The position numbers and the translations under genes are program-made. A stretch of 64,000 nt of DNA, from assembly GCF_014202275.1 (NCBI RefSeq), contig NZ_JACHGF010000001.1, positions 1,101,734 to 1,165,733 of the forward strand, written 5' to 3'. The notes beneath the pieces are model-generated. The model did no database searches, was not told the origin of the DNA, and saw only the letters and a program-made list of their open reading frames with translations. Below, in pieces: positions 1 to 64,000 of the stretch. Numbering within the stretch: position 1 is the stretch's first letter; every line of letters starts with the position of its first letter. Source of the DNA: Rhabdobacter roseus (lineage in GTDB: Bacteria > Bacteroidota > Bacteroidia > Cytophagales > Spirosomataceae).

Positions 1-210
1 GGATAGCTTTGAGGTAGGCTGTTTCGGCGTCTTGATACCTTCTCAGGTGATCCTGATATAATGTACCTAGCCTATACCAGGAGTCGGGATCATTTTTGTC
101 CAGTTGGATAGCTTTGAGGTAGGCTGTTTCGGCGTCTTGATACCTTCTCAGGTGATCCTGATATAATGTACCTAGCCTATACCAGGAGTCGGGATCATTT
201 TCGTCTAGTT
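1..210 (-). repeat. Two tandem 105-bp near-identical TPR-coding units
   Basis: Bases 1-105 and 106-210 differ at only two positions. The next units upstream in the gene (from about 211) are clearly diverged and one has the standard 102-bp length. Each 105-bp unit encodes 35 residues, one more than a canonical TPR. The array continues off the left edge, so copy number is unknown. Such fresh duplicates suggest recent unit expansion. Confidence 0.9.
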
Positions 211-1930
211 GGATAGCTTTGAGGTAGGCTGCTTCAGCCTCTTGGTATCTTGCTAGATCATCCTGATACAAAGTACCCAGCATATACCAGGGAGCTGCTC
301 TTTCGTCCAGCTGGGTGGCTTTAAGGTAAGCTGTTTCTGATTGAGGATAGTTCTTAAAGTGGATTTGATTTAAATAGCCAATTACATACCAGGCAAAGGC
401 ATTTTCAGGGTTAATGTCGAGTATATCTTGAAAAGCAGCAAGGGCTTCCGGCCCGTTTTCATTTGTTAATAATTCCAGGGCTCTATCCGTCAATTCCTTT
501 TCCTTTTCACTGATGTATTCTTTCGGGATCTCAAAATCCTTGAAAATGGTTTTGTCCGTTTTGGCCATCCCAAGCAGTTCCTGGTAGCTCTTGTTTCGGA
601 GCCTAGTAGCGAGCTCTGCATCCTGTATGCCGTCGGCAAGGGCAAGCTGCACGCTCACGTGGTCCCGATGGGCGGCGCTGTTGCCAAGCGCGTGCTCCGC
701 AATTTGCGGAAGCTCCTTGCCGTACAGTGTCACCAGGAATTTCGTCAGGCAAAGGAGTTCTTTCTTTTGGCGGCGGCTGCTGCGGCGCATCAGGTACCAG
801 ATATTGAAAAAACGCTCACTGATTTGGTAGGCCTGCCCTTTTTTCTGATAAGCTTTAAGGCGTTCTATCCAGCCTACCTCCGTGAGGCGTGTGAGTTGGG
901 GGGCTATTTGCTGGTTTTCGAGCTGTGTGATTTGCCGCAGCTCTTCCAGGGCAATGGGGTCCCAGTGCAGGGCTACGGCGTCGAGGATTACCTGCATTTG
1001 CTCCGACAGCTCCTCAAAACGGGCTTTGTACAAAGGCGTCATGACGTCCATCAGCCCTTCCAGGTCAGTCTGTATATTGATAGAAAATCCGCTCTGGATG
1101 AGTGGGTACAGCATCACAACGGTACGGGGTGTACCGCCCGTGAGTTGGTACAAAGTACGTAAACGCCCCCGCTGGGCGTACATGGTATTAATAAAGGCAG
1201 GGTTATTAGTTAGCTCAGCAAGGTTACGCAGTACGTCTAGTGTTTCTTCATAGGTTAGCTTTTTGAGGTATTGGATCTGGAAAGCATCGTAAAAGGGCGC
1301 TGCGTAGTCTACGGTGTCGGCCAGGGTATGGGCGCTGGCTCCTACCAGGATAGGCCCTCCCTGATCCATGAGGATGGCCCGAAGCTGATGGTGTTCTTCC
1401 TTAGAAAGACGGTCGAAAATGAGGCTAAGATTGTCCACCAGCAGTACCGGGCGACGGCCTAAACGTTGGGTCCATTGTGCAAAATGCGCATACATTTGCG
1501 GCGCAGTAATATTTCTGGCTTGGGTAGCCCACTGGTTAATGTCGTTGTCTAGCTGAGAAAGCAGGTTGGTGTGGCCGCTACGTTCCAGAGCATCGGCGAG
1601 GGCATCCAGGCAATTGAGCCAGAATTTGGAAAGGCGATCTACGTTGTATTGTTCTTCGGGGAAGGTTAGCGGAATAAATGACGCCCGGTACTTCTCTTTA
1701 CGAAGCTCTACGGCAATTCGGTGCAGCAGGGTAGACTTGCCCATGCCGCGCTGACCGATAATCAGATAATGCTGCGGAATGGTGTCAGGCGTTTCGGCGG
1801 TGATACTCTGGATGAGGTATTCCAAGATCTTGATCCGGGTAATAAAAGCCCGTTCTATTTCAACGTCGCTGAGTCGGCCGGGATTATAAAAGCCGATTTG
1901 GGTGGTTTTGAAGGCAGTTTCTTGGCTCAT
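1..1930 (-). CDS. STAND-like ATPase with C-terminal TPR repeats, truncated by the window edge
   Basis: The frame opens at an ATG at 1930 and stays open to base 1, so the C-terminus lies outside the window. The first part is a P-loop ATPase: Walker A GQRGMGKST near residue 60 and a Walker B-like PVLLVDN near residue 160. A helical, probably winged-helix, region follows. The end is a row of TPR units (consensus AYLKAIQLDxNDPDSWYRLG), the last ones only two bases apart per 105-bp copy. The start overlaps the stop of the upstream ATPase gene as ATGA, so the two are translationally coupled. ATPase plus TPR sensor is the layout of STAND signalling NTPases, some of them antiphage, but no effector domain is visible. 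Function is unknown. Confidence 0.8.
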   Translation of the reverse strand, partial: MSQETAFKTTQIGFYNPGRLSDVEIERAFITRIKILEYLIQSITAETPDTIPQHYLIIGQRGMGKSTLLHRIAVELRKEKYRASFIPLTFPEEQYNVDRLSKFWLNCLDALADALERSGHTNLLSQLDNDINQWATQARNITAPQMYAHFAQWTQRLGRRPVLLVDNLSLIFDRLSKEEHHQLRAILMDQGGPILVGASAHTLADTVDYAAPFYDAFQIQYLKKLTYEETLDVLRNLAELTNNPAFINTMYAQRGRLRTLYQLTGGTPRTVVMLYPLIQSGFSINIQTDLEGLMDVMTPLYKARFEELSEQMQVILDAVALHWDPIALEELRQITQLENQQIAPQLTRLTEVGWIERLKAYQKKGQAYQISERFFNIWYLMRRSSRRQKKELLCLTKFLVTLYGKELPQIAEHALGNSAAHRDHVSVQLALADGIQDAELATRLRNKSYQELLGMAKTDKTIFKDFEIPKEYISEKEKELTDRALELLTNENGPEALAAFQDILDINPENAFAWYVIGYLNQIHFKNYPQSETAYLKATQLDERAAPWYMLGTLYQDDLARYQEAEAAYLKAIQLDENDPDSWYRLGTLYQDHLRRYQDAETAYLKAIQLDKNDPDSWYRLGTLYQDHLRRYQDAETAYLKAI

Positions 1931-3090
1931 CTTGCGTATCGGTTATACCAGAAATCCCGAATCAGGGGTGAACGAAACAGGTAATGGTTATTCTCTTCGG
2001 TAAGGTATCCATCGTTCTTAAGCATGGCGAGAAGCTTCGCGAGTATACTTTCCGCCTGATCTATATCCTGGTGTTTCGAGTGAAGCACATTGACCAGGTT
2101 TTCTCTTTTCACACCTTTGGGGGCCTGGCAGGTATGCTTTAGTACTACAAGGGCATCGTCTTTATAGGTACCATATTGTTCTTCCAGGCGTTCAATCCAA
2201 GTACTTAAATAGGCTCCGTTGATAATACTTTCGTAGGCTTCATCTATCAAGTCAGCATTGATGGGCCTAGCCTCTAGCTGATGGTACCCTTTTATCTTTT
2301 CAAAAAGTACCTGGATGAAGTATGGAAGTAGGTAGCCTAGTTTATCGAGCATCTTTTCTCTGACTTCCTCGGTCAGTTCCACCTTATTTCCTTCTTCCAA
2401 CGCCTGGATCATAGCCTTGCCCGTGTTTAGATCAAAGGCTTTCAACTCATAGAATTTAAAATCATTGATCGTCTTGCTTAGCTGATGACTGGTCGTAAAA
2501 TTCTCTATGCCTACCGAGCTACAATAAATCCAGCGGATTTTTGAGTTTGATACCTGGCGCAAGCTTCTGAGCCAGTGCAAGAGTTCTTCTACGTGCCTTT
2601 TTTCGCCTCCCGCGTTCGTAAGCATACCATTGAGAAGTACCGCTACTTCATCAAAAAAGATCACCGTTTCCTTGTCGTGTGGAAGTACTTTTTCTAGTTC
2701 GCGATATACGTTTGCTTTTTCTCTTTGCCATTCCAGGCTTACGGAGGCACCTCCCATACTTAATTTAGGCTTTAATAAGCTAAGTGTCTCAAATAGTTTG
2801 TTTGCTGCCTCCTTCGTTTTATCCCAAGCAGATGTTTTGAGTTGATCCGTCAATAGTTCAATGAATTGAAACTCCAGGTTAGCTTTCTCCAGATTAATTT
2901 CAATAGTAAGCCACCCATTTTGCGCAGCTTTTTCAAGCATCTTTTTAGCAAAGGAGCTTTTGCCAACCCGACGTGGAGAGGGAAGTAGAATATTATTTCC
3001 ATCCTTGAGCAACTCCCAGACGTACTCTATTTCCTTTTCTCTCCCAAAGAAGTCATCCCCCGCTACGGGTGCACCAATTCTGTTTCGCAT
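1927..3090 (-). CDS. AAA/STAND-type ATPase (ATP-binding protein)
   Basis: About 387 residues. Near the N-terminus is a FFGREKEIEYV entry motif, then a Walker A (SPRRVGKSS) and a Walker B (VIFFDEV). This is the archaeal-ATPase/AAA_16-like STAND arrangement. The C-terminal third looks like a winged helix (LLAMLKNDGYLTEENNHYLF) ending in DFWYNRYAR, as in many such prokaryotic ATPases. An in-frame ATG also exists at 3129, but it lies inside a 12-bp inverted repeat that looks like an operator, so I prefer the ATG at 3090. The stop overlaps the next ATPase gene by ATGA. Biological role unknown; signalling or defence are both possible. Confidence 0.8.
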   Translation of the reverse strand: MRNRIGAPVAGDDFFGREKEIEYVWELLKDGNNILLPSPRRVGKSSFAKKMLEKAAQNGWLTIEINLEKANLEFQFIELLTDQLKTSAWDKTKEAANKLFETLSLLKPKLSMGGASVSLEWQREKANVYRELEKVLPHDKETVIFFDEVAVLLNGMLTNAGGEKRHVEELLHWLRSLRQVSNSKIRWIYCSSVGIENFTTSHQLSKTINDFKFYELKAFDLNTGKAMIQALEEGNKVELTEEVREKMLDKLGYLLPYFIQVLFEKIKGYHQLEARPINADLIDEAYESIINGAYLSTWIERLEEQYGTYKDDALVVLKHTCQAPKGVKRENLVNVLHSKHQDIDQAESILAKLLAMLKNDGYLTEENNHYLFRSPLIRDFWYNRYAR

Positions 3091-3121
3091 ATTTGGGAAT
3101 GTTTTAAATACGGAAACAAAT

Positions 3122-3155
3122 ATATACATTTTTGCATATATACAAAAATGTATAT
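3122..3155. promoter_or_regulatory. Perfect 12-bp inverted repeat upstream of the two-ATPase operon
   Basis: Arms at 3122-3133 and 3144-3155 are exact reverse complements, separated by 10 bases, in very AT-rich DNA. It lies 31 bases upstream of the preferred start of the first ATPase gene. Position and symmetry suit an operator for a dimeric repressor. The assignment is inference. Confidence 0.4.
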
Positions 3156-3235
3156 TTAAATATTTGCAAAAATAGAGACTCGGACTCAGAACGTCTCTCT
3201 AGCTGGGTGTCACTAAGACGGGAATTAATAAATTC

Positions 3236-5338
3236 CTAACTAATCCGACTCCAGTTCGTTTCAGCCTGGCGGAGGTTGTCCAAATGCGACCGAATGGCAG
3301 TATTTTCGGGTAAAACCAGCTCCGGATCTTTTTCCAGAATGGCTTCGGCGGAGGCGCGGGCGGCCTTGAGGATTTCGCCGTCCTTGGCCAGGTCGGCGAT
3401 GAGCAGGTCCATGAGGCCGCTTTGCTGGGTACCTGACAAGTCACCGGGGCCGCGGAGCTGGAGGTCTACCTCGGCAATCTCGAAGCCGTTGTTGGTGCGG
3501 CACATGGTTTCGAGGCGGCGGCGGGTATCCTGGCTCAGCTTGAAGTCCGTCATGAGAATACAAAATGACTGCTCTGCGCCGCGCCCTACGCGCCCGCGCA
3601 GCTGGTGGAGCTGCGCCAACCCAAAGCGCTCGGCGTTTTCGACCACCATCACCGAGGCGTTGGGTACATTGACGCCCACCTCAATGACCGTCGTCGCCAC
3701 CATGATCTTGGTTTCGTTTTTGACAAAGCGCGCCATTTCGTACTCCTTGTCCTTGGGTTTCATTTTACCGTGCAGGATGCTCAAAGGTACCTCCGGGAAG
3801 GAGCGCGCCACGCTTTCGTAGCCGTCCATGAGGTCTTTGAGGTCCATTTTTTCGGATTCTTCGATGAGCGGGTACACCATGTACACCTGCCTGCCCTTGG
3901 CGATTTCCTCCCGCAAAAAACCAAAGACGGCGGTCCGGTGGGCATCGTAGCGGTGTACGGTCTTGATGGGCTTGCGCCCGGCGGGTAGTTCGTCGATGAC
4001 GGAGATGTCCAGGTCGCCGTAGAGCGTCATGGCCAGCGTGCGCGGAATGGGCGTGGCCGTCATGACCAGGATGTGCGGGTGTATCTGGTCGTTTTTGGCC
4101 CAGAGCTTGGCGCGCTGCGCGACCCCAAAGCGGTGCTGCTCGTCGATGATGCACAGGCCCAGGTCCTTGAACTGCACCACGTCTTCGAGCAGGGCGTGGG
4201 TACCTACGATGATCTGCATGGAGCCGTCGCGGAGCTGCTCATGAATGACGTCCCGCTCTTTTTTGCGCGTGGAGCCGGTGAGCTTCCCGATATTGATGCC
4301 CAGCCGGTCGGCGTATTCTTTCAGTCCCTGGTAGTGCTGGTCGGCCAGGATCTCGGTGGGGGCCATGAAGCAGGCCTGGGTGTCGCTGTCCAGGGCCATG
4401 AGGGTCGTAATAAAGGCCACGATCGTCTTGCCCGAGCCCACGTCGCCCTGCAGTAGTCGGTTCATTTGCTTGCCGGTGCGGAGGTCGTCCCGGATCTCGT
4501 GTAGTACTTTTTTCTGGGCGTTGGTGAGGTCGAAGGGCAGGTGGTGGTCGTAAAATTCCCGCACCAGATGTACCTTGCTGAATACCTGACCGGGGTATTC
4601 GTTTTTTTGTAAAAGTTTACTTTTAATAAGACGCAGCTGATTGTAAAACAGCTCCTCAAATTTGAGCCGCCGCAGGGCCTGGGCCAAGTGCGCGTGGCTT
4701 TGCGGCATGTGGATATTCCAGAGCGCTTCTACTTTGGAGACGAGACGATACTGTAGCAGCAGGGCGTCGGGCAGGGTTTCGCGGATGTGCGGAATGGCCT
4801 GTTCCAGCAGCGTACGCGTCATGCGGGCAATGGCCTTGCTATCCACAAAGCGCTTGCGGAGCGTTTCGGTCAGCGGATACACGGGCTGCCAGGTGCCTCC
4901 TTTTTCGTTTTCGGGCGTGAGCGGGTCCAGCTCCGGGTGCGTGATGCTGTACTTACCGCCAAAAAAAGCGGGCTTGCCGTATACCAGGTACTCTGCGTCG
5001 CGCCGGAGGGATTTCTCAAACCAGGTGATGCCCTGAAACCACACCAGCTCCAGGGTACCCGTGCCGTCGGTAAATTGGGCCACCAGGCGCTTTTTAGCGC
5101 CTTCACCCACGATAGTCCATTCTTTAAGCCGACCCTTTATCTGGGCAGCCGGCAGTAGTTCGGTAAGCTCACTGATGCGGTGAAACTGGCTGCGATCCTC
5201 GTGCCGGAACGGGTAGTGTTGCAGCAGATCGCCGTAGGTAAAAATAGCCAGCTCTTTGTTGAGCAGGACCGCCCGCTGGGGGCCTACGCCTTTCAAAAAT
5301 TCAATCTTGGTATCGAAGAAGTTATTGCGCTCGGTCAT
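3236..5338 (-). CDS. recG: ATP-dependent DNA helicase RecG
   Basis: Full length at 700 residues. An N-terminal wedge/OB region is followed by helicase domains: Walker A GDVGSGKT at about 298-305, the RecG-type DEQH box (IIDEQHRFGV) at about 399-402, MTATPIPRTLA, and a C-terminal QLRGRVGRG motif VI. RecG remodels stalled replication forks and branch-migrates Holliday junctions in the cytoplasm. It appears to be transcribed alone; the neighbour on the left is an unrelated operon and the gene on the right is divergent. Confidence 0.97.
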   Translation of the reverse strand: MTERNNFFDTKIEFLKGVGPQRAVLLNKELAIFTYGDLLQHYPFRHEDRSQFHRISELTELLPAAQIKGRLKEWTIVGEGAKKRLVAQFTDGTGTLELVWFQGITWFEKSLRRDAEYLVYGKPAFFGGKYSITHPELDPLTPENEKGGTWQPVYPLTETLRKRFVDSKAIARMTRTLLEQAIPHIRETLPDALLLQYRLVSKVEALWNIHMPQSHAHLAQALRRLKFEELFYNQLRLIKSKLLQKNEYPGQVFSKVHLVREFYDHHLPFDLTNAQKKVLHEIRDDLRTGKQMNRLLQGDVGSGKTIVAFITTLMALDSDTQACFMAPTEILADQHYQGLKEYADRLGINIGKLTGSTRKKERDVIHEQLRDGSMQIIVGTHALLEDVVQFKDLGLCIIDEQHRFGVAQRAKLWAKNDQIHPHILVMTATPIPRTLAMTLYGDLDISVIDELPAGRKPIKTVHRYDAHRTAVFGFLREEIAKGRQVYMVYPLIEESEKMDLKDLMDGYESVARSFPEVPLSILHGKMKPKDKEYEMARFVKNETKIMVATTVIEVGVNVPNASVMVVENAERFGLAQLHQLRGRVGRGAEQSFCILMTDFKLSQDTRRRLETMCRTNNGFEIAEVDLQLRGPGDLSGTQQSGLMDLLIADLAKDGEILKAARASAEAILEKDPELVLPENTAIRSHLDNLRQAETNWSRIS

Positions 5339-5442
5339 TCGTCATGGGTACTTCGGCTAGGTTCAAAAGTACAAAATAGTGCGCGGAAAACTTGACCGCT
5401 GGCTCGGAACTTAAACATTATTATAACTTTTTAGCGTGGTTA

Positions 5443-5450
5443 TACGTTTG
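5443..5450 (+). promoter_or_regulatory. Candidate -7 promoter element TACGTTTG
   Basis: Matches the Bacteroidota -7 consensus TAnnTTTG. It lies 35 bases before the ATG at 5486, so transcription would begin near 5457. That makes the earlier in-frame ATG at 5459 an unlikely start. No convincing -33 TTG was seen. Confidence 0.4.
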
Positions 5451-5485
5451 TCAAGGGAATGTCAACCAAACCAAATTCCATTCCT

Positions 5486-5995
5486 ATGAAAACCATTATT
5501 GGCACCCTTTTCTTAACGCTCGTGGCTTTTACCTGGGCTTCGGCGCAAGCTCCCTCAAGCCCACGTGTGACGGCCGAGGGTAAAAATGTAAGCATAGCTT
5601 ACGGCCAGCCTTCCAAGCGCAACCGGGTACTTTTTGGCAACGACGGCAGCGGCAGCCTGGAGCCGTATGGCAAAGTATGGCGCACCGGTGCCAACCAGGC
5701 TACCGAAATTACGTTCAAGAAAGATGGTACTTTTGGCGGGAAACCCGTCAAAGCAGGTACCTATTCGTTGTTTAGCATTCCGGGCGAAAAAGAATGGACC
5801 GTGATCCTGAACCCTGAGCTGAAGCAGCCGGGTGCTTTTGGTTATGATAAAATCAAGGATAAAAATACGTTGGAAGTAACCGTACCCGCCAAAAAGTATA
5901 AGGAGTCGTCGGAAAAGCTGATGTTTAACGTGTCTGACAAATCGCTGGATCTGCATTGGGACAAGGAAGGCTTCTCCGTACCCCTGAAGTTTTAA
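5486..5995 (+). CDS. DUF2911 domain-containing exported protein
   Basis: 169 residues from the ATG at 5486, which directly precedes a signal peptide (MKTIIGTLFLTLVAF...ASAQ). The mature part has the DUF2911 signature: YGKVWRTGAN, then KAGTYSLFSIPGEKEWTVI, then a beta-rich tail. The family is widespread in Bacteroidota and its function is unknown. An in-frame ATG nine codons upstream would place the start on top of the predicted transcription start. A paralogue lies at 40705-41256 on the other strand, sharing GKVWRxGAN and AGTYSLFxIPxEKEWT. A strong hairpin follows the gene. Confidence 0.88.
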   Translation: MKTIIGTLFLTLVAFTWASAQAPSSPRVTAEGKNVSIAYGQPSKRNRVLFGNDGSGSLEPYGKVWRTGANQATEITFKKDGTFGGKPVKAGTYSLFSIPGEKEWTVILNPELKQPGAFGYDKIKDKNTLEVTVPAKKYKESSEKLMFNVSDKSLDLHWDKEGFSVPLKF

Positions 5996-6033
5996 GGACC
6001 CAAGTACTTTTACAAGTACCTTTAGAAGCAAGA

Positions 6034-6072
6034 AAGAAAGCACGACGACCCAGCGGGGCGTCGTGCTTTCTT
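6034..6072. terminator. Bidirectional intrinsic terminator
   Basis: Arms at 6034-6047 and 6059-6072 are exact reverse complements (14 bp) with an 11-base loop. T-rich bases follow on the + strand, and on the - strand the A-rich left flank reads as T-rich. It separates the convergent DUF2911 gene and the small exported protein gene. Confidence 0.8.
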
Positions 6073-6094
6073 TTGGGTTATGTCAGGAAAGTAC

Positions 6095-6559
6095 CTATTC
6101 CGGATTGTCTAAGAACAACAGCGCGTCGCGGTTGCGCAGCCACACGGCCTGGTTCAATTGGCTACTCGCTTGTAGCGAAAGGGTACTTGACACCAGCCCG
6201 GTACCCAGCGATACCCAAAAGAAGGTCCGGATGGTACTGCGGTTCCCGCTGACGAGCGCGGCGATGGATCCGGCGGCCCCGCCCAACGAAATCACCGTCG
6301 CGATGTTGCGCTTCCGGCGCGAGCGGAGGTACAGCTGCAGACCGCCCGGCGAGATAGAAAACTCGCGTTGCAACGACGCCGCACCCACGTATACCGTGTT
6401 GTTTCGGACGTAACGCGTCGGGCTAATCAGGTAAATCGTTTCTTTGTCGTACCACTGCCGGGCCTTTTCGGCCGTAGGTACTTGCGCCCTGGCTTCCAGG
6501 TACCCTAGCAACAAAAGCACCGCGCCAAGAAGGTAGTTTTTTTTTAGTAGTTGATTCAT
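6095..6559 (-). CDS. Exported hypothetical protein with membrane segment
   Basis: About 154 residues from the ATG at 6559; two further in-frame ATGs lie just upstream. An N-terminal signal peptide (LLGAVLLLLGYLEARA) is followed by a region predicted to be beta-rich, then a Gly/Ala-rich hydrophobic segment (ISLGGAAGSIAALV) and a second one (FFWVSLGTGLVSSTLSL). I recognise no family. It sits upstream of no obvious partner: the terminator at 6034-6072 lies beyond its stop, and the diacylglycerol kinase gene ends 51 bases before its start on the same strand. Confidence 0.6.
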   Translation of the reverse strand: MNQLLKKNYLLGAVLLLLGYLEARAQVPTAEKARQWYDKETIYLISPTRYVRNNTVYVGAASLQREFSISPGGLQLYLRSRRKRNIATVISLGGAAGSIAALVSGNRSTIRTFFWVSLGTGLVSSTLSLQASSQLNQAVWLRNRDALLFLDNPE

Positions 6560-6610
6560 CATAAGGTCATTTTGCAATGATTTAGCAGAAGCCAGGTACT
6601 TGGAGGCTGT

Positions 6611-6985
6611 TCAGAAGAGCGCCAGCAGTTTTGGCAGAAAGATCAAAGTACCTACCACAGCCGCTACCAGTGCCACCAAAAGTACCCCGGCGGCCGAGAC
6701 ATCCTTGACGGCTTTGATGGTAGGGTGGTAGTCGGGCGAAACCAGATCGGCCAGTTTTTCCAGCGCCGTATTGAACGCTTCGGCGGCCCACACGAGCCCG
6801 ACTTGCGTCAGGATCACGCACCATTCCATCCGCGATAGCTGCAACCAGAAACCCGCCCCGACTACCAGCGCTGCCGCCAGCAGGTGAATCCGGGCGTTGT
6901 TTTCGTAGCGAAACAGGCTGGCTATACCGGCTCCGGCAAAACGAAAGCTACGAAGGGCTTTGCGGAGGTCAACGGGGTGGCTCAT
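6611..6985 (-). CDS. dgkA: Diacylglycerol kinase / undecaprenol kinase, DgkA family
   Basis: 124 residues, the usual size of this small integral membrane kinase. The family signature AAEAFNTALEKLADL is intact, and there are three hydrophobic segments. It phosphorylates diacylglycerol or undecaprenol in the inner membrane, recycling lipids freed by envelope synthesis. The ATG at 6985 (MSHPVDLRKALRSF) is chosen because an upstream ATG would add 40 residues unlike the family. On the - strand it lies 83 bases downstream of the SMP-30-like gene, so co-transcription is possible. Confidence 0.9.
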   Translation of the reverse strand: MSHPVDLRKALRSFRFAGAGIASLFRYENNARIHLLAAALVVGAGFWLQLSRMEWCVILTQVGLVWAAEAFNTALEKLADLVSPDYHPTIKAVKDVSAAGVLLVALVAAVVGTLIFLPKLLALF

Positions 6986-7068
6986 CGGGTTTGAAGATTG
7001 GCATGAAGACAGTACGCAAAGTACAACTACGAAACGGCGGGGAGGTTTCAGGGGGAGCTCGAAACGAC

Positions 7069-7974
7069 CTACTTTCGGTCGGTGAATTCCTTCATCATGA
7101 CCCACTCCCGGCCCGAATTTTTGGCCTTAAAGGTTTCCAGGCAGCCCCGGTCTTGTAGCGTAATGTAGCAGTTCTTCCCTTTTCTGCCCCCAAAACAAAT
7201 GTTGGATACGTTCTTGCCGATCGTCGGGATGGTACGAAGTACCTGCCCCTGCGGCGACACCACCGCTACTTCGCCCTTGCCCCAGCGGGTGATGTACAGG
7301 TTTCCTTTGCTGTCGCAGCGCATGCCGTCCATGCCGCCGTCTTCAAACTGCAGCAGCAGGCGCTTGTTGGTCAAAGTACCATCGGGGGCCAGGTCAAAGG
7401 CCCAGACGTTGCGCTGCACGCTTTCGTTGACGTAGAGCGTCCGCTCGTCGGGGCTTATTTCAATGCCGTTGGTGGTACCCATGCGCTCGGCTACGAGCCG
7501 CGTTTTGCCGTCGGGCGTGACGTGCCATACCTGGCCGGTGCCGTCTTTCCAGTTGGGGTCGGAGCAGAAAATGTGGCCGCTGCGCGTAATGGCCAGGTCG
7601 TTGGGTTGGTTCATGCGGGGCTCGTGGGCCAGCACCGTCACGTCACGAGTTTCCAGATCGGCCTTAAGTACCTTGTGACCCGTAAAGTCAGCGATGTAAA
7701 ACGTGTTTTCGTCGCCAAAGCGGATGCCGTTGCCGGTACTTCCCTTGGGTAGCGTAATAAAAAAGCTGGTGCCTCCCCGGCGACTGATGCGGGCGATGGT
7801 GCCATCCTGCGCAAAGTTGACGGCATAAATGTTGCCATCGGCATCGACAGCCGGACCTTCGCAGTTGCTGGTAAATTCACCTTCGTTGGTGAAGGTTTTA
7901 GTAACGGGCTGGGCCACAAGGTACCCCGCCGAGGTACAGGCCAACAAAAGCAGGGCTATCCGGTAATAATGCAT
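7069..7974 (-). CDS. SMP-30/gluconolactonase family exported protein
   Basis: 301 residues from the ATG at 7974, which opens a signal peptide (MHYYRIALLLLACTSAGYLVAQ). The rest is a six-bladed beta-propeller of the SMP-30/gluconolaconase/LRE type: NEGEFTSNCEGPAVDADGN at the front, then RMNQPNDLAITRSG, TNGIEISPDERTLYVNES and GGMDGMRCDSKGNLYIT. These contain the conserved Glu, Asn and Asp metal ligands of the family. Members hydrolyse sugar lactones; the substrate here cannot be told. An upstream ATG at 8106 is in frame but would put 44 non-signal residues before the leader. Confidence 0.85.
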   Translation of the reverse strand: MHYYRIALLLLACTSAGYLVAQPVTKTFTNEGEFTSNCEGPAVDADGNIYAVNFAQDGTIARISRRGGTSFFITLPKGSTGNGIRFGDENTFYIADFTGHKVLKADLETRDVTVLAHEPRMNQPNDLAITRSGHIFCSDPNWKDGTGQVWHVTPDGKTRLVAERMGTTNGIEISPDERTLYVNESVQRNVWAFDLAPDGTLTNKRLLLQFEDGGMDGMRCDSKGNLYITRWGKGEVAVVSPQGQVLRTIPTIGKNVSNICFGGRKGKNCYITLQDRGCLETFKAKNSGREWVMMKEFTDRK

Positions 7975-8128
7975 GGTAGTAGAGAAGGAGTGATGGCTAA
8001 TACGACAACAGGCCCACAAGGTAAAGAGTATTGTGTAAATGGCAAAGTACCTGTCTGTGCTGGGGGAGTTTGCGCATAAAAAAAGCCGGACCTTGCAGCC
8101 CGGCACTTTCTAAAGGTACCTGGTAAAA

Positions 8129-8809
8129 TCAAATATCTTTCCACTTAATAGCGCAGCCAATGGCCTTGGTGGTGGTGGTTACGACGGGCTTGTTGGCCAG
8201 CAGATTCGTCACGGCATCGTCAACGTAGCGTTTGGTGACACCCGCCGGGTCCTGCGGATTGTCGTCAATGGTACCGATGTACTGCACCACGAAGCGCCCA
8301 CCGCTATTTTTGAGCACAAAAACGTGGGGAGTACGCGTAGCGCCAAAGGCCTGAGCTACCGTTTGGGCGTCGTCGGCGAGGTAGGGGTAAGGGTACCCTT
8401 TGCTACTGGCGCGCTCTTTCATTTTTTCAAAGGTATCGTCCTCGTAGTCGGTGGGGTCACTGGGATTCACCGCCAGGACCGGGTACCCTTGCGACGCAAA
8501 CTTCGCGTGCAGGGCAATGATACGGTCTTCGTAGGCTTTGGCAAAGGGGCAGTGATTGCACGTAAAAACCACCATAACACCCTTTTTGGAGGAATAATCG
8601 GAGAGGGACACCATGCTACCGTTCACATTTTTGAGCCGAAAATTGGCCACTGCCTCCCCGACCTGGTACCCGGCGGGCGCTAAGCCCGCGTCTGGCCGGG
8701 TTCGAAGCTGAGCCGGAAGCGACAGCGCCACCGCGACGGCCCCCAGGCTCGTCAGGAAGGCGAGTACCATCCAGAGGGTAATTCTTCTTTTTGCGTTATC
8801 GGTATTCAT
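8129..8809 (-). CDS. Thioredoxin-fold (redoxin/AhpC-TSA-like) membrane-anchored protein
   Basis: 226 residues. One N-terminal hydrophobic segment (LWMVLAFLTSLGAVAVALSL) anchors or exports it. The redoxin domain carries CNHCPFA with Cys84 and Cys87, followed by AYEDRIIALHAKF and a cis-Pro TRTPHVFVL motif. Proteins of this type occur in Bacteroidota and Planctomycetes as periplasmic thiol oxidoreductases of uncertain substrate. It is 14 bases downstream of the TlpA-like gene at 8824-9363, so the two very likely form an operon for envelope redox chemistry. Confidence 0.85.
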   Translation of the reverse strand: MNTDNAKRRITLWMVLAFLTSLGAVAVALSLPAQLRTRPDAGLAPAGYQVGEAVANFRLKNVNGSMVSLSDYSSKKGVMVVFTCNHCPFAKAYEDRIIALHAKFASQGYPVLAVNPSDPTDYEDDTFEKMKERASSKGYPYPYLADDAQTVAQAFGATRTPHVFVLKNSGGRFVVQYIGTIDDNPQDPAGVTKRYVDDAVTNLLANKPVVTTTTKAIGCAIKWKDI

Positions 8810-8823
8810 GGTTCATAAGGACG

Positions 8824-9363
8824 TTAGTAGTCGGTGAAGTAACTTAGTTCCCGGGCCAGCGTTTCGTAATCGAGCGGTTTTTCGTAAAAAGAACGACGGC
8901 CCCGCGCCGGATTCAGGATCAGGGTAGCTGGTAAAGCGCCCGACCAGGTTGAATCTACCCGTTCGATCCAGCGATTCGCGTCGGTTTCGTTCAGGAGCCA
9001 TACGGTACTTTTTATATTGTGACGTTCTATAAAAGGAACGACCCGATCTTCAATATCTTTTGCGAAGTCCATACTAACCAGCAGCACCCGTACTTTCTGA
9101 TGAGCAAAATTGGCCTGTACCTCTTCAAAATGAGGGAGTTCGGCTACGCAGGGGCGGCACCAGGTGGCCCAGAAATTGATGATATAGGTAGTATCGGAAT
9201 CCTGGTGATGCAGGAGCGTATCCAGGGTTTCCCATTTTACCTGCACCAAGGGTTGGGCGTTAGGTGCCGGAGCTTCTCCGGGCAGAGGGCCGTGCTGGGT
9301 TGGCTCCTGGGCAAAGGCCAGGCTACAAAAGGATAAGGCGCAGAAAAACAGTAGTTTATTCAT
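8824..9363 (-). CDS. TlpA-like thiol-disulfide oxidoreductase
   Basis: 179 residues. A signal peptide (MNKLLFFCALSFCSLAFAQ) is followed by a thioredoxin domain with the active site WATWCRPC (Cys69, Cys72) and a cis-Pro region at GALPATLILN. This is the TlpA/ResA group, which reduces disulfides in the periplasm, for example in cytochrome maturation. It leads a two-gene operon with the redoxin-like gene at 8129-8809. Confidence 0.88.
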   Translation of the reverse strand: MNKLLFFCALSFCSLAFAQEPTQHGPLPGEAPAPNAQPLVQVKWETLDTLLHHQDSDTTYIINFWATWCRPCVAELPHFEEVQANFAHQKVRVLLVSMDFAKDIEDRVVPFIERHNIKSTVWLLNETDANRWIERVDSTWSGALPATLILNPARGRRSFYEKPLDYETLARELSYFTDY

Positions 9364-9786
9364 TTCTCAAGACAACAGATAAGTACAACACGCTGAACAA
9401 CTACCTGGCCCCTCGCAAACACCGTGCCCTTTTTGAATTTTAACCTAAAAGTACACATTTTTTTTAATGAGTACAAGCAATGCTTCTATTTGAAATCGCT
9501 AAGAGTCAGGTGTATAGATTGACAATAGAGGCGGCTTTAAAATAAGGTCGGGCATTGGACCAAAGCTGGGCGCGTTCGTTTAATGCGAAGTTTATGGATC
9601 TCCCCGGAAGAAGGTAGTTCTATTCCGAAAACACGCGGTGGTTTCCGCCTTCGGATGTCCCTTATAAGCAAGGTACACGCCTCCGCAAAAGTACCGGTAA
9701 ATTTTTAGGTAAGGCATTGTTATTCTTAGGGTATATGGCTATCTTTGCACCTCGTTTTAAAAAATCGTTTTTAACTAATTGAAATC
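9364..9786. other. Intergenic region between divergent tlpA-like gene and rplU
   Basis: No ORF, RNA gene or repeat was recognised in these 423 bases apart from the rplU promoter at its right end. It contains only a few GTAC motifs. Confidence 0.6.
9717..9747 (+). promoter_or_regulatory. Bacteroidota-type promoter for rplU-rpmA
   Basis: TTG at 9717-9719, a 20-base spacer, then TATCTTTG at 9740-9747. This fits the -33 TTG / -7 TAnnTTTG consensus of the primary sigma factor of Bacteroidota. It lies 40 bases before the rplU ATG. Confidence 0.75.
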
Positions 9787-10098
9787 ATGTACGCAATAGT
9801 AGAAATCGCAGGCCAGCAATTTAAAGTCGAAAAGGGCCGCGAAATCTTCACGCATAGGCTTGAAGGTGACGCGGACGCTGCACTTGTGTTTGATAAAGTC
9901 CTCCTCGTGGACAATGGAGGCGATATACTGATTGGCGCGCCTCTTTTGGAAGGAGCCTCGGTAAAAGCTACGGTGCTGGGACACCTCAAAGGTGAAAAAG
10001 TGATCGTGTTTAAGAAAAAGCGCCGCAAGGGCTATCGGGTAAAGAACGGCCACCGTCAGTCGCTGACGAAAGTGCGTATCGACGATATCGTAGCTTAG
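9787..10098 (+). CDS. rplU: 50S ribosomal protein L21
   Basis: 103 residues, standard length. MYAIVEIAGQQFKVEKG at the start and FKKKRRKGYRVKNGHRQ near the end are diagnostic for bL21. It binds 23S rRNA in the large subunit. It heads the conserved rplU-rpmA operon behind a clear promoter; rpmA follows after 60 bases. Confidence 0.98.
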   Translation: MYAIVEIAGQQFKVEKGREIFTHRLEGDADAALVFDKVLLVDNGGDILIGAPLLEGASVKATVLGHLKGEKVIVFKKKRRKGYRVKNGHRQSLTKVRIDDIVA

Positions 10099-10158
10099 GA
10101 TTTTAGTAAAGACAACCGAACTTATTTTTTTACCAAGAACTTATAAAATTCGAACCTC

Positions 10159-10440
10159 ATGGCACACAAGAAAGGTGTAGGTAGCTCGAAAAACGGCCGC
10201 GATTCGAACAGCAAACGGCTGGGCGTAAAACTTTTCGGCGGCGAGCTCGCCAAAGCGGGCAATATCATCGTACGCCAGCGCGGTACCCGGCACAACCCCG
10301 GTCGTAACGTAGGCTTAGGCCGTGACCACACGTTGTTTGCATTGGCAGATGGCCACGTGGTTTTCCGGAAATCAAAAGGTGACAAATCGTACGTTCATAT
10401 CGAGCCGATCCAAGTCGAAGCGGAGCCTGCTCAGGTTTAA
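10159..10440 (+). CDS. rpmA: 50S ribosomal protein L27
   Basis: 93 residues. The N-terminus [22 protein letters not shown] is the classical bL27 motif that reaches toward the peptidyl-transferase centre. Second gene of the rplU operon, ending at a strong intrinsic terminator. Confidence 0.98.
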
Positions 10441-10470
10441 GCCTGGTCCGGAAGCCTGCTTCCCCACTTC

Positions 10471-10496
10471 AAGCCCACCGACTATCCGGTGGGCTT
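10471..10496 (+). terminator. Intrinsic terminator of the rplU-rpmA operon
   Basis: Perfect 10-bp arms at 10471-10480 and 10487-10496, a 6-base loop, and a T-rich tail directly after. Confidence 0.9.
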
Positions 10497-10547
10497 TTTG
10501 TTTGCATTAACTACCCCAAACTAAAGCTACGGAACGGGTGTTGTACT

Positions 10548-10569
10548 AACCGGACACCGACGTCCGGTT
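10548..10569 (+). terminator. Second hairpin after rpmA, or leader hairpin of the NifU gene
   Basis: Perfect 8-bp arms at 10548-10555 and 10562-10569 with a 6-base loop and a following TTATT tract. It could be a back-up terminator for rpmA or a structure in the leader of the Fe-S scaffold gene. Confidence 0.5.
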
Positions 10570-10598
10570 TTATTCCCCGCATTAACCATTATATTGGT

Positions 10599-11195
10599 AT
10601 GTTACAACGCCCCGTATTTGTATACACCGAGCTGAGCCCCAACCCTAATTCCATGAAGTTCGTGCTGAATTTCAGCCTGGTACCCGACGGACTTTCCTTT
10701 GATTATCCTTCGCACGCCGCGGCGCTGGAAGAAGGGAAGGCTTCTCCCCTGGCGGCGGACCTGTTTCAGTTTCCGCACGTGCAGCGGGTTTTTATTGCCA
10801 GCAACTTCATTACCCTCACCAAAGACGACGACACGGCCTGGGAAGAGGTACTTTACGATACCAAGCAGTTTATCAAAATTTACTTCGAAGAAAATTTGCC
10901 CGTTTTTGAGGAGCAAACCATTTCGAAGAACACCATCATTGTAGACGCCAACGACTCCGACACCGTACAGAAGATCAAAGCGGTGCTGGAGCAGTACGTT
11001 CGTCCCGCCGTGGAATCGGACGGTGGTGCCATCAACTTTCATTCGTTTGATGAAAGCACCGGGGCCGTGAAGGTACTTTTGCAGGGTTCGTGCAGCGGCT
11101 GCCCTTCGTCCACGCTGACGCTCAAAGCGGGCATTGAAAACCTACTGACGCGCATGGTACCTGACGTAAAGGAAGTGGTAGCAGAAGGCGTATAG
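10599..11195 (+). CDS. NifU/Nfu-type iron-sulfur cluster scaffold protein
   Basis: 198 residues. The N-terminal half is an Nfu_N domain (TELSPNPNSMKFVLN). The C-terminal half is the NifU domain, with the cluster-binding GSCSGCPSS (Cys165 and Cys168) and the preceding VRPAVESDGGAI. Such proteins carry 4Fe-4S clusters to client enzymes in the cytosol. The gene is single, between the ribosomal operon and a convergent surface-protein gene. Confidence 0.93.
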   Translation: MLQRPVFVYTELSPNPNSMKFVLNFSLVPDGLSFDYPSHAAALEEGKASPLAADLFQFPHVQRVFIASNFITLTKDDDTAWEEVLYDTKQFIKIYFEENLPVFEEQTISKNTIIVDANDSDTVQKIKAVLEQYVRPAVESDGGAINFHSFDESTGAVKVLLQGSCSGCPSSTLTLKAGIENLLTRMVPDVKEVVAEGV

Positions 11196-11230
11196 CGTGG
11201 CTGCAATCCCATATAAATAATGTTTTTTAC

Positions 11231-11259
11231 CGTAGCGCCCGGCTCAGCCGGGCGCTACG
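11231..11259. terminator. Inverted repeat between convergent NifU and CHU_C genes
   Basis: 14-bp arms at 11231-11244 and 11246-11259 are perfect reverse complements around a single base. It lies 35 bases after the Nfu stop and 13 bases from the stop of the opposite gene. No good U-tract follows on either strand, so it may be a rho-assisted or processing hairpin. Confidence 0.5.
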
Positions 11260-11272
11260 GCTACATAGGTAC

Positions 11273-13681
11273 CTACCGGAAAATCGTCACGCTGCCGTTG
11301 CGGGGTGGGAGCTGTTCGTGCAGGTGGATTACGTAGTAGTAGGTAGCGGCGGGTAGTTCCTGCCCGTCCAGGCGGCCGTCCCATTCCTGCGCGTAGCCTT
11401 CGGAACGAAATACGCGGTTGCCCCAGCGGTTAAAAACCTCCACCCTGCAGTCGGGGTACTCCCAGATATTCTCCAATATCCAGACATCGTTACTGCCGTC
11501 GCCGTTGGGCGTGAAGCCATTCGGAATCCGAACGGGTGTAAGTACCTCAATAGTAATCTCGCTCTCGCTGTAGCAGCCTTCGGCACTGGTGACCCGGAGC
11601 TGATAGGTGGTGGTTTCGGTGGGAGCGGCGGTAGGTTCCGCCAGGGTGGCGTCATTGAGGCCGTCAGGTGGGCTCCAGGCGTAGGTACTTCCTTCTGAGA
11701 TCGAGCTTTTGATGAGAACGTCGTCGCCGGCCAGAATCACCTTCCGTCCCGGCAAAAAGGCCCGTGGCAGTGGAAGTACCCGCGCCTCCCGCACCAGCGT
11801 GCGCGTACAGCCGTTGGAGCCCGTGTAGCGGTAGCTGATCGGATGGGTACCTACGCCTGCCTGGTGGGCGCTGAAGGTACTTCCCGTGATGCCATTGCCC
11901 GCAAAAGTACCCCCGGCGGGCAGTGCCGACAGCGTGAGCCGGGCGTCGCTTTGCCCGCAGAGAGCCGGAATAGAATCAAACTGCACAACGGGGAGGGATT
12001 TTTCCTGAATGGAGAAGGGCTCCGAGCGGCGGGAGCAACCCGTAGCGGCGTCGGTTACTTCTACGCTGTACACGCCCCCCTTTTCCGCGTCGAGCTGCGG
12101 CGCGGCGGCACTGGCCAGCGGGGTACTATTCAGGTACCAGCGATACGTAAAGTCCGGCGCTTGGTTGGCCTGGAGCCGTAGGGTACTTCCTTCGCAGAAG
12201 TCGGTAGCGGCGGCGGTCACGGTGGCCGCGGGGCGTTCCTGCACGCGTAGCTGCACGGTATCGGAGGTGGTGCAGCCCGTGGTACGGTTAGTGGCCTTCA
12301 CAACGTAGGTACCTGCCTGCGTAACGCCCACCAGCACGCTGTCCTGCGCGTTGATCAACGGCTGCCCATCTTTCTCCCAGCCAAAGGTCCAGGCCGCGCC
12401 GGGTACCTGGGCGCTGAGTGTAATGGGTACGTCGCGGCAGAGGTTGGCCGTGGGGCCGGGGGTTAGGGTGAGCGGGTCCGGGGCGCGGAACTGCACCCGG
12501 AATTCTTCTCCACTGATGCTGACGTTCCCGCAGCGGTTGGCAAAGCTTTTCGTGACCGAGTAGGTACCTTCCTGCGTTAGGGTAATGGAGGCCGCCTGGC
12601 CGTTGTCGAGGTTGATGCCGTTGCGCCGCCATTGGTAAGCCCAGCGCGGATCTTCCTCGGCTTTCAGGAAGATTTCATCACCCTGGCAGATGGTGATGTC
12701 GACGTGGCCGTTCTGGTCGTTGACGGAGGTACCGGGCGGGTAGCGTACTTCGGTGAGAGAAACCGGCGGCGGGTTGTCATCCGGGCAATCAATGACCAAA
12801 AGCTGAAAATCCCGGTGTACCTCTCCGATCTTTTGGCCCGCGCGGTATTCTTCTGCTACGACTCGAAAAACAAAAAGCCCCGTTTGGTTAGGGGTGAGGG
12901 TGAGGGTACCCGTCTGGGCATCGAGCCGTAGCGCCGGACTACCGGGTATCACGGCCGCTAGGCCATAGCCATTGGCCCATTCACTTTTTGGGTACGGCCC
13001 CGCCGTAGGAGCGGCCAGCGGGTCGATGTTGAAGGGCGGACGGGTACTATTAAAGGGCGTCTCAAGGCGGTACCGCAGTTGATCTCCGTCGGCGTCGGTG
13101 GCACCTGCTTCGAGCTGGTGGGGTTGGTTTCGGCAAAGAATTTCGCCGTTGGCAGGCACAAAAACGGGAGAATGATTGGCCACCGTCAGCGGCGGAAACT
13201 CAGTGTATAACACCAGGGAAGAGGTACCGGCATTGCTGAGATTGGTGACGGCACTACTGAGGCAGCAGCGCTCCCAGGAGGCGTAGTAGCCACCGGAATC
13301 GTTGTACTGCCCCACAGGCAGTCGTAGCTCCGTACAAAACGTCACGGCCCGGATCTGCAAGTTTCGGGAAAGCGCGCAGCCCGGATTCGTAAACGTGACC
13401 GGCTGCTGACCGGTACGGGGAAGTAGGATGTCGCTTAGGCGCTGGTTGTCTCTTTTTCGAAAGATCGAAGCCGTCAATTCACGCTGGTCGGCGCTGGGGT
13501 CGTTGCTGTTGGCGTCGTAGTAAAGTACCACACAGAGGGTATATACCTCGGGCTGACCGGCTTTGGGGCTCAGGGTCATATTGCCGCCAATGATGTGCGA
13601 AGCCTGGGCGGAACTGGCCAGTACTACTAGCCCCGCCAGCAGCCTCAGGGTCCTCTTTACGGTTTGTTTGGTCATGGTCAA
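11273..13681 (-). CDS. Large surface protein with type B T9SS sorting domain (CHU_C)
   Basis: 802 residues; starts at 13681 or two codons later. The signal peptide ends before ASHIIGGNM, the opening typical of Bacteroidota adhesin-like proteins. Next come Ig/PKD-like units, several with SGTYxV-type beta motifs and paired Cys residues. The C-terminus is the gliding motility-associated domain: IPNGFTPNGDGSNDVW, then VEVFNRWGNRVF and WDGRLDGQELPAATYYY. This tail directs export by T9SS and attachment to the cell surface. Function probably adhesion or motility. PorX, encoded at 24605-26170, regulates this secretion system in related bacteria. Confidence 0.92.
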   Translation of the reverse strand: MTMTKQTVKRTLRLLAGLVVLASSAQASHIIGGNMTLSPKAGQPEVYTLCVVLYYDANSNDPSADQRELTASIFRKRDNQRLSDILLPRTGQQPVTFTNPGCALSRNLQIRAVTFCTELRLPVGQYNDSGGYYASWERCCLSSAVTNLSNAGTSSLVLYTEFPPLTVANHSPVFVPANGEILCRNQPHQLEAGATDADGDQLRYRLETPFNSTRPPFNIDPLAAPTAGPYPKSEWANGYGLAAVIPGSPALRLDAQTGTLTLTPNQTGLFVFRVVAEEYRAGQKIGEVHRDFQLLVIDCPDDNPPPVSLTEVRYPPGTSVNDQNGHVDITICQGDEIFLKAEEDPRWAYQWRRNGINLDNGQAASITLTQEGTYSVTKSFANRCGNVSISGEEFRVQFRAPDPLTLTPGPTANLCRDVPITLSAQVPGAAWTFGWEKDGQPLINAQDSVLVGVTQAGTYVVKATNRTTGCTTSDTVQLRVQERPAATVTAAATDFCEGSTLRLQANQAPDFTYRWYLNSTPLASAAAPQLDAEKGGVYSVEVTDAATGCSRRSEPFSIQEKSLPVVQFDSIPALCGQSDARLTLSALPAGGTFAGNGITGSTFSAHQAGVGTHPISYRYTGSNGCTRTLVREARVLPLPRAFLPGRKVILAGDDVLIKSSISEGSTYAWSPPDGLNDATLAEPTAAPTETTTYQLRVTSAEGCYSESEITIEVLTPVRIPNGFTPNGDGSNDVWILENIWEYPDCRVEVFNRWGNRVFRSEGYAQEWDGRLDGQELPAATYYYVIHLHEQLPPRNGSVTIFR

Positions 13682-13807
13682 GCGAGCATTCTGTTGGCTA
13701 AGATCGCAATTTTGGTGCCAAGACGAAAAGCCGCTCGTGCAAAGAGGTCCTTCACCCCCGCAAAGTACCTTTACGGGGGTACCTTAACAGCAGGGAGCAG
13801 ACAAAAA

Positions 13808-13835
13808 AAGCGGCTTGAAATCAATCAAGCCGCTT
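13808..13835 (-). terminator. Intrinsic terminator of the rsfS-ftsH operon
   Basis: Perfect 11-bp arms at 13808-13818 and 13825-13835, 6-base loop. On the - strand the stem is followed by a run of T (rc of the A-tract at 13803-13809). Confidence 0.85.
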
Positions 13836-13860
13836 GGCATTAAAGTAATTGAGAACTACG

Positions 13861-15930
13861 TTAGGCTTTGGATTCTTCGGTAGAACCTTCTTCGGTTACT
13901 ACATCCACGTTACCCGCTTCGGCTTCTTCCTGCACGTGCTTCTTCACAATCTCTTCGTGAAGAGCCGCCTCTTCGTTGGAACGCCGGTTGATGTAGGCCT
14001 GGTAGCTGGTTTCTTTTTCGTAAGGCCGCTTGCCAATCAGTTTTTCAAGATCACCCTGGAATAAAATTTCTTTTTGCAAAAGTTCCTGAGCAATCACTTC
14101 CAACGCTTCCCGCTTATCAATGAGCATGTTTTTGACGTGCTGATAAGCCTGATCCACCAGCTTTCTTACTTCCTGGTCGATGGCCTCGGCCGTGGCGTCT
14201 GAGTAAGGCTTGGTAAAGGCGTAGTCCGACTGCTTGGAGTCATAAAATGATATGTTTCCAATCCGTTCGTTCATGCCGTACATGGTTACCATGCTGTACG
14301 CTACTTTCGTCACGCGCTCAAGGTCACTCAACGCCCCGGTAGACACTTTTCCAAATACCACGTCTTCGGCGGCTCTTCCCCCCAGGGTCATGCACATTTC
14401 GTCAAATAGCTGCTCGGTGCGGTAAAGGTACTGCTCGCGCGGGAGGTACTGTGCGTAGCCCAGCGCGGCCACCCCACGGGGTACAATCGTAACCTTCACC
14501 AGAGGATCGGCGTGCTCCAGGTACCAACCCGCTACGGCGTGCCCTGCTTCGTGGTAAGCCACGATCTGCTTTTCATCGGGGGAAATTAGCTTGTTTTTCT
14601 TTTCTAAACCACCAATGACGCGGTCCATGGCATCCTGGAAGTCCTGCATCGTAACCTCGTTGCGATCCCGGCGGGCGGCAATCAGAGCCGCTTCGTTACA
14701 AACGTTGGCGATCTCGGCTCCGGCAAAGCCGGGCGTTTGGGCGGCCAGCTTTTGGATGTCTACATCCTGAGCTATTTTAATGGGCTTCAAATGCACTTTA
14801 AAAATAGCCTCCCGACCAATCACATCGGGCTTGTCGACCGAAATCTGGCGGTCGAAACGGCCCGGCCGCAGCAGCGCCGAGTCAAGTACATCGGGACGGT
14901 TGGTGGCGGCTACGATGATAATGCCGGAGTCGGTGGCAAAGCCATCCATTTCTACCAGCAGAGAGTTCAGGGTATTTTCACGCTCGTCGTTTGAGCCCGG
15001 CATACCACCCCGACCCCGTGAGCGTCCCACGGCGTCAATCTCATCAATGAAGATGATACATGGTGCTTTTTCTTTGGCTTGCTTGAACAAATCCCGCACC
15101 CGGGCGGCACCAACCCCTACGAACATCTCCACGAAGTCGGAGCCCGAAAGGGAGAAGAAAGGTACCCCGGCCTCACCGGCAACGGCCTTGGCCAGCAGGG
15201 TTTTTCCGGTACCGGGAGGGCCCACCAGCAAAGCGCCTTTAGGGATTTTAGCCCCGAGCTTCTTAAACTTATCGGGACTCTTAAGGTAGTCTACAATTTC
15301 CTTAATCTCCTCCTTGGCTTCGTCCAGCCCGGCTACGTCGTTGAAGGTAATCTTTACCTTATTTTCGGCGTCAAACAGCGTGGCCCGCGAGCGACCGATG
15401 TTGAAGATCTGCCCACCGGGGCCTACTCCGCCCGACATCCGTCCCAGCAGGAAGTACATCACCAGAATCATAATGATAAAAAAGCCCCAGGTACCCAGGA
15501 AGCCTGTCCAATCATTACGGGTATCGATCTTGTATTCTACCTTGTCGTTGTCCGGTACCCCTTCCTGCATTTTTTCGAGGTCTTTCTTGAAAGTCTCGGC
15601 CGAGGTGACCTGAAACTGGTAGTGCGCTACCCCTTCGCCACCAAAGTAGTTGTTTTCCTTGGAGATAACCCGGTACTTGTCCATTTTCAGGGCGTCAGGC
15701 TTGAGGGTTACCTCCACGGTTTTATCGTTCACGATGGTCACGTGCTGTACTTCGCCTTCGGTGACCATCTTTTCGAAGCGCTTTTGTGAAATCTCTCCCA
15801 GATTAGAGGAACGACTGAGGTAGGTGATTCCCAGAATCGTGGCAATCAAGGCGGCAATGATCCAGCCTTGGTAGCCGCGCTGAGGGCTTTTCGGGTTCAG
15901 TGGGTTTCGCTTGTTATCGTTTTCAGACAT
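13861..15930 (-). CDS. ftsH: ATP-dependent zinc metalloprotease FtsH
   Basis: 689 residues. Two N-terminal membrane segments (about 23-38 and 145-163) flank a periplasmic domain. The AAA+ module has GPPGTGKT at 237-244 and FIDEID at 294-299; the zinc protease has HEAGH at 460-464. FtsH degrades membrane and short-lived cytosolic proteins at the inner membrane. The tail is Glu-rich, as is usual. It follows rsfS by 72 bases on the same strand, a gene order common in Bacteroidota, and ends at an intrinsic terminator. Confidence 0.98.
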
Positions 15931-16002
15931 TATTGTATTGCATTAGTAGAAAATAGTAATGATAGAACGCATTCAACTCTCCGAATGTTCACCTAAAATT
16001 GG

Positions 16003-16386
16003 CTAGGCCGCTGACTCATCAATGAGGGTCAATTCAGCATCGCCCCAGAGTTCTTCCAGATCGTAGTGTTTGCGCAAATCCTTTTTAAAAACGTGGGCTA
16101 CAACGTCCACATAGTCAATCAAAATCCATTCCCGATTCGTTTTTCCTTCTTTGTGCCAAGGGTCAATTTTAGATAGCTTATAGACCTCTTCCTCGATAGA
16201 ATCGGCAATGGCATCTATTTGCGTGTCCGAATTTCCGGAACAAATGACGAAATAATCGGCAACGGCGTTTTTTACATTACGTAGATTCAGAATGGCTATG
16301 TTCTGCCCTTTCTTCTCCAACATTCCTTTGGCTACCAGCTGGCAGAGCTCTTGTGAAGATACTTCTTTATTTTTGCGTTGTTTCAT
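16003..16386 (-). CDS. rsfS: Ribosomal silencing factor RsfS
   Basis: 127 residues. IAILNLRNVKNAVADYFVICSGNSDTQ and the later EWILIDYVDVVAHVF are hallmarks of the RsfS/Iojap family, which binds L14 and blocks subunit joining when nutrients are short. It is the first gene of rsfS-ftsH and is divergent from birA, with 81 bases between the two starts. Confidence 0.95.
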   Translation of the reverse strand: MKQRKNKEVSSQELCQLVAKGMLEKKGQNIAILNLRNVKNAVADYFVICSGNSDTQIDAIADSIEEEVYKLSKIDPWHKEGKTNREWILIDYVDVVAHVFKKDLRKHYDLEELWGDAELTLIDESAA

Positions 16387-16467
16387 GCGTATGAATTACC
16401 CTTGAAAGATCTAAAAGTGCACAGCACTTGTTTCTATTTGTTAAAAGTATAAAATAATCCAAAAAAA

Positions 16468-17238
16468 GTGTACGACGTAGGTAGCAAAACCTTGTTTCTT
16501 GGTAAAAAGATTCTTTATCTGCCAACTTGTCATTCTACCAACGACATAGCGGCTGAAATAGTGCGCGACGCCACCTATCCCGAAGGTACTTTAATCATCA
16601 CCGATCAGCAAACGGCAGGCCGGGGCCAGCGGGGCCATGCCTGGGTAACATCGCAGGGACAAAATTTTACGTTATCACTACTTCTGAAGCCCACTTTTTT
16701 GCGACCTGAGGCCTCGTTTTTGCTAAGCCAGGCGGTGGCGCTGGGGGTTCGTAACTACCTGCAAAGGTACCTTAAATCGGTGTGGGTAAAATGGCCCAAC
16801 GACATTTATATTCACGACTACAAAGCAGGGGGTATCCTGATCGAGAATACCTGGCAGGGTAGTCGCCTAACCCACTCGGTAGTCGGCATTGGGCTCAATA
16901 TTAATCAAAGTACCTTTGAAGCCCCCCGGGCTACGTCCCTGCGGCTGGAAACCGGCCAGCTATGGAGCCTGCCCGCGGAGCTCCCGTGGCTGCTGCAATC
17001 GCTGGAGCAGTACTACCTGCGCCTGCGGAACGGGGCCGAAGCGGCTATTCGCGAGGAATACATGTCCTGCCTGCTGGGCTATCAGCAAGCACGTGCCTTT
17101 CGGGCTGGTGACGAGGTCCTTACGGGTACCATCGTGGGGGTAAGTACCGCGGGGAGGCTACGCGTCGAAGTGGTTCCGGAAGGCCGCATCCGGGAATTTG
17201 AGGTCAAGACGATTGAGTGGATTTGGCCAGCCGATTAA
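16468..17238 (+). CDS. birA: Biotin--[acetyl-CoA-carboxylase] ligase
   Basis: 256 residues, starting with GTG at 16468. GRGQRGHAW (51-59) is the biotinyl-AMP loop, and KWPNDIY with the following KAGGILIE carries the catalytic Lys. It attaches biotin to acetyl-CoA carboxylase. No N-terminal helix-turn-helix, so it is a ligase only and not a repressor. Its end overlaps the convergent TMEM220-like gene by 4 bases. The divergent rsfS-ftsH neighbour is a conserved Bacteroidota arrangement. Confidence 0.95.
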   Translation: MYDVGSKTLFLGKKILYLPTCHSTNDIAAEIVRDATYPEGTLIITDQQTAGRGQRGHAWVTSQGQNFTLSLLLKPTFLRPEASFLLSQAVALGVRNYLQRYLKSVWVKWPNDIYIHDYKAGGILIENTWQGSRLTHSVVGIGLNINQSTFEAPRATSLRLETGQLWSLPAELPWLLQSLEQYYLRLRNGAEAAIREEYMSCLLGYQQARAFRAGDEVLTGTIVGVSTAGRLRVEVVPEGRIREFEVKTIEWIWPAD

Positions 17239-17570
17239 CGGCCCGACAGCCACCCAAGTACCCCCATCACGACGGCGCAAATCGCCAGCCCCAACGATTC
17301 GCGGGCGAGCTCAATATTGACGCTTCTCATGCCTAGCTCGGCGAAAAGTACCCCTTCAAACTCTGGCGGCCACTGCAACACCGCCCCGATCAGGTAGGCG
17401 GCAGCCAGCCCATAAAATAGCCAGGGAGGCCCCTGCCGACGCAGAGCCAGAAAACAGCCCAGCGCGGCGATGGTATAAACAGGTACCCACAGCTCCGGGT
17501 CGGGGTCGTTGAATTGGAAGTAAGCAAATAGCAAAAAGACCAGGCCAAAAACAAGGGCAATGTACCTCAT
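17235..17570 (-). CDS. TMEM220-like small membrane protein
   Basis: 111 residues with four hydrophobic helices. The start, ALVFGLVFLLFAYFQFNDPDPELW, carries the FQFNDPDP motif of the transmembrane family 220. Function is unknown in bacteria and animals. The stop overlaps the 3' end of birA, a convergent overlap of 4 bases. Confidence 0.8.
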   Translation of the reverse strand: MRYIALVFGLVFLLFAYFQFNDPDPELWVPVYTIAALGCFLALRRQGPPWLFYGLAAAYLIGAVLQWPPEFEGVLFAELGMRSVNIELARESLGLAICAVVMGVLGWLSGR

Positions 17571-17656
17571 AACAGTTGAAAGAAAGCAATGGATGATACT
17601 ACCTCTAGATAAGTACCTTGGTGCGAAAAGCTACTAGCGAGGATGAGGTAGGTACC

Positions 17657-17697
17657 CACAAAAAACGCGAAAAGAGACTCCTTTCGCGTTTTTTGTG
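17657..17697 (-). terminator. Intrinsic terminator after the small T9SS protein gene
   Basis: Perfect 16-bp arms at 17657-17672 and 17682-17697 with a 9-base loop; the A6/T6 part of the stem provides a U-rich end in either direction. Confidence 0.85.
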
Positions 17698-17716
17698 AGC
17701 TATAAAAAAATATTCC

Positions 17717-18298
17717 TTATTTCTGCTTAACAATCTTGTGCGTTTTGCGCCCCTGCGGCGTGTTGAGCGTGCAGATGTAAACGCCTTCGGGCAAGGTCTG
17801 GGACTCAAACGTAATACGATGGGTACCTTCCGACTGGTCCTGATCCGTAACGAGGCGGGAAATCAGGATGCCCTGCACGTTGAGAATACTGACCGATACC
17901 CGCGAGCTCTGCGGAAGGGTATATTCAATGAGGGTATTGTCGGCGAACGGATTGGGGTAAGCGCCCAGCGTGAAGATGCTCTCGTCCCAGCTTAGGGGTT
18001 TAGCGGGGCTACAGGCGGCAATGGTAGCACTAAATACGGCACCCGGCTTGGCCTCAAAGCCCGGCGTAAGGCTGATGGCTTCTCCCGCCCGGTACGAAAC
18101 CTCGCCGGAGTTCACCACGTTGGAGGCGGTAAGGTACTGGGAAGCGTGCTCGTCTACTTTAGCCGAAGAAAGCGGAGCCGTAAGGGTAATGGTACCAGGG
18201 CAGGTAGCCTCCGCCTGCTGCGCCTGGGCGGCAGTAGTACCCAGTATGCCGGCTATGGCTACCAGGTTAAAGAGTGTTGTTTGTAGTGCTTTTTTCAT
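17717..18298 (-). CDS. Small secreted protein with type A T9SS sorting domain
   Basis: 193 residues. A signal peptide (ending TAAQAQ) is followed by a short beta domain with SYRAGEAISLTPGFEAKPGAVF, a motif common before T9SS tails in Cytophagales. The C-terminal domain starts at about residue 110 with GAYPNPFADNTLIEYTLP and ends in GVYICTLNTPQGRKTHKIVKQK, the type A (Por) sorting signal. It is likely to be exported across the outer membrane and anchored. No enzymatic domain, so it may be a surface or matrix component. Monocistronic with its own terminator. Confidence 0.85.
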   Translation of the reverse strand: MKKALQTTLFNLVAIAGILGTTAAQAQQAEATCPGTITLTAPLSSAKVDEHASQYLTASNVVNSGEVSYRAGEAISLTPGFEAKPGAVFSATIAACSPAKPLSWDESIFTLGAYPNPFADNTLIEYTLPQSSRVSVSILNVQGILISRLVTDQDQSEGTHRITFESQTLPEGVYICTLNTPQGRKTHKIVKQK

Positions 18299-18431
18299 AA
18301 GATTAGGTTCCTTTTGGTGTTGATTTTGGCCATTCCGATTACAAAGTAATTAAGTTTTGCGGTACATCCAAGGCCTGTCCGTACTTCGTTGGATCTAAAG
18401 TTAGCAAACGGTGCGGGTACCTGATGGTAAA

Positions 18432-19142
18432 TTATTCAATACCAGCGCAGTAGGTTTGTAGTGCCGCCCCGGCTTCCTGATAGCCCAAACGCTGGGCCTG
18501 GCGAAAACTACCGCAGCCATTTTCTTTCTCGCCGGTTTGCCATTGAGCCAGGCCGAGGCCATAAAAAGCCTTGCCAAACTGCGGGTCCAGCTTGGTAGCC
18601 TGGCGCAGGGCCAGCACGGCCTGGCCGTATTCCTGCTGGCGGAAGTACAGATTGCCCAGGTTGTACCAGGCTTGAGTGTTTTGGGGGGCGAGTTGCGTGG
18701 CTTTTTCAAAATCAGGAATAGCCAGGGACGCCTCGTTACGAAGTACCTGTACTTGGCCGCGGTTGAGGTAAATATCGGCCGTGTCGGGGGCGAGGCGGGC
18801 GGCCTGGTTGTAGTCGGCCAGGGCGGAGTCCAGGTTGTTCTGGGCCGTGTGCAGCAGCGCCCGGTTGAAGTAAGGGCGGTAGTAGTCGGGCTTCAGGCGG
18901 GCGGCCTGATCGTAGTCCAGCAGGGCGTTGGGGTACTCTTTGAGTTCGAAGTAGGCCACCCCCCGGGTATTGAAGGCCTCGGCGTTACGGAGGTCTTTGT
19001 CAATGGCTTTATTGAGGTATTCAATGGCTTCGCGCGTTTTACCTTCGCGCAGCAAGCTTTTTCCTTTTTCCAGAAAAACCTCGGACGATTGGGAACACGA
19101 AACGGCAAATAGGAGCAGGCAGAAAAAAAATATTCGGGACAT
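18432..19142 (-). CDS. TPR-repeat lipoprotein
   Basis: 236 residues. The leader MSRIFFFCLLLFAVSC ends in a lipobox (FAVSC), so the protein is probably a lipoprotein. The rest is about six TPR units (for example NALLDYDQAARLKPDYYRPYFNRA and QAWYNLGNLYFRQQEYGQAVLAL). TPR lipoproteins act as scaffolds for envelope complexes; the partner is unknown. A -7 element TACTTTTG lies on the same strand at 19169-19176. Confidence 0.88.
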   Translation of the reverse strand: MSRIFFFCLLLFAVSCSQSSEVFLEKGKSLLREGKTREAIEYLNKAIDKDLRNAEAFNTRGVAYFELKEYPNALLDYDQAARLKPDYYRPYFNRALLHTAQNNLDSALADYNQAARLAPDTADIYLNRGQVQVLRNEASLAIPDFEKATQLAPQNTQAWYNLGNLYFRQQEYGQAVLALRQATKLDPQFGKAFYGLGLAQWQTGEKENGCGSFRQAQRLGYQEAGAALQTYCAGIE

Positions 19143-19168
19143 AGGTACTCATTCAAAGTTGGTTGGCG

Positions 19169-19176
19169 CAAAAGTA
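19169..19176 (-). promoter_or_regulatory. Candidate -7 promoter element for the TPR lipoprotein gene
   Basis: TACTTTTG on the - strand, 26 bases before the ATG at 19142. No clear -33 TTG at the usual distance. It is divergent from the SRP RNA promoter. Confidence 0.4.
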
Positions 19177-19221
19177 AGTCACAAAGCCGAAGGTGTTTTC
19201 TTTTTGTTAAGAAAATGTCCT

Positions 19222-19229
19222 TATCTTTG
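19222..19229 (+). promoter_or_regulatory. -7 promoter element of the SRP RNA gene
   Basis: TATCTTTG ends three bases before the predicted RNA 5' end. A TTG lies at 19204-19206, only 15 bases upstream, closer than the usual 19-20. Confidence 0.55.
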
Positions 19230-19231
19230 CA

Positions 19232-19330
19232 GGGGCAAATCGGAACTACCAGCTCCTGCCGAATCCCCCAGGTCTTGACAGAAGCAAGGGTAGGTGGTCG
19301 TAGCGGTGAGATTCTCGATTTGCCTTTTTT
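19232..19330 (+). ncRNA. ffs: Signal recognition particle RNA (4.5S type)
   Basis: The apical part matches SRP RNA domain IV: CAGGTC at 19269-19274, a TTGACA cap and GAAGCA at 19281-19286. This is the asymmetric loop that binds Ffh, capped here by a UGAC-type tetraloop instead of the E. coli GGAA. The ends pair: 19234-19242 with 19316-19324 form a perfect 9-bp stem followed by a T7 tract, giving a natural terminator. A promoter -7 box sits just upstream. Length is about 95-100 nt, a typical small bacterial SRP RNA. Boundaries are approximate. Confidence 0.85.
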
Positions 19331-19384
19331 TATTTCTTTCTTCGTTCCGAGCCCCCTTCGCTTTTCGTTTCTCCTGGCTTTCCC

Positions 19385-19392
19385 TAATTTTG
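19385..19392 (+). promoter_or_regulatory. Candidate -7 element for the transaldolase gene
   Basis: TAATTTTG lies 34 bases before the ATG at 19427; no matching -33 TTG was found. Confidence 0.4.
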
Positions 19393-19426
19393 CAGGCATT
19401 CTTTCACTAACTACCCGCTCATTCCC

Positions 19427-20083
19427 ATGAAGTTTTTCATTGATACCGCTAATTTACAGGAAATAAAAGAAGCCCACGCGCTGGGAGTACTGGACGGCGT
19501 CACCACCAACCCCTCCCTGATGGCCAAAGAAGGTATTACGGGAAAAAACAACATCATGAGCCACTACAAGGCCATTTGTGACCTGGTAGATGGTGACGTA
19601 AGCGCCGAAGTAATCGCTACGGATTTTGAGGGGATCGTCCGCGAAGGCGAGGAACTCATCGAAATTGACGATAAGATTGTGGTGAAGGTACCTATGATTC
19701 AGGATGGCGTGAAAGCGCTGAAGTACTTCTCGGGCAAGGGCATCCGGACCAACTGTACCCTGATCTTTACGGCGGGGCAAGCCCTGCTGGCCGCGAAGGC
19801 GGGGGCTACCTACGTGTCTCCCTTTGTAGGGCGGCTCGACGATATTTCTACCGACGGCATTGCGCTCATCGAGCAGATCCTGACGATCTACCGCGTGTAT
19901 GGTTACGAAACGCAGGTACTGGCGGCTTCGATTCGCCACCCGATGCACATCATACAGTGCGCCGAGCTGGGTGCCGACGTCATGACGGGCCCATTGAGCG
20001 CCATTCTGGCTCTGCTGAAGCACCCCCTTACTGACAGCGGTCTGGAGAAGTTTCTGGCCGACTATAAAAAAGGAAACAGCTAA
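19427..20083 (+). CDS. fsa: Transaldolase / fructose-6-phosphate aldolase family
   Basis: 218 residues, the short TalC/Fsa subgroup. [16 protein letters not shown] and [13 protein letters not shown] at the start are signature motifs; Lys87 in VVKVPM is the Schiff-base lysine. It transfers or cleaves a dihydroxyacetone unit in the pentose phosphate pathway. Whether it is a true transaldolase or an F6P aldolase cannot be told from sequence alone. It ends just before a perfect 28-bp hairpin. Confidence 0.93.
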
Positions 20084-20094
20084 AATTTATACCG

Positions 20095-20161
20095 CCGCGG
20101 CTTGTGAAGTACCCTGGCCAGGGGCGCAAAGTACCTGGCCAGGGTACTTCACAAGCCGCGG
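20095..20161. terminator. Very long perfect hairpin after the transaldolase gene
   Basis: Arms at 20095-20122 and 20134-20161 are perfect 28-bp reverse complements with an 11-base loop. Each arm contains an RRGTACYY motif (AAGTACCC / GGGTACTT), and a third GTAC lies in the loop-proximal part. A TTTCC tail follows. It should act as a terminator before ftsE, but the stem is far longer than needed. Confidence 0.75.
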
Positions 20162-20189
20162 TTTCCTGCTAATTACTGATTGAGACAAG

Positions 20190-20867
20190 ATGGAGTTTTC
20201 AACCGAGCCCGTGGTTACCCTGGAGCGCGCTGACATTTACCAGGGCCAGAAACTGGTGCTGGCGGATGTACATTTCGAGGTGAATAAAGGAGAATTTGTA
20301 TTCCTGATCGGACGGACGGGGAGCGGAAAAAGTTCGCTGTTAAAGACCCTCTACGCCGACTTGTGGCTGCAAACGGGCTCGGCCAAGGTAGCTGGCTACG
20401 AGCTGCACAAGATCAAGCGCAGCGATGTACCCTACCTGCGCCGGAAAATCGGCATTGTGTTTCAGGACTTTCAGCTCCTCACCGACCGCTCCGTGGAGGA
20501 CAACCTTACGTTTGTACTGCGGGCTACGGGTTGGAAAAATAGTGCGGACATCAAAAAACGCATCTCGGAGGTACTGATGCAGGTAGGGCTGGGTACTTCG
20601 CAGAAAAAACTACCCCACCAGCTCTCGGGCGGGGAGCAGCAGCGGGTGGTGATTGCGCGGGCCATGCTCAACGAACCCAACATTCTACTGGCCGATGAGC
20701 CCACCGGAAACCTCGATCCCGAAGTAGGTGACCAGATCATGCAGGTATTCCAGACCATCAACAACGCCGGCACGGCCATTCTGATGGCTACCCACAACTA
20801 CGATTTCCTGAAAAACTTCCCGGCGCGTATTCTCAAATGCGAAAACGGGGAAGTCAAAGAAGCCTAA
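20190..20867 (+). CDS. ftsE: Cell division ATP-binding protein FtsE (ABC ATPase)
   Basis: 225 residues. Walker [10 protein letters not shown], the signature LSGGEQQR and Walker [13 protein letters not shown] are intact. The N-terminal [25 protein letters not shown] matches FtsE. With FtsX in the membrane it controls cell-wall hydrolases at division. No ftsX is adjacent, which is usual in this phylum. It follows the hairpin at 20095-20161 and is convergent with the phytochrome operon. Confidence 0.88.
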
Positions 20868-20937
20868 GGGTAGGTTAGAGAACAAGGTACCTGGCGACCG
20901 CTTTTTTCGACCAGCACCAAGTACCTTTCCGCCCAAA

Positions 20938-21561
20938 CTACCCCTGCCGGAGGTAAAGCTGGTAGTAGAGGATAAAGTACGCCCGCAAGCGCCGGAAGGT
21001 GTCGTTGGCCGACTGGATGATGTCGTCGGCCGCCTCGGGCTGCTGCGCTACGTAGCTTTCCACATTTTCCTGAAAGGACTTCCAACTTTCCATTCCCTGG
21101 GTACCGGCAAAAAAGCGCCCGCCTTCGCTGGCGGTCACGCCCAGGCTTTTACTCACTTGTTTACTGATTATTTTACCGCCCAGCCGGGAGCCTTCCAGTA
21201 CGTACAGCGTACCCAGGGCTGCGGGGGTAGTTGCGGGCTGGGAAGGTACTTGAGGTATTTCGTTGGGCAAAAGACCGGGTTCCCAGGTACCTGATAAATA
21301 CCGGATGTCCTCCAGTGCCAGGCTGGCGCGGGGCTCCACGCGAAAGGCCGTTTTGTGCAATGAAAGTACCTCCGCCAGAAAGGATTCCAGCGGATGAAAC
21401 CCGCCGTAAAATGCGTACAGGATATGAATATACTGCTCTAAGCCGAGAGTGGGGCTCAACAGGAGCTGGCTGAGCTCCGTTTGCTCCAGGGCCAAATGTT
21501 GCTCCCAGGTACTTTCTTTGAGTTGTTTTAAAAAGGTAGTTTTCTCCAATTTATGATTCAT
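20938..21561 (-). CDS. bphO: Heme oxygenase (biliverdin-producing)
   Basis: 207 residues. ESTWEQHLALEQ carries the likely proximal heme ligand His22; GTLYVLEGSRLGGKII is the conserved distal helix of bacterial heme oxygenases. It opens heme to biliverdin, CO and iron. It lies 49 bases downstream of the bacteriophytochrome gene on the same strand, so its main job is probably to make the chromophore. Confidence 0.93.
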   Translation of the reverse strand: MNHKLEKTTFLKQLKESTWEQHLALEQTELSQLLLSPTLGLEQYIHILYAFYGGFHPLESFLAEVLSLHKTAFRVEPRASLALEDIRYLSGTWEPGLLPNEIPQVPSQPATTPAALGTLYVLEGSRLGGKIISKQVSKSLGVTASEGGRFFAGTQGMESWKSFQENVESYVAQQPEAADDIIQSANDTFRRLRAYFILYYQLYLRQG

Positions 21562-21610
21562 ACTACTAGGTCAGGTACCTGGCTTTGCGTTGGGACAAAC
21601 GATGCCAGCG

Positions 21611-23935
21611 CTAGGGATTTACTTCTTGCAGTACGTACGCATGAGGGAAAATCAGCTGGAAGCGACTGCCCTGATTCGGCTCGCTATCGGCCCAGATATA
21701 CCCGTCATGATTTTGCATCACTTTTTTGCAAATAGCCAGGCCTACACCCGTACCCCGCTGGCCGTTGTTTTCATTATGCAGCCGCTGGAAAAGCTTGAAT
21801 ATGACATCTGTATAGCTATTTTCAAACCCAATGCCGTTGTCCTGGACCGAAATCGTGAGGTAGTCTTCGGGTACGATGCTGAACTTTTGCACCACTTCGG
21901 CCGAAGGTACCTCCAGCTCAATCTGGATGCGAAGGTCCTCGTCGGGCTTACCAAATTTGAGGGCATTGCTGATCAGATTCACAAATACTTGTTTCAATTG
22001 GAAAGCAATCCCTTTGAGCGTGGGGAGCTCCCCGTAGGTGATGAGCGCTTTCCGCTGGCTTATTTCATCTTCCATTTCATCCAGCACTTCGGCCAGCAGT
22101 TGGTTCAGATCCACCGCATTTACGGCATCCGTTTTTGACGAAATACGTGAATAGGCCGTTATGTCTTCCAGTAAATTCTGCATCCTTCGGGCCGAGTTCT
22201 GCATCCGGCTGATGGAGTCCAGCAGCGAATCGGTCAGGTTTTGGGCCTCGGTACTAAGTACCCTCGACGCCAGGATTTGTATCTTACGCAGCGGCTCCTT
22301 CAGGTCGTGCATACTGATCCAGGTGATGTTTTCCAGTTCGTCGTTGGCGGCTTTGAGTTTCTCGTTGAGGTTGCGCTGCTTGTCTGTCTCTTGTTGAAGG
22401 TACAACAAGCGAAGCTGCTTCTGGAAAACCGAAGCAAAGTGCTCACTGGCCTGGAGGTGGCTGGGGTGCCAATTTTCGCTGATGTTTCGTACGGTTTCTT
22501 TCCAGGCCGCAAACGAACTGCGGGGGGTTAGGCTTTCGTGCGCGTTGGTGGCTCGGGCGCTCCCTTTGGGCTGGCCTGCCCAGGTGATGGTTTGCTCCAG
22601 GCCGGGCCTGAACCACAGCACACAGTCTTCGGTTACGTAGCCGAGTGGCTGGTAAATAAGCCCCGAGGCGACGTCAGCGTAGGCTTCGGCGGGCGAATAC
22701 ACCTGGGTGAGGTGCTTGGTTGAAAAACTGGCATAGCCACTTTGCTCGGCCAGAAACAACGCCAGGTTTCGTAGTTCTGGCGAAGTTGGCGTTTGGCCGC
22801 TGGTATGAATTCGACCGTCCACGAGAATGGCTACCCCCGAGGCCCCGGCCAAGGAAAGTAGATCGGGCACGGCTACTAAACCAGGAAGGTCGAGGGGTTC
22901 TGCCTGCAAAAAGGGCATCAGGCGATTCAAGGACTGCTCTACCTGCTGGATGATCATCGAAGAGTCGGCGCGCTGATGAAGCTCGATCTGCGAAGCGAGC
23001 AGGAGCCCCAGAAGCTGTGCGCTGTCGCGTTGTTTGGGGCTAATGTGCCGGGGCGCACTGTGGTGGCAGGCAATCAAGCCCCAGAGCTTATCCTCTTTAA
23101 TAATAGAAATAGAAAGCGAGGCGGCCACACCCATGTTCTTGAGGTACTGGATATGAATGGGCGACACACTGCGCAGGTACGCGTGGCTGAGATCAAGCTG
23201 CCGGGCGGTACCGTCCGTATCGGCCAGGGTATAAAGGGCGGTGGGGATGTAGGATACGTCGTTGATGGAGCGCAGCGGGTTGCGGATGTAGAGCTCGCGC
23301 GCCTGCGGCGGAATATCGCCAGCTGGGTACCTGAGCCCCAGATACGGTTCCAGCCCGTCGGTAAGGCTTTCGGCCAGTACTTCACCCGTATAGTCTTCCT
23401 GGTCGAAGCGGTAGATCATAATCCGGTCGTATTCCAGGATTTTCCGGACGTGCTCGGCCAGAATTTGGCAGAGCTCGGTTAGGCTGTTAGGTACCTTGAT
23501 GAGGTCCAGCAGGTCGGAGATTCCCAGCAGGTAGGCATCCGCTTTTTCATCGGCCAGCGGCTCTATTTCCAGCACCACCTGGGCGTCGGACTGGTGCAGG
23601 GCCAGCTGATACGCCCTGCTCCCAAGGTGGGTAGTCATCGTTTTAGCCTGAACATCCTCTTTTAGAGTCAGATAGGGGCGCAGTAGCTGTTCCTGTAGAG
23701 GAAGTACTTCAAAGACGCTCTGGCCCAGCAGGTGGGACAAAGGTACGCCCAAGAGATCCGTGAGGTTGGCGCTTCCGTGGGTGATTCGGCCCGAGCCTGG
23801 CTCGATGGCCAGCAGGTACCCATGAGGCTGGATACTGCCAGGAATATGGATTGGCTCCTGGTCGCAATCGGTTATGGTCGCGACCGCCTTATTGGTCAGG
23901 TCAATCATTTGATCATCAGAAGAGCTAGGCCTCAA
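21611..23935 (-). CDS. bphP: Bacteriophytochrome histidine kinase
   Basis: 774 residues: PAS, GAF, PHY, then HisKA and HATPase. Cys24 in the TDCDQEPIHIPGSIQPHG motif is the biliverdin attachment site of bacterial phytochromes. The GAF has PAGDIP (204-209) and CHH (290-292); the PHY tongue PRxSF is present at 471-475. The kinase H-box is MHDLKEPLRK with His543, followed by NLISNALKF. It should sense red/far-red light in the cytoplasm. The upstream neighbour, 6 bases away, is a response regulator, and heme oxygenase follows: a complete light-sensing operon. Confidence 0.95.
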   Translation of the reverse strand: MRPSSSDDQMIDLTNKAVATITDCDQEPIHIPGSIQPHGYLLAIEPGSGRITHGSANLTDLLGVPLSHLLGQSVFEVLPLQEQLLRPYLTLKEDVQAKTMTTHLGSRAYQLALHQSDAQVVLEIEPLADEKADAYLLGISDLLDLIKVPNSLTELCQILAEHVRKILEYDRIMIYRFDQEDYTGEVLAESLTDGLEPYLGLRYPAGDIPPQARELYIRNPLRSINDVSYIPTALYTLADTDGTARQLDLSHAYLRSVSPIHIQYLKNMGVAASLSISIIKEDKLWGLIACHHSAPRHISPKQRDSAQLLGLLLASQIELHQRADSSMIIQQVEQSLNRLMPFLQAEPLDLPGLVAVPDLLSLAGASGVAILVDGRIHTSGQTPTSPELRNLALFLAEQSGYASFSTKHLTQVYSPAEAYADVASGLIYQPLGYVTEDCVLWFRPGLEQTITWAGQPKGSARATNAHESLTPRSSFAAWKETVRNISENWHPSHLQASEHFASVFQKQLRLLYLQQETDKQRNLNEKLKAANDELENITWISMHDLKEPLRKIQILASRVLSTEAQNLTDSLLDSISRMQNSARRMQNLLEDITAYSRISSKTDAVNAVDLNQLLAEVLDEMEDEISQRKALITYGELPTLKGIAFQLKQVFVNLISNALKFGKPDEDLRIQIELEVPSAEVVQKFSIVPEDYLTISVQDNGIGFENSYTDVIFKLFQRLHNENNGQRGTGVGLAICKKVMQNHDGYIWADSEPNQGSRFQLIFPHAYVLQEVNP

Positions 23936-23941
23936 TCGGAC

Positions 23942-24406
23942 TCATTCCTCTACCAGTTGATTTAGGTAGTAGGGTACTGCTTCAACTGTATTGGGAGCAT
24001 TGAGTTGCTTAAGGGCGATCTGGATTAAACGTTTTAGGTTGGCAAAGTTTTCGGATTTGCGAATATAGAAATCAGCTCCACGCTCCTTTGTTTTCTCAAT
24101 CATGAAGGTAGAGGAGCTGGTAGAAATGATAAAAACCTTGGTGAGGGTAGCGCCCAGCTGCTGCCGGAGGTAGTCCAGGCACTCGATGCCGTTGCGCTTA
24201 GGGAGGTTTAAATCCAGGAATATAGCGTCCGGTGGAGCCTGAAGAGAAGATAGCGTCTTGACAAACGACTCCCCATCGACAAACTCCCGGAATTCTATTT
24301 CACTTCTCAAGTGTTTGATGGCATCCAGAAACAAGAACCGATCGTCTTCGTCATCATCTACGAGAAAGATTGTTGGTTTTGGATTTTGCCGAAGATTGGT
24401 CAGCAT
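23942..24406 (-). CDS. Rcp1-like single-domain response regulator
   Basis: 154 residues from the ATG at 24406. The receiver has the acidic triad DDDEDD near residue 17, phospho-acceptor Asp65 in FLDLNLPKRNG, and a switch Ser/Thr and Lys (ADFYIRKSENF). No output domain. It is the first gene of the phytochrome operon and is the natural partner of BphP. An in-frame ATG at 24454 lies upstream of a candidate -7 box at 24441-24448, so the shorter start is preferred. Confidence 0.9.
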   Translation of the reverse strand: MLTNLRQNPKPTIFLVDDDEDDRFLFLDAIKHLRSEIEFREFVDGESFVKTLSSLQAPPDAIFLDLNLPKRNGIECLDYLRQQLGATLTKVFIISTSSSTFMIEKTKERGADFYIRKSENFANLKRLIQIALKQLNAPNTVEAVPYYLNQLVEE

Positions 24407-24440
24407 CAAGTGGGCGTCAGGTCTAGAAACAATAAGTACA

Positions 24441-24448
24441 CAAAGGTA
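24441..24448 (-). promoter_or_regulatory. Candidate -7 element of the phytochrome operon
   Basis: TACCTTTG on the - strand, 34 bases before the preferred start of the response regulator. The nearest upstream TTG of the -33 type is 24 bases away, longer than ideal. Confidence 0.4.
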
Positions 24449-24516
24449 ACTCAAATTGGATTACCTTTATTTCAACGCACTTCGTTAAATTCGGAGAAGG
24501 ATACTAAACAGCAAAA

Positions 24517-24588
24517 GAAAGGAAAAAATGGATAGGAGTCAATAGTTAATAAAAATTGGATAAAGCTACTTCTCCATTTTTTCCTTTC
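24517..24588 (-). terminator. 16-bp inverted repeat after porX
   Basis: Arms at 24517-24532 and 24573-24588 are perfect reverse complements, separated by 40 bases. On the - strand they follow the porX stop at 24605 by about 17 bases and end in T-rich DNA. It probably terminates porX, though the long loop is unusual. Confidence 0.55.
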
Positions 24589-24604
24589 GGTTGCGTACAG
24601 AAAA

Positions 24605-26170
24605 CTATTTGGCTTTTAGGTCAATAAACGGAATAATGACCTCTTCTAATGACACGCCCCCGTGCTGGAAAGTATCGCGGTAGAGGTTCACGTACTGGTT
24701 GTAGTTATTGGGGTAGGCAAAAAAGTAATCTTCCTTGGTAAATACGTAGGAGGTCGACACGTGCGGCTTGGGCAGGAAAAAACGCTCGGGTTTACGGCAT
24801 ACCATTACGTGGTTGTCGTCGAAGCCCAGGTTTTTGCCGTGCTTGTAGCGCAGGTTGGTGTTGGTCTCACGGTAGCCAATGATTTTAACGGGCTTCTGTA
24901 CCCGAATCATGCCGTGGTCGGTCGTCAGGATAAGCCGGCATTTCTTTTCGGCCACTTTTTTGATAAAATCAAGCAGCGGCGAATGCTGGAACCACGAACG
25001 GGTTATGGACCGGTAGGCGGCTTCGTCCGGAGCCAGCTCTTTGATCATTTGCACGTCGGTACGGGCGTGCGAAAGCATATCCACAAAGTTGTAAACTACC
25101 ACGTTGAGTTGATTCCCCAACAGGTTGCTGAAATTATCCACCAGCGATTTACCCTGGTTGGTATTAAGGATCTTGTGGTAAGAAAACTTCAGGTTGAGCC
25201 GGTTCCAGTCGAGCTGCTTCTGTAAGAAATCCGGCTCGTAGTTGTTCAGTCCCTCCTCGCCGTCGGGTGTATTTTCGTCACTGACCCACCACTGGGGGTA
25301 CTTGCGCTCCATTTCGCTGGGCATGAGGCCCGAAAAGATGGCGTTGCGGGCGTAGCCGGTCGTGGTAGGCAGGATGGAGTAGTAGGCCGTTTCTTCTTCA
25401 ATATTAAAGTACTCCTGAAGTACCGGCTGGATCATTTTCCACTGGTCGTAGCGGAAGTTGTCGATCAGGAGAAAAAACAAGGGCTCACCGCTTCCTTTCA
25501 GGTGCGGGAATACCTTCTGTTTCATGAGCTGGTGCGACAGTACCGGCCGGTCGGCGCGGGGGTCGTTGAGCCAGTCTTCGTACTCTTCCTCGATAAACTT
25601 CGAAAAGTTAGCGTTGGCTTCGCTCTTTTGCATGTTGAAGACCTCCGCCATGCCCTGATCTTGCGAGGTTTCCAGCTCCAATTCCCAGTAGATGAGTTTT
25701 TTGTAAATTTCCACCCACTCTTCGTGCCCGATGCGGTCCTGGTATTGCATGGCCAGGTTTCGGAATTGCTGCTGGTAGCTGAGGGTCGTTTTTTCGGTAA
25801 CTAGGCGTTTGTTGTCCAGTATTTTCTTAACCGACAGCAGGATCTGATTGGGGTTGAGGGGCTTGATGAGGTAGTCGGCAATCTTGGAGCCGATGGCGTC
25901 CTCCATGATGTGTTCCTCTTCGCTCTTCGTAATCATCACCACCGGCAGCGAAGGGTTCATCTGTTTGATTTGGGCGAGCGTTTCGAGGCCCGTCATACCG
26001 GGCATCATTTCGTCCAGAAACACAATATCAAAGCGCTCGTTTTCTACTTTATCCAGGGCGTCAGCGCCACTATTGACGGGGGTTACCTGGTACCCTTTGG
26101 TACTCAGAAACATGATATGCGGCTTGAGGAGATCTATTTCGTCGTCGGCCCAGAGTATGTTATATGGCAT
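24605..26170 (-). CDS. porX: PorX, response regulator with PglZ domain controlling T9SS
   Basis: 521 residues from the ATG at 26170 (MPYNILWADDEIDLL). A CheY-like receiver with Asp53 in FLDEMMPGMTG and Lys in DYLIKPLNP is joined through a helical linker to a PglZ (alkaline-phosphatase-fold) domain: LLIDNFRYDQWKMI, TTTGYARNAIFSGLMP, and LTTDHGMIRVQK. This architecture is that of PorX, which with PorY controls T9SS genes in Porphyromonas. The upstream in-frame ATG at 26236 would add 22 residues before the receiver and is not preferred. No porY is adjacent. Confidence 0.93.
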   Translation of the reverse strand: MPYNILWADDEIDLLKPHIMFLSTKGYQVTPVNSGADALDKVENERFDIVFLDEMMPGMTGLETLAQIKQMNPSLPVVMITKSEEEHIMEDAIGSKIADYLIKPLNPNQILLSVKKILDNKRLVTEKTTLSYQQQFRNLAMQYQDRIGHEEWVEIYKKLIYWELELETSQDQGMAEVFNMQKSEANANFSKFIEEEYEDWLNDPRADRPVLSHQLMKQKVFPHLKGSGEPLFFLLIDNFRYDQWKMIQPVLQEYFNIEEETAYYSILPTTTGYARNAIFSGLMPSEMERKYPQWWVSDENTPDGEEGLNNYEPDFLQKQLDWNRLNLKFSYHKILNTNQGKSLVDNFSNLLGNQLNVVVYNFVDMLSHARTDVQMIKELAPDEAAYRSITRSWFQHSPLLDFIKKVAEKKCRLILTTDHGMIRVQKPVKIIGYRETNTNLRYKHGKNLGFDDNHVMVCRKPERFFLPKPHVSTSYVFTKEDYFFAYPNNYNQYVNLYRDTFQHGGVSLEEVIIPFIDLKAK

Positions 26171-26301
26171 CGTTTCGAAGATTGGGATAGGTGATAAATA
26201 TAATTGTTTAATATAGTTAACGCCCGGAGCGGGCATCTGGTATTGAGTACCCGCCGGGGCTTTTTTATAATGACTAAACCGGCGGGCGGCTGCGCCCTAG
26301 G

Positions 26302-27039
26302 TTATAAAAATTTCCGTGCCACGCGTTCCAGATCCTCGGGGGTATCCACGCCGTGTGAGTCTTCCTGCGTAACCACGGCCCGGATGTGGTAGCCGTTTTC
26401 GAGCCAGCGTAGCTGCTCCAGGGCTTCGGCTTTTTCCAGCGCAGACACCGGTAACTGCGTGATTTGGGCCAGAATATCGGTCCGGTAGGCATAAATACCG
26501 ATGTGCTTGTAGAACGTATGGCGGGCGAGCCAGTCGGCCTCGGCCACGCCCCGGAGGTAAGGTACCGGCTGGCGGCTGAAGTAAAGTACTTGCTGCTGCC
26601 TGGTGAGCAACACTTTGGGCGAATTGGGGTTGAAAAGGGTTTCCGGGTCCTCGATCTTCTTCACCAGGGTAGCTAGCTCGGTGCTTCCGTCCAGCACCTC
26701 GGCCAGCCGGTCGATCTGCGAGGGCTGGATGAATGGCTCATCGCCTTGGATATTAATGACGTACGCAAAGGTACCTTCCGTTTTTGCCAACGCTTCAAAG
26801 CAGCGGTCGGTGCCGCTTTGGTGGTCGGGGGAGGTCATGATGGCGGTACCACCGAAGGCCTCCACGTGCGTTCGGATCCGGTCGTCGTCGGTGGCGATAA
26901 GTACCCGGCTCAATTTTTTTGCCTGCGTGGCCTGTTCATACACGCGCTGGATCATGCTTTTGCCGTCGATGGTAGCGAGGGCTTTGGCCGGAAAACGCGT
27001 GGAAGCAAAGCGGGCGGGAATTATTCCTAGTATTTGCAC
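26302..27039 (-). CDS. kdsB: 3-deoxy-manno-octulosonate cytidylyltransferase
   Basis: 245 residues, standard length. IIPARFASTRFPAKALATI at the start and INIQGDEPFI in the middle are the nucleotide-binding motifs of KdsB. It makes CMP-Kdo for the inner core of lipopolysaccharide in the cytoplasm, so the cell has an LPS outer membrane. Divergent from the DUF gene at 27123. Confidence 0.97.
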   Translation of the reverse strand: MQILGIIPARFASTRFPAKALATIDGKSMIQRVYEQATQAKKLSRVLIATDDDRIRTHVEAFGGTAIMTSPDHQSGTDRCFEALAKTEGTFAYVINIQGDEPFIQPSQIDRLAEVLDGSTELATLVKKIEDPETLFNPNSPKVLLTRQQQVLYFSRQPVPYLRGVAEADWLARHTFYKHIGIYAYRTDILAQITQLPVSALEKAEALEQLRWLENGYHIRAVVTQEDSHGVDTPEDLERVARKFL

Positions 27040-27122
27040 GAAAATGGGCGTTGAATGATGTTCTTTGGGGCGTTGTTTTGTATTCTTTTAACCCGGTTGT
27101 AAAACTACTTCTTATTCTTCCA

Positions 27123-27929
27123 TTGGAAAATCTTTTCTCCCATGTATTTCCGGCTACGATCTGGCGCATCCTGCCGCACCCCTCAGCACGGTGCAACCAG
27201 TGGGCCGTAGAACTGCGGGATGCCAACGCCAAGGTAGCTTCCCTGGCCCTCATTGACCTGGATGCGCCAACGCTCTGCTGGGAAAGTACCCCCGAAGGTA
27301 CCGACTGGTGGACTACCCTCACGGCCTTTCACGAAAGTGGCACCTTGCTGCTGCATAACTACCGCTACCCGGACCTCCCCGAGCCAACTGACCTGGTGGC
27401 GGTGTCGGCGGAGAGTGGGGGGCTGCGTTGGATGCTGCCCAACTACCTGTACGTGTGTACGCTGGACGACCAACGGATTGAAGTAGCTACGCGCCAGGGA
27501 GAGCAGGTACGGGCCACGAGCTGCCGGGTAGCCGACGGAACGCTGGAAGGTACCGGCAGTAGCCTGGAGGTACCCTGTAAACCACAACCCACTACTTTTT
27601 GGCAAATTCCGGTGCGTTACCGGCCCCGGGACATATACTTTGATACCCTTTCTGCGTTTTTGCATAAAATCGCGAAAGTAAAGCAGCCACTACTTATTGA
27701 TTATCTGGAATGCAATTCGTATATAGCGTTTTCTTATTACCTTTACGAGCAGGAACAAATAGCACAATACCTTTTGATTGTGAACCAGCAAAGCGAGGTA
27801 GTGCATCATGAGCAGCTGACCAAAGACCGAAGTGGAGTGGGGCAGGATACATTACTACGAAAAGGCGATACGCTGGTCTATCTTCGCCATACCAACGAAT
27901 TTGCGAGCATACAATTAACACCTCTATAA
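27123..27929 (+). CDS. Cytophagales hypothetical protein, DUF4905-like
   Basis: About 268 residues. I think this resembles DUF4905, a Cytophagales family of unknown function, but I cannot confirm it. It reads as an acidic beta-rich cytosolic protein. An ATG at 27051 would leave only 11 bases to the divergent kdsB start and adds residues with no homology-like pattern, so I prefer the TTG at 27123 (LENLFSHVFPATIWRI). The stop overlaps the start of the LysM gene as TAATG, so the two are coupled. Confidence 0.6.
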   Translation: MENLFSHVFPATIWRILPHPSARCNQWAVELRDANAKVASLALIDLDAPTLCWESTPEGTDWWTTLTAFHESGTLLLHNYRYPDLPEPTDLVAVSAESGGLRWMLPNYLYVCTLDDQRIEVATRQGEQVRATSCRVADGTLEGTGSSLEVPCKPQPTTFWQIPVRYRPRDIYFDTLSAFLHKIAKVKQPLLIDYLECNSYIAFSYYLYEQEQIAQYLLIVNQQSEVVHHEQLTKDRSGVGQDTLLRKGDTLVYLRHTNEFASIQLTPL

Positions 27930-28885
27930 TGAAGTATACAGTTCGTCTGATTGTAATTTTGGTACTTTTTGTGGGCATCAAAGAGTCGGTAAGGGCTACT
28001 TCCTTTCCCGTGGCTTCCCGTGACTCCATAGGTACCGAAAAAGTAAACGGGAAAGTGTATATTTTGCACAAAGTAGATCAGGGGCAAACCATGTACGCTG
28101 TGATGCGCCGCTACAAAACCACGATCGGTGCCATCCGGGAGGCGAATCCGGGCATCAACGATCAGCTGCGCTTCAATGACGTGATCAGGGTACCTTATGA
28201 TCCTCCCCGTACCGACCGCCAGCAGGCCCGCGAAGAGCGAAAAGAGCAACGAAAAGCCGAAAAAGAAAATACCGTAGCGGCCCCGGCCGTAGCCAAAGTA
28301 CCTGATAAGCCGGTGGCCCCGGGTATGCACCGCGTAGAAGCCGGGCAAACCCTCTACGGCATAGCTTCCAAATACGGGGTACTGATGGCCGACGTCCGGA
28401 AGTGGAATAACATGACCTCCGACAACGTGCCGCTGGGGCAAGATCTGATCGTGTCGGAGAAAACCTACCTGGAGCGAAACCCCGTAGCGGCGGCCAAGCC
28501 GCCGGTAAGCGTGGCCCTAGATTCGGTTTCTACAAAAGCCAAGCCCTCGGTACCCGAAAAGGTAGTAAAGCCCGTGGAGGCACCCGCCCCGCCCCGGCCC
28601 GCCGTAGGCCGTAAAGTAAACGAGTCGGGCCTGGCCGAGATGATCGAAACCAACGAAAGTACCAACAAGTACCTGGCCCTGCACCGCACCGCCCCAATAG
28701 GTACTTTGGTGGAAGTGAAGAACGAGTACAATCAGGAGAAACTTCTGGTGAAAGTGATTGGGCGCATTCCGGATACGAGCGTCAACGAAGAGATCGTCAT
28801 TAAGCTCTCCGCCCGTGCCTTCGAGAAACTTTCTCCGAATACCCGTCGTTTTAGAGCAGAGATAAACTATATCGCAGCCAACTAA
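27929..28885 (+). CDS. Exported LysM protein with C-terminal RlpA/DPBB-like domain
   Basis: 318 residues. A signal peptide (KYTVRLIVILVLFVGI) is followed by two LysM units: VDQGQTMYAVMRRYKTTIGA and VEAGQTLYGIASKYGV. A Pro/Ala/Lys-rich linker comes next, and the end (HRTAPIGTLVEVKNEYNQEK and KLSARAFEKL) resembles the double-psi beta-barrel of RlpA. It should bind peptidoglycan in the periplasm. Coupled to the upstream gene by TAATG. Confidence 0.85.
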   Translation: MKYTVRLIVILVLFVGIKESVRATSFPVASRDSIGTEKVNGKVYILHKVDQGQTMYAVMRRYKTTIGAIREANPGINDQLRFNDVIRVPYDPPRTDRQQAREERKEQRKAEKENTVAAPAVAKVPDKPVAPGMHRVEAGQTLYGIASKYGVLMADVRKWNNMTSDNVPLGQDLIVSEKTYLERNPVAAAKPPVSVALDSVSTKAKPSVPEKVVKPVEAPAPPRPAVGRKVNESGLAEMIETNESTNKYLALHRTAPIGTLVEVKNEYNQEKLLVKVIGRIPDTSVNEEIVIKLSARAFEKLSPNTRRFRAEINYIAAN

Positions 28886-28915
28886 CTAATACAGCAAGTA
28901 CCTTTATTGCTTACT

Positions 28916-29125
28916 ATGAAGCATTCACCTGAGTTCAGGTCACGTCGGGAAGAAGAGCGAGCCGCCTTGAAAAAAACAACCGGCTACAAGGTGTGGAGCG
29001 TGATGTTTACGTTGATGTACCCCTTCATTGCCCTTTTTACTTTTCTGTTTTCCGCCCTGGTCATGATTTTTTCCGGCCTTTCCCGGGGGCTGGCTTATCT
29101 GTTTAGCAAAAGTGCCAGCAAATAG
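28916..29125 (+). CDS. Small membrane protein, unknown function
   Basis: 69 residues from the ATG at 28916. The N-terminus is charged (EFRSRREEERAALKK) and one long hydrophobic stretch (MFTLMYPFIALFTFLFSALVMIF) makes a single or hairpin membrane segment. It overlaps the start of the next gene by 14 bases, so the two are co-translated. No family recognised. Confidence 0.6.
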   Translation: MKHSPEFRSRREEERAALKKTTGYKVWSVMFTLMYPFIALFTFLFSALVMIFSGLSRGLAYLFSKSASK

Positions 29126-29903
29126 TCCGCTTTCCGGTTATGTAACGGAGCTGCTGGAAGCCAAATACGAGCAGTACAACCGCCCCGATTTCATTCCCCA
29201 TGACCCCATCAGCATTCCGCATCGGTTTAGCCTCAAGCAGGACATCGAGCTCATGGGCTTCTGGGCTTCGGTACTGGCCTGGGGGCAGCGCAAGACCATC
29301 ATCAATAAGTGCCAGGAGCTAAGTACCCTCCTGGACCACGCTCCGTACGACTTCGTGCTAAACCACCAGGAGAGCGATCTGAAGCGTTTTCTGGCCTTCA
29401 AACACCGTACTTTCAACGCCACCGATACGCTCTACTTTCTGCATTTTTTTCAGGAATTTTACAAAAAACACGACTCGCTGGAGGAGGCCTTTCTGGTACC
29501 AGGCCAGACGCCCGAAACGACCGTTGAGCCCAACCTAAGGTACTTTCACGATCTTTTTTGCGGCCTGGACGATTTCCCGGCCCGCACCCGCAAGCACATC
29601 GCCACGCCCGCCCGCAAGTCGTCCTGCAAGCGGCTCAACATGTTTTTGCGCTGGATGGTCCGGCAGGACCAACGGGGCGTAGATTTTGGGATTTGGACGC
29701 GCCTGCGGCCCAGCCAGCTCATTTGCCCCTGTGATGTGCACGTGGATCGCGTCGCGCGGCACCTGGGACTCATCACACGCCCCCAAACCGACTGGCTCAC
29801 GGCCACCGAGCTCACAAGTACCCTGCGCCAGCTCGACCCCGCCGACCCCGTCAAGTACGACTTTGCGCTCTTTGGACTAGGAGTCGAAGGATTCGTGAAG
29901 TAG
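29112..29903 (+). CDS. TIGR02757 family protein
   Basis: 263 residues. The motifs RPDFIPHDPISIPHRFSLKQDIELMGF, AWGQRKTI and VDRVARHLGL are those of TIGR02757 (DUF2400), a conserved Bacteroidota family of unknown function with an endonuclease III/HhH-like look. Last gene of the 27.1-29.9 kb operon. Confidence 0.85.
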   Translation: MPANSPLSGYVTELLEAKYEQYNRPDFIPHDPISIPHRFSLKQDIELMGFWASVLAWGQRKTIINKCQELSTLLDHAPYDFVLNHQESDLKRFLAFKHRTFNATDTLYFLHFFQEFYKKHDSLEEAFLVPGQTPETTVEPNLRYFHDLFCGLDDFPARTRKHIATPARKSSCKRLNMFLRWMVRQDQRGVDFGIWTRLRPSQLICPCDVHVDRVARHLGLITRPQTDWLTATELTSTLRQLDPADPVKYDFALFGLGVEGFVK

Positions 29904-30284
29904 GTACTTTAGCTTTTCCCGACTAGCTTCTTAAGAGCTCCGTAGCTGTGAATGATCGCCAGCCAAGCGTTATGCTTGAGGATGCTTTCCTGAAAAACTA
30001 TATTTTCATAGAGGGATAAATCCAGGCCTCAAAATTCACTTTTTATCATCAACTCTTTCTAGAATTGGTACTTCATAATGAAGCATGACTTCCCACGAAA
30101 ACCCAAGGTATTTTTGCCAACCCGGCAAGTACCCCCACCAAGGTACCTTTCAGCCACAGTGCTTGCCTGGGGCTTTGTTTTGAGCCTTTCTTTTTTGGGT
30201 TAAAGTAGATTTGCCTGGTTTGCTGTTTTTGATAACGCAACGAGTAGGCTCGGGTTTATTTATAATCCAATAAAAATACCAAGC
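29904..30284. other. Intergenic region with RRGTACYY motifs and a weak promoter
   Basis: 381 bases without a recognisable gene. It contains several RRGTACYY motifs at 30067-30150 and a -7-like TAGATTTG at 30206-30213 with TTG 23 bases upstream (30180-30182), possibly the promoter of the DUF1080 gene. Confidence 0.5.
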
Positions 30285-30953
30285 ATGAAAGTACCCCCAA
30301 GTACCTTTTTTCGAACCCTGAGCGCGGCCTGGCTCGGGCTTTGCTTAGGTTGCGTTGCGCCGGGCTACGGCCAGTCGCTGCCCAAAACCGTTTCTCTTTT
30401 TGACGGTAAAACCCTCAACGGCTGGAAAACCGTCGACCCGGCCCACGCGAAGCTGTGGTTCGTGGCCGACAGTACCATCAAAAGCGGCGACGGCATCAAC
30501 AAGATTCCCGCCAACACCTACCTGCATACTACCAAGGAATACGAAAACTTTGAGTTTCGCTGTCTGTTTCGCCTCTCTGGCGATGCCAAAACGGGCATGA
30601 TCAACAGCGGCATTCAGTACCGATCGGTGCTCGAGAAAGGTACCATCTTGGGCTACCAGGCGGATATTGGCACGGGTTACTGGGGCGATATTTACGACGA
30701 ACACCGGCGCGGCAAGCTCGTGGGTGGCGACCTAAGTACCCTGCGGCATCTGCTCAAGGAAGACGGCTGGAATAGCTACATCGTGCGCTGCCAGGGAAAT
30801 TTGCATGAGCTGTACATCAATGGCGTGAAAACCTGCGAGTACGTGGAGAAAGACCCGGCCACTCCCCGCCGGGGTGTCATTGCGGTGCAGATCCACAGCG
30901 GGGGCGTGGCGCAGGTCGAGTTCCGCGATCTCACCATCACCGAATTTCCCTGA
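30285..30953 (+). CDS. DUF1080 (3-keto-disaccharide hydrolase) exported protein
   Basis: 222 residues. A signal peptide ends near GYGQ. The concanavalin-like fold shows SLFDGKTLNGWKTVDP, FEFRCLFRLSG, SGIQYRS and YQADIGTGYWGDIYDE, the pattern of DUF1080. Members cleave 3-keto-glycosides, often together with Gfo/Idh/MocA oxidoreductases; one such gene lies at 37315. Probably periplasmic. Confidence 0.9.
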   Translation: MKVPPSTFFRTLSAAWLGLCLGCVAPGYGQSLPKTVSLFDGKTLNGWKTVDPAHAKLWFVADSTIKSGDGINKIPANTYLHTTKEYENFEFRCLFRLSGDAKTGMINSGIQYRSVLEKGTILGYQADIGTGYWGDIYDEHRRGKLVGGDLSTLRHLLKEDGWNSYIVRCQGNLHELYINGVKTCEYVEKDPATPRRGVIAVQIHSGGVAQVEFRDLTITEFP

Positions 30954-31156
30954 TTTTTCTGGACACCAGCCTTTATTCTTCCATCTCGGAAGTGAGCGAA
31001 AGTACCTTTTCGCGATCCGGGTGAGCAAGTCAGGTCATGGTTTTTAACATTGCGTTTTAATCCCTAATTTTCCCCCAGAAAAACACTACCCGAACTTTTG
31101 TGAAGGTACCTTGGACGCGGTACAGGTACCTTCAATCCCTAGTAAGCACGTTTGCC

Positions 31157-32389
31157 ATGCAGAAGTACATTTTACTACTCGGCTGTTTCGATACCAAAGG
31201 GGAGGCTTTTGCCTACCTGCGCGCACGCCTGCTGGATCAGGGAGAGCGGGTACTGACGATCAATACCGGCGTAATGGGCACAACCACCGACTTCCCCGTA
31301 GACATAGAAGCAGAGGAAGTAGCGCGCGCGGGTGGAAGTACCCTAACCGAGCTTCGGCAGCACCACGATCGGGGGCGCGCCGTGAAGGTCATGGGCGAGG
31401 GAGCGGCCAGCATCATTGCCCGTTTGGTAGCCCAAGGCGGGCTGGCGGCGGCCATTGGCATGGGTGGCGGTGGGGGTACTTATATTGCGCTTTCGGCCAT
31501 GCAGTCCATCCCGATGGGTGTTCCGAAACTGTGCCTAAGTACTTTGGCAGTCAAGGATTTGTCGCGGCAGGTAGGCCATAAAGATATTACGCTGATGCCC
31601 TCCGTCGTAGACGTGGCGGGGCTCAATAGCATCCTGAAAAATTTAATTGCGCAAGCCGCGGCGGCCATAGTCGCGATGAGCAAAGTAACGACGGCGGAGG
31701 AAACAACCACCGGGCGCATCGCGATCAGCATGTTTGGCAATACTACGGCCTGCGTAGACCAGTGTACGGCGCTTTTGAAGGCGCGTGGCTACGAGGTACT
31801 TGCGTTTCATGCCAACGGCGTGGGTGGGCGGGCCATGGAGGCGCTGATCCGGGAGGGGTGCTTCGAAGCAGTGCTGGATATTACTACCACTGAGCTGGCC
31901 GACGACCTCTGCGGGGGCATCTGCAGCGCCGGGCCCGACCGGCTCCAGGCCGCCGCCGAGCGGGGGGTACCTCAGGTGGTAGCGCCGGGGTGTCTGGATA
32001 TGGTTAACTTCGCCCAGCCCGACACCGTGCCGACGCCCTACCAGCAGCGGGAGCTCTACCGCTGGGCACCGGACGTGACGCTCATGCGCACCAACGCGGA
32101 AGAAAACCAGGTACTTGGCCAGCGCCTGGCCCAAAAACTCAACCGCGCTACGGCCCCCACGGCGGTGGTGCTACCGCTAAAAGGCCTATCGCAGATCGAC
32201 GCCGAGGGTGGTATTTTTTACCGTCCGGAGGTAGATCGGGTTTTATTTGAATCGATAAAAAGCCATCTTGCCGCGGGTGTAGAGGTACTTGAGGTCGATG
32301 CCCACATGAACGACCCGGCCTTTGCCGCCGTGCTGGTGCAGAAGCTGCTAGAGGTACTTGCCAAGCGAAGTCCCAAAAGCGTGGCTTAG
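31157..32389 (+). CDS. Tm-1-like ATP-binding (UPF0261) protein
   Basis: 410 residues from the ATG at 31157; the frame is open upstream but MQKYILLLGCFDTKGEAFAYL is the conserved start. Gly-rich GMGGGGGTYIAL and STLAVKDLSRQVG, and FGNTTACVDQC follow the family pattern. Plant Tm-1, which inhibits tomato mosaic virus replication, has this domain fused to a TIM-barrel half. Here the barrel is the next gene, 54 bases downstream. Enzymatic role in bacteria unknown. Confidence 0.9.
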   Translation: MQKYILLLGCFDTKGEAFAYLRARLLDQGERVLTINTGVMGTTTDFPVDIEAEEVARAGGSTLTELRQHHDRGRAVKVMGEGAASIIARLVAQGGLAAAIGMGGGGGTYIALSAMQSIPMGVPKLCLSTLAVKDLSRQVGHKDITLMPSVVDVAGLNSILKNLIAQAAAAIVAMSKVTTAEETTTGRIAISMFGNTTACVDQCTALLKARGYEVLAFHANGVGGRAMEALIREGCFEAVLDITTTELADDLCGGICSAGPDRLQAAAERGVPQVVAPGCLDMVNFAQPDTVPTPYQQRELYRWAPDVTLMRTNAEENQVLGQRLAQKLNRATAPTAVVLPLKGLSQIDAEGGIFYRPEVDRVLFESIKSHLAAGVEVLEVDAHMNDPAFAAVLVQKLLEVLAKRSPKSVA

Positions 32390-32443
32390 CGCCAAAGTAC
32401 CTCTTATTAAAAAATGAATTTATTCACCAAGTAGTTAATCCGT

Positions 32444-33313
32444 ATGCCAAATCCGTGGACCGGTAAGGGAAATCCTTACACCAGACAGGAAGTCAGAGAC
32501 CGTTTGCAAAGTACCCTGGACCAGCAAAAAGCCATCATTGTCGCCGGTGCCGGGACGGGCATCAGCGCCAAGTTCATCGAAAAAGGCGGTGCCGACCTGA
32601 TCATCATCTACAACTCCGGGCGCTTCCGGATGGCCGGACACGGCTCCACGGCGGGCCTCATGGCCTACGGCGACGCCAACGCCGTGGCGATGGAAATCGG
32701 CGAGTTTGAGGTACTTCCGGTAGTAGAAGAAATACCGGTGATTTGTGGCGTACACGGCTCGGACCCCCGCCGCCGCATGTGGCATCACCTGCTGAAGGTG
32801 AAGGAAATGGGTTTTTCCGGAATCAATAATTTTCCTACCCACTCCATCGTCGACGGGCATTTTCGGCGCGTACTGGAAGAAACCGGCATGGGCTTTGACA
32901 AGGAGGTAGAAATGGTCCGGATTGCCAGCAAAATGGAGCTGTTCTCAATCGTATACGTAGCCACGCCCGACGACGCCCGGCAGATGGCCGACGCCGGGGC
33001 CGACGCCATCATTGCGCACGTGGGTACTACCGTGGGCGGTTCCATTGGGGTGGTGGAGGCTTCGTGCAGCATGGAGGATGCCATTGAAAGTACCCAAAAG
33101 ATCATCGAAGCGGCGCGGGAAGTCAACCCGGCGCTGTTTTTCCTGACCCACGGCGGCCCCATCAACACCCCGGAAGACGTCCGGCAGGTACTTGACCAAA
33201 CCGACGCCCACGGTTTCGTGGGGGCGTCGTCGCTGGAGCGCATGGGCGTGGAGCAATCCCTCACCGAGCTCACGCGGCGTTTTAAAGCTCTGACGATAAA
33301 GGGTGGCGAGTAG
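32444..33313 (+). CDS. Phosphoenolpyruvate hydrolase-like TIM-barrel protein (Tm-1 C-terminal half)
   Basis: 289 residues. GAGTGISAKFIEKGGADLIIIYNSGRFRM, PVICGVHGSDPRR and GADAIIAHVGTTVGGSIG are motifs of the PEP_hydrolase family, the TIM barrel fused to UPF0261 in plants and fungi. It is co-directional and close to the UPF0261 gene, so the two likely form one complex or pathway. Substrate unknown. Confidence 0.9.
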   Translation: MPNPWTGKGNPYTRQEVRDRLQSTLDQQKAIIVAGAGTGISAKFIEKGGADLIIIYNSGRFRMAGHGSTAGLMAYGDANAVAMEIGEFEVLPVVEEIPVICGVHGSDPRRRMWHHLLKVKEMGFSGINNFPTHSIVDGHFRRVLEETGMGFDKEVEMVRIASKMELFSIVYVATPDDARQMADAGADAIIAHVGTTVGGSIGVVEASCSMEDAIESTQKIIEAAREVNPALFFLTHGGPINTPEDVRQVLDQTDAHGFVGASSLERMGVEQSLTELTRRFKALTIKGGE

Positions 33314-33386
33314 GGTAGGTACTTGGACTTGGAAGAATTTTATTTTTTAGGTGCCTGGCGCAAAACGCGGGGAGTAGGTCGTTATG

Positions 33387-33865
33387 TTACGCCATGCCGG
33401 CCATAGCACCTGACATAGAGGCAATGAAATAGTTGGAAGCGTACACACCCAGCAAAACAAATAAAATATCCTGCGGTTTTTCGTCGTAGCTGATGTCGTA
33501 ATTGTACTGAAATTTTTTCCAATTAAATTGGGGATTGAATTGGATTAGCATTTCTTCGTCTTTACTTTCAATGACGAATTGGCTGTTAAAGAGGCCCTTG
33601 GCTTTTAAAACAAATTCTCGCCCGTCCTGAAAAGCAAACACGATGTGCCCGCGCCAATTCATTTTCAAGTTGGCTATTTCGTTACCGTTTTTAGTCAAGG
33701 CCAGGCTCGTTCCAAAGAAACCAACCGAATCGATTTCGTAGCGCTCGGCCGGGGATAGTTTGATTTCCGCCTTCGTGAAAAACAGTTCTCATAGATCAGC
33801 TCGCCTAAGCGTTGCCCGCCTTCCGTTAGTTGGAAAGTCTTTTGGTCGGTTGATTTCGCTTCCAT
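33387..33865 (-). pseudogene. Conserved Bacteroidota hypothetical gene with a frameshift
   Basis: The frame begins at the ATG at 33865 (EAKSTDQKTFQLTEGG) and is broken at about 33784-33785. In the other frame the protein continues as FTKAEIKLSPAERYEID and on to the end at 33387 (VYASNYFIASMSGAMAGMA). Adding one base near 33785 restores one reading frame of about 159 residues. The 33387-33698 part alone is open. Either a real one-base deletion or a sequencing error. No function known; the fold looks like a beta-rich soluble domain. Confidence 0.75.
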
Positions 33866-33895
33866 GGTCTTTAGGTTTTAAGGGGGGAGCATGCT

Positions 33896-34330
33896 CTATT
33901 TTAAGGTAGGGTACCCCACCTGTTTAACTTCATTGATCTGCACCACCGGCTGGATGTTCGTATAATTTTTAAAGTCACCGACTACAGCCTCCCTGTTTTG
34001 CGCGATGGCTTTACTATATTCCGCAATATCCGTAACGTAGAAGTACCCAATGGCCACAAAAGGAGCTTTGTCATTGGGAGTTCTGCCGGAGATACCCTTG
34101 TCAATTTCGTAGGATTTTAAATTTTTGCCAATAAAGCCCGCTACCATCGGCATATGCTTTTTTTCGTAGTAGTCCATGTCAAAGGTTTTGTCTTCTCCGT
34201 TCGGGTACAGAATAGCTACCCTGTACATGCCAATTTCGGTGGTGGAAGCTTGCGTCGGTTGGCTGGTTTTACAGCTTGCCATACCCATCACCGCGACGAT
34301 GAGCAGGAAGAAAGTAGTTTTGGTTTTCAT
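33896..34330 (-). CDS. EthD-family lipoprotein
   Basis: 144 residues. The leader MKTKTTFFLLIVAVMGMASC ends in a lipobox (GMASC). The mature domain has MYRVAILYPNGEDKTFDMDYYEKKHMPMV, the conserved front of EthD proteins (dimeric alpha/beta barrels; one member assists ethyl tert-butyl ether degradation). Exported here. Exact substrate unknown. Confidence 0.85.
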   Translation of the reverse strand: MKTKTTFFLLIVAVMGMASCKTSQPTQASTTEIGMYRVAILYPNGEDKTFDMDYYEKKHMPMVAGFIGKNLKSYEIDKGISGRTPNDKAPFVAIGYFYVTDIAEYSKAIAQNREAVVGDFKNYTNIQPVVQINEVKQVGYPTLK

Positions 34331-34574
34331 AGGCTTGGTTTTGGGTTTTATGTTTTATGAGTAGGATTGGAGGGTGGGTGATGAATAGGGCTTTATGCAG
34401 GTAGGAAATTTGTGCTACGTCTGTTCATAACCGCTGTGCAATTTATAATTGAATGTTCATGGTTAATTCTAATGCTGAATGTTACTCTTCACGCTAAAAC
34501 TGTAACCCATGCTTATACTTCGCTGAAGTTACAATGTCATGCCCCACTTGCACAAAACTAATGTAAAATGCTTT

Positions 34575-35153
34575 TCAATTCATCCGAAAGTTGGACTGTA
34601 CAACAATGTCGTAGCCCAAAAATCCTTTCGCTATTGTCAAGTCTACACTTTTATAATTTTCAACTTGTGTGCCGCAATAATAAATCAACTGCTTCTCCTG
34701 TCCATTGTAATTAATTATTATGTAAGGCTGTTCGCAATGTCCTTTTGAGCCTCGTGCAAGATGTCCCGTTGAAAGTATTTTTTTATTGGTCACAATTGTT
34801 TCTTTTTCAGCTAAATAATAATTGAAAAGGATAAATGCTGAAACGGATATTCCACCCCAAGTCACTAAATTATAAATAATCTGAAGGGGCAAAAATGACG
34901 TAGTAAAGTAAATCGTCAACGTTCTCTTCATAAATGGCGTAAACGCAAATCCTGTTAAAATCCAAATGAGGAAAGGGGTTTTAAATATGATAAATGTTTT
35001 CTGGTAAATATTTATTTCCCATGTGATTAACAAAAGTGAACCAATGAATAGTGACGTTAAAAGGCCATTTATCAATTTGAAATGAGGGATAGTTTGTTTG
35101 AGCTTACGTTGAGTAAAAAACTGTCTTGCATTCTTTTTAATCTTCTGTGTCAT
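34575..35153 (-). CDS. Orphan membrane protein in low-GC island
   Basis: 192 residues from the ATG at 35153. About four hydrophobic segments: LLTSLFIGSLLLITW, PFLIWILTGFAF, FLPLQIIYNLVTWGG and SVSAFILFNYYL. A hydrophilic C-terminus follows. No family recognised. The surrounding DNA is AT-rich and has no RRGTACYY motifs, so it looks acquired. A palindromic element separates it from the gene at 35323. Confidence 0.55.
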   Translation of the reverse strand: MTQKIKKNARQFFTQRKLKQTIPHFKLINGLLTSLFIGSLLLITWEINIYQKTFIIFKTPFLIWILTGFAFTPFMKRTLTIYFTTSFLPLQIIYNLVTWGGISVSAFILFNYYLAEKETIVTNKKILSTGHLARGSKGHCEQPYIIINYNGQEKQLIYYCGTQVENYKSVDLTIAKGFLGYDIVVQSNFRMN

Positions 35154-35180
35154 ATTAGGGGTGTCAATATATGCTGTCGC

Positions 35181-35308
35181 ATAACGTTTTCGGGCTTTGC
35201 GTTCGGGCAGGTTTCGGAGCACAAAGTTTCAATTTATTACTAAAGTTCATTAGAAGCACAAAGCTCCAAGTTTGCACGTCAGCCCGCCTGACGCAAAACC
35301 CGTTTTAC
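35181..35308. repeat. Imperfect palindromic element, cassette-like boundary
   Basis: A left arm from about 35181 to 35226 is partly complementary to a right arm from about 35261 to 35308. The best core is CGGGCTTTGCG at 35191-35201 against CGCAAAACCCG at 35292-35302 (10 of 11 paired), with GGAGC/GCTCC inside. A related half-element appears at about 36030-36065, beyond the next gene. Such bounded palindromes flank cassette genes in some Bacteroidota; the resemblance to integron attC is in layout only. Confidence 0.45.
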
Positions 35309-35322
35309 AGGCAGTTTTTCTA

Positions 35323-35994
35323 TCAAAAGTCAGCTTCATAACCGTGTCCATTTTTTCCGTAAAAAATTAACCATTTCGCTAATGAATAGAGAATATGCAA
35401 CTTACTTTCAATTGTGTCTTCGTCTGTGTCAGGTGGAAGTCGCTGAGATTTTAAGTATTCAACGTTATTCTGTCTAGCTATTGTGTCAGCTACTTCCATT
35501 AGTCGGTTTCCATAGTCCAAAGTTTCGTCTGCCATTTTTGTATTCCACGCTTCGCTCATCAAATCTTCTCCAATAATATTTTCGCAATCTCGGAGAAACT
35601 CGCCACGAAATACATTTTCGTCTTGTCCCATTGCAATATAAACGGGAACACCGTCTTGTTCTTTTGCTAATTCAATTACATAGTATCCGTCATAGTCTTT
35701 CAAAAATTGGTCAAGTGATGGTTTTTGTTCAAGTTCGTCATATCTGTTTCTAATCCATTCCTCAGCTTCTTTGTCTCGTCCAACTCTCGGTGCTTTAATT
35801 GTTTCGTAAGTCTGAATTTGGTTAGCAAACCACTCCTGTAATAACTCGTCTTTTGTCGGCATTTTTTTTCCTTTGAACTTGTCAAAAAATGTCGGTTGTG
35901 GGATTTTGTCTTGTGAAACCATCTCAAAAATTTCAACGAACCTTTTTTCAAATCCTGGTTTCGGTTTTCCCATTGGTCGCATATCTAATCCCAT
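35323..35994 (-). CDS. Orphan hypothetical protein in low-GC island
   Basis: 223 residues, hydrophilic, acidic, no signal peptide or membrane segment. It starts MGLDMRPMGKPKPGFEKRF and has GYYVIELAKEQDGVPVYIA in the middle. I recognise no family. AT-rich and without RRGTACYY motifs, like its neighbour. Possibly a cassette-borne gene such as an immunity protein, but that is a guess. Confidence 0.5.
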   Translation of the reverse strand: MGLDMRPMGKPKPGFEKRFVEIFEMVSQDKIPQPTFFDKFKGKKMPTKDELLQEWFANQIQTYETIKAPRVGRDKEAEEWIRNRYDELEQKPSLDQFLKDYDGYYVIELAKEQDGVPVYIAMGQDENVFRGEFLRDCENIIGEDLMSEAWNTKMADETLDYGNRLMEVADTIARQNNVEYLKSQRLPPDTDEDTIESKLHILYSLAKWLIFYGKNGHGYEADF

Positions 35995-36309
35995 ATCTTA
36001 TTATGTTTTGTCTGTCTTTTAAAATTGCCTACAACTCGTAAATATACGCAAGTTTTGCGGACGCCGCGCGGTAATACTTTTTATGTTTATTTGTACTTTT
36101 GTTAAGACATTGTAGTATTTTAGATGTCGTGCTTATCCTATTTTTAAACCGTCAAAAAGAAAATATTTAGAAACATGCTCCTCCCATTTTATCCAAAAGG
36201 TACTCTCTGTCAGGCTTTACTGATCGAGCCGACTTTTATTTTTTAGGCTATACGTAACTTGCTAAAGTACCTCCGCGTTCAAGGCCTCAGGTGAAGCTAA
36301 TCTTTGATT
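35995..36309. other. Intergenic region at the right edge of the low-GC island
   Basis: 315 bases with no gene. It begins AT-rich with the half-element at 36030-36065 and ends with the first RRGTACYY motifs, at about 36197 and 36264, marking return to typical host DNA. Confidence 0.5.
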
Positions 36310-36759
36310 TTATTCATCCTTGAGCAGGATGTCCAGGATCTTGGGAGAAAGTCTGAATCCAGCCTCGCGCAAGGCTTCAATGAGTGGCCTAGTAGAGTCA
36401 ATGATTGCTTTTTGTTTAGCCATTTGTACTACTCTCAGGGTACCTATAATGGAAATGTTCAGGTTTTGAGCTACCTTCCTCCCTTTCTTTTCATCAATAA
36501 TGAGCAGACTTGACTCTGTTTCCAGAGCCAATGCAATGGCACTCGCTTCGCCTTGGTCCAAAATAGTTTCTAGTTCCTGTACTTTGCTTGTATTTTGAAC
36601 TTCTTGAATCCGGATCCAATTAGGCAATTCTTTTCCAAATTCAACTTGTACAGCTCGGGTAGTTAGGATATGTTGAAATAGTTTTTGGAGAAGATCAAGC
36701 TGCCCAATCTTATCCAGAGAAATCAAACAGCTAGTATCGGAAATTATTACAATACCCAT
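36310..36759 (-). CDS. DUF3368 PIN-like toxin
   Basis: 149 residues from the ATG at 36759. IIISDTSCLISLDKIGQL has the PIN-type Asp near the front; EASAIALALE and LLIIDEKKGRKVA supply further acidic residues of a PIN nuclease site. DUF3368 proteins are predicted RNase toxins paired with UPF0175. The start overlaps the antitoxin stop (TGATG). Confidence 0.85.
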   Translation of the reverse strand: MGIVIISDTSCLISLDKIGQLDLLQKLFQHILTTRAVQVEFGKELPNWIRIQEVQNTSKVQELETILDQGEASAIALALETESSLLIIDEKKGRKVAQNLNISIIGTLRVVQMAKQKAIIDSTRPLIEALREAGFRLSPKILDILLKDE

Positions 36760-36968
36760 CACTCAACTTGGAAATCTTCTTCCGTTTCGCCAAAAATGGA
36801 TACACCGTATTGGCCTACGGTCTCTAGAAATTCTCTTCTACTGATTCCTACAAACGTGGCTGCTTGTCCCGAGCTTACGATGCCTTTGTCGAATAAGGCA
36901 GCCGCCATGGCCATTTTTGCTTCCTTTTCATTCACCTCGTCGGGTAATTCTATGGTTAAAGTTTTCAT
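36759..36968 (-). CDS. UPF0175 antitoxin
   Basis: 69 residues. MKTLTIELPDEV and SSGQAATFVGISRREFLE are the UPF0175 pattern: an acidic front and a helix-turn-helix. Paired upstream with the DUF3368 toxin, as in known type II modules; it probably neutralises the toxin and represses the operon. Confidence 0.85.
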   Translation of the reverse strand: MKTLTIELPDEVNEKEAKMAMAAALFDKGIVSSGQAATFVGISRREFLETVGQYGVSIFGETEEDFQVE

Positions 36969-37314
36969 ATTTTAGAAACGATTTAAAATGTATAATCGCC
37001 TAGCCCTGCCGCAAATCATGGCCTCAACGATTTTGCCTGCTGCCTAAACCACTTCATCGCTAAGTCATAGCGGTTTTGGATGAAGTAGAACAACCTACAC
37101 AAATATACGATTTAGCTCCATCAGGAATGGCGTGTCGCGGTTTTTCTTCCGGCACCCCACAAGTACCCCACAAGGTACCTAGCCCGCACCCGACCCCAAG
37201 CACAAAAACCCGGCCTCGGACGAAAATCACGCGCCCACAGAAGTAAGTACCGGCCTCGGGTGGCTTTACTATAGCAAACTACCTTAAACCGGCTTTTGAC
37301 CATTCTTACAACCT
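36969..37314. other. Intergenic region before the Gfo/Idh/MocA gene
   Basis: 346 bases, no credible gene. An 8-bp inverted repeat (37051-37058 / 37079-37086) and several RRGTACYY motifs (37150-37250) are the only structures seen. Confidence 0.5.
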
Positions 37315-38685
37315 ATGGACACCTTTAATATCAACCGGCGCCGTTTCTTGCAGGGCGCTACGGCTACCCTGGCCCTGACGGCCCTGGGCGCGCAGGGCAT
37401 GGATATCATCAATCCGGCCAACCCTTACCGCGTGGGACTCATCGGGACGGGCTGGTACGGCAAGAGCGATTTATTCCGCCTCATCCAGGTGGCCCCCGTG
37501 GAGGTAGTGGCGCTCTGCGACGTGGACAAAAACATGCTCGAAGCCGCCGGGAAGCTCGTGAGCCAGCGGCAGAAGTCGGGCAAAGTACCCCGGCTCTACG
37601 GCGACTACCAGAAAATGCTGTCGGAGAATGAAATGGATATTGTGCTCATAGGTACCCCCGACCACTGGCACGCGCTGCAAACCATCGACGCCGTGAAGGC
37701 GGGCGCGCACGTGTACGTACAGAAGCCCATCAGCGTGGACGTGATGGAGGGCGAGGCCATGGTAGCGGCGGCGCGCAAGTACAAGAAAGTGGTGCAGGTA
37801 GGTACCCAGCGTAAAAGTACCCCTCACCTGATCGACGCCAAGAAAAACATCGTGGACGCGGGCCTGCTCGGGAAAATATCGCACGTGGAGATGTGCTGCT
37901 ACTTCCACATGCGCAACAACGGCAACCCGCCCCTGGAGCCCGTACCGGCCTTCCTGGACTACGAAAAGTGGACGGGCCCCGCACCCCTGCGCCCCTACGA
38001 CGGCCTGCCGCACATCCGCTGGTGGCGTACCTTCACGGAGTACGGCAACGGCATCATGGGCGATATGTGCGTGCACATGTTCGACACCGTGCGCTGGATG
38101 CTGCAGCTGGGCTGGCCCAAGCGCATCAGCTCTACGGGCGGGATCTACGTCCAGAAAGAGGGCAAGTCCAATATCGCCGATACGCAGTCGGCGGTGTTTG
38201 AGTACGATGGCCTTAACTGCGTGTGGCAGCACCGCAGCTGGGGTACCCCCGCCAACCCGGACTACCCCTGGTCGTTTACGCTCTACGGCGAGAAAGGTAC
38301 CTTGTGGGGAAGTACGATGGCGTATGACTTCATTCCGATGGACAAAAACACCAAGCCCATCCACAAAGACGTGGTGTACGAGAAAGAAAAGTACCCCGAA
38401 GACCTCACCGAGGAGCGCATCGAGCTGAACGCCGCCCCCGCTACGCGCCTGCACATGCTCGACTTCCTGGGGGCCATCGAAAACAGCGGCCGCCCCGTGG
38501 CCGACATCGAAGAGGGACACATCTCGACGGCCAGCTGCATCATCGCCAACCTCTCGATGCAGACGGGCCGCCCGTTGGTGTACGATCCGCAGAAGCGGGA
38601 ATTTGTGAACGACCGCGAGGCCAACAAGCTACTTGAGCGCCCCTACCGCCAGCCCTACAAGCACCCAGACCCCAAGCGGGTGTAG
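37315..38685 (+). CDS. Tat-exported Gfo/Idh/MocA oxidoreductase
   Basis: 456 residues. The N-terminus NINRRRFLQGATATLALTAL is a twin-arginine signal. A Rossmann motif follows (GLIGTGWYGKSD), then EKPISVDV-like VQKPISVDVMEGEAMV with the catalytic Lys, and a C-terminal substrate domain. Exported members of this family act on sugars or keto-glycosides in the periplasm; the DUF1080 protein at 30285 is a typical partner. No binding partner adjacent. Confidence 0.92.
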   Translation: MDTFNINRRRFLQGATATLALTALGAQGMDIINPANPYRVGLIGTGWYGKSDLFRLIQVAPVEVVALCDVDKNMLEAAGKLVSQRQKSGKVPRLYGDYQKMLSENEMDIVLIGTPDHWHALQTIDAVKAGAHVYVQKPISVDVMEGEAMVAAARKYKKVVQVGTQRKSTPHLIDAKKNIVDAGLLGKISHVEMCCYFHMRNNGNPPLEPVPAFLDYEKWTGPAPLRPYDGLPHIRWWRTFTEYGNGIMGDMCVHMFDTVRWMLQLGWPKRISSTGGIYVQKEGKSNIADTQSAVFEYDGLNCVWQHRSWGTPANPDYPWSFTLYGEKGTLWGSTMAYDFIPMDKNTKPIHKDVVYEKEKYPEDLTEERIELNAAPATRLHMLDFLGAIENSGRPVADIEEGHISTASCIIANLSMQTGRPLVYDPQKREFVNDREANKLLERPYRQPYKHPDPKRV

Positions 38686-38704
38686 GTACTTGCCCAGGAT
38701 TTTC

Positions 38705-38744
38705 CGTAGAAAAGGGGTAGGTAGGTACCTACTTCTTTTCTACG
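38705..38744. terminator. Inverted repeat between convergent oxidoreductase and MORN genes
   Basis: 10-bp perfect arms at 38705-38714 and 38735-38744 enclose a GGTACC motif. The right arm overlaps the last codons of the MORN gene. No U-tract on the + strand. Confidence 0.4.
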
Positions 38745-39598
38745 AGCCGGTCGTCCTTCCAGACGCCCGTCATCACGACGCGCCCATTTTTTCGGTAAAT
38801 GGTACCCTCGCCGTTTCGCTTGTCGTCTTCCCAGTAGCCTTCGTAGCGCTCGCCGTTGTTCCAGTAGTAGACGCCGTAGCCCTGGCGCATGTCGTTTTCG
38901 TAGGCTCCTTTGTAGCGGGTACCGTCTTTCCACTGAAATTCCCCCCGGCCGTGGCGCTGGTTGTTTTTCCACTTGCCGTTGTAGATACTACCGCTTTCCC
39001 AGACGCCGATCCCATAGCCGTTGGCCTGGCCGTTTTGGGTTTCGCCGGCGTAGTCGAGCATAGTACCCTTGCTGCTGGCGAAGCGAATGCTGCGCTGGCT
39101 GAACCGGATCGTATCCCGATTGCTTTGGGCTGCATTCAATTGCAGATCCAAAATACTTTTGATCTCCAGCAGCGAATCGAGCGCCTTGTTTTTAAGCGCC
39201 AGCTCCACTTCCAGCTCCGGTGGATTCGGGCCGTTGTTCTCGGGCGTGTGGGCCACCAAACGGATCGTAGACGTATTTTTGTCCGAGGTACTTTCAAGTA
39301 GCTTCAAGCGGGCCTGGGCGGTTTGGTGCAGCACGGAGGTGGTATCAGCGGCCAGTTGTTCGTACAAAGTACGGGCCTGGGCGTATTGCGCCTGCAGGGA
39401 TAGCTCATCGGCCTGCGCCAGCCGTTCGAGCTCGGTGATGTAAGTGGCCTGCTGTTGGATCTGCTGGTGTTGCTGGTCAGCGAGTTGTGTGCGCATGTGG
39501 GCGTTGGCGCGGTAAAAGAAGGCCGCACTACCCGCACCAATGAGCAAGCCGACTAGGATGGTACTCCATAGAGGATATTTTTTTTGAAAGAAATGCAT
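38729..39598 (-). CDS. Membrane-anchored MORN-repeat protein
   Basis: 289 residues. An N-terminal hydrophobic segment (LWSTILVGLLIGAGSAAFFY) anchors it; a coiled-coil region (about 35-150) follows. From about residue 185 there are five MORN units (for example YNGKWKNNQRHGRGEFQWKD and YKGAYENDMRQGYGVYYW). MORN units make an extended beta-ladder, often for membrane or scaffold roles. Function unknown. It is followed upstream by the DUF2490 gene on the same strand, 17 bases away. Confidence 0.85.
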   Translation of the reverse strand: MHFFQKKYPLWSTILVGLLIGAGSAAFFYRANAHMRTQLADQQHQQIQQQATYITELERLAQADELSLQAQYAQARTLYEQLAADTTSVLHQTAQARLKLLESTSDKNTSTIRLVAHTPENNGPNPPELEVELALKNKALDSLLEIKSILDLQLNAAQSNRDTIRFSQRSIRFASSKGTMLDYAGETQNGQANGYGIGVWESGSIYNGKWKNNQRHGRGEFQWKDGTRYKGAYENDMRQGYGVYYWNNGERYEGYWEDDKRNGEGTIYRKNGRVVMTGVWKDDRLVEKK

Positions 39599-39615
39599 AG
39601 TTCATAGGTTTTTAT

Positions 39616-40470
39616 TTAATCCGTAAAGCGTACGCTGCGGGTATGTTCTTTACCCAGGCCGCTTAGCTGGTCGATGTAAAGGCCAATCATGAGGCCTTGT
39701 CCGTGGTCAAATTCCAGGCCGGTCGCACCGCGGGTTCGGTACCGGTTGACGTAACGTACCTCCGCCCGCACCGAATTCAGAAAACGGTACCCTACGCCGG
39801 CGTAGAGGCGATTTTGGTTAAAGGTATTGTAGACTACGTTTTTGCCAATATTGAGCCCAATTTCGTTAGAAACGGCCGCATAGATCATGTTATTTTCATA
39901 AAAGTCTTCGCCTTTCAGCACGGCCCGGATGCGGTACCGAAACCGAAACCGGTTGAAGTAGCGGTAGTCACTGGCGTTGGCCTGCTCCTGCCATCGCAGC
40001 TCGTAGCGGTAGCGCCAGGTATGCATGATGCGACCCTCCCACTGTTTGATGTGGTGGAAAAACTGAAACGTAGTTCGCCACTCTTGGAAAGGTGCCCGGA
40101 GCAGATCCTCGGGCTTCCCCACGTACTCGTTGGTGTTCATGTACCCCAGCGGCGACACCGAAAAACGCGCGTATTGGCTAAACTGATAGTGAAGCCAGGG
40201 CCGGAAGCTCTCCCGCAGCGGCGCGCGAAACATACTGCCTTCGTTCAGGACGTTTTTGCGGCGGTACACAAAATCAAAGCCCACGCCCAAGTACCCTGGC
40301 CCTACTTTGCGGTCAAATATTTCGTTCACTTCGGATTTGTGCCAAAACACCCGGTGTGGATACACAATCTTCGCGTTTTGGGCCCAGGCCGGGCTGGCCG
40401 CGAGTAGTGCCAGCAGGCTTAGGTAAAGTAGTAGCTTGGGGAAGGGCACGAGTGATGCATTTTGTAGCAT
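39616..40470 (-). CDS. DUF2490 outer-membrane-like protein
   Basis: 284 residues from the ATG at 40470 (an upstream ATG at 40548 would precede the signal peptide by 26 residues). The signal peptide ends SPAWAQ. The mature part is rich in aromatic-ended beta strands (FDFVYRRKN, RWQEQANASDYRYFNRFRFRYR), a beta-barrel pattern. DUF2490 is a Bacteroidota family of unknown function. It is probably co-transcribed with the MORN gene 17 bases downstream. Confidence 0.8.
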   Translation of the reverse strand: MLQNASLVPFPKLLLYLSLLALLAASPAWAQNAKIVYPHRVFWHKSEVNEIFDRKVGPGYLGVGFDFVYRRKNVLNEGSMFRAPLRESFRPWLHYQFSQYARFSVSPLGYMNTNEYVGKPEDLLRAPFQEWRTTFQFFHHIKQWEGRIMHTWRYRYELRWQEQANASDYRYFNRFRFRYRIRAVLKGEDFYENNMIYAAVSNEIGLNIGKNVVYNTFNQNRLYAGVGYRFLNSVRAEVRYVNRYRTRGATGLEFDHGQGLMIGLYIDQLSGLGKEHTRSVRFTD

Positions 40471-40589
40471 GGCAATGGGAAAAATAGGAGGGATGCGCTG
40501 TCTATCAGGCGCATCGGTTTTATGAGTTTGCGTTGAGTGGCGGCCCACAACTAGTCAATGGGAAGTTATCCCGCATTTTTTAAAACTGA

Positions 40590-40656
40590 AAAAGTACCTT
40601 CTCTGTTTCGCAAACGGACCAACACGGTCCCGATTACGCGCAGGAAAGGTACTTTT
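40590..40656 (-). terminator. Hairpin made of two opposed RRGTACYY copies
   Basis: 11-bp perfect arms at 40590-40600 and 40646-40656, each an RRGTACYY copy, with a 45-base loop that contains a further GGACC/GGTCC pair. It lies about 50 bases after the DUF2911 stop at 40705. Confidence 0.5.
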
Positions 40657-40704
40657 ATGAATTAATTAACCTACTTTAAATCAGCGTTTTGGGTACGTTA
40701 TGAT

Positions 40705-41256
40705 TTAAAACGTCATGGGTACTTCCACCAGCGCATCCTCCCAGCCCAGGTACATGGTACCCTGGTTGCCTTCGCCCGCAAACTGGATGGAGAAATGCTC
40801 GATGGTACTTGGTGCTTTTTTAACCGGCACGGTGACGCGCAGCACGTCGTTTTTTTCCTGGTACTTGAAAGCCCCCCAGTAGTCCAGGTCGGAGTTAAAG
40901 ATAAGCGTCCATTCTTTCTCGTTCGGAATGGCGAAGAGGGAGTACGTTCCGGCCTTTATTTTTTTGCCCTGAATGGTGGCGTCCTGATAAAACTTGATCT
41001 CCGTGTTTTCGTTGGCACCCAGCCGCCACACTTTTCCGTAGGGGGCGAGCTTCTCAAATACGGGCCGGTCTTTCTTAGCCGGACGGCTGTACGTAACCCG
41101 TACCTTGGCGGTTTCGCCGTCTTTGCGCACATTGGTGAAGCGGTCGGGGAAGTAGGCCATGTCCATGGGGCTGGCATCGACGCCCCGGAAGGTGATCTGG
41201 GCCTCAGCGCAGAGTGATACTACGGTAAGCGCCAGGCAAAGTACTGCTGTTTTCAT
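40705..41256 (-). CDS. DUF2911 domain-containing exported protein (second copy)
   Basis: 183 residues. Signal peptide (MKTAVLCLALTVVSLCAEA). Contains YGKVWRLGANENTEI and KAGTYSLFAIPNEKEWTLI, the DUF2911 hallmark. Paralogous to the gene at 5486; the C-terminal thirds are only weakly alike. Function unknown; probably periplasmic. Confidence 0.88.
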   Translation of the reverse strand: MKTAVLCLALTVVSLCAEAQITFRGVDASPMDMAYFPDRFTNVRKDGETAKVRVTYSRPAKKDRPVFEKLAPYGKVWRLGANENTEIKFYQDATIQGKKIKAGTYSLFAIPNEKEWTLIFNSDLDYWGAFKYQEKNDVLRVTVPVKKAPSTIEHFSIQFAGEGNQGTMYLGWEDALVEVPMTF

Positions 41257-41480
41257 GCGTTTGAGAAATGGTTAAGGTTGAAATCCGTTTCAATATACAA
41301 CATTAGCCCCGAACCGCGGAACCGCCTGCCGACGAATTTTTGGGTACCTGGCCCACACAAGTACCCCGAAGCGCCGGGTGCCAGGTACTTTTATCTTGAA
41401 AAGCGGTACTAAAAATAAGTACAAAGTACCTTTCGTAGCCTTTGTATGATCAAAAGTACCCTTTCTTCCGACCCTACCTT

Positions 41481-42601
41481 ATGATCACGGCAACGGCACC
41501 GCCTTCTACTACCGCGCGCTCCACCCGGCTCGAATCGCTCGACGCCCTGCGGGGGTTTGACATGCTTTTTATTTCCGGCGCAGGTACCTTCATCAGTCTG
41601 CTGCACGGCCGCACCGCCTACCCCTGGGTAGACGCCCTGGCCGATCAGTTTGAGCACCCCGACTGGCACGGCTTTACGTTTTACGACTTCATCTTTCCGT
41701 TGTTTCTGTTCATGGCGGGCGTGTCGCTGGCCTACAGCCTGGCGCAGGGGCGGGCCCTACAGGTACCCTGTACCGCAAAGTAGCCAAGCGGGCGCTGATC
41801 TTGTTTGGGTTGGGTATTTTGTACAAAAACGCCCCCGTTGATTTCTTCGACCCGGCGCATATCCGCTACGGCAGCGTGCTGGGGCGCATCGGGCTGGCTA
41901 CGTTGTTTGCCACGTTTCTGTACCTGAACTTCTCGGCGCGGCAGCGTTTGGGCTGGGTGGCGGGGATTTTGCTGCTGTACTACGCGGCGCTGTTTTGGGT
42001 ACCCGTGCCCGGCTACGGCGCGGGCGACCTTTCCCTGGAAGGAAACCTCATGGGCTGGCTCGACCGCCACCTGATGCCCGGTCGGCTCAAGCAAGGTACC
42101 TACGACGAGCTGGCCCTCAGTACCCACCTGCCCGCCTTTTGCCTTACCATCCTGGGTACTTTGGCCGGAGACCTGCTACGCGGCGAGCGTCCGGCGTTGG
42201 GCAAGGTACGTCAGCTGGTACTTTGGGGTCTGGCGGGCGTAGGGGTGGGGCTGGTCTGGAACCTGCACCTACCCATCAACAAGCACCTGTGGTCGGGCTC
42301 GTTTATTGCCCTCACGGCCGGGATGGCGTTTTTGTTCCTGGCGCTGTTCTACTGGCTCATCGACGTGCGCGGCTACACCCGCTGGGCTTTTTTCTTCAAA
42401 GTGATTGGGATGAACTCCCTGGTGATCTACCTCACCTACCGCTTCGTGGATTTTGGGTATACGTCGCGGCTGCTCTTCGAGGGCTTCTACCAGTACCTGT
42501 CCGAAACCTGGCAGCCGGTTTGCAACGCCCTGGGCGCGCTCTTGCTGGTGTGGCTGTTCTTGTATTTTTTGTATCGAAACAAGATTTTTGTAAAGGTGTA
42601 G
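41481..42601 (+). pseudogene. DUF5009/acyltransferase membrane protein with a frameshift
   Basis: The N-terminal part (RLESLDALRGFDMLFISGAG, then FPLFLFMAGVSLAYSLAQG) is open from the ATG at 41481 to a stop at 41783. The remaining multi-pass part continues in another frame to 42601 (LYRKVAKRALILFGLGILY). Adding one base in the G-run near 41750-41757 joins both. Intact, the protein is a DUF5009 (heparan-alpha-glucosaminide N-acetyltransferase-like) multi-helix membrane protein of about 373 residues. Either a genuine inactivating deletion or a homopolymer error. Confidence 0.8.
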
Positions 42602-42709
42602 ATGAGTGTCATACAATACTTTTTTGTAGATTTACCCGCTCTTCTCGCTGCGGGTACTTCGGTCACCGTGGGGGAGGGTACTATTTATCCACCCAAACAA
42701 AAACATTCC

Positions 42710-45700
42710 ATGCCAAAAGTTTCTCCTGTCTTGCCTGGCAAGACCGTCCAATCCCTGTTTAGCCGCCAATGGCTCTTCGTTTTCCTCTTAGCGTTTTGCT
42801 GCTTTACGTTCGTACAGGCTCAGCCGGGCCTCGTGGCTTCCTATCCGTTCGACGGTACGTTTAGCGACCAGAGCGACTACGCCAATCACGCCCTAGCTAC
42901 CGGTAATCCTACGTTCACCACCGACCGCCACGGGCAGGCGGGCCGCGCCCTGAGCCTGAGTGGTTGCGGAAATGCGCAATTTCTGCGGGTGCCTCATTCC
43001 GCCAGCTTGCAACTAAGCCAGGGCGCCACGTTTGCGTTTTGGGCCAAAATTGACCTCAGCAGCGGCATGGACCCCGGCACGGGTACCTGCAACGTCAACG
43101 GGCGGCAGGTGTTTTTCTCCAAGGCCGGCGACGGCTGGGGTACTTCGCGGCCCGGCATTCAGGGGCTTACCTACCCCCAAAGCGGTCAGCAGCGCCTGGA
43201 CTTTGAATCGTCTACCAATTCGGGCCAGGTAAATACGGGTACGTTGCGGCCCTTGCCCGGCGCGGCTTGGCACCACTACGCCTACGTGCTCAGTACCTCG
43301 CAGGTGCGACTGTTTGTAGATGGCCAGCTGGTACATACGCAGGCCGTTTCGCTCTCCTTTGCCGAGGCCAACGGCCAGGATCTGTACCTGGGCGTGATGG
43401 GCCCCAAAACCGCCCCCGTGCTGGGCGTTACCTACTGGTACCCGCTGGCGGGTGCCCTGGACGACTTCCGGGTATTCAATCGGGCGCTCACCGACGAAGA
43501 AATAAGTACCGTCTATACCGCCGACTGCGACCCCGTAGCGGTACTGCCCGCGGGCGACGTTACGATCTGTGACGGCCAGCAGGTACTTTTGCAAGCCAGC
43601 CTTCCGGCCAACGTACAGGCGCAGTGGCTCCGCAACGGCCAGCCCATCCCGCAGGCTACGCTGGATAGCCTCCTGGTGACGCAGTCAGGGGCTTACCAGG
43701 TGGAGGCAACACCCCGCGAGGGCCTGCCGTACTTGGCCATGCCGGGGCCGGGAAGTACCCTCAACGACCTGCAATTTGTGGGAGGTACCTCCGGCTGGAT
43801 TGTGGGCGATCACGGTACGTTGCTCAAAACCACCAACGGAAGTACCTGGGACACCATCCCGACGGGCCGGACCGAGCACCTCTACGCCGTCCATTTTGTC
43901 AATACGCAGATCGGCTGGATGGGCGGGGCCAGCGGGCTGCTGCTGAAATCGACCAACGGAGGTACTTCCTGGAGCCCGCAGAGCCTGCCCGTGACGGGTA
44001 GTGTGCAGAAAATCCAGTTTTTCAGCGAGCAGGCAGGCTACGTCCTGGCCGACCGCCTTTTGTTCAAAACCACCAACGGCGGCAGTACCTGGACCACCGT
44101 CACGCTTCCCACGGCCTCCGGCCTGGAGGACATCGCTTTTGTGGATGCGGATTTTGGCTGGATAGCTTCGGATACACAGATTTATAAAACGGAAAATGGC
44201 GGAAGTACCTGGAGCTTGCAAAAGACCGTGACGGCTTGTTTGTTAAGCAAAACCGAGAAAGTATACGCCCTGGATCGAAATAGCTGCTGGGCTTTTTACA
44301 CGGTCTGTCCGAATAATTTACTGACTACGGCCCTTGTAAGAACCTCAAACGGAGGAGCAACGTGGACGGAGCACAATATAGTTGTTCCGGCTAATTTTCC
44401 GTCCCCTTTTACCGTGGCCGACGTGCAGTTTACAGACGTTCAGAATGGCTATGCCATTGGAAGAGTTTTCAAGAGACAATTTGCCTCCGGTCCTGGTGTG
44501 AACGGAGGAGCAGTGTTTAGGACTAGTGACGGTGGACAGACCTGGTCCATGGATTATGATAATCCTTATGAGACATATCCACTCAGTATTTCTTTCCGCA
44601 ACTCGTCGACAGGCTTGGTGGTAGGCCGAGGGGGGCTGATGGTAAATGTATATAGCGCTGGCGGGATTTATAATAACTATTTTACGCGAACCTACCAAAA
44701 TCTTAACTCCGTGGCGGGCGTTGGAAACTACCTCTTGGCGGTGGGTGGAACCGCCCGGGATACCGAAAATGGTCCTCACCCCGACTCAAGGGCCGTCACG
44801 CTGACCTCAACTTCGGCGGGACAGTCCTGGACGAAGCAGGAAAATATGAATGCCTATACGCTTTATCAAGTCAAATTCAAAAACAATCAGTTTGGCTGGA
44901 GGGTAGGGTATGGGGTGCTCAGTAGAACCACCGACGGCGGCGCTACCTGGAACGACTTCTACGGAAATACAATGCCGCAGGCCAAGCGTTTTATTATTTC
45001 CAAAGCCTACTTCCAGACGGAAACTACGGGTTGGTATCTTCTCCGAAATACTAGTTTCGGTCCGGCTTCACTCTACCGTTTCTCAGGTACTTCGCAGACG
45101 TTAGAAAATGTACCCTACAAAGACGCAAACGATCCCTACGAAACCACCCTACTCGACCTGCAATTTGTCAACGACAACGTAGGCTTTGTAACGACGAGCA
45201 ACGGGAAGCTCATCAAAACTACCAACGGCGGCACTACCTGGACGGTACACCTGGTGAAAGCCAACCACCGCCTGAGCAGCTGCTTCTTCGTTTCGGAGCA
45301 GGTAGGTTGGGTACTTGGGGAAAACGGGCTGGTGCTCAAAACCACCAACGGCGGCCAAAGCTGGACCGAGCAGCCCACGGGCTTTGCGGTGAGCCTGAAC
45401 GGCCTTAATTTCCTCTCGGAGCAGGTGGGGTACGTCGTCGGGGGCGGAGGTACTTTGCTCAAAACTACCAACGGAGGTACTTCCTGGAGCCGCATCACGA
45501 CGGGTACTTTCAATACCCTCAACGACATCAACTTCAGCACGCCGGGCCAGGCCTGGATCGTGGGTGAGTGGGGAACGGTCCTGAAATTCGACGCCGCGCA
45601 GTCCAGCTGCACATCTACCTCCCTGGCCGTGAACGTCACCGTGACGCCAGGAGGCGTGTGTGAATCGGTGGCCAGTGGCGCCTGGGGCAACGCCGCCACC

Positions 45701-45856
45701 TGGGGCTGCGGACGGGTACCTTTAGTCTGTGACCAGGTCATCATCAGTCCCAACCACGTGGTTTCGCTCAGCGACGTGGCGCAGGTACGCGGGGTGGAGA
45801 TCCGGCAAAACGGGCAACTCTCGCTTCAGGGCGGCAACCTGCTGGTTGACAATTAG
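42710..45856 (+). CDS. Giant exported protein with LamG and YCF48/BNR repeats
   Basis: 1048 residues from the ATG at 42710; the frame is open upstream but MPKVSPVLPGKTVQSLF starts the signal peptide. First a LamG/concanavalin fold (LVASYPFDGTFSDQ, FAFWAKIDLSSG). Then an Ig-like stretch, then about ten YCF48/BNR-type units, each with LKTTNGGxTW (DNA repeat TCAAAACCACCAACGG). The end (WGNAATWGCGRVP, then VIISPNHVVSLSD) is a typical secreted C-domain, but no T9SS type A or B tail was recognised. The middle (about 44209-45086) differs in base use from the rest. Probably a surface or secreted adhesin-like protein. Confidence 0.85.
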   Translation: MPKVSPVLPGKTVQSLFSRQWLFVFLLAFCCFTFVQAQPGLVASYPFDGTFSDQSDYANHALATGNPTFTTDRHGQAGRALSLSGCGNAQFLRVPHSASLQLSQGATFAFWAKIDLSSGMDPGTGTCNVNGRQVFFSKAGDGWGTSRPGIQGLTYPQSGQQRLDFESSTNSGQVNTGTLRPLPGAAWHHYAYVLSTSQVRLFVDGQLVHTQAVSLSFAEANGQDLYLGVMGPKTAPVLGVTYWYPLAGALDDFRVFNRALTDEEISTVYTADCDPVAVLPAGDVTICDGQQVLLQASLPANVQAQWLRNGQPIPQATLDSLLVTQSGAYQVEATPREGLPYLAMPGPGSTLNDLQFVGGTSGWIVGDHGTLLKTTNGSTWDTIPTGRTEHLYAVHFVNTQIGWMGGASGLLLKSTNGGTSWSPQSLPVTGSVQKIQFFSEQAGYVLADRLLFKTTNGGSTWTTVTLPTASGLEDIAFVDADFGWIASDTQIYKTENGGSTWSLQKTVTACLLSKTEKVYALDRNSCWAFYTVCPNNLLTTALVRTSNGGATWTEHNIVVPANFPSPFTVADVQFTDVQNGYAIGRVFKRQFASGPGVNGGAVFRTSDGGQTWSMDYDNPYETYPLSISFRNSSTGLVVGRGGLMVNVYSAGGIYNNYFTRTYQNLNSVAGVGNYLLAVGGTARDTENGPHPDSRAVTLTSTSAGQSWTKQENMNAYTLYQVKFKNNQFGWRVGYGVLSRTTDGGATWNDFYGNTMPQAKRFIISKAYFQTETTGWYLLRNTSFGPASLYRFSGTSQTLENVPYKDANDPYETTLLDLQFVNDNVGFVTTSNGKLIKTTNGGTTWTVHLVKANHRLSSCFFVSEQVGWVLGENGLVLKTTNGGQSWTEQPTGFAVSLNGLNFLSEQVGYVVGGGGTLLKTTNGGTSWSRITTGTFNTLNDINFSTPGQAWIVGEWGTVLKFDAAQSSCTSTSLAVNVTVTPGGVCESVASGAWGNAATWGCGRVPLVCDQVIISPNHVVSLSDVAQVRGVEIRQNGQLSLQGGNLLVDN

Positions 45857-45878
45857 TAAACAACAAAGTACCCACAAA

Positions 45879-45920
45879 AAAGTACCTTTGGGCGGCCCGG
45901 CGGCGGCTCAAAGGTACTTT
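45879..45920 (+). terminator. Terminator built from opposed RRGTACYY copies
   Basis: 12-bp perfect arms at 45879-45890 and 45909-45920, each containing a GTAC motif, with an 18-base loop and a T-tract after the second arm. It follows the YCF48 gene by 23 bases. Confidence 0.75.
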
Positions 45921-45971
45921 CTTTTTATCTTGCGGGCTGAAAAGTAACTTTATCAACTAACCTACTTCGAC

Positions 45972-46373
45972 ATGACTCCCCTAGACATCGTGAAGCAATA
46001 CTACGCGTACTTTAACCAACAAAACTGGCAGGGTATGCTAAGCCTGGTACATCCCGAAGTACGGCACGAGCCCAACCAGGGCGAGGCGCGCATCGGCCTG
46101 GATAAGTTCCGGGAGTTTCTGCAACTCATGGACGAGAGCTACGAAGAAACCCTCACCGAGCAGGTCTTTTTTACGGCTTCCGACGAGAGCCCGCGCATCG
46201 CGACGGAGTTTGTGGTCAATGGTATTTACAAAAAAGGCGAAGAAGGTTTCCCCGAGGCGTGCAACCAGCCGTACGTACTACCGGCTGCGGCCTTTCTGGA
46301 GGTACGTGACGGCAAGATCAGCCGCGTAACGACCTACTACAACCTGCCGCTCTGGATCAAGCTGGTGTCCTAA
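45972..46373 (+). CDS. SnoaL/NTF2-like (ketosteroid isomerase-related) protein
   Basis: 133 residues. DIVKQYYAYFNQQNWQGMLSLVHPEVRHEPNQGEARIGLDKFREFLQLMDESY is the classical opening of an NTF2/SnoaL domain, a cone-shaped fold used by isomerases and hydrolases. Cytosolic. The substrate cannot be read from sequence. It precedes the GNAT gene by 33 bases and may be co-transcribed. Confidence 0.85.
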   Translation: MTPLDIVKQYYAYFNQQNWQGMLSLVHPEVRHEPNQGEARIGLDKFREFLQLMDESYEETLTEQVFFTASDESPRIATEFVVNGIYKKGEEGFPEACNQPYVLPAAAFLEVRDGKISRVTTYYNLPLWIKLVS

Positions 46374-46406
46374 AAACGACCTTAAAGGGTACTTGAATGG
46401 CTATTT

Positions 46407-46997
46407 ATGGAGCTTTCTTTTGTGACCAAAAAAGGCCCGGAGATCGAGGCGGTATTTGACGATCTGGCCCGGCTCCGGATCGCCGTCTTTCGCGATTTCC
46501 CCTACCTGTACGAGGGCTCGCTCGACTACGAGCGCGAGTACCTACGTACCTACCCACGGGCGGAGCGCTCGTTTCTGTTGGCGGTGTACCAGCAGCAGCA
46601 GATGGTGGGGGCTACCACCTGCCTACCTTTGCTCGACGAAACCGACGAAATCCGCCAGCCGTTTGAAGCGGCCGGTTTCGACCTCGGTTCCATTTTTTAT
46701 TTTGGAGAAAGTATCCTGCTGCCCGCCTTTCGCGGGCAGGGGCTGGGGCATCGGTTTTTTGATGAGCGCGAAGCGCACGCGGCCCGCTTCGGTACCTACC
46801 AGGCGACCTGCTTCTGCTCCGTGGAGCGCCCGGCGAATCATCCCGCCCGCCCCGCCGACTACCGCTCCAACGACGCCTTCTGGACCAAGCGGGGCTACCG
46901 GCCGGTCCCTTCGCTGCAAAGTACCCTCTCCTGGCCCGACTTGGGCGAGACCCGCGCTACGCCCAAAACCATGCAGTACTGGATGCGCCCGCTGTGA
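46407..46997 (+). CDS. GNAT-family N-acetyltransferase
   Basis: 196 residues. FYFGESILLPAFRGQGLGHRFFDER is the acetyl-CoA loop (Q/RxxGxG/A, here RGQGLGHRF). The front (FDDLARLRIAVFRDFPYLYEG) is typical of GNAT domains with a DUF-like leader. Acetyl acceptor unknown. It is next to the convergent acetolactate decarboxylase gene. Confidence 0.85.
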   Translation: MELSFVTKKGPEIEAVFDDLARLRIAVFRDFPYLYEGSLDYEREYLRTYPRAERSFLLAVYQQQQMVGATTCLPLLDETDEIRQPFEAAGFDLGSIFYFGESILLPAFRGQGLGHRFFDEREAHAARFGTYQATCFCSVERPANHPARPADYRSNDAFWTKRGYRPVPSLQSTLSWPDLGETRATPKTMQYWMRPL

Positions 46998-47020
46998 GGT
47001 ACCTTGCCGTGGAAGTACCT

Positions 47021-47758
47021 TTATTTGATGGGTTTGTTGAGGTCGATGTTTTGCTGGAGGCGGGGCTCGGGTAGGTGTACGCGCAGCTCCTCGGCGTAGT
47101 CAATCTCGATCCGTACCCGGCCAATCCGGCAGTCGTCGACGTGGCCGCCGCCGTCACGGTTTTGGGTGGTGAAGTGAAAGTGGTAGTTGGGGCTGTTAAG
47201 TACCTCCGCCGACCGCGGCGTAAAAAAGCCCACGATGGTACCTTCCACGCCGGAGCGCTCAAAGTTTTTCTTTCCAATCTTGCGGGTCGGCTTGTACGGC
47301 TTTTGCTGCTCTTCGTAGCAGAAGTACTTTATTTGGTCAAAAGTACCCGTGATTTTAATCGCCGCAAACGCATTGTGGTCCAGCAGCGTATCCAGTACCG
47401 CCTGGAGCTTTTTGAGGCTGAGCTTCTCGCTGAGCTCGATGGTTTTTTGGGCTTTGAAATGCTTTGTAACGCCAAAGACCACCCGGGCGTCGTCGGGTAG
47501 GGTAATGGCTTCGCCGTCGGCCGAGAAGCCGTAGGGCGTACCGTCGAGGTAGATAAGCTCGTACTTGAGCTTATCGATACTACCCAGGCCAAAATCCCCG
47601 TTTTTTTTAAAGTCACGAACGGTCATGACGCCGTCGTACTGCCCCAGGTGCACGGCGCGGTTCAGGGTAGTGTAGAAGAGTACGTCGGGTTGGGCCTGGG
47701 CCGGGGCAGCAAACAGTAGCGCGGCTCCGCCGAGCGCAGCCAGTAGGTATAATTTCAT
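47021..47758 (-). CDS. budA: Exported alpha-acetolactate decarboxylase
   Basis: 245 residues. A signal peptide (ending APAQAQ) is followed by the ALDC fold. His193, His195 (NYHFHFTT) and His206 (GGHVDDC) line up with the zinc ligands of the Bacillus enzyme, and FGLGSIDKLKYELIYLDG matches the acetolactate-binding front. It makes acetoin from acetolactate. The exported location is unusual because acetolactate is made in the cytosol. It is co-directional with the kinase gene 68 bases upstream. Confidence 0.9.
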   Translation of the reverse strand: MKLYLLAALGGAALLFAAPAQAQPDVLFYTTLNRAVHLGQYDGVMTVRDFKKNGDFGLGSIDKLKYELIYLDGTPYGFSADGEAITLPDDARVVFGVTKHFKAQKTIELSEKLSLKKLQAVLDTLLDHNAFAAIKITGTFDQIKYFCYEEQQKPYKPTRKIGKKNFERSGVEGTIVGFFTPRSAEVLNSPNYHFHFTTQNRDGGGHVDDCRIGRVRIEIDYAEELRVHLPEPRLQQNIDLNKPIK

Positions 47759-47826
47759 AAGTTCCTGGTTTGTTGATTCAGGAATTTAACCCCGTTCCGC
47801 CCCGTTTTGTTGGCACGAGAGGTACC

Positions 47827-50184
47827 TTAGTCCGGCTTCACGTAGTGGCTGATCACCTGCAGGAGGTGGTTGGGGTTGAAGGGTTTCACCACCACGTCGT
47901 TGATGCCAATGGCCAGTACTTTCTCGGTCACATCCAGGGCCATGCTGGCCGTGAGCGCAATGATGGGAAGCGTTTCGCCCCGCTCGCGGAGTCGCCGGGT
48001 CGCTTCGTAGCCATCCATAACCGGCATGTGCAGGTCCATGAGTACCAGCTGGTGGCGGCTTGGGTCGAGTAGGTCCAGGGCTTCCTGGCCGTTTTTGGCT
48101 ACTTCCGACTCCGCCCCCCAGCGTTTCAGGAAGTTTTGTACCACCAGGATATTCATGCTATTATCTTCTACAACCAGAATGCTCACGCCTTCCAGGGGCT
48201 TTTCGGACGCAGTAACGGGCGGCGGCGACGGCTTCTCGGTCGGAAGTTCGTGAGCGAGGGGAAAGGTTTGGGTAAAATAAAAAGTGGAGCCCACGCCTAC
48301 TTCGCTGGCTACCCGCAGCGTGACGCCCTGTAGCTCCAGAATCCGCTTGCTGATGGCCAGTCCGAGGCCGGTTCCGCTGAAGCCCCGGGTAGCGGAAGAA
48401 TCTATCTGGGTGAAGCGTTCAAAGATCAGTTTTTGCTTTTCTGCAGGTATACCAATTCCCGTATCTTCTACCGAAAAGTGGAGCGTACTATTTTCCTGAT
48501 CCTGCTTTTCTACCTTGATCCGAAGCTCTACGCCGCCTTCGTGGGTAAATTTAATAGCATTTTGCACCAGGTTACTAAGTACCTGCGAAATTCGGGTTTT
48601 GTCGGCAAGTACCTGCTGCGTCAGGCTGGGGTCCAGGTTTAATGTGAGCGTAATACCCGCTTCGTGCGCGGCGGCCTCCAAGCTAGAGATAAGGTGACGC
48701 GCTATATCAGGAATGGACACGGGCTCCTGCACGAACATGATTTTACCGGCCTCGATCTTGTTGAAATCAAGGATGTCGTTGACGATACTCAGCAAATTAT
48801 TCCCCGAAAACAGCAACGCATCCAAGTGCTTTTTTTGGTCGGGCCGCGGATCGTCCTTCATGAGCAGGTGCGTCATGCCGATGACGGAGTTGAGCGGCGT
48901 CCGGATCTCGTGGCTCATCGTGCTTAGAAATTCACTTTTGGTCCTCAGGCCCAGCTCTGCTTCCTCCTTGGCTTTTTTGAGCGTCGTGGAAAAGCGGAAG
49001 GATAAAATGAGGGATTGCAGGAAGAAAAAGCTAAGGTACCCCAGGAAGATCACCAGTTTGGAGGGCGTAAACAAACCGAAATACTCCAGCATGATCACTA
49101 ATATGATGATGAGCAGGCAGCCCGAGCTTAACAAGGCGTACTGCGCCCCCGACCGCCTATGCCGCACCGCCTGCACGTGCACGTAAAAAGCACTGCCAAT
49201 GTAAAAGAAGAGAAGCCCCAGAAAAGGATTAATGAGGTAGGTAAAAATGGTGGGAGGAGTGAGCAGGGTAATGAAGGTAAAAAGCAGACCAATGCCCGCC
49301 ATGCTATAATACAGCGTTCGGTTGGCGTCTTCGGGGTACAGCGCCCGGGTGTAAAGTACAAACATGGTCACGGCCAGAAACAGCGACAGGTACTCGGCAT
49401 GAAGGGTCAGCGCCCAGGGCAGATCCGGGAAGAGGGAATGGAGCGCATAATTTCGGGTTCCGAAGGGACGGTAGCTGTAAAAAAGGCAAAAGAAAGAAAA
49501 ATAGAGGATGTAGTAGTTGCTACGGCCAAAAAGGAACAAACCCAAAAAGAAAAGCCCACCCATAAACAGACACCCGCCCAGGAAGTAGTCGAAGGCGTCA
49601 TCAATGTCTTTATGCAAGCGTAGCGAAGCCAGCGAGCCAACCGTAATACTTTTATATGGCCCACCTTTGCTATGGTGAAAATTGGCGACTTGGAGCCTGA
49701 GTCGGATCGTATCGGTGGCGGGCAGCGGACTGAGCTGTGTAGACCAGTAGGGCTTGGTAGTAGCGCGGCTAGTACCGGGTACGCCGTTCTGGGCAATCAC
49801 CTCCCCGTTGGCGTAGAGCCGGTACGCGCAGTACACGTCCGGTACCCGCAAGGCCAGCGTCTCCGTGCTTTTGGGCATCAGTACCGTCAGCTCATAGGTA
49901 GCAAAACCTTGCGAGGGCAAGGGCTGTCCTTTCCAGGTGGTATTGCTCCAAAGGGTCGGGAAAGGAACATTTTCGTGGTAGTCGGGAGGGGAAGTAGGGG
50001 TGCGCAGGCTATTCCAGTATAGTTGCCAACTTCCGTTCAACACCACTTGGCTATCGGAAAGGTTTTTGGCTCTCAGGTCCAGGATAAGATGGTCGTTGCC
50101 TTGCGGAACAGCAATACAACATAGTGGCAAACCGAAGCTCACCAGCAACAAAAGGTACAGTAGGACTTTATTCGTGTAAAACAA
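47827..50184 (-). CDS. 7TMR-DISM hybrid histidine kinase with receiver
   Basis: 785 residues. A periplasmic 7TMR-DISM extracellular domain (about 30-195) is followed by seven membrane segments (about 200-395), a HisKA (MSHEIRTPL, His425), HATPase (NAIKF, GTGLGLAISKRI) and a C-terminal receiver with MDLHMPVMDGYEA. This is a hybrid sensor. It is immediately upstream of budA on the same strand. No separate output regulator is adjacent. It should sense a periplasmic signal and phosphorylate its own receiver. Confidence 0.93.
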   Translation of the reverse strand: MFYTNKVLLYLLLLVSFGLPLCCIAVPQGNDHLILDLRAKNLSDSQVVLNGSWQLYWNSLRTPTSPPDYHENVPFPTLWSNTTWKGQPLPSQGFATYELTVLMPKSTETLALRVPDVYCAYRLYANGEVIAQNGVPGTSRATTKPYWSTQLSPLPATDTIRLRLQVANFHHSKGGPYKSITVGSLASLRLHKDIDDAFDYFLGGCLFMGGLFFLGLFLFGRSNYYILYFSFFCLFYSYRPFGTRNYALHSLFPDLPWALTLHAEYLSLFLAVTMFVLYTRALYPEDANRTLYYSMAGIGLLFTFITLLTPPTIFTYLINPFLGLLFFYIGSAFYVHVQAVRHRRSGAQYALLSSGCLLIIILVIMLEYFGLFTPSKLVIFLGYLSFFFLQSLILSFRFSTTLKKAKEEAELGLRTKSEFLSTMSHEIRTPLNSVIGMTHLLMKDDPRPDQKKHLDALLFSGNNLLSIVNDILDFNKIEAGKIMFVQEPVSIPDIARHLISSLEAAAHEAGITLTLNLDPSLTQQVLADKTRISQVLSNLVQNAIKFTHEGGVELRIKVEKQDQENSTLHFSVEDTGIGIPAEKQKLIFERFTQIDSSATRGFSGTGLGLAISKRILELQGVTLRVASEVGVGSTFYFTQTFPLAHELPTEKPSPPPVTASEKPLEGVSILVVEDNSMNILVVQNFLKRWGAESEVAKNGQEALDLLDPSRHQLVLMDLHMPVMDGYEATRRLRERGETLPIIALTASMALDVTEKVLAIGINDVVVKPFNPNHLLQVISHYVKPD

Positions 50185-50403
50185 CGTGTATAGGGACGGA
50201 CAAGTCGTAAGTTAGGTGGATAAATATACAGAACGATTACTTAAGGTTACGTATTAATGGGTTGCTAATTTAGCCAGCGGATACTTAAAAAGATTTTATA
50301 AGTAATTATCAGGTACTTATTTTACTGCTTCTCGCAGAATAATACTCCGTAATGCAATAAATGGGCCAAAAATTATGCAGTGAGTTAAAAACCGGCTCAT
50401 GAA

Positions 50404-50431
50404 AAAGCCGCCTCCTGACGAAGACGGCTTT
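50404..50431 (-). terminator. Terminator of the DUF6600-like gene
   Basis: 7-bp arms at 50404-50410 and 50425-50431 with a 14-base loop; on the - strand a T-tract follows. Located 51 bases after the gene's stop. Confidence 0.65.
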
Positions 50432-50481
50432 CCAATTCGATTTAGTTTGTAGTAGGTTAATGAGGCAAGTGATAAGACCCT

Positions 50482-51780
50482 CTACCTGGGCCCGCGGCTG
50501 GAGCGCGAAGACTCCGACGAGGATGAACTACGCTCGGCGGGAGCTTGCCGCGTCGAACGCGAAGCGGGAGCGGCCTGGCTGTTGCTTCGGCTCGAAGGGG
50601 CGGTACTTTCTACCCGGCTCCGGGAGCTGTTCTCGCGAGGAGACGACTGCGGCATGGATGACTGCCGCGGGGCCGTCTGCCGTGACGAAGGTTGCTCCAT
50701 GCTCCGGCTAGGTTGAGGAGCACTCCGGGGGCTGCGCTCAGCCGGGCTGCGTTCAGCCGGGCTGCGCTCAGTACGGCTGGGCGACGACGACCGCGCCGGT
50801 GCTTCGTAGGCGGGCTGTGGCCGGGTCGATCGATCCGGTGTTGAATACACCCGCTCGGGAGCTGGGGTACCTACCGAGCTGTTGGAGCGGCTGCGGCCGG
50901 GCTCATTATAGGTTTCGCGGCCACGGGCCGGCTCTTGATAAGTACCCCGGTCGGCCTCTGTCGAGTAGCGGCCCTGGTTGCTGTTGGAAGACCGACCGCT
51001 GGTAGCAGGCGTTCTGTCCTGACGAGACAGGGCCCGATCCCGACCGCTGTCATCGGCGCGGTATACGCGGCTGTTGTTTTGCTCGGCGGCGTAGGTGCGG
51101 TTGGAGCGGCTCGTTACCTCGCTGGCCTGGTACACGGGTACTTTAGAGCGGGTGTGGCGTTCTACTTCGTAGCGCGACGGCCCCGAGGCGTACACCCGGT
51201 TGTCGTTCCGGTAGTAGTTATTGATAATGGTGGTCCGGTTGTAAATATTCACCACTCGGGCACGGGGTACGCAGTAGCTAAAAATCCGCGGGCGGTAGAT
51301 GTAGTTTCGAGGCACGAACACCCAGTAGTTGTAGGGAATATTAACCGCAATATTGACGTGAAAACCCGGTAGGAGCGGAGCCCAGCCGTAGTAGTCGCCT
51401 CCCGAGCGCCAGTTGACCCAGGCCGGTCCCCACTCGTAGTCAGGTACCCAGGTCCAGCCGTTATAGTCGTCGAAAAACCAGCGACCGTAGTGGAAAGGAG
51501 CCCAGCCCCAGGGGTAGTACGACTCCCAGGTGTTGCCGTATTCGGTGGCGATCCAGCGGCCGTTGGTGGCGTAGGGCTGGAAATCTTCTTCTACGTAGGG
51601 CGACCAAACCGAGCCGTACTGGGGGTGTGAACTCCACCGTCCGTAAGGGGCCAGATCATTGTAAAAAGTCTGGAAAGAAACCGAAAGGCCCGGCTGAGCC
51701 GAGGCGTTAGGGCTAAGCCCGCCGGCCACCACCAGGAAGGCCAGTAAGCTAAAAATTCGTAGTCGACGGGTCGTTTTCAT
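50482..51780 (-). CDS. DUF6600-like exported protein with Ser/Arg-rich tail
   Basis: 432 residues from the ATG at 51780 (earlier in-frame starts give no signal peptide). Signal peptide ends NASAQ. Residues about 35-190 are Trp/Tyr-rich (WAPFHYGRWFFDDYNGWTWV), the DUF6600 style. From residue 215 the chain is low-complexity, rich in Ser, Arg, Pro, with three exact ERSPA units. The tail is probably flexible and may bind polysaccharide or nucleic acid. Function unknown. The upstream leader is unusually long with no clear promoter. Confidence 0.75.
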   Translation of the reverse strand: MKTTRRLRIFSLLAFLVVAGGLSPNASAQPGLSVSFQTFYNDLAPYGRWSSHPQYGSVWSPYVEEDFQPYATNGRWIATEYGNTWESYYPWGWAPFHYGRWFFDDYNGWTWVPDYEWGPAWVNWRSGGDYYGWAPLLPGFHVNIAVNIPYNYWVFVPRNYIYRPRIFSYCVPRARVVNIYNRTTIINNYYRNDNRVYASGPSRYEVERHTRSKVPVYQASEVTSRSNRTYAAEQNNSRVYRADDSGRDRALSRQDRTPATSGRSSNSNQGRYSTEADRGTYQEPARGRETYNEPGRSRSNSSVGTPAPERVYSTPDRSTRPQPAYEAPARSSSPSRTERSPAERSPAERSPRSAPQPSRSMEQPSSRQTAPRQSSMPQSSPRENSSRSRVESTAPSSRSNSQAAPASRSTRQAPAERSSSSSESSRSSRGPR

Positions 51781-52038
51781 GGCTATATGTATTAATATGA
51801 GGATAAACACGGAGTCCTTTTTGTCAAGCGTTTTTTGGACAAACCGGAGGGGCGGAAGGTTTAATGGAGCTATCTCTTTTTTTTGTTGGATTAGGGCCAC
51901 TAAGTACCTTGTTTTTAAACGCTTCGGACCGGACTTAGCGTATGCCCTATAGCCAAGAGTTTTCAGGAATCGAAATGGTTGGAAAGTACCCTGTAGTTTT
52001 GCGGGGTAACGGAGAATTCAGGTAGCTAAATGTTAGGG

Positions 52039-53148
52039 TCAAACCGCCATACCCGTAGCCGATGACAGAGGGTCCGGCAAGGGCGTACGAACGGCATGGG
52101 TCAGGCATAGCTCGTGGATGAAGCGAAGTTTTTGGATGATGGCGGGGGTAATAATAAACGGATAGAAATCCGGGTGCCCCATGCTCCGGTTGAGGCTGTT
52201 GACGGCAAAGGTGAGCGGCAGCCACATCCGCACAATCCGCTCGAAATCCAGCACGGTGTAGGGGTCTTTTTTTATGGCCGCTTTCATCTCGGCTGACGCC
52301 TCTATTTCCTGCGGCCCCACGTGAATACCAAACGTAAAGGCGGTCTCCAGGGTATCCATCAGGTGCAGGTAGTGCGCCCAGGTTTCGGCCCAGTCTTCCC
52401 AGGAGTGCGCCGTGGCGTAGGGGCTAATGAAGCGCTCGGCCCAGTTGGGCGGAGCGCCGTCTTGATAATATTTTTGCAGCGCTTCGCCGTAGTCGGCGCG
52501 TTCGTCGCCGAAGAGCTGGCGGTAAGCCTCCAGGGCCGGGCCCTCTTTTAACAGGACATCCCAGTAGTAGTGCCCCACCTCGTGTCTAAAGTGCCCCAGC
52601 AGGGTTCGGTACTTTTCGCCCAGGTTGAGCTTGTTGCGCACGCGCTTGTACTCGTTGGCTTCCTCGATGTTGAGCGTAATGAGGCCGTTGGCGTGGCCCG
52701 TCATGACGCGCTGGTTGGGGTCTACGTCGGCCAGGAAATCAAACGCCAGCCCGTGGTCCGGGTCGTGGTGCTTACTCACCAGCGGGAGCTTAAGCCGCAG
52801 CAGCGAGTACACGAGCCGCCGCTTGGCCACCTCGATGCGCCGCCAGTTTTTGAGGTTTTTTTTCTTGGAAAGCTGCGGGATGGTACGATTAAGCTCACAG
52901 GCCCGGCAAAAAACCGTAGGGTGATGGCTGGGTACCAGCCAGTTGCAGGCTCCGTAGTCGGCGTTGTGGCAGTAGCGGTAGGTTTCCTGCGGGTTGAGGA
53001 TGTTGGCCCAGGTACCCTTGGGCTGTTTGGTGAGGGTCACGAAGGCCAGCGAATCAGGATTAAAACCAATGCTGTTCTGGCAATTCAGGCAGACGCTATT
53101 TTCAAAATAGAGCGGGTTCTGGCAGTAGCTGCACGTATGAAGTTTCAT
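52039..53148 (-). CDS. Putative zinc-binding metallopeptidase (Peptidase_Mx)
   Basis: 369 residues from the ATG at 53148. An N-terminal zinc ribbon (CSYCQNPLYFENSVCLNCQ, then a second pair CRAC) precedes the peptidase, whose HFRHEVGHYYWD contains the HExxH-type site. The upstream in-frame ORF to 53517 overlaps the YwbE gene and is translated in error. Family of unknown physiological role, cytosolic. It probably shares a promoter with YwbE, 71 bases upstream. Confidence 0.85.
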   Translation of the reverse strand: MKLHTCSYCQNPLYFENSVCLNCQNSIGFNPDSLAFVTLTKQPKGTWANILNPQETYRYCHNADYGACNWLVPSHHPTVFCRACELNRTIPQLSKKKNLKNWRRIEVAKRRLVYSLLRLKLPLVSKHHDPDHGLAFDFLADVDPNQRVMTGHANGLITLNIEEANEYKRVRNKLNLGEKYRTLLGHFRHEVGHYYWDVLLKEGPALEAYRQLFGDERADYGEALQKYYQDGAPPNWAERFISPYATAHSWEDWAETWAHYLHLMDTLETAFTFGIHVGPQEIEASAEMKAAIKKDPYTVLDFERIVRMWLPLTFAVNSLNRSMGHPDFYPFIITPAIIQKLRFIHELCLTHAVRTPLPDPLSSATGMAV

Positions 53149-53219
53149 GGGGATGGTTCGAAAAAAGCGAGCTACTTTATTTTCAATAAAAGACGTGCCA
53201 GAACGGGTACTTGGGCGGG

Positions 53220-53426
53220 CTAAGCGTCGTGAATCTTCTTGACGCGCCCTACTTCGCCCGTCTCCAGCCGTACCTTGATGCCGTGCGTATGGTGGGGCGC
53301 TTTGGTCAGGATGTCTTTCACCACGCCTTCGGTGAGGGTACCTGCGCGCTGGTCTTTTTTGAGTACGATAGAGACCGCCAGGCCGGGGGCGATGTTTCGG
53401 CGTTCGGTGCCGGATAGTTCGGTCAT
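53220..53426 (-). CDS. YwbE family protein
   Basis: 68 residues. GLAVSIVLKKDQRAGTLTEGVVKDILTKAPHHTHGIKVRLETGEVGRV is the full YwbE/DUF2196 pattern, a small beta-barrel of unknown function. First gene before the Peptidase_Mx gene. Confidence 0.9.
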   Translation of the reverse strand: MTELSGTERRNIAPGLAVSIVLKKDQRAGTLTEGVVKDILTKAPHHTHGIKVRLETGEVGRVKKIHDA

Positions 53427-53526
53427 GGTTTGTTGAGAAATTTGGGAATTTTTCTTGTAAATATAGCCAATTGGTCGTATTTACGTAGCTTACATCTTTA
53501 GGGTACTTAATTGACAACCTACCTTG

Positions 53527-56112
53527 ATGCTCCCTTTTATGAAGCCTATGCTGCTGATGTCTCTGCTGCTGCTGGTTGCCATGACGCTGTCGTGCAGTCG
53601 GCGTTACCTACCTACCCACGACTCGACCTTGGAGGAAGGCGTAGCGGAGTCGTTGGCGCGGTACCGTCGGCAGGTGCTTAGCGACCTTACGTACACCATG
53701 CAACTGACCATTCCCGCCGGTAAAGTACCCCCCATCGAAGCTTCGGAACGCATTTCGTTTCAGTGGAAGAAAAACCGCCGCGTACTACCCCTCGACTTCA
53801 AGGAAACACGCGACCACCTGCACCGGCTGGTCGTGAACGGGCGGGAGGTACCTATCGTGTTTGAAAAAGAGCATATCCTGATCGAGCCTAAGTACCTGCG
53901 GCCGGGTGCCAATGCGATTGAGATCGACTTTACGGCGGGCAATCTCTCGCTCAACCGCAACGAAGACTACCTCTATACGCTGCTGGTACCCGACCGCGCC
54001 CGGACGGTCTTTCCCTGTTTTGACCAGCCGGATTTAAAGGCGCGCTTCCGCCTGTCGCTCACGGTACCTGATTCGTGGCAGGCTGTGGCCAACGCACCAC
54101 TGCTGGACAGTACCCGCCAGCAAGGTACCACCACCTACCGCTTCGCGGAATCAGATCGCCTAAGTACCTACCTGTTTTCGTTTGTGGCGGGGCGCTTCGA
54201 GCGCGTGGCGCGGGAGGTGAACGGCCGCCCGATGTACCTCTACCACCGCGAAACCGACCCGGCCAAAATCCGGCTGAGCCTGGACCCCCTCTTTGAGCTG
54301 CACGCGGGCGCACTGGCCTTTCTGGAAGAGTACACGCAGGTACCTTACCCGTTTCAGAAGTTTGATTTTGCGGCCATCCCGGACTTTCAGTACAACGGCA
54401 TGGAGCACGTGGGGGCCATCCAGTACAAAGCGTCGTCGCTGTTTCTGGACGAAGGTGCCACCCGCGACCAGCGCAACACCCGCGCGCACCTGCTGGCCCA
54501 CGAGACGGCCCACATGTGGTTTGGTGATCTGGTGACGATGCGCTGGTTTGAGGATGTTTGGCTGAAGGAGGTTTTTGCCAATTTTATGGCCGACAAAATC
54601 ACCGAAGCCATGGTGCCGGAGTCGAACTACGACCTGGAGTTTCTGCTCGATCACTTTCCGGCCGCCTACGCCGTAGACCGTACCGAAGGCGCAAACCCCA
54701 TTGGGCAGCCGCTGGAAAACCTCAACCAGGCGGGTACTTTGTACGGCAATATCATCTACCACAAGGCTCCCATCATGATGCGGCAGCTGGAGCGGCTCAT
54801 GGGCAAAGAGGCCCTGCGCGACGGCCTGCGGGAGTACCTCCAAACCTACGCGTACGGCAACGCCACCTGGGCTGAGCTGATCGCGATCCTGGACCGCCAC
54901 ACGCCCGCCGACCTCCACGCCTGGAACCGCGTGTGGGTAACCGAAACGGGCCGCCCGCAAATTGACTATGTGTTAAAAACGGAGCAGGGAAAAATAACGG
55001 ATTTTAGCATTACCCAAAAAGGCGAAGACGGCTCCGCCCGCGTGTGGCCGCAGTTTTTTGAGGTACTCTTGGGCTACCCCGACCGCACCGAAACACTAAC
55101 CGTGCACTTGGACCAGGCCCAGGTACCGCTCACCGAGGCGCTGGGGAAAGAAGTACCAGCCTACGTTGTTTTTAATTCGTCCGGCCAGGGCTACGGGCTG
55201 TTCCCGGTCGATACGGCCATGATGTCCCGGCTAGGTACCTTTACGGACCCGGTGGTGCGGGCGGCGGCCTACATCAATCTGTACGAAAACATGCTGAGTG
55301 GAAGGTACTTTACCCCCGCCCAATTAACCGCAAATTACCTCAGCCTGCTTCCCGCCGAGCCGGATGAATTGAACCTGAAACTACTGACGGGGCAGCTGGG
55401 TACCTTGTTCTGGCAGTACACACCGCCCGCGCAGCGAGAGGCCCTGGCCGTAGTCCTCGAAGGGGTACTTTGGGGTACTTTGCAAGCCCAAACCAACGCC
55501 AACAAGAAGAAGGTACTTTTCCGGGGGTACCAGTCGGTGGCCCTCAGTGCGGCGGCGCAGGAGCGGCTGTACACCATCTGGAAAGAGCAGCGCGCGCCGC
55601 AAGGCATTACCCTCACCGAAGACGACTACACCACCCTGGCGCTGGCCCTGGCCGTGCGCAACTACCCCGCGCCGGGGGTACTTGCGGAGCAGCTAAGCCG
55701 AATCCAAAATGCGGACCGCCGCAAACGGCTGCAATTCATGATGCCCGCGCTGTCGGCCGAAGTCGCGCAGCGCGATGCGTTTTTTGCTTCGTTGAAAAAA
55801 ATCGAAAACCGGGAGCGGGAAGCGTACGTGACGGCGGCGCTGGGGTACCTGCACCACCCGTTGCGGGCGGCTAGCTCGGCCAGGTACCTGCCCGAAAGCC
55901 TGGAGCTGCTGGAGGAGATCCAGCGCACGGGCGACATCTTTTTCCCCACGACCTGGCTCACGGCTACGCTGGGCTACTACCAGTCGCCGGAGGTAGCCGC
56001 GCTGGTGCGTGATTTCCTGCGCCAGCGCCCGGCGTATAATCCCCGGCTGAAAGCCAAGCTGCTGCAAGCGGCCGACGGTACCTTTCGGGCCAGCCGGTTG
56101 CTGTACGAGTGA
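53527..56112 (+). CDS. M1 family aminopeptidase lipoprotein
   Basis: 861 residues from the ATG at 53527; a TTG three bases earlier and an ATG at 53539 are possible. The leader ends in a lipobox (MTLSC, Cys23), so the mature protein is a lipoprotein. YNGMEHVGAIQYK (GxMEN-type) and HETAH at 325-329 with Glu348 give the zinc site of M1 peptidases. It cleaves N-terminal residues of peptides at the envelope. The C-terminal ~300 residues are helical ERAP-like repeats. Single gene behind a divergent YwbE. Confidence 0.93.
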   Translation: MLPFMKPMLLMSLLLLVAMTLSCSRRYLPTHDSTLEEGVAESLARYRRQVLSDLTYTMQLTIPAGKVPPIEASERISFQWKKNRRVLPLDFKETRDHLHRLVVNGREVPIVFEKEHILIEPKYLRPGANAIEIDFTAGNLSLNRNEDYLYTLLVPDRARTVFPCFDQPDLKARFRLSLTVPDSWQAVANAPLLDSTRQQGTTTYRFAESDRLSTYLFSFVAGRFERVAREVNGRPMYLYHRETDPAKIRLSLDPLFELHAGALAFLEEYTQVPYPFQKFDFAAIPDFQYNGMEHVGAIQYKASSLFLDEGATRDQRNTRAHLLAHETAHMWFGDLVTMRWFEDVWLKEVFANFMADKITEAMVPESNYDLEFLLDHFPAAYAVDRTEGANPIGQPLENLNQAGTLYGNIIYHKAPIMMRQLERLMGKEALRDGLREYLQTYAYGNATWAELIAILDRHTPADLHAWNRVWVTETGRPQIDYVLKTEQGKITDFSITQKGEDGSARVWPQFFEVLLGYPDRTETLTVHLDQAQVPLTEALGKEVPAYVVFNSSGQGYGLFPVDTAMMSRLGTFTDPVVRAAAYINLYENMLSGRYFTPAQLTANYLSLLPAEPDELNLKLLTGQLGTLFWQYTPPAQREALAVVLEGVLWGTLQAQTNANKKKVLFRGYQSVALSAAAQERLYTIWKEQRAPQGITLTEDDYTTLALALAVRNYPAPGVLAEQLSRIQNADRRKRLQFMMPALSAEVAQRDAFFASLKKIENREREAYVTAALGYLHHPLRAASSARYLPESLELLEEIQRTGDIFFPTTWLTATLGYYQSPEVAALVRDFLRQRPAYNPRLKAKLLQAADGTFRASRLLYE

Positions 56113-56210
56113 AAGGGAGCGGCCCGTGCATACTGGTATAATTATTTAACGCTACTCCTGCTGTTCAGGTAGGTACTTGGCCACTTTTCCTATCCCGACA
56201 GACCCTTTTC

Positions 56211-57485
56211 ATGGATAACTACTTCATTGTCATAGCCCTCATTGGCCTGGCAGCCTTAGGGATGGCCTGGATGCCTTTGCTCACCAAAAAGACCAAAGTC
56301 TCGTACGCCATTCTTTACGTACTCTTTGGGGGACTAATCTACACTTTTTCGGAAAGCCTGCCGTTGCCCAATCCCATTCGGCATCAGGAGTATACCGTAC
56401 ACCTGACCGAGCTCGTGGTGATCATTACCCTGATGGGGACCGGCCTGAAAATCGACCGTCCTTTTTCAGTGGAAAACTGGGCCTTGCCGCTCCGGCTGAT
56501 CAGCCTCACGATGGTGCTGAGCATTGCCCTGATCACCCTGATCGGCTGGAGTTTACTGGGCTTCAACCTGGCTTCGGCGCTGCTGCTGGGTGCGGTATTG
56601 GCCCCTACCGATCCCGTGCTGGCCTCGGATGTGCAGGTAGGGCCGCCGCGGGAAAAAAAAGAAGACGAGGTACGCTTTGCGCTCACCGCCGAGGCCGGCC
56701 TGAACGACGGCATGGCGTTTCCGTTTACGTGGCTGGCCATTTTGCTGGCGATGCCCCCTTCGGGCGAGGTCAACGTACTGGAGTGGCTGGCCGTGGATCT
56801 GATCTTCAAGATTGTGGCGGGCGTGCTGGCGGGTATTGTGCTGGGGCGGGTGCTGGCCTGGGCTATTTTTGGGGGCGGAAAGGTAGGCAACGTCATGGAT
56901 GCTCAGAACGGGTTCATTGCTATTTCGGCTACGCTGCTCATCTATGGCCTCACGGAGCTGCTCCACGGCTACGGTTTCGTGTCGGTTTTTGTGGCGGCGG
57001 TTACCATCCGAAATTACGAGCTCCAGCACGCCTACCATACCGAGCTACACGCCTTCACCGACCAAATCGAGCGCATCCTGGTGGCCATTGTCCTGATCCT
57101 TTTTGGCGGAAGCCTCGTAAACGGCGTCCTGGATGTACTTACCTGGCCCATGGCGCTGGCGAGCCTTTTATTTATCGTGCTGGTGCGCCCGCTGGCGGGC
57201 TACGTGTCATTGTGGAAGAGCGGCCTGCATCCCAAGCAAAAGTGGGCCCTTTCGTTTTTTGGCATCAAAGGCATTGGCTCGTTTTACTACCTGGCCTTTG
57301 CCCTGGCCCAAACCCATTTTCAGTACGCGGACGAAATATGGGCCACGGCGGCCTTTACGGTGCTGGTGTCGCTGGTGCTGCACGGTACTACCGCCGCCTT
57401 GACCATGGAAAGCCTGAGCAGGCAATTTAACGAAGAAATCAACGAAGACGAGGTCTCGGTCAAAGACCGGAAACCCAATCCCTGA
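56211..57485 (+). CDS. Cation:proton antiporter (NhaP/CPA1-type)
   Basis: 424 residues with about 12 hydrophobic helices. VLAPTDPVLASDVQVGP carries the conserved DP pair and EAGLNDGMAFPF the ND-type acidic pair of this family. Exports Na+ or K+ for H+ across the inner membrane. The C-terminus is acidic. It is monocistronic and contains almost no RRGTACYY copies, while flanking genes have them. Confidence 0.9.
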   Translation: MDNYFIVIALIGLAALGMAWMPLLTKKTKVSYAILYVLFGGLIYTFSESLPLPNPIRHQEYTVHLTELVVIITLMGTGLKIDRPFSVENWALPLRLISLTMVLSIALITLIGWSLLGFNLASALLLGAVLAPTDPVLASDVQVGPPREKKEDEVRFALTAEAGLNDGMAFPFTWLAILLAMPPSGEVNVLEWLAVDLIFKIVAGVLAGIVLGRVLAWAIFGGGKVGNVMDAQNGFIAISATLLIYGLTELLHGYGFVSVFVAAVTIRNYELQHAYHTELHAFTDQIERILVAIVLILFGGSLVNGVLDVLTWPMALASLLFIVLVRPLAGYVSLWKSGLHPKQKWALSFFGIKGIGSFYYLAFALAQTHFQYADEIWATAAFTVLVSLVLHGTTAALTMESLSRQFNEEINEDEVSVKDRKPNP

Positions 57486-57633
57486 TCGATCCCAATCCAT
57501 TCTCGTTTGTACTACGGATTCCGTAAAGCAATATTAATTGCCGATGGGGTGGTTAAATTCCGCGCGCAGGTGGTCTTTTAACTTGCATAGAGGTCATATT
57601 AAAAGTACCCTTCCCTTCTGAATGATTTTGGAT

Positions 57634-59274
57634 ATGATAAAAACCGCTTACGTTATAGGAGTCGATTTTGGAACGGATTCCGTGCGGGCGCTGGTGGCCG
57701 ATGCCCAAACGGGCGAAGTACAGGGCACGGCGGTACACGCCTACCGCCGCTGGGCGCAGGGCCTGTACTGTGACCCGGCCTCGTCGCAGTTTCGGCAGCA
57801 TCCGCTCGACTACCTCGAAGGCCTGGAGCAGTCTGTCCTAGGAGCGCTGGCCCAGGTACCTGAGCAGGTACGAAAAAGCGTGGTAGGGATCTCGGTTGAT
57901 ACCACCGGCTCTACGCCCGCCCCGGTGGATGAGCAAGGTACCCCCCTGGCGCTTTTACCCGCCTTTGCCGACAACCCCAACGGCATGTTTATTCTCTGGA
58001 AAGACCATACTGCCAACCGGGAGGCGGATGAAATAAACGCCCTGGCGCGCCGGTGGTCGCCGGACTATACCCAGTACGTAGGAGGCATCTATTCGTCCGA
58101 GTGGTTTTGGGCCAAAATGCTGCGCACGCTGCGGGTAGATGAGCAGGTCCGGGCCGGGGCTTTTTCGTGGGTAGAGCATTGCGACTGGATCTCGGCCGTG
58201 CTGACGGGCCATACCAACCCCCTGAGCATGAAGCGAAGCCGCTGCGCGGCGGGCCATAAAGCCATGTGGCACGCTTCCTACAACGGCCTGCCGTCTGAAG
58301 AGTTCCTGTCCGCGCTGGACCCGCAGCTGGCGGGCTTGCGGCAGCGCCTCTACACGGAAACCTACACCGCTGACGAGCCGATGGGTACTTTGTCGGCCGC
58401 CTGGGCCGAGCGGCTGGGGCTTTTGCCGGAGGTAGTCGTGGGCGTGGGGGCCTTCGATGCGCACATGGGAGCCGTGGGTGCACAAATCGAGCCCTACACC
58501 TTTGTGCGGGTCATGGGTACTTCCACCTGTGATATGCTTACGGCCCCATCCGACGAAATGGGCCAGCGGCTCGTCAAAGGTATTTGTGGGCAGGTAGATG
58601 GCTCCATTGTGCCGGGCATGATCGGCATGGAAGCGGGCCAATCGGCTTTTGGGGATGTGTACGCCTGGTTTGCCGGGCTTATTACCAAGCCCGTTCGGGA
58701 GCTGCTGGGCGATGAAGCCGCCGACCGGCTGGCCGCTCAGCTCATCCCGCACCTGTCGGAACAGGCCGCCCAACTACCCCTCCGAGAAACCAGCCCCCTA
58801 GCCCTCGACTGGATCAACGGCCGCCGCACGCCCGACGCCAACCACACGCTCAAGGCGGCCATCCGAGGGCTTCACCTGGGTACCGACGCCGCCCAACTAT
58901 TTAAAGCCCTGGTAGAGGCGACGGCCTTCGGTTCCCGGCGCATCGTGGATCGTTTTCGGAGCGAAGGGGTACCCATTCATCACGTCATAGCGTTGGGTGG
59001 CGTAGCCAAAAAATCGCCCTTCGTGATGCAAACGCTGGCCGACGTGCTGGCCATGCCGATTCGGGTGGCGCGCTCGGAGCAGGCTTGTGCCCTGGGAGCA
59101 GCCATGTGCGCGGCCGTAGCGGCGGGCGTACATCCTTCGCTGGAAGCGGCGCAAAAAGCCATGGGCTCGGGCTTCGATGCCGAGTACCTGCCCCGGCCCG
59201 AGGCCTCGGCCTTTTATCAAACGCAATACGAGCGGTACGTACAGCTGGGCGATTTCATCGAAAGTACCCCCTGA
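57634..59274 (+). CDS. araB: Ribulokinase
   Basis: 546 residues from the ATG at 57634 (an ATG four codons upstream is possible). GVDFGTDSVRALVADA is the FGGY kinase phosphate motif; GISVDTTGSTPAPVD and a late HHVIALGGVAKKSPF are ribulokinase motifs. It phosphorylates L-ribulose, the second step of L-arabinose use. First gene of araB-araA-araD; araA follows after 37 bases. Confidence 0.96.
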   Translation: MIKTAYVIGVDFGTDSVRALVADAQTGEVQGTAVHAYRRWAQGLYCDPASSQFRQHPLDYLEGLEQSVLGALAQVPEQVRKSVVGISVDTTGSTPAPVDEQGTPLALLPAFADNPNGMFILWKDHTANREADEINALARRWSPDYTQYVGGIYSSEWFWAKMLRTLRVDEQVRAGAFSWVEHCDWISAVLTGHTNPLSMKRSRCAAGHKAMWHASYNGLPSEEFLSALDPQLAGLRQRLYTETYTADEPMGTLSAAWAERLGLLPEVVVGVGAFDAHMGAVGAQIEPYTFVRVMGTSTCDMLTAPSDEMGQRLVKGICGQVDGSIVPGMIGMEAGQSAFGDVYAWFAGLITKPVRELLGDEAADRLAAQLIPHLSEQAAQLPLRETSPLALDWINGRRTPDANHTLKAAIRGLHLGTDAAQLFKALVEATAFGSRRIVDRFRSEGVPIHHVIALGGVAKKSPFVMQTLADVLAMPIRVARSEQACALGAAMCAAVAAGVHPSLEAAQKAMGSGFDAEYLPRPEASAFYQTQYERYVQLGDFIESTP

Positions 59275-59311
59275 ACGGCCGCGCTAAACTCCCACGAAAC
59301 AAAGAATTTCC

Positions 59312-60832
59312 ATGCTCAATCTTAGTCAATTCGAAGTTTGGTTTGTTACTGGCAGCCAGCATTTGTACGGGTACGAAACCCTCCGGCAGGTAGCCGAGCA
59401 TTCGCAGCAGATAGCCCGCTACCTGGACGAAGCGCCGGAAATTCCGGTACGGGTTGTTTTCAAACCCGTGCTCACTACCCCCGACGAAATATACCGCCTG
59501 TGCCAGGCGGCCAACGCCGCCGAACACTGCGTGGGGATCATCACCTGGATGCATACCTTTTCGCCCGCTAAAATGTGGATCGGAGGCCTGAACGTGCTTC
59601 AAAAACCCTTGCTGCATTTGCATACCCAGTTCAACCGGGACATTCCGTGGGGCGAGATCGACATGGATTTTATGAACCTGAATCAGTCGGCGCACGGCGA
59701 CCGGGAGTTTGGCTTCCTGATGGCGCGGATGCGCCGCAGCCGGAAAGTGGTAGTAGGGCACTGGCAGCACCGCGACGTGCTGGACCAAATCGAGGTGTGG
59801 GCGCGCGTAGCCGCCGCCCGCCACGACCTGCAAGGGGCGGCCTTTGTTCGCTTCGGGGATAATATGCGCTACGTGGCCGTTACGGATGGCAACAAAGTCT
59901 CGGCCGAAATCACTTTTGGCTACTCCGTCAATACCCACGGCGTGGGAGACCTGGTACGGGTCATTGACCAAATGTCGGACGCTGCCGTGGAGGCACTCTG
60001 TGCCGAGTACGCCGATACCTACCAGATGGCCCCCGAGCTGCTTCCTACCGGCGACCGCCATGCTTCCCTCCGCGAAGCGGCCCGCATTGAGCTGGGCCTC
60101 CGGGCGTTTTTAGAAGACGGAAACTATAAAGGCTTCACCAATACCTTCGAAGACCTGCACGGCCTGAGCCAGCTCCCCGGCATCGCTACCCAGCGCCTCA
60201 TGGCGGCGGGCTACGGATTTGGTGCCGAAGGCGACTGGAAAACCGCCGCTTTGCTCCGCGCCATGAAGGTGATGGCGAGTGGCCTGCCAGACGGCAATTC
60301 TTTCATGGAGGATTATACCTACCACCTGGCCGAGCCGCTGGACCGAGGTACCCGCGACCGCTTCAGAAACCAGTGGGTACTGGGGGCGCACATGCTGGAG
60401 ATTTGCCCCACAATTGCTGCCCAAAAACCTATTTGCTGCGTCCATCCCCTGGGCATTGGGGGCAAAGATGATCCGGTGCGGCTGGTGTTTTCTACTTTTG
60501 CCGGGCCGGGGCTGAACGCATCGCTGATCGACCTGGGCAACCGCTTTCGGCTGTTGGTAAACGAAGTGGAGGCCGTAGTACCCCCGCACGACCTCCCCAA
60601 ACTACCCGTGGCAAGGGTACTTTGGAAGCCCCAGCCCGACCTCCCTACCGCCTGCGCGGCCTGGATTTTGGCCGGGGGCGCGCATCATACCGTTTTTAGC
60701 CAAAACCTGACCACGGAGTACCTCGAAGACTTTGCGGACATGGCCGGGATTGAACTGGCGGTGATTGATCGGGACACCCGTTTGCGTACCTTCAAAAACG
60801 AACTCCGCTGGAACGAGGTAGCCTACCGATAG
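59312..60832 (+). CDS. araA: L-arabinose isomerase
   Basis: 506 residues. [14 protein letters not shown] is the diagnostic start; [28 protein letters not shown] and [16 protein letters not shown] carry the active-site residues. Converts L-arabinose to L-ribulose in the cytosol. Second gene of the ara operon. Confidence 0.97.
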
Positions 60833-60940
60833 TGCCGGTAGTTAACCCATGCGCGAATTGTTGTTATGTCAAAATGTACAAGGTACCTGTGGGTACTTTT
60901 TTGACTATAATTTTCATAAAAAATAGTTACAAATAAAGCC

Positions 60941-61639
60941 ATGTATACAAGCCTGAAGGAAGAATGCTACGAAGCAAACCTGCAGTTGCCGAAGCTGGGT
61001 CTGGTCCTTTTTACGTTCGGGAACGTGAGCGCCGTGGACCGGCAAAGGGCCGTGTTTGCCATCAAACCCAGTGGGGTTTCCTACGAAACGCTGACTCCCG
61101 CCGACATCGTGATCTGTGACTACGAAGGAAAAGTGGTGGAAGGTACCTTGCGGCCTTCTTCGGACACCAAAACCCACGCGTACCTCTACAAACAGTGGGA
61201 GGCGATCGGGGGCGTGGCCCATACGCATAGTACCTACGCCGTCGCCTGGGCGCAGGCCGGACTAGACATCCCGGTCTTTGGAACTACCCACGCCGACCAC
61301 ACCCACCGGGACATACCCTGCGCGCCGGTCCTGACCGACGCCATGATCCAGGGCGACTACGAACACGAAACCGGCTGCCAGATCCTAGATTGCCTCACCG
61401 AAAAAGCGCTGAGGTACCAGGAAACGGAGATGGTACTTTTGCAAAACCACGGCCCCTTTACCTGGGGAAAAACCGCGGCCAAGGCCGTTTATAACTCGGC
61501 CGTGCTGGAAGAGCTGGCCAAAATGGCCTACCTGACGCTCCAAATTAACCCCGCCACGCCGCGCCTGAAAGACGCCCTCTGTAACAAGCACTACGAGCGC
61601 AAGCACGGCCAAAATGCCTACTACGGCCAGGGGTGCTGA
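60941..61639 (+). CDS. araD: L-ribulose-5-phosphate 4-epimerase
   Basis: 232 residues. VFAIKPSGVSYETLTPADIVI, the metal ligands in VAHTHSTYAVAWAQ and HADH, and QNHGPFTWG mark AraD, which makes D-xylulose 5-phosphate. It is 108 bases downstream of araA, with two RRGTACYY copies and AT-rich DNA between, so an internal promoter is possible. End of the ara operon. Confidence 0.96.
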   Translation: MYTSLKEECYEANLQLPKLGLVLFTFGNVSAVDRQRAVFAIKPSGVSYETLTPADIVICDYEGKVVEGTLRPSSDTKTHAYLYKQWEAIGGVAHTHSTYAVAWAQAGLDIPVFGTTHADHTHRDIPCAPVLTDAMIQGDYEHETGCQILDCLTEKALRYQETEMVLLQNHGPFTWGKTAAKAVYNSAVLEELAKMAYLTLQINPATPRLKDALCNKHYERKHGQNAYYGQGC

Positions 61640-61669
61640 GGTGATTCAGTAGGCCAAGTACCCCCCGGC

Positions 61670-63244
61670 TCAATCCTCGATTTTTTCTTTCTCGTAATCC
61701 GAGTCATTCACCCAGCCGGTGGTGAGCTTTTCGCCGTTCATGAAGCGCTCGTAAAAATTCCGCAGCTCCGTGACGGGGTACTGCTCGTAGAGATAGCCGT
61801 AGCCGCTCATGCGCAGGTCGCCCTCGGCGCGCAGGCGGGTTTCCATTTCGGTGCGTAGCTTCTGGATGGTGGGGCGGTAGGCGGGGGTAGTTGCGAGATT
61901 TTTCACGCAATCCGGGTCTTTCCGCAGGTCGTAAAGTTCTTCGGCGGGGCGTTTGCCAAAGTTCAGTGCCCAGTAGTGCGTGTCCACGCCGTTTCGGCGC
62001 AGGTTGAGCAGCAGCGTTTTGGTGGGGCTACCGTCGCAGTTGAGGTAGCCGGTTTCGGGGTTGCACACGGGCCAGCGGCTGGTTTCGTAGTTTTTGAGGT
62101 ACAGCATCCCGTTTTTATGAAGGCCCCGAATGGGGTACCCTTCGTCGTTGGGGCGGCCCACGTCGTGGCGTTCTTGCCCTACCAGCACAAAGTCCCGCGC
62201 GGCTTCTACTTGCCCGTTTTTGCTAGATTGCAAAATCGGGAGCAAGCTTTTTCCGGCGGCGGGCTGCATCCCGGATTTCTGCCAGTTGAGGCCCGCTATT
62301 TCCAGAAACGTCGGTGCCAAATCCACGAAGCTCACGTAGTCGTCGATTTTGCGACCGGTACTTTTCAGGCCGTTTTTCCACATGAGCGCCATCGGCACGT
62401 GGTTGGCGTGCTCGTACTGGTTGCCTTTGACGCGCGGAAACGGCATGCCGTGGTCGGAGGTGAAGACGACGAGGGTATTTTCCAGCTGGCCGCTTTTTTC
62501 GAGGGTTTCAAGTACCCTGGCTACGTGCGCGTCCATGTACTCGATCTCGTAGGCGTAGTCGAGCAGGTCGGTGCGGATGCGGGTGGAGTCGGGCCAGTAG
62601 GAGGGTACTTTGGAAATCATGTCCAGGCGTTTTCCTCCTTTTCGAATACCGGCCCCATACTCGTAGTCGCGGTGAGGCTCGTGAAAGCCCAGCCAGAATG
62701 TCCACGGCTGCCCACCAGGTACCTGGCCGAGGAAATCGGCGAAATTGGCCGCGTAGTCGTTATTGGAAATAAACTGGGCGGGTGGGGTAGTTTGGTGGCG
62801 GTCGTAAGCTTTGCCGAGGAGGGCGCGCGGGCTGCCGTCTTCGTGCAAGGCCTTGCCGGGGGCGTAGCCTTTGCCGGTGTAGCCGGTGGCGTAGCCGTGC
62901 GCCGCCAGGGCTTCGGCGTAGGTTTTGAACTTCGTGGGGAAATAAATGACGTGGTTGGCGGCGGCATCGAGCTGCCAGGAGTTGCGGCCCGTGAGCAGGC
63001 AGGAGCGCGAAGGCGCGCACTTGGCATTGGGCGTGTAGGCCCGGTTGAAAAGTACCCCCTCGCGGGCGATGCGGTCGAAGGCGGGTGTGCTCACCCAGCT
63101 GCGCCCGTAGGCACTCATGTCCAGACCGGCGTCGTCGGCCACGATCACCAGGATATTGGGGCGGGGTACTTCCGGGGTACTTAAAAAAGAAAAAAGTACC
63201 AGACCACTGAGCAGTGCCGCGCCGGCCAAGCTAAGTTTTTTCAT
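61670..63244 (-). CDS. Exported sulfatase (Cys-type)
   Basis: 524 residues from the ATG at 63244. Signal peptide [20 protein letters not shown]. Asp37 and Asp38 (VADDAG) and Cys76 in [12 protein letters not shown] (formylglycine motif C-x-P-S-R) form the sulfatase site; [10 protein letters not shown] supplies further ligands. It removes sulfate esters from polysaccharides in the periplasm after maturation by an anaerobic or aerobic formylglycine enzyme not seen here. Convergent with araD. Confidence 0.93.
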
Positions 63245-63348
63245 GAAAAAGGGTAAGGATACCGTTGATGACTCCCACAAAGAAAGGGCAGCAAAAGGAT
63301 AACCTACCTGGTTTTTTCGTAAAACGCTTTAAAAAAAGTAAAAGTACC

Positions 63349-64000
63349 TTACCGGCTCAAAGGTACCTTGAGCAGGAAGATCTGCTTGGTAGAATCGGAG
63401 CCGGTGGTGGATTTGACGTAGCGGTTGTAAGCGAGCGTTTGCCCGTCGTGCGCCCACACCAGGTTGGTAGGGCCGGGCTGGCTGGCGGACGTCAGGCGCT
63501 GGGCGGAAGCATCGTCCGAGGTAGTTTCCAGCGCACATAGCACAATGCTGCCGTCCCAGACGTACGCCAGGCGCTGGCCGTCGGGGTGCCAGCGAAAGTA
63601 CCCCTGCACGTCGGACGAGTGGCGGGTGAGCTGCCTGGAAGTACCTCCCGTGGGGCTGATGACAAACAGCTGCTGAATCCCGGCCTGGTCGCGGGCGAGG
63701 TAGGCCAGCTGGCTGCCATCGGCGCTGGACCGCACGATGCCCGAGCAGCCGGGGTACTGGGTGTCGGCAGTGCGGGTGAGGCGGCGCTGGGAAGTACCTT
63801 TAGGCGGCATGGGTAGTTGGGTAGAGGTACCTTCCAACGGGCCGTACTCGCCTGGCTGGTCTATTTCCTCGGGAATATCTACCACAAATACCTCGTTGAC
63901 GTCTTTTCCCTGTTTGTCTTTTACCGTACCCAAAAAGGCCCGGGCTATCTGCCGGGTACCGTCGGGTTTCAGGTACCCTTGCTGGCCCACCCAGCTGTCG
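63349..64000 (-). CDS. TolB-like beta-propeller protein (DUF3748/YidR-like), partial
   Basis: At least 217 residues; the frame continues past the right edge, so the N-terminus is missing. WD-like strands with YPGCSGIVRSSADGSQLAYL, DVQGYFRWHPDGQRLAYVW and TNLVWAHDGQTLAYNRY are typical of TolB/DUF3748 propellers. I suggest DUF3748, known in E. coli as YidR, with modest confidence. It ends 104 bases from the sulfatase start, in the same direction. Confidence 0.65.
   Translation of the reverse strand, partial: DSWVGQQGYLKPDGTRQIARAFLGTVKDKQGKDVNEVFVVDIPEEIDQPGEYGPLEGTSTQLPMPPKGTSQRRLTRTADTQYPGCSGIVRSSADGSQLAYLARDQAGIQQLFVISPTGGTSRQLTRHSSDVQGYFRWHPDGQRLAYVWDGSIVLCALETTSDDASAQRLTSASQPGPTNLVWAHDGQTLAYNRYVKSTTGSDSTKQIFLLKVPLSR

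Follow-up and report, generated by a model that had tools for sequence, protein, structure and literature searches.

A candidate segment exchange in a LamG/YCF48-repeat gene of Rhabdobacter roseus, seen against a genome-wide GTAC-core motif

The window, that is, the whole stretch of 64,000 nucleotides analysed here, comes from the genome of Rhabdobacter roseus (G000 in our set of 222 genomes from its family, of which no other bears its genus code). It contains a gene for a surface protein, which was identified from the list of open reading frames (ORFs) and from its Pfam matches (PF14870 in five stretches, and PF13385). The gene and its parts are as follows.

42602..45856, plus strand: surface-protein gene, 1084 amino acids, with a signal peptide region, a LamG domain, YCF48-type repeats and a short C-terminal module
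42968..43507, plus strand: LamG domain (PF13385, from Pfam), aa 123-302
43532..44134, plus strand: left YCF48-type repeats, aa 311-511, with high GC3 and rich in GTAC
44135..45190, plus strand: candidate exchanged block, codons 512-863, delimited by a GC3 change-point and by phylogenetic discordance at aa 501-860
44209..45086, plus strand: GTAC-free stretch of the sequence-only reading, from the positions of the GTAC sites
45191..45649, plus strand: right YCF48-type repeats, aa 864-1016, with GC3 and GTAC high again
45650..45853, plus strand: C-terminal module, aa 1017-1084, which by itself has matches at many other places in the genome and in the family

Judged from the sequence, a start at 42710 (MPKVSPV...) is equally plausible for this gene.

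The protein belongs to the YCF48-type repeat superfamily, since its PF14870 score is 149.9 bits against a gathering cut-off of 27, and it resembles the YCF48/PSII_BNR repeat proteins in matching this model over five stretches. However, it differs from them in having an added LamG domain and in its score with the NCBIfam Ycf48 equivalog model, 163.4 bits against a cut-off of 326, so that by this cut-off it is not the YCF48 photosystem II assembly factor. The nearest named relatives are Spirosomataceae, which are not known to be phototrophs. A structure prediction made without an alignment had a mean pLDDT of 31, and no conclusion rests on it. The C-terminal module occupies the position of the Por_Secre_tail sorting domain of homologues that lack LamG, and it is perhaps another sorting or anchoring domain. 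Directly 3' of the gene is a strong hairpin (45879-45920, z -4.2) whose stem contains AAAGTACCTTTG and CAAAGGTACTTT and which is followed by T-rich sequence; this is likely a terminator made of two inverted motif copies.

The window contains 607 copies of the tetranucleotide GTAC, as compared to 189 expected from dinucleotide shuffles. The sequence-only reading of this DNA had noticed that about 880 bases inside the one gene have no GTAC, with repeats full of them on either side. This is correct: the sites at 44205 and 45087 are consecutive, the gap between them is 882 bp, and its limits of 44209 and 45086 are exact. The flanks exceed the number of sites expected from a codon-pair model that was trained on 279 genes of the genome, and within the block the model predicts 5.9 +/- 2.0 sites where none is observed, a zero that was reached in none of the 500 simulations. 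Among overlapping 879-bp stretches of the coding sequence of the 279 genes (n=1440), one is without GTAC.

The gap is the second longest of the 606 GTAC gaps in the window. We counted 11 gaps of 870 bp or longer in 444 kb of this genome (the window together with 19 stretches of 20 kb), or about 1.6 per 64 kb. Therefore, the gap alone proves little; it is unexceptional genome-wide, but exceptional within a GTAC-rich gene. Five of these 11 gaps have a GC content of 0.35-0.44. Judging by eye from translations, and not from family searches, some of them hold integrase-like, serine-recombinase-like or zeta-toxin-like ORFs, and others look native (TonB-receptor-like, chemotaxis-like and a Clp region). 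We regard missing GTAC as a hint of import and not as proof of it. No Rfam match that might cause the gaps was found in three gap-bearing stretches (L048, L051 and L054).

The longest GTAC gap in the window (1495 bp) is an AT-rich island at 34598-36093 (GC 0.36), which is probably recently acquired DNA; a nearby ORF (36310-36762) resembles, by eye, a PIN-type toxin. A gap of 2767 bp on another contig of the same genome (L054:1186-3953) has integrase-like and small helix-turn-helix-like ORFs, also identified by eye, and is probably an integrated element.

The codon use of the block had also been described as more AT-rich, and the values bear this out: GC is 0.50 in the block and 0.57-0.63 in four flanking segments, and GC3 is 0.53 as compared to 0.65-0.76. 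In the change-point analysis GC3 drops from 0.74 to 0.52 at 44135-45190, which is the best segment of the whole gene (log-likelihood ratio (LLR) 24.9) and ranks third among the 79 genes of at least 1500 bp. A scan limited to aa 311-1016 places the segment at codons 512-863 with an LLR of 27.4, against a permutation maximum of 5.3 (n=20). The low GC3 is due to codon choice and not to protein composition, because a GC3 of 0.71 would be expected from the amino acids of the block and 0.54 is observed. Amino-acid composition is also ruled out as the cause by the columns with identical amino acids, where the GC3 of this gene is 0.72-0.76 in the flanks and 0.54-0.62 in the block.

A search with the block as query (E<=1e-8) matched seven of the 222 family genomes. 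These are its own genome, G003, Persicitalea jodogahamensis (G017), a Persicitalea metagenome-assembled genome (MAG; G013), Arundinibacter roseus (G011), G242, which is linked by position only to Telluribacter sp. SYSU D00476 (Spirosomataceae), and, weakly, G188. In an order-level sample of 390 genomes (E<=1e-12) this genome was the only match, and the sample is evidently without the known homologue genomes. Seven homologous ORFs in five of the other family genomes align across the block. As these homologues carry the block in the same place, it is not an insertion of a foreign segment, and the collinearity indicates that it is an ancestral part of the protein.

Two architectures occur among these genes. 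An N-terminal LamG domain is present in the gene studied here, in two copies from G003 and in G017 (LamG-type), and a C-terminal Por_Secre_tail, with LamG not found, is present in G013, two copies from G011 and G242 (LamG-less). The copies in G003 and G011 are in tandem. Identity is lower in the block than in the flanks in 24 of the 28 gene pairs, with a mean drop of 0.170 for LamG-type pairs, 0.054 for pairs between types and 0.066 for LamG-less pairs. The three LamG-type pairs that include this gene drop by 0.145 and the three without it by 0.195; because the latter drop as much, the lower identity does not single out this genome. The alignments suggest, if anything, that the centre is loose in all of the LamG-type genes.

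The composition of the homologues displays a different pattern. The GC3 scan of eight homologues gave LLRs of 4.1-9.2, with four of the eight above all of their own 20 permutations. The GC3 dip of one Arundinibacter copy (G011_1) also begins at codon 512, but ends at 642, and dips of about 0.1 are present in G003_1, G013 and G011_0. Seven of the eight homologues have 5-11 GTAC sites in the block and G011_0 has none. The sharp composition boundary is thus peculiar to this genome and far sharper than in any homologue.

The phylogenetic signal changes over the same region. In the tree of the flanks this gene groups with both G003 copies and G017 (support 100/99), the division by architecture (LamG versus Por_Secre_tail) is clean, and the alternative of joining this gene to G013 and G011_0 is rejected (p=2e-5). 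For the block the tree has poor resolution, and imposing the LamG-type clade on it costs 10.1 lnL (C20; approximately unbiased (AU) test p=0.056, or p=0.065 with a distant paralogue added). In a simulation test (LG+G4, fast searches, block-specific branch lengths) the LamG-type clade costs 11.7 lnL in the block against a null maximum of 5.2, and none of 300 simulations reached this cost; for the flanks the opposite arrangement is 30.7 lnL worse, with 3.8 as the highest value among 150 null simulations. Simulation tests of this kind are liberal under a wrong model. The best contrary segment by site likelihoods is aa 501-860 (+18.9 lnL, 0 of 1000 permutations), and two other alternative trees place it at aa 521-856 and 506-856. 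These breakpoints nearly coincide with those of GC3 at codons 512-863.

Two indels and the shared residues agree with a shift in placement. Within the block, six homologues share the deletion of one residue and the insertion of 4-12 residues, and both are absent from this gene, from G242 and from the distant paralogue in its own genome. Residues that this gene shares only with LamG-type genes fall from 23 of 353 positions in the flanks to 4 of 353 in the block. No rise is seen in those that it shares exclusively with LamG-less genes (10 in the flanks and 9 in the block), and no clear rise in those that it has in common with G242 alone (8 and 10). In the block, the LamG-type affinity is therefore lost, and no clear new partner takes its place.

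Controls indicate that the discordance is in part not tied to this genome, because the two G003 copies are also not sisters in the best block tree. Joining them costs 4.0 lnL, which was reached in one of 150 simulations (AU p=0.35), and keeping the G003 copies with G017 costs nothing (AU p=0.53). On whether block and flanks conflict in phylogeny the tests point both ways: the simulations (0 of 300) and the indels speak for a conflict, but the AU value (p=0.056) is not below 0.05 and discordance also occurs among the other LamG-type genes.

RpoB, and a concatenation that consists largely of rpoB and rpoC, both place this genome outside of the group formed by G003, G017, G013 and G011, which is a clade with 100/100 support in the concatenation. 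The concatenation is made up of nine ORF sets, mostly rpoB plus rpoC, and some of the sets may be overlapping spurious frames. The RpoB protein of this genome is nearest to those of G242 and G015 (97% identity), and a grouping of this genome with G003 and G017 is rejected (AU p=9e-6 for the concatenation and p=0.0003 for rpoB alone). The block placement is compatible with this species tree; the flank placement is at odds with it unless LamG-type and LamG-less genes are old paralogues, which is likely because the flanks split so cleanly by architecture. By composition, it is the block that looks foreign and the flanks that are native in codon use and GTAC density. As the block agrees with the species by rpoB/rpoC, either the block or the flanks may be the part that moved, in this genome or in another.

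We favour the interpretation, with a probability of a little over one half, that the gene is a mosaic in which the central ~1.05 kb was swapped by homologous replacement or gene conversion with a GTAC-poor, divergent homologue. In this case, the LamG/YCF48-repeat gene would have exchanged its central segment (44135-45190) with a divergent collinear homologue. Either homologous recombination or gene conversion would be the mechanism, and recombination is plausible because both copies presumably have the same scaffold of repeats to the left and to the right. The recipient would be this genome, with a native LamG-type gene that has a replaced centre. The donor would be a genome or a since-lost paralogue with a GC3 near 0.5 and few GTAC sites, from outside the Persicitalea/Arundinibacter group, possibly with a LamG-less copy like that of G242. 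The imported tract would show as a GTAC-free window of lower GC3 because the surrounding genome has about 9 GTAC per kb. Since other LamG-type genes also lose their mutual affinity there, the centre of such genes may exchange repeatedly.

Gene conversion and homologous replacement tracts occur in bacterial surface-protein genes, and an exchanged segment here, which we think somewhat the likelier answer, would be an ordinary kind of event. The block resembles such tracts in having a collinear homologue, sharp changes of codon use at its boundaries and a probably discordant placement of one segment. It is unlike them in that no near-identical donor tract was found among the 222 family genomes, where the best amino-acid identity is 51%. 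The paralogue in the same genome is ruled out as the donor; it is 31% identical over the block, and its own block has 11 GTAC sites. The proposal of an exchange with a foreign paralogue is supported in part: the GC3 change-point and the change of placement at aa ~501-860, both independent of GTAC, speak for an exchange, but the donor was not found. Nor is the segment visible only because the motif is missing, as had been suggested, since GC3 and phylogeny also show it and the absence of the motif is insufficient by itself. What is left is a candidate exchanged segment with well-defined limits in a surface protein built of repeats, for which motif absence, codon use and placement lead to nearly the same breakpoints.

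A second explanation, which we consider doubtful, is that the two types are old paralogues whose centres were homogenised between types in the ancestor of G003, G017, G013 and G011, and that this genome keeps the old block. Several of the observations fit it. The flank tree splits exactly by architecture and can follow the species tree within each type, the derived indels sit in the other six genes, a loss of affinity in the block is also seen in the LamG-type pairs that exclude this gene, and the family does duplicate, as is evident from the tandem copies in G003 and G011. However, the sharp change of GC3 and GTAC in this genome, which falls close to the codons where the phylogenetic placement shifts, is left unexplained, and the low GC3 and missing GTAC would have to be a separate local feature without a cause.

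The absence of any exchange is a more improbable explanation. The centre of the LamG-type genes would then be fast-evolving under a different constraint, the discordance would be a rate artefact, and the gap would be a chance event on low GC3. The lower block identity in most gene pairs, greatest among the LamG-type genes, would be expected from this, as would the long gaps in some native-looking genes and the AU value of 0.056. However, the GC3 boundaries are sharp and far stronger than those in the homologues, the misfit was not reproduced in 300 simulations that allowed for block-specific branch lengths, and there are shared indels.

Finally, it is very improbable that the flanks are the import, with a Persicitalea-like LamG-type gene recombined over a resident Telluribacter-like gene whose centre was left in place: the flank placement contradicts rpoB/rpoC (AU p=9e-6) if the types are not old paralogues, and the homologue from G242 has a low GC3 of its own (0.36-0.45), but it is the flanks and not the block that have the codon use and GTAC density of this genome, and old paralogy is a simpler account of them given the split by architecture.

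The genome-wide motif is more interesting than the candidate exchange that it made visible. In the 19 stretches of 20 kb, GTAC is 2.3-fold over the expectation from base composition and 3.0-fold over that from dinucleotides. The excess acts at the DNA level because synonymous choices shift with it: GGN and CGN codons end in T in 59% of the cases before AC and in 13% otherwise, and GTA makes up 49% of the valine codons before C and 26% otherwise. A(A/G)GTACC(C/T) accounts for it, and in 380 kb the leading octamers are AAAGTACC (observed/expected (O/E) 43), AAGTACCT (38), and AAGTACCC and AGGTACCT (both 30). AAGTACC occurs 8,091 + 7,891 = 15,982 times in the genome as compared to 649 + 674 = 1,323 times for the reversed control. 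In 380 kb its O/E is 19.9, and its one-letter changes have values of 0.4-3.3, except for AGGTACC (11.7) and AACTACC (5.4). The density of AAGTACC is 3.3 per kb outside of ORFs of at least 150 aa and 1.9 per kb inside them. The motif is not a strict palindrome; AAGTACC is asymmetric, and GGTACC, AGTACC and AGTACT are 5.5x, 6.3x and 1.7x, respectively. Within the window it is iterated in coding and non-coding DNA, for example at 42654-44205 and 45087-45920.

Uptake-sequence-like inverted pairs of the motif are not clearly supported by the raw counts. Within 60 bp, AAGTACC followed by GGTACTT was found in 20 of 180 non-coding and 24 of 341 coding cases, GGTACTT followed by AAGTACC in 30 of 124 and 22 of 345, and direct AAGTACC pairs in 29 of 180 and 26 of 341.

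Six of the 222 family genomes have AAGTACC at least 1.9 times as often as the control (G000, G017, G015, G242, G003 and G013), and GGTACC is highest in G003 (11,798) and G000 (10,785), followed by G242, G015 and G013. A search of 18 genomes with three methyltransferase families (PF01555, PF00145 and PF02086) found none that matched in all six enriched genomes, of which G013 is 82% complete. A cytosine-5 methyltransferase (G000:C12), 77-78% identical to one from G003, is not supported as the keeper of the motif; close copies are present in G193, G198, G167 and G190, where AAGTACC is not raised, and G017, G013, G015 and G242 have none above 31% identity at E<=1e-20. Its gene adjoins one that may encode a restriction enzyme, by position only and with no NCBIfam match. 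Weak matches of this methyltransferase to two NCBIfam Shiga toxin models (19 bits against cut-offs of 650 and 725) are due to chance.

On balance, we lean towards viewing A(A/G)GTACC(C/T) as a HIP1-like element, with about 16,000 copies of AAGTACC in coding and non-coding DNA of a genome that is nearest to Telluribacter by RpoB, and with variants among genera, such as GGTACC in G003. It would be spread by a mutational, repair or selective process without a recognised methyltransferase, and its absence would mark recent imports even within genes, the present block among them. For HIP1 in cyanobacteria, the values given are an octamer O/E of 55-228 and 300-2700 copies per Mb (Elhai 2015, PMC4390886), to which the octamer O/E of 30-43 and the ~2,300 copies of the heptamer AAGTACC per Mb here are similar. 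Three of the four RGTACY forms are enriched, which likewise resembles the pattern described there for rCCGGy in one Oscillatoria. The element differs from HIP1 in its phylum and motif, in not being a strict palindrome, and in that no methyltransferase associated with it was recognised among the three Pfam families.

There is also a precedent for taking an unusual frequency of oligomers typical of a genome to indicate recent import, in that foreign cyanobacterial genes are described as detectable by oligomer frequencies, with high-frequency octamers important (Elhai et al. 2012, PMC3497702). The present case differs from that described there in that it lies within one gene, concerns a GTAC motif and a member of the Bacteroidota, and that GTAC-poor stretches also occur in native-looking genes. 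Among the literature matches listed, judged by title, there was no report of an iterated GTAC-core motif in Bacteroidota. If the element is an analogue of HIP1 in this phylum, then the question of why such motifs accumulate becomes testable in a second phylum, with genera that have the motif and genera that do not side by side in one family.

Two further observations are minor. At L113:1438-3454 a 338-aa ORF comes after a cytosine-5 methyltransferase, at the position of a restriction enzyme; copies of at least 76% identity are present in five other family genomes, and this may be a mobile type II system. CTAG is strongly depleted in this genome, to 0.23-0.25 of expectation, and it is at or below 0.39 in 17 of the 20 stretches from relatives.
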